Virus record (IMG/VR): IMGVR_UViG_3300023301_000107
Coordinates: 1 to 23,311 of that record
DNA from: a virus
DNA length: 23,311 nt
Reading direction: 5' to 3' (one strand)
Both the position numbers and the translations under genes were made by a program. This document shows positions 1 to 23,311 of the stretch, piece after piece. The notes under the pieces are model-generated. The model was not told the DNA's origin. It searched no databases and saw nothing but the letters and a program-made list of their open reading frames with translations. Positions within the stretch are counted from its first letter, which is position 1, and every line of letters begins with the position of its first letter.

Positions 1-95
1 TTTTGTTCTTCGTTTAGTTGAATTTTAAAATTAATTGGGTTTTTTACTACTCTTTTGGGACGATATACTTCGTCAGTGTGAGGTTTACTTGCCAT
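1..95 (-). CDS. 5' end of a possible PhoH-like ATPase (cut by window edge)
   Basis: Only the first 31 codons are inside the window. The protein begins MASKPHTDEVYRPKRVV and continues with KNPINFKIQLNEEQK at the edge. The ATG is at 93-95, has an A-rich leader and no Shine-Dalgarno sequence. A lysine-rich start followed by 'NPINFKIxLNEEQK' resembles the segment just before the Walker A motif in PhoH-like ATPases of T4-type phages. The P-loop itself would lie outside the window, so this is recognition by a short motif only. The gene follows the capsid gene after a strong terminator and a 180-nt gap, so it probably has its own promoter. It could be another helicase-like ATPase or an unrelated protein. 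Confidence 0.5.
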   Translation of the reverse strand, partial: MASKPHTDEVYRPKRVVKNPINFKIQLNEEQ

Positions 96-138
96 AAAAC
101 ATTTATTGGTTAATTAAAATTATATAAGAACGTCTCAT

Positions 139-147
139 ATAAATATA
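139..147 (-). promoter_or_regulatory. AT-rich promoter-like motif upstream of the leftmost gene
   Basis: On the minus strand this reads TATATTTAT. It sits between the capsid terminator and the ATG at 95, about 45 nt upstream of that start. It matches the -7 part of the Bacteroidota promoter but has no TTTG at the -33 distance. It also belongs to a family of nearly identical motifs found at many gene junctions in this window, so it may be a phage-specific promoter. The rest of the 96-275 gap holds nothing else I can recognise apart from the terminator. Confidence 0.35.
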
Positions 148-224
148 AAGAATTTAAGGGAAATTTAATTCATATCTAACAAATGTGTAAAAGGAGAGGA
201 CATTATCCAAATTTTTGTATAGAT

Positions 225-250
225 AAAAAATGCCTAGCTTTCGCTAGGCA
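225..250 (-). terminator. Rho-independent terminator after the major capsid gene
   Basis: On the minus strand a perfect 8-bp stem (TGCCTAGC / GCTAGGCA on the plus strand, 231-250) closes a GAAA tetraloop and is followed at once by six T residues (225-230). It lies 25 nt past the capsid stop codon. This is a textbook intrinsic terminator and would end the highly expressed scaffold-capsid transcript. Confidence 0.9.
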
Positions 251-275
251 CCTTTTCAAGATATTAATCTATTAA

Positions 276-1904
276 TTAGATTACATTCAAGTCAGATATA
301 AACACTTTTCCGTAGAATTCAGGTCTTACCATCTTCTTAGCATATCTTGTCATTATTCCTTTGCGTGGCGTAAAGGTATTAGGATCGTACACTAATGGAG
401 TCATGATAAGAGGAATATACGGAGCATATACAGCACCTGATTCTAGGAATTGGTTACCTCTGAATCCCATCAAGATAGTATTTTCTGTCATGTATGGGTT
501 CTTATATACTTTGTAACGACTATTTAAAGCACCGATTTTCTGTACACCAAAAGCGTAAGAATTTTTTGTTACATCACCATCAGTATCAGCAGCAAATCCA
601 GGGATTGACTCTAATATAGTAGCTACAGTTGGAGAAACAACCATAAAGTTAGCACCACCTCTTAAGGTTCTTTGGTGAATGATGTTAGATACTTTTTGTA
701 ATTTAATTCCAAGAGTTTGGAACCAGCTCATTTGAGTGTAGTATACACCTGATGTGTTAGAATCAAATCCATTTCCAGCAGCATTAAGTTGGTTACCTAC
801 TTTAGCAGACCATACTTCTGTTGTTGGAGCGTTTTCAATTAACATATCTAAGATCTCTAAATCAATTTCTAATGAAATATACTCAGATAAGATAGATGTT
901 AATTCAGCCTCAGCATCAATACTGTGGAAAGCATTTAAATCCTGAGAGAATTCTGGTGTCCATTGTGCTTTTAACTTTTTAGTTTTGGCAGCAATAGTTT
1001 CAGATCTCATTTGAACATCTATTGATGGGATTGAAATTGAACCACCAGCAGCACCACTTTGATTAGAATATGCAGCACCTTCTTCAAAATCACCTCTGGC
1101 ATTGTCAGCGGTTTTCTTAGAATAATGTACTACATAGCCATTACCACTTGTGATTTCAGCAGTAGAACCTGTGAAAGCAAAAGTTATATTTCCTGAAGCA
1201 TCTTGCTTAGTGAATGAAGGTAATTGTCTTGATTCAAGAACTGAACCAGAAGATACTGCAAATGAACGTACTGCATCACCATCTAAATTAACAGAGATAG
1301 AAGCAGGAGCTAATGTAATTGTTTTAATTTGTCCAGCTGCGGCTGAAGCTGATAGTTCAGATGTAAAATTTACGTCTGCCCAAGATCCTGTAGCTACTGC
1401 TACACCGTTAACTGATGCTGAGAATTGGTTAGATGAATAACCAAATCTACCAGAACCATATAAACCACCTTCTGCTTTGTTTCCAAAATTTTCTGAAGGA
1501 GTTCCGTACATTGAATCACCAGCGGTAAATGGTTTTTTAGTTGTTCCATATTGGAAATCTAAATAAAATACTAAACCTGCAGGTAAAGACATTGGCTGTA
1601 CAGAAACAAATTCTTTAGCAGCAATTTGTCCAAATACCTTTCTTACTAATGGTAAAGCTACAGCAGCATACTGCTCACCTGTACCAGCTGTAAAAGATGC
1701 ACCTGTTCCAGTTGTGCTAGCTTCAACAACAAGTTGTTTAGCTTGGTTTTCTAACATGATACTCATGTTAGCTCTGTCGGTATCGTTAGCAATTCCTTCT
1801 AACAAACCTGACTTAGCCCATTTCCCTGATAATCTAGCAGCATCTTTTTGTACTGACTGATAAGGGTTTGCGGACTCTAATAGTTGATTTACTATGTTTG
1901 ACAT
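276..1904 (-). CDS. 23: Major capsid protein, T4 gp23-like
   Basis: Forms the hexamers of the T4-type head. The 542-residue protein shows gp23 signatures: VSVQPMSLPAGLVF near 100-113, MYGTP at 132-136, TKKLKAQWTPEFSQDL at 308-323 followed by HSIDAEAEL, and a conserved C-terminal segment. T4 gp23 is cut by the gp21 protease after Glu65. Here VVE61|A62 is the matching candidate site, so residues 1-61 are probably a propeptide. Directly after it comes STTGTGASFT, which is repeated in the protein encoded at 4737-5504. Residues about 155-275 are a Ser/Thr/Gly-rich, beta-type insertion at the place where gp23 proteins carry their variable insertion domain. The gene starts 20 nt after the scaffold stop, so the two are co-transcribed, and a strong terminator follows. 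The ATG context is A-rich (ACAATTATAAATG) without Shine-Dalgarno. Confidence 0.95.
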   Translation of the reverse strand: MSNIVNQLLESANPYQSVQKDAARLSGKWAKSGLLEGIANDTDRANMSIMLENQAKQLVVEASTTGTGASFTAGTGEQYAAVALPLVRKVFGQIAAKEFVSVQPMSLPAGLVFYLDFQYGTTKKPFTAGDSMYGTPSENFGNKAEGGLYGSGRFGYSSNQFSASVNGVAVATGSWADVNFTSELSASAAAGQIKTITLAPASISVNLDGDAVRSFAVSSGSVLESRQLPSFTKQDASGNITFAFTGSTAEITSGNGYVVHYSKKTADNARGDFEEGAAYSNQSGAAGGSISIPSIDVQMRSETIAAKTKKLKAQWTPEFSQDLNAFHSIDAEAELTSILSEYISLEIDLEILDMLIENAPTTEVWSAKVGNQLNAAGNGFDSNTSGVYYTQMSWFQTLGIKLQKVSNIIHQRTLRGGANFMVVSPTVATILESIPGFAADTDGDVTKNSYAFGVQKIGALNSRYKVYKNPYMTENTILMGFRGNQFLESGAVYAPYIPLIMTPLVYDPNTFTPRKGIMTRYAKKMVRPEFYGKVFISDLNVI

Positions 1905-1924
1905 TTATAATTGTTTTTTTAAGA

Positions 1925-2905
1925 TTAAATAATTCCAGCGATTTTTTGCATTCTAGCAACAAAATCGTTATTTTCTACAATTTGTTTTTTAGGAGCAACA
2001 CCTGCTGGTTTCGAAGCAAAAGAACGAACTTCGTTCATTGGTTTTTTAACTTCAACATTTGTCATTCCTTCTTTCAATGTTTCAAAAATATTCTTTACTT
2101 CTTTAACAGATTCAGCACGATCAAAAGCATTAATTACTTTAACTTTTTGTGTTTCTGTTAAGGTTTTGTTACGGAATAATTTATTAACATAAAGTAATTT
2201 GGCATTTAAAAGATTAACTTCGTTTAATTCTGATTTTAAAGTTTTGATTACGTTTATAGCTTCATTTAATTCAGCTTTAGCTTTTTCAACTTCTTTCTTT
2301 TCAGCGATATTAATCTCATCATCACCCATTTCCTCATCAGCATCCATTCCCATATCACCATCTTCCATTTCGGTATCAAGATCCATTTCTTCTTCAGCAG
2401 CACCACCACCCATTACATCAGCTAAGATATCACGGATAATGTCTTTTAATTCATCTACAGTAATCTCACCAACTTCGTCATCAGCTTCTGCTTCAACTAC
2501 TGGTTTATTACTCATTGTAGATGTTTCGACTTTTGAATCAGGTGCTTTCATTTCTTCAGCAGATTCTAATTCAGCAAGTAGTTCATCTAGATCAATTTCT
2601 TCCATTGATCCTTCATCCATGTCTTCACCTTCTTCTACGTAGGTTTCTTCCATTTCTTTTGTTTCTTCCATGTCCTTAGCTTCATCCATATCTTTAGCTT
2701 TCGCTTCATCCATGTCTTTTGCTTCATCCATGTCATCTTTTGCTTCATCCATTTCATCTGCCTCTTGTTGTAATTTTTTTTCTAACATAGATTGGATTTG
2801 TGGGGTAAAGACTTCTTCTAATGCTAGTTTAGCGTTAGCAAGAGCCGTTTCTCGGATAGCTTTAGCTTCAGCGATAGCATCGTTGAAAAACTTTGTGTTT
2901 GACAT
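1925..2905 (-). CDS. 22: Prohead core scaffold protein, T4 gp22-like
   Basis: A 326-residue, highly acidic, helical protein between the protease and capsid genes, the position of gene 22 in T4. Scaffold proteins fill the prohead and are degraded by gp21 before packaging. Visible parts: an N-terminal helix with AIAE13|A, a good gp21 cleavage site; a low-complexity array of MDEAKD/MEETKE units at about 51-88; a long Asp/Glu/Met-rich stretch to about 205; a coiled-coil segment (VEKAKAELNEAINVIKTLKSEL) at about 206-230; and a basic C-terminus that in T4-type scaffolds contacts the capsid protein. Several [L/I]-x-E sites fit processive degradation. It has its own promoter candidate and leader of about 100 nt after the upstream terminator. 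Similarity is by position, composition and C-terminal layout rather than strict motifs. Confidence 0.85.
   Translation of the reverse strand: MSNTKFFNDAIAEAKAIRETALANAKLALEEVFTPQIQSMLEKKLQQEADEMDEAKDDMDEAKDMDEAKAKDMDEAKDMEETKEMEETYVEEGEDMDEGSMEEIDLDELLAELESAEEMKAPDSKVETSTMSNKPVVEAEADDEVGEITVDELKDIIRDILADVMGGGAAEEEMDLDTEMEDGDMGMDADEEMGDDEINIAEKKEVEKAKAELNEAINVIKTLKSELNEVNLLNAKLLYVNKLFRNKTLTETQKVKVINAFDRAESVKEVKNIFETLKEGMTNVEVKKPMNEVRSFASKPAGVAPKKQIVENNDFVARMQKIAGII
2642..2755 (-). repeat. Tandem MDEAKD-type codon repeat inside the scaffold gene
   Basis: Residues 51-88 of the scaffold protein are imperfect copies of M-D-E-A-K-D and, further on, M-E-E-T-K-E. The DNA repeats accordingly (plus strand 'cttcatccatgtc' units). 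Copy number could vary by slippage, and assembly errors are possible here. Confidence 0.8.
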
Positions 2906-2971
2906 TTTTTAATAAATTTGTTGTGAAATTACTTATTAAGCAAGTAATATAGGAATGTTTGTAAAGAGGGA

Positions 2972-2990
2972 GGAAATATTAGAAATTTCC
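2972..2990. repeat. Small inverted repeat in the scaffold leader
   Basis: GGAAAT and ATTTCC arms (6 bp each) flank 7 nt in the untranslated leader between the candidate promoter and the scaffold ATG. It could form a weak mRNA hairpin. No known role. Confidence 0.35.
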
Positions 2991-3005
2991 TATCATATCT
3001 GTTAA

Positions 3006-3037
3006 TAAATATATAAGTTTTCTAAAAAACAAAGAAA
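3006..3037 (-). promoter_or_regulatory. Candidate promoter for scaffold and capsid genes
   Basis: On the minus strand TATATTTA (3006-3013) is preceded by TTTC (3034-3037) with a 20-nt spacer. This is one base off the Bacteroidota -33 TTTG / -7 TAnnTTTG pattern. It overlaps the T-tract of the terminator that closes the protease gene, so transcription would stop and restart here. That would allow separate high expression of scaffold and capsid. The leader to the ATG at 2905 is about 95 nt. Confidence 0.45.
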
Positions 3038-3057
3038 CCCTTACATTTCTGTAAGGG
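3024..3057 (-). terminator. Rho-independent terminator after the prohead protease gene
   Basis: On the minus strand the stem CCCTTACA / TGTAAGGG (3038-3057) is perfect, has a GAAA tetraloop, and is followed by a T-rich tract (TTTCTTTGTTTTTT, 3024-3037). It lies 33 nt past the protease stop. The loop is the same as in the terminator after the capsid gene. Confidence 0.85.
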
Positions 3058-3090
3058 AATCGACATCTGCCTTCGGTAGCGTCCGAGGAA

Positions 3091-3708
3091 TTATCTTAAA
3101 CAACAAATACCTGATTGGATACATATGATATCAGATACTATTGAATTTAATTTACTGTATTTATTTGGTTGGTATGTGCGATTTTCATTTAGACCTGTTG
3201 GTTTCATAAAGGCACCATGTGTTGAAGGTGTTGATACGAAATCCCAACATAATAATTCAAAATCATCTTCTACTTCTACTCTGCCTTCACCTAATTGTGA
3301 AACAGAACCCATACCTCGAGATGAAATACCTACCGTAATATTATTTTTAAATAATTCTTTAAGTATATTTCCTGATGGGGTAGTTAATATTTCTATTTTA
3401 CCTATCAAATCGTTACCATCCCACCATAATTCTTTAATATTATGTGATGCGTTTTTTAGGTTAATGATTGAGGATTCTGGGTGGTCTAATTCACCTAATG
3501 CTCTGTTTTCAGCAATTGGACCTCCCATGTATTTATCTACTTCTCTCTTTAAAACATCGTAAGGATAGCGTCTTCCATTATGATTGAATTCTTCTGCTCT
3601 TTGAACAACACCTTCAACAATCATATTTTTTAAACCACTAATCCCCTCAGATAATTGAGTAAATTTAGGAGTAAAAACCGAATATTCTAATAGTAGTCTT
3701 TGAGCCAT
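3091..3708 (-). CDS. 21: Prohead core protease, T4 gp21-like
   Basis: Serine protease that matures the prohead by cutting the scaffold and capsid propeptides after [L/I]-x-E. At 205 residues it is close to T4 gp21 (212). Visible family features: NGRRYPYDVLKREVDKY (44-60), GELDHPES with the catalytic His76, NASHNIKELWWDGNDLIG (86-103), and GISSRGMG (127-134) containing the catalytic Ser (129 or 130). The N-terminus MAQRLLLEY contains LLE8, a possible self-cleavage site. The last dozen residues (IICIQSGICCLR) are unusually rich in Cys and may be another removable tail. The start is one base after the upstream stop (TAAAATG), showing tight coupling. A terminator follows. Confidence 0.93.
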   Translation of the reverse strand: MAQRLLLEYSVFTPKFTQLSEGISGLKNMIVEGVVQRAEEFNHNGRRYPYDVLKREVDKYMGGPIAENRALGELDHPESSIINLKNASHNIKELWWDGNDLIGKIEILTTPSGNILKELFKNNITVGISSRGMGSVSQLGEGRVEVEDDFELLCWDFVSTPSTHGAFMKPTGLNENRTYQPNKYSKLNSIVSDIICIQSGICCLR

Positions 3709-3709
3709 T

Positions 3710-4588
3710 TTATTTTTTTACTATTTTAACTTTAGCGTCAGGAGATTTTTTTTGGATATTGATAGCGTCTTCTTCATTATCTACTTCAATGACTTCAGTT
3801 TTCATTTTATGTGCTTCAACTTTATCTTTTAGCTCGTTAACATCAACACCATATTTTTTAGCGTATTTTTCATATATAGAATCACGCATTCTCCCTAATT
3901 CCTCAACATCTTCTTCTTCTAATGGGGAAGAACTAGAGTTTACATCAGCTACTCTACTATGATCTTCACCATGTTCATTTACATCATCTAAATCTAAGTA
4001 ATAGTTTTCTCTATCGTCTTCTGATTCAAAATCATCATCTTCAAGCATAGTAGAAGATGAGTTTACATTTGCTACTTTATCATATTCAGCACCATGTTCA
4101 CGAATGATTTTACCTTTTTTACTTTTATTTTTCTTTATTAAATCAGCAATTGATTTATCATTTACTTCTACATCACACATACTTTCACCATCCATTTCCA
4201 TAGATAATTTTTGTGTGTAATGACTTGGGTTGGTGGTAAGATTCTTAAGTACTTTTTTCTGTGCTTTTAATACTTCTTCTTCTGATATATTAGATTGACC
4301 CGCTGAATTGTGGGTTAGATCAAGTTCAAAATTCATACCTTTTGAATATTCATATGGGTTAACCATATCAATAGTTTTAGCTATAATTTCTACTTCTTGT
4401 TTACCTATAGATTCTTTTGTTTGTTTTTCAGATATCATACCCTTATTTTTAAGGATTTTGATTGTATCTTTAAAGGAATTATGTGATGTGATCCATGGTA
4501 AATTAGAATCACGACGCACTTCATACAGAAATTTTTGTTCTGTAATTTCACCTTTTGAAAGTTTAGTATATAAATCTTGTGTTGTCAT
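3710..4588 (-). CDS. Conserved head-region protein with an acidic repeat tail, function unknown
   Basis: A 292-residue protein between the small basic protein and the protease. Residues 1-55 (LYTKLSKGEITEQKFLYEV, then LPWITSHNSFKDTIKILKN) look like a compact helical domain that I associate with structural-region proteins of marine T4-like phages, but I know no function for it. The middle is helical. From about 160 the protein becomes very acidic and holds two copies, 41 residues apart, of an EHG-x4-[KR]VA[ND]VNSSS unit followed by an acidic run (164-186 and 205-227). The C-terminus is charged and ends in Lys-Lys. Its position matches the T4 prohead-core region (genes 67/68), so a core or assembly role is possible. 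Its leader holds the recurrent AATATTTATA motif 3 nt before the ATG. Confidence 0.8.
   Translation of the reverse strand: MTTQDLYTKLSKGEITEQKFLYEVRRDSNLPWITSHNSFKDTIKILKNKGMISEKQTKESIGKQEVEIIAKTIDMVNPYEYSKGMNFELDLTHNSAGQSNISEEEVLKAQKKVLKNLTTNPSHYTQKLSMEMDGESMCDVEVNDKSIADLIKKNKSKKGKIIREHGAEYDKVANVNSSSTMLEDDDFESEDDRENYYLDLDDVNEHGEDHSRVADVNSSSSPLEEEDVEELGRMRDSIYEKYAKKYGVDVNELKDKVEAHKMKTEVIEVDNEEDAINIQKKSPDAKVKIVKK
3908..4099 (-). repeat. Two-copy internal repeat in the 292-aa head-region protein
   Basis: The copies at 4031-4099 and 3908-3976 encode EHGAEYDKVANVNSSST and EHGEDHSRVADVNSSSS, each followed by an acidic run. They share VA[ND]VNSSS and are separated by 123 nt start to start. They look like tandem duplicated binding or cleavage modules in a disordered tail. 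Confidence 0.75.
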
Positions 4589-4591
4589 ATA

Positions 4592-4601
4592 TATAAATAT
4601 T
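4592..4601 (-). promoter_or_regulatory. Recurrent AATATTTATA junction motif
   Basis: On the minus strand AATATTTATA overlaps the stop of the small basic gene and sits 3 nt before the ATG at 4588. The same 9-10-mer occurs at 6369-6377, 8331-8339, 11268-11276, 14484-14492 and 17292-17300, with one-base variants elsewhere. There is no TTTG at the -33 distance. The role, whether late promoter or translation-related, is unknown. Confidence 0.35.
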
Positions 4602-4737
4602 ATTTACCTTGACCTACATTTAATTTCTTGTAGTTTTTAGAATTCTTCAATTTAGATGTCTTGCTTTTAGCATGAACACCCGGTCTTTTCTTCTTAGTAC
4701 TACCTCTATAATTGAGAGTTTGAATTCCTTTAGCCAT
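4600..4737 (-). CDS. Small very basic protein (45 aa)
   Basis: The ORF reads MAKGIQTLNYRGSTKKKRP followed by a Lys/Ser-rich stretch and ends LNVGQGK. Its ATG shares one base with the stop codon of the gene before it (TAATG), and it fills what would otherwise be a 148-nt hole in a tightly packed cluster. About a third of its residues are Lys or Arg, so it probably binds DNA, RNA or the acidic scaffold. T4 encodes small prohead-core proteins (gp67, gp68) in the same interval between portal and protease, but I cannot show homology. Because it is so short it is easily missed by gene callers. Confidence 0.75.
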   Translation of the reverse strand: MAKGIQTLNYRGSTKKKRPGVHAKSKTSKLKNSKNYKKLNVGQGK

Positions 4738-5504
4738 TATTCTGTTAAACCTTTTATTCTATTATTTAAGTCTTGTAATTTTTCTGAGATTTTATTGATT
4801 GAGTTGCTAGTACGTTTTAGATATGAAATGCCTTCATTATTGGCTTTTAATTCATTTTTTATTCTTTCGGTATGAGTCACTACCTTAACTATATCGTCTA
4901 TTTTACGTCTTATTTCACTTACAGCCCTATGAATTTGTTCAGTGGGTGTACGTAGTTTAGTTTCTGATTTAAATTGTGAATATCTAGCCTCGTTTACTGC
5001 AAATTTCTTATAAGAATCAGGATAATTTTTTCTAATATGTGTACGATATTTATTAAATTGTAACATAATTATAGAAGCTATATCGTCTATAACAGGATCA
5101 TTTGTTTTTTGATCAAGTTGAGAAATAGCTTTACGTAAATCATCAAATTCTTTAAATACAGAATCAAATGCTGGTGTGTATTCTATATCCCATGTTATTT
5201 GCCCTGTTGAAGGATCAACATTAGTTACGGTAGATTGAATACCTCTTGATATTTTAGTATCTCCTACCTCAGATTCAAGCATTTCCCTAAATGTTTTTTC
5301 AAACAACTTCTTATAATCTATAACATCTGATTTTCTATTAGGGATAGATGGGTTTGGTGTTGTAAAAGGTTCACCAATTTCGTTTTTTTGCTTTTTAAAT
5401 GCTTTAGGGGTGGAATATTGAGCCCCATTACCTGGTGTAAATGATGCACCAGTTCCAGTAGTACTCATTTCTTTTTTTAAACCTTTTAAATTTAGTTTTT
5501 TCAT
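4737..5504 (-). CDS. Head-region protein carrying the capsid STTGTGASFT motif
   Basis: A 255-residue protein of unknown function between portal and protease. Residues 1-12 are basic (MKKLNLKGLKKE). Residues 14-30 (STTGTGASFTPGNGAQY) repeat the sequence that follows the presumed propeptide cut of the capsid protein (63-79), ten residues being identical. The remainder is helical, with a coiled-coil C-terminal part (about 190-255). Glu12 just before the motif could be a gp21-type site (KKE|M, a poor match). The start overlaps the preceding stop by 4 nt (ATGA). A role in prohead assembly is inferred from position and the shared motif. Confidence 0.8.
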   Translation of the reverse strand: MKKLNLKGLKKEMSTTGTGASFTPGNGAQYSTPKAFKKQKNEIGEPFTTPNPSIPNRKSDVIDYKKLFEKTFREMLESEVGDTKISRGIQSTVTNVDPSTGQITWDIEYTPAFDSVFKEFDDLRKAISQLDQKTNDPVIDDIASIIMLQFNKYRTHIRKNYPDSYKKFAVNEARYSQFKSETKLRTPTEQIHRAVSEIRRKIDDIVKVVTHTERIKNELKANNEGISYLKRTSNSINKISEKLQDLNNRIKGLTE

Positions 5505-6349
5505 ACTAACTCCATTTCCTTAGAAAGTTCTACATATTGTAGTAAAGCAACTAAATGATCATCTCTTAATTTTTTACTTTCTACTATAGGGGTAATTAGA
5601 CTTATAACTTCTTTTATCTTAATTTTTAAAGCAGCATCATCCACTCTTTTTAAATTCTTTTTTAAATTTTCTGATATTTTAATGAATTTTTCATTTAAAT
5701 AACTTTTAAGTTTGGGAACATCTGATGCACTATTTATGTACTCTTTTAATATTTCTTTTTGCTCGGGGTTAAGTCCATCAAACTTTGTATTATATTTTTC
5801 AAGCATGATTTTATATGCTAAAGAACGAGTACCTTTATCTAAAGCCATTAATTCCTCTACTAGAGGTGTTAATGAAATTTTAGTATCTGGTGTTGATGTT
5901 ATATATTCTAATATATTAATTTTGGAATTTATAATTATTTCGGGGTTTCCAAATTCTTTATCATTGATTGATTCAAGTAAAGTATAGGTTGATGATAATA
6001 ATTTATAATTTTTAATTTTTGCTTGAAAAAAATCATCAATATCAAAATTTTCTTTGATTTCTTTGATTAAGTTATATTTTTCTTTAGCCAGTTTTTCTCT
6101 ATCTAATTTTTTAGACATTTCTAAAATGGTAGAAATTATAGTTTCAGCCTTCCCCTCAGATAGAGATATGGAATTGTTAATGGTTTGGTATAGTTTATTT
6201 TCGTTTGCTAATTCACTTTTTGTAAAATATTTTTTTACTAAAGTTGCTGCTTTACTATTATTATTTGACATAGTGTCGGAAGTAATTTTCCTTACTAATA
6301 ATTCAAATAAAATACCGGTGTTTTTATATTTATTGTGTTTTACTTTCAT
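5501..6349 (-). CDS. Conserved helical head-region protein, function unknown
   Basis: A 282-residue, Lys/Glu/Leu/Ile-rich, almost wholly alpha-helical protein. The N-terminus KHNKYKNTGILFELLVRKITS (residues 4-24) is a pattern I associate with an uncharacterised protein located next to the portal gene in aquatic T4-like phages. No catalytic motif, signal peptide or membrane segment is visible. It follows the portal gene by 32 nt and overlaps the next gene by 4 nt, so it is translated with the head genes. It might be a core or portal-associated protein. That is inference from location only. Confidence 0.8.
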   Translation of the reverse strand: MKVKHNKYKNTGILFELLVRKITSDTMSNNNSKAATLVKKYFTKSELANENKLYQTINNSISLSEGKAETIISTILEMSKKLDREKLAKEKYNLIKEIKENFDIDDFFQAKIKNYKLLSSTYTLLESINDKEFGNPEIIINSKINILEYITSTPDTKISLTPLVEELMALDKGTRSLAYKIMLEKYNTKFDGLNPEQKEILKEYINSASDVPKLKSYLNEKFIKISENLKKNLKRVDDAALKIKIKEVISLITPIVESKKLRDDHLVALLQYVELSKEMELV

Positions 6350-6381
6350 AAGTAGTGTACTACTAACTATAAATATTAATA

Positions 6382-8316
6382 TTATTTAATTTCCTCACGA
6401 ATATTGTCTTCATTTAGTAAATTTTCACCTTCAAATAAAGATACTTTTTGTTTTGGGAAGAATTTTTTAAGCATTTTTTCATTTTGAGCAAAAATTGCTT
6501 TAGTATTTATATTTTCTAATGTTAACCCATTGCCTGATTTAGAACTAGGCATACCTGGTCTATCCTCAGCTTCTCCACTACTTTTCATACGTGAGGCTCC
6601 CAATCTATCCTTACCTAGATTACTATCTTGGGTATTATATGTTGATGAACTTTCTTTAGGACGACCTAAAGCAGATTCTGGGTAATTAGGGTCGTTTACA
6701 TCATATCCTGTTGGGACACCTTTACTTTCTGGGTATCTACCTGAACCATATAGTGATGCTAAAGCATGAGGAGTTCCATATGCTTCTCCAGATTCAGCTG
6801 GGTCGTTTCCTTCTTCTGATATTTGTTTTTGACGGAAGGCTCGTTTTTGATCTTCTATAATTAAATCTCTATATTCTTGGTATTGATTTTCACTGAAATG
6901 GAATATATTATCATATATCCAATCTGTAGGCATTAATTTTAAGTCCATCATTTGACCCGCTAGATCAACTTTTTCTTTCATTAATGCTATCCTTTCTTGA
7001 TCATATATAATAGAAGGTGTAGTTAATGATAATTCAAAATTTGTTAAAGAGGCTCCATCATACCCTTGAGCATATAAATGTACAAGTGCTATTTTTGTTA
7101 ATTCAGATACAAGAATACGTTGGATTCTTTCAACAGTTCTTGCGAATCTAATATCTTCAGCAGCTAATGTAGCTTTACCTTCTAAATCAGCTTCATATCC
7201 TAAGAAGGCTTTTGGAACTTTTAAAGCAGAAAATAATTTATCTCTAAGGTAGGTTACATCATCAATAGCGGCGTACTCTAAACCTTTAGTGTTTTCAATA
7301 CGTGTGGTTTGGTCACCACCTCTTACAGGAATATAAAAATCCTCTAAGATATTCTGCATATTAAACTTTAAATTATAATCTCCGGTTTGGGGATCAACAT
7401 ATGGTGTTTTTTTCATTTTGTTGATCATACGTTGCATATATGTCTCAACTTCATTAGGTGGAATATTACCAACATTAATGTAGAAAGTGCGTTTTTCAGG
7501 TGCTCGAACTATTCTATGGATCAACATGGCATCTTCCATAAGTGTCATTTGTTTCCATATTTTTCTCGCTGGTTCTAAGTAAGATCGACCATAAGGGAGA
7601 TAATTAAAATCAGATAATAAACGAAAATGCGCCATTTCGTAATTATCAAATATAATTTCCTTTCCTGCTACAGAACGCATACCAGCTGTTATGGTTTGAA
7701 ATCCTAAAGGACTTTCAGATACAGAATATGTGGGATCATATTTGTATTTAACATCGGCAGGATTTTCAATATCCATTCCTTCTAATCTCATTATAGTATA
7801 TGAGGAAAATGGTATAACATTATACACTCCAAATTTTTCTGAGATTTCTAATTTTAAATAAAAATCTCCGTATTTAAGCATATTACGAGACCATGACCAT
7901 AGATTAAACTCTATGTTAAGTATGTCGTAAAATAAGTTGTATAATATTTTTTGAATACTTTCATCTGATGAACGGATTTGTAATACTTCTCCCATGTCAT
8001 TTCTTAGAGTAGATTCATCGGCTACAATATCAAGAGCAGAGGCTACAATGGCATCGGTATCCATAGATTCATAATCCGTATAGAGTTGTATTCTTGATGC
8101 TGGGAAGTTTATGTTTTGAGTTTGGTTATAATTTAAAGCCCCGGATGTGCTATAAAGTTTATTAAACTTATCAAATAATGAATTAGTTTGGAGTTGGCCT
8201 AAAGATTGGATTTGATTTGAATCAACTACTTTTAATTGGTTACCCCCCACATTCCGTATTATAACGTCCGTTGAAAATAATCTTTTTAATTTACCAAATA
8301 ATGAGGTATCTACCAT
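6382..8316 (-). CDS. 20: Portal vertex protein, T4 gp20-like
   Basis: Dodecameric ring at the unique head vertex through which DNA enters; it nucleates head assembly and docks the terminase. The 644-residue protein has typical gp20 segments: YESMDTDAIVASALDIVADE (82-101), LLSDFNYLPYGRSYLEPARK (233-252), MLIHRIVRAPEKRTFYINVGN (264-284), GLEYAAIDDVTYLRDKLFSALKVPKAFLGY (345-374) and the helical region at about 385-410. T4 gp20 is 524 residues; the extra length is mostly a low-complexity tail after about 500. That tail contains YGTP (513-516) and LYGSGRY (522-528), echoed in the capsid protein. The gene starts 25 nt after the terminase stop, with the AATATTTATA motif between. Confidence 0.95.
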   Translation of the reverse strand: MVDTSLFGKLKRLFSTDVIIRNVGGNQLKVVDSNQIQSLGQLQTNSLFDKFNKLYSTSGALNYNQTQNINFPASRIQLYTDYESMDTDAIVASALDIVADESTLRNDMGEVLQIRSSDESIQKILYNLFYDILNIEFNLWSWSRNMLKYGDFYLKLEISEKFGVYNVIPFSSYTIMRLEGMDIENPADVKYKYDPTYSVSESPLGFQTITAGMRSVAGKEIIFDNYEMAHFRLLSDFNYLPYGRSYLEPARKIWKQMTLMEDAMLIHRIVRAPEKRTFYINVGNIPPNEVETYMQRMINKMKKTPYVDPQTGDYNLKFNMQNILEDFYIPVRGGDQTTRIENTKGLEYAAIDDVTYLRDKLFSALKVPKAFLGYEADLEGKATLAAEDIRFARTVERIQRILVSELTKIALVHLYAQGYDGASLTNFELSLTTPSIIYDQERIALMKEKVDLAGQMMDLKLMPTDWIYDNIFHFSENQYQEYRDLIIEDQKRAFRQKQISEEGNDPAESGEAYGTPHALASLYGSGRYPESKGVPTGYDVNDPNYPESALGRPKESSSTYNTQDSNLGKDRLGASRMKSSGEAEDRPGMPSSKSGNGLTLENINTKAIFAQNEKMLKKFFPKQKVSLFEGENLLNEDNIREEIK

Positions 8317-8341
8317 TTTATGTATATATAATAAATATTAA

Positions 8342-9925
8342 TTATCCTAATAACCAGGAAATATCTTCTTTATCCCCATGAGGATTTATCATCTCATAAG
8401 GGTTTGAAATCTGTCCACCGGTTTGAAATATAGTTGGGGTTTTATAATTAGTAGAGTGAACACTACCTAGTGTTGCCCTTGTCATATCTATACCTTGTTG
8501 TTGAAATCTTAATGCTGTATCTCTTAAAAACATACCAATACCAAAAGCCATAGTTAAATCATCATTATATCCTCCTAAGGCTTGGGCCTTACCATGTTTC
8601 CAAACAAAAGTTCTTAGTTCTTCTAATAAACGTTTTGAACGTATTGTAACGGAACGTTCATGAATATACGAAACCATTTTGGATATAACAAGTGGTCTTG
8701 TCTTCATTGATGTAGTAAAACCTGGTATCATTCCTTGTCCATTTTCAAAGCGAGAAATGTATTGATCTGCATTACCCATTCCCATATCCATTTTGGGGGA
8801 ATAATAAAGGTTGCGATATCCTCTATCTATTAATTGTTGAATTACAGCCCAACCAATATTTGCGTTTTCTACTACGAGTAAAGCATCATTATATTCAGTT
8901 GCTATTGAAAATAATACATTACCAAAATCTTTTGTGGATATTTGTTGTTTAAATTCGGCTACTTGTGTTGCTGATTCTGTATCTAGTACATGAAATGCAG
9001 AAAAATCTTGCCCATCTCCCCTAGCAACATCCGCTACTACCACATATGATTTAGAATAATCAGGAATTTCCCATATCCATAAATTTCCTCCAACACCTCT
9101 TCTTTCAACAGGGTCTTGTATAAAGGTAGATTCATAAAAATTAAGGGTATCAGGTTCAATAACAGTATCTCCTGATGTGCTAAAGTCGCAATTACATTCT
9201 TGGGCAGCCATACGAGGGCCTAATATAATATCTTGTTTATCTCTCCATTCTTTATCTCGCTCAGGATGGACAGTCCATGGTAATCTTATAGGAATAAAAG
9301 TATTTTCTCTTGCTTCTGCTTTTATCCAGGTAGAGTGAAACCAATTTCCTGTACCATAGGGTGTAGATAAAGCTATACAACCTCCTCCGGTAGCAAGTGT
9401 TTGTTGGGCAGATGCAAATATTTCATCAATATTATCAATAAATGCAGCTTCATCAATTAGAAGTAATGATACTGCTTCTGAACGACCTGCATCTGATGAT
9501 GCTGATGTGGCTTTTATTTGGGAACCATTTGCTAGGCGTAGGGATAATTTATTATGTTCAACGGTTTTAATTTGTAGCCATTTAGGTAGATTATCGTATG
9601 CGAATCGGACTTTGGTTACCATATTTTTCGCTGTTTCTTGCTTAGTAGCGATACATAATATGTTCTTATCTTTTTGAAACAACATCATCCATAATGAAAA
9701 TGCTGAACATAGTGTTGATATACCTAATTGGCGAGATTTGTTTATAATAAGGTAGTCTTCATTCTGCATATGTTGAAGTACCTTTTCTTGAAATGGGTAA
9801 AGATTAAACTTGATTCTACCTTGTTTAGGGTTTTGAATCATATAATACTTTTTCATAAAATATACTGGTGATTGAGCACATTTTATGAATTCTTGTTGGA
9901 TTATTTGTTTTATATTATCTGCCAT
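8342..9925 (-). CDS. 17: Terminase large subunit, T4 gp17-like
   Basis: ATPase motor and nuclease that packages DNA into the prohead and cuts the concatemer. At 527 residues it is somewhat shorter than T4 gp17 (610). The ATPase half has a Walker A-like segment INKSRQLGIST (61-71) in which the usual Lys of GKT is Ile and Lys63 sits early, Walker B LLLIDEA (154-160) and a coupling motif LSTPYGTG (187-193). The nuclease half has VVADVARGDGQDFSAFHV with Asp299, VVENANIG, and the late acidic motif YNDDLTMA, as expected of an RNase H-fold terminase nuclease. The gene begins 1 nt after the stop of the secreted lysis-type protein. I see no small terminase subunit in the window. Confidence 0.95.
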   Translation of the reverse strand: MADNIKQIIQQEFIKCAQSPVYFMKKYYMIQNPKQGRIKFNLYPFQEKVLQHMQNEDYLIINKSRQLGISTLCSAFSLWMMLFQKDKNILCIATKQETAKNMVTKVRFAYDNLPKWLQIKTVEHNKLSLRLANGSQIKATSASSDAGRSEAVSLLLIDEAAFIDNIDEIFASAQQTLATGGGCIALSTPYGTGNWFHSTWIKAEARENTFIPIRLPWTVHPERDKEWRDKQDIILGPRMAAQECNCDFSTSGDTVIEPDTLNFYESTFIQDPVERRGVGGNLWIWEIPDYSKSYVVVADVARGDGQDFSAFHVLDTESATQVAEFKQQISTKDFGNVLFSIATEYNDALLVVENANIGWAVIQQLIDRGYRNLYYSPKMDMGMGNADQYISRFENGQGMIPGFTTSMKTRPLVISKMVSYIHERSVTIRSKRLLEELRTFVWKHGKAQALGGYNDDLTMAFGIGMFLRDTALRFQQQGIDMTRATLGSVHSTNYKTPTIFQTGGQISNPYEMINPHGDKEDISWLLG

Positions 9926-9926
9926 T

Positions 9927-10334
9927 TTATTTGATTAAAATTACAGCACCTACTATTAACAATAAACCTGTACTACTACCTAAAATTTTATTTTTAAATT
10001 GAGATTTTTTTAAATTTTGTTGTAGTTTTTTAGATAATTCTTGGGAAAGTTGAATTTGACTATTTTTAACATTTAGTATACTCTCATAATTTATAACTTT
10101 AGAATTAAGATTATATATAACGCCATCTTTTAAAATAACTTTATTTTCTAATAATCCAATCTTAACACTTAATATAGAGATTTCTTCTTTTAAAGCGTCT
10201 CCTATAATAAGATCTTTAATTACTAATCTTGCTATTGGTTTTTGTAATTGAATCGTGGAGGTGTTTGTAACGGTCTGTGAAGAACCTACTAAGCTCATCA
10301 TCATTAAAAAGATCGACAGAACTAACTTTTTCAT
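9927..10334 (-). CDS. Secreted, C-terminally anchored protein, candidate spanin partner
   Basis: A 135-residue protein. It has a signal peptide (MKKLVLSIFLMMMSLVGSSQ, likely cut before or near Gln20 in Bacteroidota style), a heptad-rich region with coiled-coil potential at about 45-115, and a C-terminal hydrophobic segment (about 118-134, GSSTGLLLIVGAVILI) ending in a single Lys. There is no cysteine, so it is not a classical lipoprotein outer spanin. It starts inside the preceding membrane-protein gene and overlaps it by 119 nt in another frame, an arrangement well known for Rz/Rz1 spanin pairs. I infer a role in lysis or envelope disruption; a holin-like or superinfection role is an alternative. 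Confidence 0.75.
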   Translation of the reverse strand: MKKLVLSIFLMMMSLVGSSQTVTNTSTIQLQKPIARLVIKDLIIGDALKEEISILSVKIGLLENKVILKDGVIYNLNSKVINYESILNVKNSQIQLSQELSKKLQQNLKKSQFKNKILGSSTGLLLIVGAVILIK

Positions 10335-10593
10335 TTGTTTTTTGTTTTAAATAGACTACCTTATTGTCTTGTAGGTCTATCTTATTATCGAGGTTTGATA
10401 TTTGAAGGTTAAGTTCAAATATATTGTTGTCTAAAAGTTTATTTTCAATATGTAGGGAATCGACCTTAGCTTCTAGTGATTTTATTTTAGAGTTATACTC
10501 CTCTATATAGGTATTTTTAGTCTTAAGGAAAAAGTACATTATTAAGCATACCCCTACTATGAATAATACCACAAACCTATTTTTGTATAACAT
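10216..10593 (-). CDS. Inner-membrane coiled-coil protein, candidate inner spanin
   Basis: A 125-residue type II-like membrane protein. Residues 7-23 (FVVLFIVGVCLIMYFFL) form one transmembrane segment with a short positive N-terminus. Residues 25-85 are a periplasmic coiled coil with Leu/Ile heptads. The C-terminal part (ELSRFFTDRYKHLHDSI, about 100-117) looks like a small folded or binding motif. The layout (short cytoplasmic tail, one membrane span, periplasmic coiled coil) is that of Rz-type inner spanins, and the last 39 codons overlap the next gene out of frame. Family membership is inferred from architecture only. Confidence 0.75.
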   Translation of the reverse strand: MLYKNRFVVLFIVGVCLIMYFFLKTKNTYIEEYNSKIKSLEAKVDSLHIENKLLDNNIFELNLQISNLDNKIDLQDNKVVYLKQKTNEKVSSVDLFNDDELSRFFTDRYKHLHDSITKTNSKISN

Positions 10594-10595
10594 TT

Positions 10596-11249
10596 TTATA
10601 TATTAATACCCTTTAAATCCTCATACGCTTTCTTAATTGCCTGGTATTCAGGAGTAAGTTGTTTTAATGAGTTTTTGGCTATTTCTTTATCATTGTTATT
10701 GGTAGCATTCTTAAAATTTTGAAGATTTAACTGCATTTTGGCACTTATTTCTTTATATTTTTTAATTGTGATATCTTGTCTGGATAGTTTTTTGTTTAGT
10801 TCTTTATCACCAGCGGGTGCATTATCTTCGTCACCAGGGATTTCAACTGATATTTCATCGTCCTCGAAATCGTCTTGTTCTTTTAATTTTCTAGACATGC
10901 TTATAAAGTTAGACCGGTCATATTCATCCCAATCCTTTACGGGTTTGCTATAAAGGTAATGAAGTTGTTTTCCTTTACTTTCAAGATAACGTGTTACATA
11001 CTGTTGAGAAGGCATTTCAAATTCATCTTGTTCTCTATTAGCAATTTCTATAGAAGATAAAAGATTAAGTCTATTAGATTCAGTTTCTGCTCTTTCCTTA
11101 GTTGAAAAATCTGTTACAATTTCATTACCTTTCCATACTTGGTAAGTATCGTTGGTTTTTGAATATTTCACATAATGATCATTACCATCGTATGATTCTT
11201 TATAAAGAGTTTGGTTTTTCCAATTTATAATGCTAAAATTATCTTCCAT
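10596..11249 (-). CDS. Uncharacterised acidic/helical protein
   Basis: A 217-residue soluble protein I do not recognise. Residues 1-60 look beta-rich with aromatic residues (YVKYSKTNDTYQVWKGNEIV), followed by helical segments, an acidic linker (DDFEDDEISVEIPGDEDNAP, about 126-145) and a helical C-terminus with coiled-coil potential. No signal peptide or catalytic motif is seen. It ends 2 nt before the candidate inner spanin gene. The leader carries AATATTTAT and, on the coding strand, TATAAATA about 15 nt before the ATG, which equals the T4 late promoter core. Confidence 0.75.
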   Translation of the reverse strand: MEDNFSIINWKNQTLYKESYDGNDHYVKYSKTNDTYQVWKGNEIVTDFSTKERAETESNRLNLLSSIEIANREQDEFEMPSQQYVTRYLESKGKQLHYLYSKPVKDWDEYDRSNFISMSRKLKEQDDFEDDEISVEIPGDEDNAPAGDKELNKKLSRQDITIKKYKEISAKMQLNLQNFKNATNNNDKEIAKNSLKQLTPEYQAIKKAYEDLKGINI

Positions 11250-11267
11250 ATGATATATTATTTATAC

Positions 11268-11276
11268 ATAAATATT
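11268..11276 (-). promoter_or_regulatory. Junction motif AATATTTAT with adjacent TATAAATA
   Basis: The minus strand reads AATATTTATGTATAAATA from 11276 to 11259, directly upstream of the ATG at 11249. TATAAATA in the coding direction equals the T4 late promoter core; AATATTTAT is the motif found at other junctions here. One or both may be a late promoter. Confidence 0.4.
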
Positions 11277-11805
11277 ATGATTTAATAAACCCAAGCATTT
11301 GCTCAATACGCTCATTAGTTGTACCTTTCAACATATGTAGATTTTTAATTCTATGCCCATATATTCTAGTAAAATGTGTAATTGTATTATCTATTAAATT
11401 TCTATAATCTTCATTGGTTTCCCTTATTGAATTATCTTCAATATCAACACCTTCAGGAGAAATATAAAATATATAATCATATTCTTTTAAAAAATTTACA
11501 GCATACTCTATAAAATATTCTTTATCCTTTAAATCAATGGATTTAGCACTTTGTGTAAATGCCATTACATCAATTATAGTTCTATCTGTTATAACATTTT
11601 CCTTCATTAATTCAGAACAACGTTCGGATAAGAATACCGTTTGACCTTTTAATGTAGAATCAGTATTTAATGGGATACCTAATCCCATAAGATATTTACT
11701 ACGTTCAGTAGCAAATTCATAACCCTCAAATTGTTCTAAATCTTTTAAAGCATTCACTAAAGTGGTTTTGCCAACTGAAACTGTTCCGCACATTCCTATT
11801 TTCAT
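11275..11805 (-). CDS. P-loop nucleoside/nucleotide kinase-like protein (NadR kinase or AAA_28 type)
   Basis: A 176-residue P-loop protein with Walker A GTVSVGKTT at residues 7-15 directly after the first beta strand (MKIGMC). It also has EFATERSKYL (35-44), similar to the substrate-side segment of NadR-type kinases, VITDRTIIDVMAF (71-83), which could carry the Walker B/DR motif, and IRETNEDYRNLID, a lid-like Arg-containing segment. The size and motif order fit the ribosylnicotinamide kinase domain of NadR and related small kinases of NAD or nucleotide metabolism. Exact substrate cannot be told. The gene ends at the junction with the 217-aa gene and begins 11 nt after the MORN-like gene. Confidence 0.8.
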   Translation of the reverse strand: MKIGMCGTVSVGKTTLVNALKDLEQFEGYEFATERSKYLMGLGIPLNTDSTLKGQTVFLSERCSELMKENVITDRTIIDVMAFTQSAKSIDLKDKEYFIEYAVNFLKEYDYIFYISPEGVDIEDNSIRETNEDYRNLIDNTITHFTRIYGHRIKNLHMLKGTTNERIEQMLGFIKS

Positions 11806-11816
11806 AATTTTTCTTT

Positions 11817-12068
11817 TTAAAATCTTGATTGAACTTGTGGGTTTTTATCAGGGGCTACACCATTTCTATCTCTTCTGAATTCTAACCATGTTTCTTTATC
11901 ATATTCGAATCCGTATAGATAATATTCATCAGGTTTATTTTCACTTCTTGGATATTTAATAGCAGGACCATTCCAGTTATGAAATTTATTATCAAAAAAT
12001 GTAATCTTCACCCCTTCAGGAGTGGTAATATTTCTAGTTGACCATTCTTCTTGTGTACTCTTTTTCAT
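11817..12068 (-). CDS. Small MORN-like/'NGPA' domain protein
   Basis: An 83-residue protein with a single motif of the kind WNGPAIKYP followed by EYYLYGFEYDKETW (residues about 31-63). Tandem 'x-GPA-x-G-x-x-YW-x-NG' units of this sort occur in many phage proteins related to MORN repeats. Here there is only one unit, flanked by charged termini. Function unknown. A consensus host-type promoter ends 3 nt before the ATG, which could give a leaderless or near-leaderless mRNA. Confidence 0.75.
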   Translation of the reverse strand: MKKSTQEEWSTRNITTPEGVKITFFDNKFHNWNGPAIKYPRSENKPDEYYLYGFEYDKETWLEFRRDRNGVAPDKNPQVQSRF

Positions 12069-12071
12069 ATG

Positions 12072-12103
12072 TAAATATATTAACTTAAATTTGTGAATCC
12101 AAA
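12072..12103 (-). promoter_or_regulatory. Bacteroidota-type promoter upstream of the MORN-like gene
   Basis: On the minus strand TTTG (12100-12103), a 20-nt spacer and TATATTTA (12072-12079) match the Bacteroidota -33/-7 layout. The -33 lies inside the end of the 41-aa ORF. The -7 element ends only 3 nt before the ATG at 12068, so the transcript would start at or just around the start codon. The chance of an accidental match in such AT-rich DNA is not negligible. Confidence 0.5.
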
Positions 12104-12210
12104 TTTTCTTTATCTTCTTTTAATTTTTTTATTAATTTTTCTCCAGTTTCAACTATATCGTTAAACTGTTCTAATACATTTCCAAAAATGTGATCTAAGT
12201 TGTAATCCAT
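12085..12210 (-). CDS. Small ORF, 41 aa, acidic helix
   Basis: An open frame in the otherwise empty 200-nt gap encodes MDYNLDHIFGNVLEQFNDI and then a Lys/Glu-rich helix ending NLDSQI. It starts with ATG after an A-rich leader and stops 17 nt before the next gene. The amphipathic pattern and fit between neighbours suggest a true gene, possibly a small helical binding protein or anti-host factor. No family recognised. Confidence 0.6.
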   Translation of the reverse strand: MDYNLDHIFGNVLEQFNDIVETGEKLIKKLKEDKENLDSQI

Positions 12211-12237
12211 AACCTTTATTTGTTTTTTTTTAACACG

Positions 12238-12249
12238 TAAATATACGAA
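12238..12249 (-). promoter_or_regulatory. Extended -7 promoter-like element TTCGTATATTTA
   Basis: The minus-strand sequence TTCGTATATTTA is the same 12-mer seen in the promoter at 14241-14252 and, with one change, at 14425-14436. It lies about 28 nt upstream of the 41-aa ORF start. A TTTG at the -33 distance is absent because a hairpin occupies that place. It also doubles as one arm of an inverted repeat and as the tail of the hairpin. Confidence 0.4.
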
Positions 12250-12284
12250 GGAGCTTTCGCTCCTCCTACTATTTTCGTATATTT
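12239..12284. repeat. Perfect 11-bp inverted repeat around a hairpin
   Basis: AAATATACGAA (12239-12249) and TTCGTATATTT (12274-12284) are exact inverse copies flanking 24 nt that contain the GGAGC/GCTCC hairpin. One arm is inside the last codons of the 107-aa gene. Both arms read TTCGTATATTT outward-to-inward, so the -7-like element is present on both strands. Confidence 0.8.
12249..12264 (-). terminator. GAAA-tetraloop hairpin, probable weak terminator
   Basis: On the minus strand AGGAGC-GAAA-GCTCCT forms a 6-bp stem just after the stop of the 107-aa gene, followed by TTCGTATATTT. The loop is identical to those of the two strong terminators in this window, but the T-tract is interrupted, so termination may be partial. 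It could also be an mRNA stabiliser or operator. Confidence 0.5.
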
Positions 12285-12592
12285 CTTTTATCTTTTAAAC
12301 TTTTATTTTCCTCATCAAGGAATTTAGTTTTGACTTTAAGTGCAGCTACTTCTGAGGATAGGTCTGTTATAGTTTCCCTCATAATATCTTTATCTTCTGA
12401 GGATTGGATTAATAATGCTTCAAGTTTAGTAACACGGGATTGAAGATCTAATATAAAACGTTCATTAGCTCTTTGGGGGTGTGATTCTCTATCAGCTTTA
12501 TATTTTAACCTTGCTTCATAAAACCTCCATGCTCCAACCGATCCAACGGAAGAGGCAATGGCTATGATTGTAGTAAATAAATTTTCTTCCAT
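12269..12592 (-). CDS. Small membrane-anchored coiled-coil protein
   Basis: A 107-residue protein with one N-terminal hydrophobic segment (about 5-22, LFTTIIAIASSVGSVGAW) followed by a basic stretch and a long coiled coil (about 48-100; RVTKLEALLIQSSEDKDIM, then ETITDLSSEVAALKVKTKF). The basic residues after the membrane segment suggest that the coiled coil stays in the cytoplasm. No enzyme motif. Small one-span coiled-coil proteins often belong to lysis or superinfection modules of phages, and the spanin-like pair is nearby, but I cannot assign a role. The gene is followed by the hairpin at 12249-12264. Confidence 0.75.
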   Translation of the reverse strand: MEENLFTTIIAIASSVGSVGAWRFYEARLKYKADRESHPQRANERFILDLQSRVTKLEALLIQSSEDKDIMRETITDLSSEVAALKVKTKFLDEENKSLKDKRNIRK

Positions 12593-12619
12593 TATGAGGT
12601 TTTAACATATATAAATATA

Positions 12620-12868
12620 TTAGTCACCCATAATATTATACTTCTCTATAACTTCACTGCGTAAATCTAAAAATAATTTTATTTCTTCAAATTTTTTAGA
12701 GAAAAGTGAATCGGAATTGTAGTTATATAAAAAATGTAAATCAACAGCCTCTAACATTTGCCCGAGTTCTTCATTTGATAAGTCCTTCGGCAACGTAGAT
12801 TCCTTGTGAACTAAATATTGGAGTTCTTCTAACTGAGAGAGCGTCTCTGATGGAGTGAATATTTTCAT
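12620..12868 (-). CDS. Small helical protein of unknown function
   Basis: An 82-residue protein, mostly predicted helix (SETLSQLEELQYLVHKEST, NEELGQMLEAVDLHFLY, FEEIKLFLDLRSEVIEKY). No motif recognised. Its first 36 nt, from the ATG on, are 31/36 identical to part of the oxidoreductase gene immediately upstream but in another reading frame. The 5' end therefore seems to come from a local duplication. It starts 7 nt after the oxidoreductase stop and is presumably co-transcribed with it. The gene could be young. Confidence 0.65.
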   Translation of the reverse strand: MKIFTPSETLSQLEELQYLVHKESTLPKDLSNEELGQMLEAVDLHFLYNYNSDSLFSKKFEEIKLFLDLRSEVIEKYNIMGD

Positions 12869-12979
12869 ATAACTGTTATTCCTCTTTTGATATTGATTCT
12901 GCTACATAAATACCTTGCGCACCACTAACAGTTATTCCTCTAGCTGAGAGAGCGTCTCCTACGAAGTGAACATTTTCAT
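12833..12979 (-). repeat. Local duplication linking oxidoreductase 3' end and next gene's 5' end
   Basis: The 36-nt segments at 12833-12868 and 12944-12979 match at 31 positions, including 15 identical bases at one end and 8 at the other. A second pair, 12870-12885 and 12926-12941 (taac[a/t]gttattcctct), matches at 15 of 16. The order is A1-B1-B2-A2 along the coding direction, so this is not a simple single tandem copy. Confidence 0.8.
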
Positions 12980-14219
12980 ATTTTGTAAGGCTTAAATTAG
13001 AATAATTAACTAAAGGTTCAGGGGATAAATATTTAACTTCTGGTATGTAAATACCCCAATCGTCTTTTAATGTTGGGAATACTTTCTTCATATCCTCGAT
13101 AAAATCTAATATATAATGGAAATATGGTTGCATAATTTTGGTTACCTCGTGTAGTCTATCTATTTCAATAGATGATACATTTTTACCTTCAGAAGTGGTT
13201 GATGGTTTTCTTGTTGGACTATAGTATAGTCCCGTACCTTCTTTCTGTAATTTTGATACAACCTTTCTTGACCATTCAAATGGGTTTTCTATACCTTGAA
13301 TCTCCATTAAGATACCAAAGTTTGTCATGTTGTTTCTATATTTCTCGTCTTTTCTAGCGTGACCATTGTAACTATGGTTACCATAAGTGTCTTCTACGGC
13401 AACGTATGCAGCATTGTTGTTTGTGCAGAATGAACGTAGAGATACGCCTTTATCCTCGTATTTTCTATATAATTTAAAATCGTAAGATACATCGATTAGT
13501 TTTTGGAAATGTTCTTGTGGTGCCTCGAACCTAACACCAATTTGGACTGATTTGGCTTCCGTTGGTAAATCATATTTTTCTGCTAATTTCTTACCAAAGT
13601 CTATGCCTGATTTACCTACACCAAATATTAATTCATCATATTCTAATGTTTTATTATTAAACCATTTCATACCTCCAGGTAATCCACCACTATCCATTTT
13701 TGCTACTTCAGGATAATATATTTTATTATCTTCAAAATCAATATCCGTTACTTTAGTTTCCCATATAAACTCTACACCTTTAGATTCTAAAAAATCGAAC
13801 CAATTTTTACCTATTTCATGTAGATAATCTGTTCCAACGTGCCATACAGGGAATAAACGTAAACCGAAATAAGGTTTAATGAAATCTGGTTCCTCTATTG
13901 GGTTTGAGCATTGTACTTCTTCTGGTTTAGGGTGAAAACGTTTAAAATTCTCGATTACCTGGTTCATCAACTCCATTGCTTTTTCATCACCACAATATTT
14001 TGATAATTGACCTCCGATTTCTGTGTGGTAAGTTAATTTACCATCAGACCAACCACCAGCTCCTAAAAAACCAGTCATTACATCGTCGTAAGGTCGATTA
14101 TATGGATTGTGTCCCATATCGATAATGGTAATTTTTCCATCAAAGTTATTGTCAACTAATTTTGTGGCAGCGTTTACACCCGCTACTCCAGCACCAATTA
14201 TTACTACGTTTTTTACCAT
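12876..14219 (-). CDS. FAD-dependent oxidoreductase/dehydrogenase (COG2509-like)
   Basis: A 447-residue flavoprotein. Residues 5-14 (VVIIGAGVAG) form the N-terminal Rossmann dinucleotide-binding motif. GAGGWSDGKL is near residues 53-62. QIGVRFEAP (about 242-250), SFCTNNNAAYVAVE, and SYNGHARKDEKYRNNMTNF (about 284-302) are features I link to the uncharacterised COG2509 FAD-dependent dehydrogenases. VGDALSARG at 420-428 is the C-terminal FAD-contacting motif. Length is normal, and all motifs are intact. Substrate and partner are unknown. The gene stands alone behind a near-perfect Bacteroidota-type promoter and is flanked by phage genes, so it looks like an auxiliary metabolic gene taken from a host. 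Its 3' end is the apparent source of a short duplication forming the start of the next gene. Confidence 0.88.
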   Translation of the reverse strand: MVKNVVIIGAGVAGVNAATKLVDNNFDGKITIIDMGHNPYNRPYDDVMTGFLGAGGWSDGKLTYHTEIGGQLSKYCGDEKAMELMNQVIENFKRFHPKPEEVQCSNPIEEPDFIKPYFGLRLFPVWHVGTDYLHEIGKNWFDFLESKGVEFIWETKVTDIDFEDNKIYYPEVAKMDSGGLPGGMKWFNNKTLEYDELIFGVGKSGIDFGKKLAEKYDLPTEAKSVQIGVRFEAPQEHFQKLIDVSYDFKLYRKYEDKGVSLRSFCTNNNAAYVAVEDTYGNHSYNGHARKDEKYRNNMTNFGILMEIQGIENPFEWSRKVVSKLQKEGTGLYYSPTRKPSTTSEGKNVSSIEIDRLHEVTKIMQPYFHYILDFIEDMKKVFPTLKDDWGIYIPEVKYLSPEPLVNYSNLSLTKYENVHFVGDALSARGITVSGAQGIYVAESISKEE

Positions 14220-14240
14220 TGTGTGTTTTTTATTAACTGT

Positions 14241-14272
14241 TAAATATACGAACTAAAAGTGGCAACTCCAAA
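14241..14272 (-). promoter_or_regulatory. Bacteroidota-type promoter for the oxidoreductase gene
   Basis: On the minus strand TTTG (14269-14272), a 20-nt spacer and TATATTTA (14241-14248), with TTCG directly before the -7 element. The spacing is exactly that of the Bacteroidota vegetative promoter. The expected transcript start is near 14234, giving a short A-rich leader before the ATG at 14219. GTGGC/GCCAC arms (14259-14263 and 14281-14285) surround the -33 element and could be an operator. Confidence 0.7.
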
Positions 14273-14367
14273 TTAGAAGCGCCACAGATGCTTATATTAT
14301 ATTTTAAATCGAATAGGCTATGAATCTATTCTATAAGTTTTTTTGTTTTTATTTTACCTTTTATTTA

Positions 14368-14397
14368 TTTTTATGTTATTTGTTTTTATGTTATTTG
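14368..14397. repeat. Two tandem 15-bp repeats
   Basis: TTTTTATGTTATTTG occurs twice back to back (14368-14382 and 14383-14397) and is followed by a degenerate third copy (TTTTTAATTGATGTTATC). It lies in the 279-nt gap between the two promoter candidates. It may bind a regulator or simply be slippage DNA. No ORF in this gap starts with ATG on the coding strand. Confidence 0.75.
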
Positions 14398-14424
14398 TTT
14401 TTAATTGATGTTATCTTTCTTTTA

Positions 14425-14456
14425 TAAAGATACGAAATTTTTCTTGGGTAGCCTAA
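14425..14456 (-). promoter_or_regulatory. Second promoter candidate upstream of the oxidoreductase gene
   Basis: On the minus strand TTAG (14453-14456), a 20-nt spacer and TATCTTTA (14425-14432), preceded by TTCG as in the nearer promoter. The -33 element differs from TTTG at one base. Transcripts from here would carry the tandem repeats in a leader of about 200 nt. Confidence 0.5.
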
Positions 14457-14483
14457 TTTTTATGTGGTTATTTTATATATGTT

Positions 14484-14492
14484 ATAAATATT
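14484..14492 (-). promoter_or_regulatory. Recurrent AATATTTAT junction motif
   Basis: The minus strand reads AATATTTATAAC just after the stop codon of the 541-aa gene, at the head of the long intergenic gap. Same motif as at other gene junctions; no -33 partner seen. Confidence 0.3.
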
Positions 14493-14498
14493 CTAAAT

Positions 14499-16124
14499 TT
14501 ATTTTACTTTAACAAACTTCCCATTTTGAAGTTCATAAACGTTTGAAGAAGCATTAGATTGGAATTTTGTCATCACTATAGCTTCATTATTTTTTATACC
14601 AAACATCTCTCTGTCTGCCCTATATGCTGATGTTAAGTATGGGTAATATTCTCCTTTAGGAATAGATGGAGGAATTTCATCATGTTGAGATGTTAATTCG
14701 TATGTATTGTTTCCTTTAGGTTTTAAATCGATTTTACCTTGTAAAATAATGTTAACATTATCTTTACTAAAACTTTCACCATACTTTGGACCATATATTA
14801 ATTTTTGAATAAGTTCTTTGTCCTCAATACGAGATATAAAACGGGATTTGTTAGGTAGACCTTCACCTATATTGTTTTCGTTTATCCATTTAGATAATGC
14901 TACATTAAAGGCTTTAACTTCTGGGTGGTCTTTGTACATTGTATATCCACTCCATCTGATGAAATCATTTGCCGAAGCACCTTTACCACCAGCTTTTTTA
15001 TGTGAAATAAAGACAACTGGATTACCTTTAATATCTATTAAGTTAAAATCAGATTTAGGTGATCCTTTTTGGGATTCTGCATCTATGATATTATTATATG
15101 TTTGATTTCCTACAGTAACATTTATAGGCTGTCCATTATTTTCTTCTTTTAATAAAGATATTTGGTCTTTAAGTAATTTTAGGTTATAGTCTTCTACTAT
15201 AGTCCCGGATCCTTGACCTCTACCACCAAAATCTGAGTTCTTTTGTAAGTCTTTAATAGAGTATTCTTTACCGGCATCGTCTTTAAAGAAGTTGAAGGAA
15301 TTGATATTGGTTGTGGATAGTTTTTTTATCTCATTTGAATCTCCATTAGAGAAGATATCAGCATGGTCAGGATTAATAAATTTAAGGGGAGTTGAATTAC
15401 CACCTACAAGTTCGAATGCAGATCCATTTTTTATTTTATCTGCTAATATTTGAAATCTAAAACCCCCACGCTTAGCTAAATCAAAAAAGGATAAAGCATT
15501 AAAATTATTTTCTTTTAATATTCTAAACCTAAGGAGTGGTTTTTTTATTTCTACGCTTTCTTTTAAAATTTTAAATTTAAGAGGTAAAGTACGAATTGGT
15601 TTTTCTACTTTTTTAACTTCAACTTCTTTAGTTTCTGCTAATTCTTCATCATCACCACCTTCATCTTCAGATGATATTCCATCTTCCTCAGTTTCTTTAG
15701 AGGCATCTGTAATATTTTCTTCTTCAACATCTGGGCCCTGTGAACCTGGAGGAGTACCTAAAGTAAGCAATTCAGCTATTGATTTTATAGCATATTCCTC
15801 TTCCCCTATGTTGAGTAAGTAATATTTTTTACCTGAGATTTTAGCTATGTAAGAATCTTTAGCATAAATAAGGTAAAAGTGTTGGCCGTTATGTAATAAT
15901 ATTTTGAATGTTGTTGGTTTAGGTGCCATTACATATATACCTGTAATATAATCTCGATAACTAGGAGTTAATAAGTCATCTAAGGTCCCATCTAGTGAAG
16001 GATATTTATTAAGGATGTATTCCATAGGATCATCCTCAAAAGAAATTACTTTATCTGCTTGAGATTGAATAAAATCTTCTACTTCTTGCTCGAGTAGTTG
16101 AATTAATTGGGTTTTATTTAACAT
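14499..16124 (-). CDS. Large protein with possible PD-(D/E)XK nuclease-like core and N-terminal targeting helix
   Basis: 541 residues. The N-terminal helix [12 protein letters not shown]12|Q fits the [L/I]-x-E pattern shared by neighbours. Residues 40-125 form a small domain. Residues 133-175 are an acidic linker. Three short repeats follow: PLKFKILKE (181-189), LLRFRILKE (197-205) and GFRFQILAD (221-229). The C-terminal half contains [23 protein letters not shown] (355-377), where Asp359 and the S-x-K at 374-376 could be a PD-(D/E)XK-like active site, then [15 protein letters not shown] associate this region with hypothetical proteins of aquatic T4-like phages; no function is proven. It overlaps the 386-aa gene by 11 nt and ends the long upstream operon. 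Confidence 0.8.
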
Positions 16125-17274
16125 GCTTATCTAATAAATGAGATAATGTTATTTTAAATTCGGTTTCATCATCTACTTCTACTTTTTTCTCTTCCATAGA
16201 AGCTTTACCAACTCGACTTGGGTCTATTTTATATCCTCTAATTTCGTCATCTGTAAGTTTTCTACCTAGTGCTTTTTCAAAAGCTCTTATCATATCAACT
16301 TCGGTAGAAGCACCTGTTTTAAGTTGTCTAAGAACTCTAATTAGTTCTTGTTCAGAAAAATCATAATCGGTTTTAGTTTCAGATATTTCATTTACAGTAT
16401 CATATTCATCATCATTTCTTTCATTCCAAATATTTTTTAAACTAGCTACTGTACTTAGTGTAAGTTTACTTGGTAGGTTTAGGGTGCTTTTTGATATACT
16501 GTTTAGGTGAGTTTGTGCTTTTTGTTTAAATTCTTGATAAGAATCGCTAGATTTTGCTAATTTATGCAATGTACTCTGTCCGTGTACTTCTTCGCTTACT
16601 ATATTACCTTTGGTAGTTTCAGATATTGCTTTTTTAATTTCACCATCTTTATTATATATGTTTGTAACTTTTGTATCACCATTACCTTTATCATAAGATA
16701 CACTATATATAGGTCTATCCATTATGTCTGTTCCAGAGGCTGTAATAACAGCTGGGTGTCTTAGGTATGTTACTTTATCTCCTACTTTAAATTCTAATTT
16801 ATCTTCATAAATACTATTTTCAGCATTTAAAGATTTTGTTGGTTTGGGGAAAATAGAAATTGATGCTTCTCCCATAGAATCTATTTGTGCTACTTTTTGT
16901 TTACCATCTAAATAATCGAATGCTGAGCTAAGATATAGGTTGGCTTTAATAATCTTAGCCTGCCACCATTGTGGAAAATCTACTTCCCCAGGCATATTAT
17001 CGTACTTATCTAATTCTTTATATAACATTGAAGCCATCTTAGCGGCTCTATATAACTCAGACTTCAACATTGAGGGTTCATCATCTTGATGTCCCACATC
17101 TAAATCCTCAGTTTGGGTGGATTTTTTAATAGCAGCATCTCTAGCAGCCAGGTAATCATTCGAATCTATATCTCCATCTTTGTCTAGGTCTTTGCCTTTT
17201 TTCTCCATAGAGAGTTTAGAATAAGCACCTAATTGGTTTTCGATAATAAAATCTTTTAAATTGAATGGTTCCAT
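16114..17274 (-). CDS. Accessory/structural-region protein with EF-hand-type calcium loop
   Basis: 386 residues. The N-terminus [12 protein letters not shown]12|N fits the shared targeting-peptide pattern. Residues 29-40 ([12 protein letters not shown]) are a complete EF-hand/dockerin loop with Asp at positions 1, 3, 5 and 12 and Gly at 6. Residues about 70-125 form a helical segment ([19 protein letters not shown], then [19 protein letters not shown]) that I recognise from uncharacterised proteins of marine T4-like phages. [17 protein letters not shown] (from about 162) looks like an SH3-like small barrel. The C-terminal part is helical and charged ([19 protein letters not shown], with [10 protein letters not shown]). 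Function unknown; calcium binding is a fair inference. Leader carries the AATATTTATA motif. Confidence 0.8.
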
Positions 17275-17291
17275 TATTAGTATATTTTAAT

Positions 17292-17300
17292 ATAAATATT
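17292..17300 (-). promoter_or_regulatory. Recurrent AATATTTAT junction motif
   Basis: The minus strand reads AATATTTATATT at the stop of the 242-aa gene and 17 nt before the ATG at 17274. Same motif as at 4592, 6369, 8331, 11268 and 14484. Confidence 0.35.
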
Positions 17301-18027
17301 ATTTTTCTTTATTAATTTTATCTCCTGCGGATTTAGCAATTTTAAATGCTTTGCTACCTTTACGTGCTGGTTTTTCTCCTCTAGCTTGTTTTGCTCTAAT
17401 ATTTGCCCATAAACCTGGACGGTCTGCTTCGCTTATGCTTACTGTATCGTCTCTGTCATCATGATCTATGACATCTACCTTATATTTACCAAAACCTTTT
17501 GGATTATCTTTAACAAAATCTTGTAATTTAGATTTATTACCTTTTACAGAAATTTGATCTTGAAATACCCCTTTGAATTTAAAATCTAAGTCTGGGTATT
17601 TTGTTTGTAGTTGGGTTGTTAGTTTTTGTAAGGGTGATGTATTGTTATCTACTTCCTCATTCACATCTTCGGTATCATCCGCTATGATTTTTAAGATTTG
17701 GTTTAATATATCTGGGGTAAGGCCTGATGTTGTTCCAATTTGGGGTGAATGTCCTTTTTCTTCTTGAATACCTGCAAAACCACCATCAACTAACATAGTG
17801 TATAAATCTAATGCTCCTAAGGTAAACATATCTTCTATATGGTCTTTACCAAAATTATCTACTAGCACCTTATATACATTTTCAACTTGACCCATGTTTA
17901 GTGGAGGGGCTAGGTTTTCATTTAAAGTAGTGGGTGTTTTAGATAATTTATTAACCAATAAATTTTTTAAATTTTTATCTTCTAGCAGAAGTTCATGTAA
18001 AGCTTTTGTGATTTTACTTTTGTTCAT
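17299..18027 (-). CDS. Uncharacterised protein with basic C-terminal module
   Basis: 242 residues. N-terminal helix MNKSKITKALHELLLE16|D fits the shared [L/I]-x-E pattern. Residues 35-90 are a helical domain (MGQVENVYKVLVDNFGKDH, then GALDLYTMLVDGGFAGIQE). The middle (about 130-180) has alternating hydrophobics resembling a small alpha/beta domain (YPDLDFKFKGVFQDQISVKG). The C-terminus is a basic module, RPGLWANIRAKQARGEKPAR and then KGSKAFKIAK, of a type often found at the ends of aquatic phage proteins. No enzyme motif. It overlaps the cupin-like gene by 14 nt, implying translational coupling. Confidence 0.8.
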   Translation of the reverse strand: MNKSKITKALHELLLEDKNLKNLLVNKLSKTPTTLNENLAPPLNMGQVENVYKVLVDNFGKDHIEDMFTLGALDLYTMLVDGGFAGIQEEKGHSPQIGTTSGLTPDILNQILKIIADDTEDVNEEVDNNTSPLQKLTTQLQTKYPDLDFKFKGVFQDQISVKGNKSKLQDFVKDNPKGFGKYKVDVIDHDDRDDTVSISEADRPGLWANIRAKQARGEKPARKGSKAFKIAKSAGDKINKEK

Positions 18028-18274
18028 TTATAAGTATTTTTAAATGTCCTTTACCTTTTATTATTCTATGATATCTCCCTTCTTGTATAAATATACAATC
18101 ATTTATTGGTATAGGCAATTCATTGTCGAATTGTATTTGCCAGTCAGTATTTCCTATAGGAGTTATATATCGGTCACATCTATCTCGATGCCAAACTAAA
18201 TCGGCACTTTCTGTGTCATGTGAAAAATGTCTAACCTGATATCCAAGATATTCGTAATCTATGTATGCCGCCAT
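18014..18274 (-). CDS. Small cupin-like protein
   Basis: With the ATG at 18272-18274 the protein has 86 residues (MAAYIDYEYLGYQVRHF). This start is 1 nt after the stop of the 264-aa gene and is the better choice. A start at 18301 would add nine residues and overlap that gene by 26 nt. The sequence alternates short beta strands and contains WHRDR (H-x-D) and, some 40 residues later, RYHRIIKG. This spacing is reminiscent of cupin or double-stranded beta-helix proteins, where two His and one acidic residue hold a metal. Identity is tentative. Confidence 0.7.
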   Translation of the reverse strand: MAAYIDYEYLGYQVRHFSHDTESADLVWHRDRCDRYITPIGNTDWQIQFDNELPIPINDCIFIQEGRYHRIIKGKGHLKILINEQK

Positions 18275-18275
18275 C

Positions 18276-19070
18276 CTACCAAAACGTATTTTTATTAGCA
18301 CCCAAACCTAAGGCTTTGGCATAACGTGGAAGATTACATGACCAGTAACCTGCTGTAGTTCTATCTTTCTTCTTATCACAATTATGTCTAGCAGCAAAGG
18401 CATTGCGGGCATCTTTATTATTAATTTTTGCTCTTAACCCACCAGAACCGAATGATACTTTCTTAACTTTGTCTCCGTCTTTAACATAAACATAATAAGC
18501 TTTTGAACCTCCACGTTTGGGTTTGTTTAGTGAGACGTCTTTTCCTTTAAATTCTGCTTCTTCAATTTCTCCTCCATTTAACATAGGTATATCTAAAGCG
18601 ACTTCTTTCCCTTCAAATATACCATATTCTCCAATATCTGTATTACGTATTAAATATTTGTCATTTTCATTTAATTGTATAGCACCTTCATTAAACATCT
18701 CACGTACTTCAGCAAAAAATTCAATATATGATTTTGACCCTATACGATATACACATTCTGATATGTTGAGTTTGTTTTTAACATGAAATTCTAAACCAGC
18801 AGAAACTATTACTCCTTCATTAAGAATAATGCCTTCAGATGTTTGGGATATTTCTTTTTCTTTATAGGGAGCTAAATCTTTAAAACTAAATGACTTTGTT
18901 ATGCCCGTAGATTCTAACTTTACAGTATAAAAAGGGTGCTCTGCCATAGTTACTTTAGCCATATCCCCATCAACTGTGGTTACTTTATCTCCTAAAGAAA
19001 ACTTACTTATTGCTTTTGCAACTTTTTCTATAGTTTCTCTAAGAAAATATCGGAGTGTTAGTTGGTTCAT
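18276..19070 (-). CDS. Structural-region protein with SH3-like N-terminus and conserved cationic C-terminal domain
   Basis: 264 residues. The N-terminal helix MNQLTLRYFLRE12|T fits the shared targeting-peptide pattern. FSLGDKVTTVDGDMAKV (24-40) starts an SH3/KOW-like barrel, similar to the one in the 386-aa protein. The C-terminal domain (about 172-258) has GGSKAYYVYVKDGDKVKKV, then RNAFAARHNCDKKK and GYWSCNLPRYAKALGLG, a compact domain I know from several phage and algal-virus proteins (DUF5872-like). It has two Cys that could bind metal or form a disulfide. Function not established. A 76-nt gap separates it from the gene upstream. Confidence 0.8.
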   Translation of the reverse strand: MNQLTLRYFLRETIEKVAKAISKFSLGDKVTTVDGDMAKVTMAEHPFYTVKLESTGITKSFSFKDLAPYKEKEISQTSEGIILNEGVIVSAGLEFHVKNKLNISECVYRIGSKSYIEFFAEVREMFNEGAIQLNENDKYLIRNTDIGEYGIFEGKEVALDIPMLNGGEIEEAEFKGKDVSLNKPKRGGSKAYYVYVKDGDKVKKVSFGSGGLRAKINNKDARNAFAARHNCDKKKDRTTAGYWSCNLPRYAKALGLGANKNTFW

Positions 19071-19146
19071 AAACTATTTTATGTATGTTTATTAAAAAAT
19101 TTTACAATTACTTTATTTAAACTCTTCATTATTTACTTACCTACTT

Positions 19147-19791
19147 TTATTTCTTGTCGTCTTTCTTGTCAGTTTTTTTATCGTCCATTTTAGTATCGTC
19201 CTTAGAAGGCTTTTTCTTTTCTAAACGCAATCCTTCTTTTTCAAGACCACCTTTTAATCTTTCAATCATGGCCTCTACTTGAGTAAGTTTTTCAAGCATG
19301 CTATTGGATTTAGTTTGCATTGTTTCACGCATAGTAGGGTTAGCAGTGGCTTCTGCCATGTTCTTTTCGATAGAAGCTTTGATTTCATCAAGTGAACTTT
19401 CAAGAGTTTTAAGCTTATCTTTCCCCTTTTGATAGGTTTCTTTCATTTGGGTATCTCTAGCTTTTAATGCCTTTTTACCAGCACTTAAGGCTTGAACCCC
19501 TGTAGTAAAGGCTCCAATATATTCACCATCATTAATTAAAGATTGTAAAGATACTTCTTGAACAATACCCCCTTCTGCAGTTTCTTTATTAGGTTTTCTC
19601 ACAAGATAAATATTACCGTCTTTAGTAACTTTATCTTCAAAATCTAATGAGGCTTCCTCTAATTTAACTTTTTCAGTATAAGCCATATCTCCACTTGAAG
19701 CTTCTTCCTGGGACATATCTAATGCCATCCTTTCAGATAACCATTCAGATATATTTTCTTTAATGAGATTTTTTAATTCTTGTTTTTTCAT
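19147..19791 (-). CDS. Coiled-coil protein with charged tail and targeting-type N-terminus
   Basis: 214 residues. The N-terminus MKKQELKNLIKE12|NISEW fits the shared [L/I]-x-E pattern. A small beta-containing domain follows at about 45-85 (KVTKDGNIYLVRKPNKETA). Residues about 100-200 are long amphipathic helices (coiled coil). The last 20 residues are a low-complexity Lys/Asp tail (KKTDKKDDKK). No enzyme motif. A candidate internal head or scaffolding-type protein by composition, but that is inference. Confidence 0.78.
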   Translation of the reverse strand: MKKQELKNLIKENISEWLSERMALDMSQEEASSGDMAYTEKVKLEEASLDFEDKVTKDGNIYLVRKPNKETAEGGIVQEVSLQSLINDGEYIGAFTTGVQALSAGKKALKARDTQMKETYQKGKDKLKTLESSLDEIKASIEKNMAEATANPTMRETMQTKSNSMLEKLTQVEAMIERLKGGLEKEGLRLEKKKPSKDDTKMDDKKTDKKDDKK

Positions 19792-19811
19792 GGTATAAAA
19801 ATTATTCTATT

Positions 19812-19820
19812 ATAAATATG
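19812..19820 (-). promoter_or_regulatory. Junction motif variant CATATTTAT
   Basis: The minus strand reads CATATTTATAAT in the 37-nt gap before the ATG at 19791. It differs from the recurrent AATATTTAT motif by one base. Confidence 0.25.
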
Positions 19821-19828
19821 TATAGGTA

Positions 19829-20404
19829 TTATAATTCAATTTCCTTTAATTTTTTAATATTGTCTTTTAACATTTTAAGTACTTCAGGTGATACCTTACT
19901 TTTACTCCAATTTTCAATATCACCAGCTTCAGACATAAAAGTATCGTCATTGGCTGTAGCATATTCTTCTACAGCTTGTTCGTAATCTGTTAAAAAAGCA
20001 TTTTTATTCTGATTCATTATGTTTTTAGCATATGTTTCGTATTTACCTTCTATTCTTAATTTAGTTTCCATATCTATAACACAATCCGAACAAATTTTAT
20101 GGTATGACCACATTTTTTTATTTAGGGGTGTTGGTTTAAATGAACTATTACATGAAGGGCAAACAAGGGGTAGTTGAGTAAGTTCTCTTATTTTATCGTG
20201 TTTGGTGATGGTTTGTTTTAAGTTGTTTATTATAGTCCAACTTTTACCATTTTCTTCCCAAATATCACCTTCTTTATATGTTTCCTTTTTTTTCTCATAA
20301 CCTGTTTGGATGCGAGTAGTATTTGAGGTGTTACCTGAAATTATGTTTCGTGCTCTTTGTAGGTCTCTTTCAGTAAATTGTTTATTTAATTGAGTTTCTT
20401 TCAT
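19829..20404 (-). CDS. Zinc-ribbon protein of unknown function
   Basis: 191 residues. CPSC at 82-85 and CSDC at 105-108 form a four-cysteine zinc ribbon flanked by short strands. Before it, GDIWEENGKSWTIINNLKQ (46-64) looks like a small beta sheet. The C-terminal half is helical. Unlike most genes in this block, its N-terminus (MKETQLNKQFTERDLQRAR) does not fit the [L/I]-x-E pattern. The start overlaps the stop of the HAD gene by 4 nt (ATGA). I recall similar zinc-ribbon proteins in other T4-like phages, with no known role. Confidence 0.8.
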   Translation of the reverse strand: MKETQLNKQFTERDLQRARNIISGNTSNTTRIQTGYEKKKETYKEGDIWEENGKSWTIINNLKQTITKHDKIRELTQLPLVCPSCNSSFKPTPLNKKMWSYHKICSDCVIDMETKLRIEGKYETYAKNIMNQNKNAFLTDYEQAVEEYATANDDTFMSEAGDIENWSKSKVSPEVLKMLKDNIKKLKEIEL

Positions 20405-20952
20405 AAGCCTATTTTTGATAATTCGTGTATAACTTGATCTGTTGATTTAAATATTATACCAATACCTCCTGCCTGTTTCCAAGATTGTATATTATCTTCT
20501 CGATCATCAATTAAAATGGAGGTAGGAGTTGCAAATTTTTCTTTACCACTTGCTCCAAATCCAAATTTATATGGGGTATTAGGTGTATTTCTTTTAATCC
20601 AAACACCTTTCCCAATACGAGATGATTCATCTCTGGAGGGTGATGTTAAGATTGTGGGTTTGTGTTTTTTAATATAATTATATAGTTTTTCTCCTTCGGG
20701 CATCCAAGTCATTCCAGCCCAATATCTAACACCAATTTGGTTGTCTATTAAACTCCAAAATTGTTCAGTGGCTTTAGATTTTCCAAATTCTATTGTTTTT
20801 TGAGCTATAAATTCTTCAGGGGTAACACCCGCAAATTGTTCAAAACGTCTTTCAAAATCAGTTAAAACCCCATCCATATCAACATAAATCGTATAAGATT
20901 TTGATATATCTTCTTTAAGTAAATCCATTAAACTACCCTTTATTGTATTCAT
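20401..20952 (-). CDS. HAD-superfamily 5'-nucleotidase-like phosphatase with N-terminal targeting helix
   Basis: 183 residues from the ATG at 20950-20952. Motif I YVDMDGVLTDF (23-33, Asp25 and Asp27), motif II LTSPS (102-106), a Lys/Arg-rich motif III region around 120, and motif IV ILIDDREDN (146-154) define a soluble HAD phosphatase of the 5'(3')-deoxyribonucleotidase type. The likely role is dephosphorylating nucleotides. The first 14 residues (MNTIKGSLMDLLKE|D) are an extension before the enzyme fold and match the [L/I]-x-E pattern of neighbours. Keeping this helix argues for the 20952 start. A TTG at 20976 and an ATG at 20928 are alternatives. The start overlaps the upstream gene by 20 nt. 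Confidence 0.85.
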   Translation of the reverse strand: MNTIKGSLMDLLKEDISKSYTIYVDMDGVLTDFERRFEQFAGVTPEEFIAQKTIEFGKSKATEQFWSLIDNQIGVRYWAGMTWMPEGEKLYNYIKKHKPTILTSPSRDESSRIGKGVWIKRNTPNTPYKFGFGASGKEKFATPTSILIDDREDNIQSWKQAGGIGIIFKSTDQVIHELSKIGL

Positions 20953-22717
20953 ATATTTGTGGGTTGTTTCTCCCAAATTGTCTCATTATAACACCGGCTA
21001 AGGAATGTGCTTCATTTTCTTCTGGTGAGCCGTCTTCTCCAGATGTAGGTTCTAATCTACCATCCTGATTTTGCATGTGGTGAACCATTTCATGTGCTAT
21101 GGTTCTTAAAATATCAGCCATATTTCGGTTATGAACTACAACCATTAATTTATTATTTGAAGGAACATAACCTCCAAAACTATGATATTGTTGCGTATAT
21201 TCAGGTGAATTAATTAATTTAATGCTAGGTCTATCGATAGACAGATAATCCGTACAATAATCTAGGAACGCGTTTATAATGCGTGCTTTATTTGTATCCC
21301 AGCTTTCGTTTAAGAATTTTTTATATCTCGCCTCTTGAAGATATTTATCTTCCTGTGTTTTAAATTTTTTAGGAACAACTGGTTCCTCTCCAGAAAGTAG
21401 TATATTAATGCTTTCATCACTATATTCCCCAGTTTCAACTAATTTATAAATTTCTTTTAAAGTTTTTCTTTCTATTAACTTTTTAACAGAGTTCCATTGT
21501 TCAATTCTACTTTTAGAATTTAAATCCCCATTTTGATAGTAGTTTAAAGATTGTTTATATGATTCATTTAATGAATCCATACGTTTGTTAATTGAAGATT
21601 TATATGATTCCTCAATAGAACGTATTGTTACTCCTTCTTCTTGACTATTGTCTATTACATATCTATTATTAAGTAAAGTTTGAAGCTTTAATATATAATT
21701 CTTATATATAAGGGTTTTAGAACTGGTATTGCCAGATATAAATATAGATTTAGGGGAGTTAGTTTGTAACCAATCTTCTAAAACTTTAAAAACTGTAGTT
21801 GTTACTTGTTTCCAAGCTTCGGGAGATTTATTATTATTATTATCTGTAAATTTCCAATTTAGTGAATAATCATCATCCCAATCTTCAAATTTAAAATAAT
21901 ATTTTGCTTCTATATCTTCCCCATCTCCTACAATATATTCTAAGGGTGATGTTTTTTTAATAATGGGTAAATCTTTTTCAAATAATTCATTTAAGACATA
22001 ATGTTTGTATTCTTTAATATGATTTTGAATTTTATGTTTAAATTTTTCACTTAATTTAGGTGTATTATCGTGTCCACATTTATGACACATATATAAATCA
22101 TCACCACCGTCAGCTATTTTCCAATGCCATTCACAACCATCACAGTGTATTTCATCACCAACTATAGCTTCGTTTAATTGAAATATAGATAAAAAATCAT
22201 CTACGTTTACCTCATCAGGTATGAATGAGGATATTACTTCTATATCTTTATTACGAATTGCCTGACGTAGATTTGTTGATGAAAAATTACCAACAGTTCC
22301 AGCATTGAATATTTCAACATTGAAGTATTTTTCTTTATTGGATAGAGATTTAAAACGATCTCCTTCACCTTTACCAAATACAGCTTTAATATCGTGGGTA
22401 GGGTTGTCTTTAGCGTAATTATATACTGCTAAAACTGGGGAAGGTGTTGTAATTATTTCTAAATTTTTTAAACCTGGGATGTTTTGTTTGTATAGTTCCC
22501 ATACTTTTAGTGATTTTTCTACTTCAATATCTTCTCTTGCTTTTGAAGAAATAAATAATATTAGTTTAGATGTATCATAATCAAAGGAATCTAATGCTAT
22601 TTGAACGTGTCCTTTATGTGGGGGTTTAAAAGCACCAGGGTATAGAGATACTTTCTCCGTAAAGTCCTCCATGAGCAGTTGCTCAATTATATTTTTACCT
22701 AATTTTTCGTAATTCAT
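20933..22717 (-). CDS. Nucleotidyltransferase-zinc finger-zincin fusion protein
   Basis: 594 residues in at least four parts. An N-terminal helix ends LLME17|D. Residues 22-180 are a cytidylyltransferase-like nucleotidyltransferase with HKGH at 34-37 (H-x-G-H), PGAFKPP before it, and SSTNLRQAI at 146-154 as the second signature. A four-Cys zinc finger lies at 192/195/211/214 (CDGC and CHKC). Residues about 260-365 form an alpha/beta domain of unknown role. A C-terminal zincin-type domain has HEMVHHMQNQ (542-551), where His542, Glu543 and His546 make the H-E-x-x-H site, and an ENEAHSL segment further on as possible third ligand. Nucleotidyltransferases of this kind make or break adenylylated or cytidylylated cofactors or sugars. 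It could modify and then cut a host target, but no substrate is visible. It overlaps the kinase gene by 4 nt. Confidence 0.85.
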   Translation of the reverse strand: MNYEKLGKNIIEQLLMEDFTEKVSLYPGAFKPPHKGHVQIALDSFDYDTSKLILFISSKAREDIEVEKSLKVWELYKQNIPGLKNLEIITTPSPVLAVYNYAKDNPTHDIKAVFGKGEGDRFKSLSNKEKYFNVEIFNAGTVGNFSSTNLRQAIRNKDIEVISSFIPDEVNVDDFLSIFQLNEAIVGDEIHCDGCEWHWKIADGGDDLYMCHKCGHDNTPKLSEKFKHKIQNHIKEYKHYVLNELFEKDLPIIKKTSPLEYIVGDGEDIEAKYYFKFEDWDDDYSLNWKFTDNNNNKSPEAWKQVTTTVFKVLEDWLQTNSPKSIFISGNTSSKTLIYKNYILKLQTLLNNRYVIDNSQEEGVTIRSIEESYKSSINKRMDSLNESYKQSLNYYQNGDLNSKSRIEQWNSVKKLIERKTLKEIYKLVETGEYSDESINILLSGEEPVVPKKFKTQEDKYLQEARYKKFLNESWDTNKARIINAFLDYCTDYLSIDRPSIKLINSPEYTQQYHSFGGYVPSNNKLMVVVHNRNMADILRTIAHEMVHHMQNQDGRLEPTSGEDGSPEENEAHSLAGVIMRQFGRNNPQIYEYNKG

Positions 22718-23311
22718 GAAAAAAATTGATTTACACGTGATTTTGCTTCGTCTTTAGATACAGAACTTGACTTGATATCTTCAATTTTATTTGAATTTAC
22801 AAAATCATTTATTTGGTTTTCGAGTTCTACCTTTGATGCCTCACTTCTTTCTTTTTCCTTGTCTGTTTTAGGTTTAGTATCTGTTGGGGTATATGGTGTA
22901 AGGTATTTATCTACTAAATCTTCTAAAGATTTCATAGGCTCACCTTTCTCTAATGCTTTGTCGTTAACTACCGATACAAATCCATTTCCAAATTCTTTTC
23001 GGTATAAATCATAATTTTGAGTTACACTATTCCAAGTACGTAATACAATACCTGGGGCTAAGCTGCGGTCTTTACCATCTGATTTACTAAATCGTACATC
23101 ATTTCTTTCTAATGATTTTTCTAGTGAGGCAAAAACATATACCATTAGTATATCGTATCCTAAATCTTCGAGTTGTTTTTTAAGCTCTAGGGTAGGTTTT
23201 GGTGATGCTGCTGTACCATCTAATATAAAATTTTTCTTACCTAATATAATCTCACGAGATATAGGGCGAAATTCAGCATTTGCGGCCGCCATTGCTTTAG
23301 CTGCTTTACTT
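22714..23311 (-). CDS. Zeta-toxin-like/AAA_33-type P-loop kinase, N-terminus outside the window
   Basis: The reading frame stays open beyond the ATG at 23292 to the window edge (SKAAKA before the Met), so the 192 residues after that Met are probably the C-terminal part of a longer protein. FILDGTAASPKPTLELKKQL followed by EDLGYDILMVYVFAS and SLERNDVR is the Walker B region plus beta strand and lid of zeta-toxin/chloramphenicol-phosphotransferase-like kinases. RSLAPGIVLRTWNSV and YRKEFG are further helices. The Walker A motif must lie upstream, outside the window. The C-terminus (about 130-192) is a charged linker and helix. Substrate is unknown; in phages such kinases act on nucleotides or sugars. 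Confidence 0.75.
   Translation of the reverse strand, partial: SKAAKAMAAANAEFRPISREIILGKKNFILDGTAASPKPTLELKKQLEDLGYDILMVYVFASLEKSLERNDVRFSKSDGKDRSLAPGIVLRTWNSVTQNYDLYRKEFGNGFVSVVNDKALEKGEPMKSLEDLVDKYLTPYTPTDTKPKTDKEKERSEASKVELENQINDFVNSNKIEDIKSSSVSKDEAKSRVNQFFS

Follow-up and report, generated by a model that had tools for sequence, protein, structure and literature searches.

Short N-terminal peptides on unrelated proteins of a viral late cassette point to an expanded T4-style prohead cargo system

The window analysed here is a 23,311-nucleotide stretch (positions 1-23,311 of IMG/VR record IMGVR_UViG_3300023301_000107), in which a cassette of nine genes occupies 14499-22717. The initial annotation had assigned N-terminal leaders to seven ORFs of this cassette, and all seven were found in place on the minus strand. 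The presence of a gp21 in this phage, also claimed there, was borne out by a gp21-type prohead protease on the same strand at 3091..3708 (Peptidase_S77, PF03420, E 2e-33; phrog_207, E 4e-53), the proposed trimming enzyme. A gp22-type scaffold (1925..2905, minus strand), assigned by its position between gp21 and gp23, has the C-terminal peptide FVARMQKIAGII, of which RMQKIAGII is encoded at 1928-1954. The gp23 major capsid protein (276..1904, minus strand; phrog_138, E 4e-69) has a proposed maturation site at LVVE61-A and aligns with relatives, the propeptides in this alignment ending in LVVE, IVSE, LVSE, LVTE and VLHE; the site would be local evidence for a hydrophobic-x-E specificity. A further head-module protein (4737..5504, minus strand) starts with MKKLNLKGLKKEM and continues with STTGTGASFTPG, that is, with a leader resembling the tag-1 class described below, behind which the proposed N-terminus of mature gp23 is repeated.

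All cassette genes are described here by their lower coordinate and lie on the minus strand. The 14499 protein (14499..16124, 541 aa) is a two-part cargo candidate consisting of an N-terminal module (residues 1-205) and a C-terminal domain (phrog_13937). Its 12-residue leader (16089..16124), with the site LLE12, is kept in the relative L330 (MLNKKEFLQLLE) and is homologous to a tag-like helix in the L360 and L349 proteins. The 14499 and L330 proteins are 68% identical up to residue 205, with no significant similarity between them beyond RILKE, and the internal linker (15510..15569) carries ILKE189 and ILKE205, which we propose as gp21 sites. The 16114 protein (16114..17274, 386 aa) contains an EF-hand-like stretch and matches no Pfam family; its 24-residue leader (17203..17274) belongs to the tag-2 class, with IIE12 and a further Glu at 24 (SKLSME), where tags of this class end; it scores 29.3 against the tag-2 profile, the threshold being reached by no permuted profile. 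The 17299 protein (17299..18027, 242 aa; phrog_22379, phrog_28131) has the leader MNKSKITKALHELLLE (17980..18027; LHE12 and LLE16), and its C-terminus is common to tagged proteins in other phages, such as MKKSVLTELIREIIKEESKGLWANI in G075. In the 18276 protein (18276..19070, 264 aa; phrog_7595), the leader MNQLTLRYFLRE (19035..19070; LRE12) corresponds to MDQLKLRYLIRE in a relative, and an internal IILNE85 aligns with MI[RK]LQE at the N-terminus of shorter homologues; its AlphaFold model was too poor for use (mean pLDDT 54). The coiled-coil-like 19147 protein (19147..19791, 214 aa) carries the tag-1 leader MKKQELKNLIKENISEWLSE (19732..19791; IKE12, ISE16 and LSE20), which scores 26.0 against a tag-1 profile whose training set excluded this phage and the isolate immuto.

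The multidomain candidate cargo 20933 (20933..22717) joins an NMNAT/cytidylyltransferase-like nucleotidyltransferase, a zinc-ribbon-like stretch, DUF6934 and a zincin-like domain (HEMVHH) behind the leader MNYEKLGKNIIEQLLME (22667..22717; IIE12 and LME17; MNYEKLGKNIVEQLLME in a relative). DUF6934 exceeded the cut-off, while the nucleotidyltransferase and zincin fell below it. These domains also occur separately in relatives, and LNE is found at 183, 244, 385 and 471 of the protein. The 20401 gene (20401..20952) encodes a HAD-fold, NT5C-like 5'(3')-deoxyribonucleotidase (phrog_2643, E 9e-26; NT5C match 3.7e-5, slightly short of the cut-off). The listed TTG start (20976) adds 8 residues absent from relatives, and the conserved ATG at 20952 yields the leader MNTIKGSLMDLLKE (20911..20952; LKE14). 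Two cassette genes are untagged: 18014..18301 (95 aa, GTG start) and 19829..20404, an internal negative for which the leader was found in none of the homologues listed. Sequence searches of single window proteins against solved structures gave no matches; a profile search with 20401 led to mitochondrial and cytosolic deoxyribonucleotidases, and Foldseek with its HAD model returned general HAD-family matches only. PADLOC gave one match, Cas12a at E 3e-4.

The initial annotation had counted four proteins with the Glu of [L/I]-x-E exactly at residue 12; the position held, the count did not, as six of the nine cassette proteins have it (14499, 16114, 17299, 18276, 19147 and 20933). With a background of 1.8% per position, the probability of this is 2.6e-9, or 4.7e-8 allowing for 18 possible positions, and in all 16 other window proteins tested the motif is absent from residue 12. 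The view that all leaders share one peptide was upheld for the rule of ending in [L/I]-x-E and gave way to several tag classes, and the description of the leaders as amphipathic helices fared poorly: compared with same-protein 12-mers, residues 2-13 have hydrophobic moments anywhere between the 29th and the 96th percentile, so that strong amphipathicity is not general.

The nearest isolate is Flavobacterium phage immuto (terminase 60% identical), which has a syntenic late cassette with the starts MKKSELVKLIKE, MKKSQLRQIIKE and MENFDLKKFLVENKLTTNSKILKE; one immuto tag-2 gene is located in the replication module. Similar N-termini recur in immuto, and they also do so on many unrelated IMG/VR proteins. 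The IMG/VR scans defined three large classes, MKKSEL..IIKEEI..LNE (tag 1), MENFDLKKFLVENKLTTNSRMLNE (tag 2) and ..RMQKLAG[IL][IL]xE (tag 3), with 123 dissimilar proteins carrying tag 1, for which we estimate a chance expectation of well below 1, and 49 carrying tag 2. One tag-1-like gene adjoins baseplate genes. An [LIVM]xE whose last residue falls at 14-26, outside the search patterns, is present in 105 of 123 tag-1 and 46 of 49 tag-2 proteins, compared to 19/102 and 2/46 in an equal downstream stretch. A de novo search for shared N-termini recovered IPII and IPIII in T4, whereas in two S77-negative contigs its yield did not exceed that from shuffled sequences; it also picks up secretion signals.

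The bodies behind the leaders are indeed unrelated, as initially proposed: 63 tagged proteins match 15 Pfam families, nearly all once. Furthermore, different leaders can precede one and the same cargo, joined to it at [L/I]xE. An ADP-ribosyltransferase-like cargo (KQVGxLYHFT) follows LNE in tag 1, ILNE in tag 3 and MFISE, and four further families behave likewise. Codon use in tag 1 is close to that of gene bodies, suggesting that the constraint is mainly on the protein, and a DNA-level signal such as a translation leader was rejected on this basis. Tag 2 shows a skewed codon use (TTA, TTC), and some of the similarity within that class is accordingly due to recent copying of DNA and not to independent constraint. 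Such copies, together with the frequency of a single [L/I]xE, are what could be said for the leaders deriving from a single gene or being short charged N-termini with a fortuitous L-x-E. This is contradicted by the position and profile counts, the unrelated bodies and the exchange of leaders at the site; the counts reject a chance origin, and we regard chance or simple paralogy as extremely improbable.

A different question is whether the leaders are removed. They might dock proteins to the head and stay on, the Glu being part of a docking helix and the proteins permanent inner-head components. E12 and L6 are the most conserved residues in both tags, as would fit a binding face, and both lie in the search patterns; in T4, moreover, docking determinants fall within the same ten residues (PMC9026906). 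Against this, information falls to background directly past E20 in tag 1 and about E24 in tag 2 (residues specified in the search patterns are necessarily conserved in the logos), leaders of differing length all end in [L/I]xE, and T4 gp21 substrates are cut after L/I-x-E (PMC9026906). We therefore consider permanent docking unlikely, and cleavage after the leader the better reading.

The third tag class is a copy of the C-terminal peptide of gp22, which ties the tags to the prohead core. A DNA pattern in which no start codon was required gave 125 matches, and in 121 of them this RMQ peptide, with [L/I]xE after it, is found at the beginning of a protein. Among contigs of about 30 kb or more, the S77 protease was found in 25/39 with tag 1, 11/14 with tag 2 and 11/23 with the RMQ tag, that is, in only about half of the RMQ-tag fragments, compared to 5/34 random viral contigs (Fisher P 8e-7 for tags 1 and 2 together); all 14 tagged contigs longer than 150 kb have it. 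Of the tag-1 contigs lacking S77, those tested have no gp23 either, and the linkage partly reflects the shared ancestry of T4-type phages. Targeting of the leaders elsewhere, to a replication compartment, a membrane or the baseplate, would accommodate the immuto tag-2 gene in the replication module and the tag-1-like gene beside baseplate genes, and secretion signals likewise yield shared N-termini recovered by the same search. The S77 linkage and the copied gp22 C-terminus speak against such a destination, the leaders are not hydrophobic signal peptides, and cyanophage NMNATs with leaders of this kind are virion proteins (see below); it seems very unlikely to us.

The initial annotation had asked whether bacterial homologues lack the extension, and most cellular HAD homologues do begin 5-13 residues before the catalytic Asp. 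Across 11 phage homologues of 20401, E14 is invariant despite the diverging leader, and in the model of this protein the leader has a pLDDT of about 49-57 and the core >90. The HAD protein has no leader in phages that encode it outside late regions (phiM12, pf16), and has one (..INE) in the late region of Melnitz; HAD leaders from MAGs (MKTFKDYIVE) are close to the T4 leader.

NMNAT-like proteins were detected in purified virions of the cyanophages S-SM1 (PMC3037559), S-SCSM1 and S-CBWM1 (PMC9602691). Two of the virion-detected proteins start with MKKFSAFLNE-A and MKSFLQFLKE-A, and leaders of the MKKFSAFLNE-A type are near copies of the T4 capsid-targeting sequence; we found no paper that ties the virion NMNAT of cyanophages to this sequence. 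The cyanophage NMNATs share a Pfam family with 20933, with no significant pairwise similarity. The leader is absent from the nucleotidyltransferase homologues P-HM2_163 and 121Q, for which packaging is not expected. After trimming, S-SCSM1 NMNAT would be expected to give the peptide AAESGASVQAK and not EAAESGASVQAK, and S-SM1 NMNAT to lack FSAFLNEAER.

Nearly every runnable test favoured the prohead-cargo idea of the initial annotation, which our sequence comparisons support. What was computed here comprises tag identity, site conservation, modular swapping, the gp21 linkage and the scaffold-tail copy, and we consider it very likely that the leaders represent a greatly expanded T4-style system of capsid targeting and gp21 trimming, with packaging, cleavage and injection as predicted steps. 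Tagged proteins, synthesised late in infection, would dock to the prohead core by their short N-terminal peptide, presumably via the gp22 scaffold and/or the inner shell face. Activated gp21 would then cut after the terminal [L/I]xE, and often also at a second site inside the peptide, so that the mature enzyme is freed within the head, DNA is packaged around it, and cargo and DNA are then ejected together into the next host. This cargo would include the deoxyribonucleotidase, the nucleotidyltransferase-zincin multidomain protein and several proteins of no assigned role.

Internal [L/I]xE sites would also allow gp21 to cut multidomain cargo. When all domain boundaries of these phages were considered, [L/I]xE was not enriched; many of the boundaries in this general test stem from truncated ORFs and tail proteins. 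For domains also found on their own as tagged cargo, a site was present in 13 of 29 cases versus 3-5 of 29 at shifted places, and the polyprotein idea was kept only as a possibility. It is tentatively proposed, at somewhat less than even chances, that in T4-type phages infecting aquatic bacteria interchangeable tags, including one copied from the scaffold C-terminus, mark dozens of unrelated effectors for the prohead, and that inter-domain [L/I]xE lets gp21 split multidomain cargo into injected enzymes.

Beyond a few models, the proteins entering the cell with phage DNA are, to our knowledge, mostly unknown. If a phage has an S77 protease, an N-terminal peptide with [L/I]xE at its end would serve as a sequence rule for predicting injected proteins in uncultured phages. 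The leaders offer a reason for the recurrence of NMN adenylyltransferases in cyanophage virions, and they yield many candidate early-acting effectors of unknown function as well as candidate tags for loading phages of Flavobacterium and cyanobacteria.

The closest known system is the capsid-targeting sequence of T4 (IPI-IPIII, Alt), likewise a short N-terminal propeptide on diverse proteins that ends in [L/I]xE and is processed by gp21, in phages that, as here, encode gp21 and a head of the gp20, gp22 and gp23 type. In T4, an Asp in place of the Glu at the site prevents processing (PMC9026906). Alt of T4 has a very short leader, ITE-6 (PMC5694885), comparable to MFISE on the ADP-ribosyltransferase-like cargo. 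Different from T4, whose leader the window leaders resemble only loosely and not as close copies, there are several classes here, of 10-24 residues and often with two or three sites, and the number of tagged genes in a genome reaches about 15-20 rather than a handful; the scaffold C-terminus is copied in one class, multidomain cargo may contain internal sites, and the hosts include Bacteroidetes. The giant phages phiKZ and SPN3US also have head and ejected proteins whose N-terminal propeptides a gp21-like protease cuts after a short motif ending in Glu, with identical leaders at times on diverged paralogues (PMC5694885); their propeptides are mostly >100 residues, whereas the leaders here are short and stand on unrelated proteins. 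Finally, 20933 may resemble the polyvalent proteins of phages and plasmids (PMC5512222) in combining a putative nucleotidyltransferase and a putative zincin with other domains within a late cluster, but those are defined by their domain make-up and not by a removable targeting peptide or inter-domain gp21-type sites.

The window is an IMG/VR virus record of 23,311 bases. Its T4-type head module lies on the minus strand and comprises gp23, a gp22-type scaffold, gp21, gp20 and gp17, followed by the nine-gene cassette at 14499-22717 (genes are named by left coordinate). This cassette holds all seven genes to which the initial annotation had assigned start peptides ending in [L/I]-x-E, and the gp21 that it had reported is present in the head module. 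Its count of four proteins with the Glu at residue 12 rises to six of the nine cassette proteins (P = 2.6e-9 at a background of 1.8% per position), while none of 16 other window proteins tested has [L/I]-x-E ending there; strong amphipathicity, by contrast with the initial description, is not general. In the HAD enzyme (20401), LKE ends at residue 14, counted from the conserved ATG at 20952. Between the cassette and small genes, a dehydrogenase-like enzyme (phrog_12409, 12876-14219) is without a leader.

Among isolates, Flavobacterium phage immuto is closest, with a terminase 60% identical to that of the window; upstream of gp17, its late genes are arranged in a syntenic cassette whose proteins have starts of like kind (MKKSELVKLIKE, MKKSQLREIIRKE, MKKSQLRQIIKE, MENTFDLKKFLVENKLTNNSRLLE, MADNFNLRSFLTENKLTKNAQLLKE and MENFDLKKFLVENKLTTNSKILKE). 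Using profiles trained without the window phage and without immuto, window 19147 (MKKQELKNLIKENISEWLSE) and 16114 were assigned to immuto's two start classes, tag 1 (MKKSEL..-type) and tag 2 (MENF..-type). Immuto also encodes a tag-2 protein away from the late cassette, immuto_3 (1803-2318), in the replication module between a polymerase gene and the ssDNA-binding protein.

A DNA pattern for tag 1 (MKK[ST][EQ]L..[IL]I[KR]E) matched at least 120 IMG/VR stretches, far below one being expected by chance on our estimate, with 123 dissimilar proteins among the matches listed; the tag-2 pattern (MENF[DN]L..F..EN) gave 77 ORFs, 49 of them dissimilar, among the matches listed. Neither pattern sets any requirement beyond residue 13, and 105/123 tag-1 and 46/49 tag-2 proteins have an additional [LIVM]xE whose Glu falls at residues 14-26; in a downstream stretch of the same length the counts are 19/102 and 2/46. 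Column information, in logos biased at the positions fixed by the search patterns, reaches background right after E20 (tag 1) and at about E24 (tag 2). Judged from sequence, this excess and drop are the signature expected of a propeptide ending at a protease site. Between them, 63 longer tagged proteins match 15 Pfam families, nearly every family once, including alpha/beta hydrolase, ADP-ribosyltransferase and DUF6934, the last also found in window 20933. On a jumbo-sized contig (G010 28847-265300, 293 kb), related starts of the form MDKKxWxKLL.K, some adjoining tag-1 genes, possibly represent another tag class.

Identical cargo types were found behind differing leaders, and leader and cargo meet at [L/I]xE. 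The KQVGxLYHFT cargo is preceded by ..ALNE (tag 1), MIKLRDILNE (tag 3), MIKLLDILKEITE or MFISE, a second family by ..IIGE or MIKLKDILKE, and three more families show the same exchange. Across 11 diverged leaders of the HAD enzyme the last Glu is invariant, ten ending in [L/I]xE and one in FKE. The structure model of this enzyme has a poorly ordered leader and a core that is confident from about residue 20. Most cellular homologues, as had been suggested for checking, are without the extension and start 5-13 residues ahead of the catalytic Asp. Phage copies outside late regions (phiM12 beside gp32, pf16, phiCbK and Atu_ph07) have no leader, and the copy in the late region of Melnitz has one (..SINE), as do copies on MAG contigs (MKTFKDYIVE, MKKFRDYLVE). 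Several MAG contigs labelled bacterial (among L409-L448, notably L423, L425 and L442) encode the HAD enzyme with leaders of the phage type, so that these assemblies may contain phage sequence that has gone unrecognised.

As a control, each genome was searched for unrelated proteins with similar starts, in comparison with shuffled starts. The search returned exactly IPII, IPIII and gp61.1 in T4, many more than with shuffled starts in tagged phages, and nothing above the shuffled level in two large contigs negative for S77, the gp21-type protease; it also picks up secretion signals, as expected. The start of T4 gp61.1 (NC_000866 18966-19130), MKTFKEFIKED, is nearly the same as the leader of IPII and IPIII, and gp61.1 may thus be an internal protein that has been overlooked.

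Among contigs with a length of at least about 30 kb, S77 is present in 25/39 with tag 1 and 11/14 with tag 2, versus 5/34 random viral contigs (P = 8e-7, an optimistic value because the contigs are mutually related); it occurs in 11/23 RMQ-class contigs and in 14/14 tagged contigs over 150 kb. The 14 S77-negative tag-1 contigs are also without gp23 and thus look like fragments lacking the head module. The propeptide of gp23 in these phages ends in LVVE, IVSE, LVSE, LVTE or VLHE, so the local protease specificity looks like hydrophobic-x-E. The sequence STTGTGASFTxGxGxQY follows both the proposed gp23 cut site (window 276-1904) and the tag-like start peptide of a small protein from the head module (window 4737-5504; G082 137121-137363), and two mature head proteins would therefore have a common N-terminal sequence. 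The gp22-type gene, assigned by position and conserved ends, terminates in ..FVARMQKIAGII (..RMQKLAGII, ..RWQKLAGIIK or ..RFKKLAGLK in relatives). In an IMG/VR scan whose pattern specified no start codon, this tail peptide, directly followed by [L/I]xE, begins many small unrelated proteins: among the matches listed, 121/125 are at most 20 residues from an ATG, and the bodies differ in 98. This RMQ tag copies the scaffold tail, which suggests that docking takes place at the prohead core or the inner shell.

The motif also occurs inside multidomain proteins. As far as RILKE (residue 205), window 14499 and its L330 relative share 68% identity, and beyond this point the two proteins are unrelated; window 18276 has an internal IILNE where shorter homologues start MI[RK]LQE; and window 20933 has LNE at 183, 244 and 471 around its domains. 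For domains also found as tagged stand-alone cargo, the motif is at 13/29 internal junctions versus 3-5/29 at shifted places, and a general domain-boundary test revealed no enrichment of [L/I]xE. It is a possibility that the tag-site rule extends to the domain joints of multidomain cargo. In one multidomain protein of 863 aa (L330 7417-10008), the linker YLQEARYNKFLKE occurs twice, each time ahead of a different domain.

By analogy with T4 (PMC9026906, PMC5694885, PMC3012670), we infer that tagged proteins would be cleaved, packaged and injected. NMNAT has been reported in virions of S-SCSM1 and S-CBWM1, and the S-SCSM1 authors remarked on its frequency while allowing carry-over as a possibility (PMC9602691). 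Window 20933 matches the same Pfam family as cyanophage NMNAT, below the family cut-off, and is not alignable pairwise with the cyanophage NMNAT-family proteins. A putative cytidylyltransferase (T4-GC190) was detected in purified S-SM1 virions by Sullivan and co-workers (PMC3037559). This protein starts MKKFSAFLNE/AERS (slash, proposed cut) and its relatives MKKFSTFISE/A, MKKFSDFLTE/A and MKSFLQFLKE/A, all near copies of the T4 leader.
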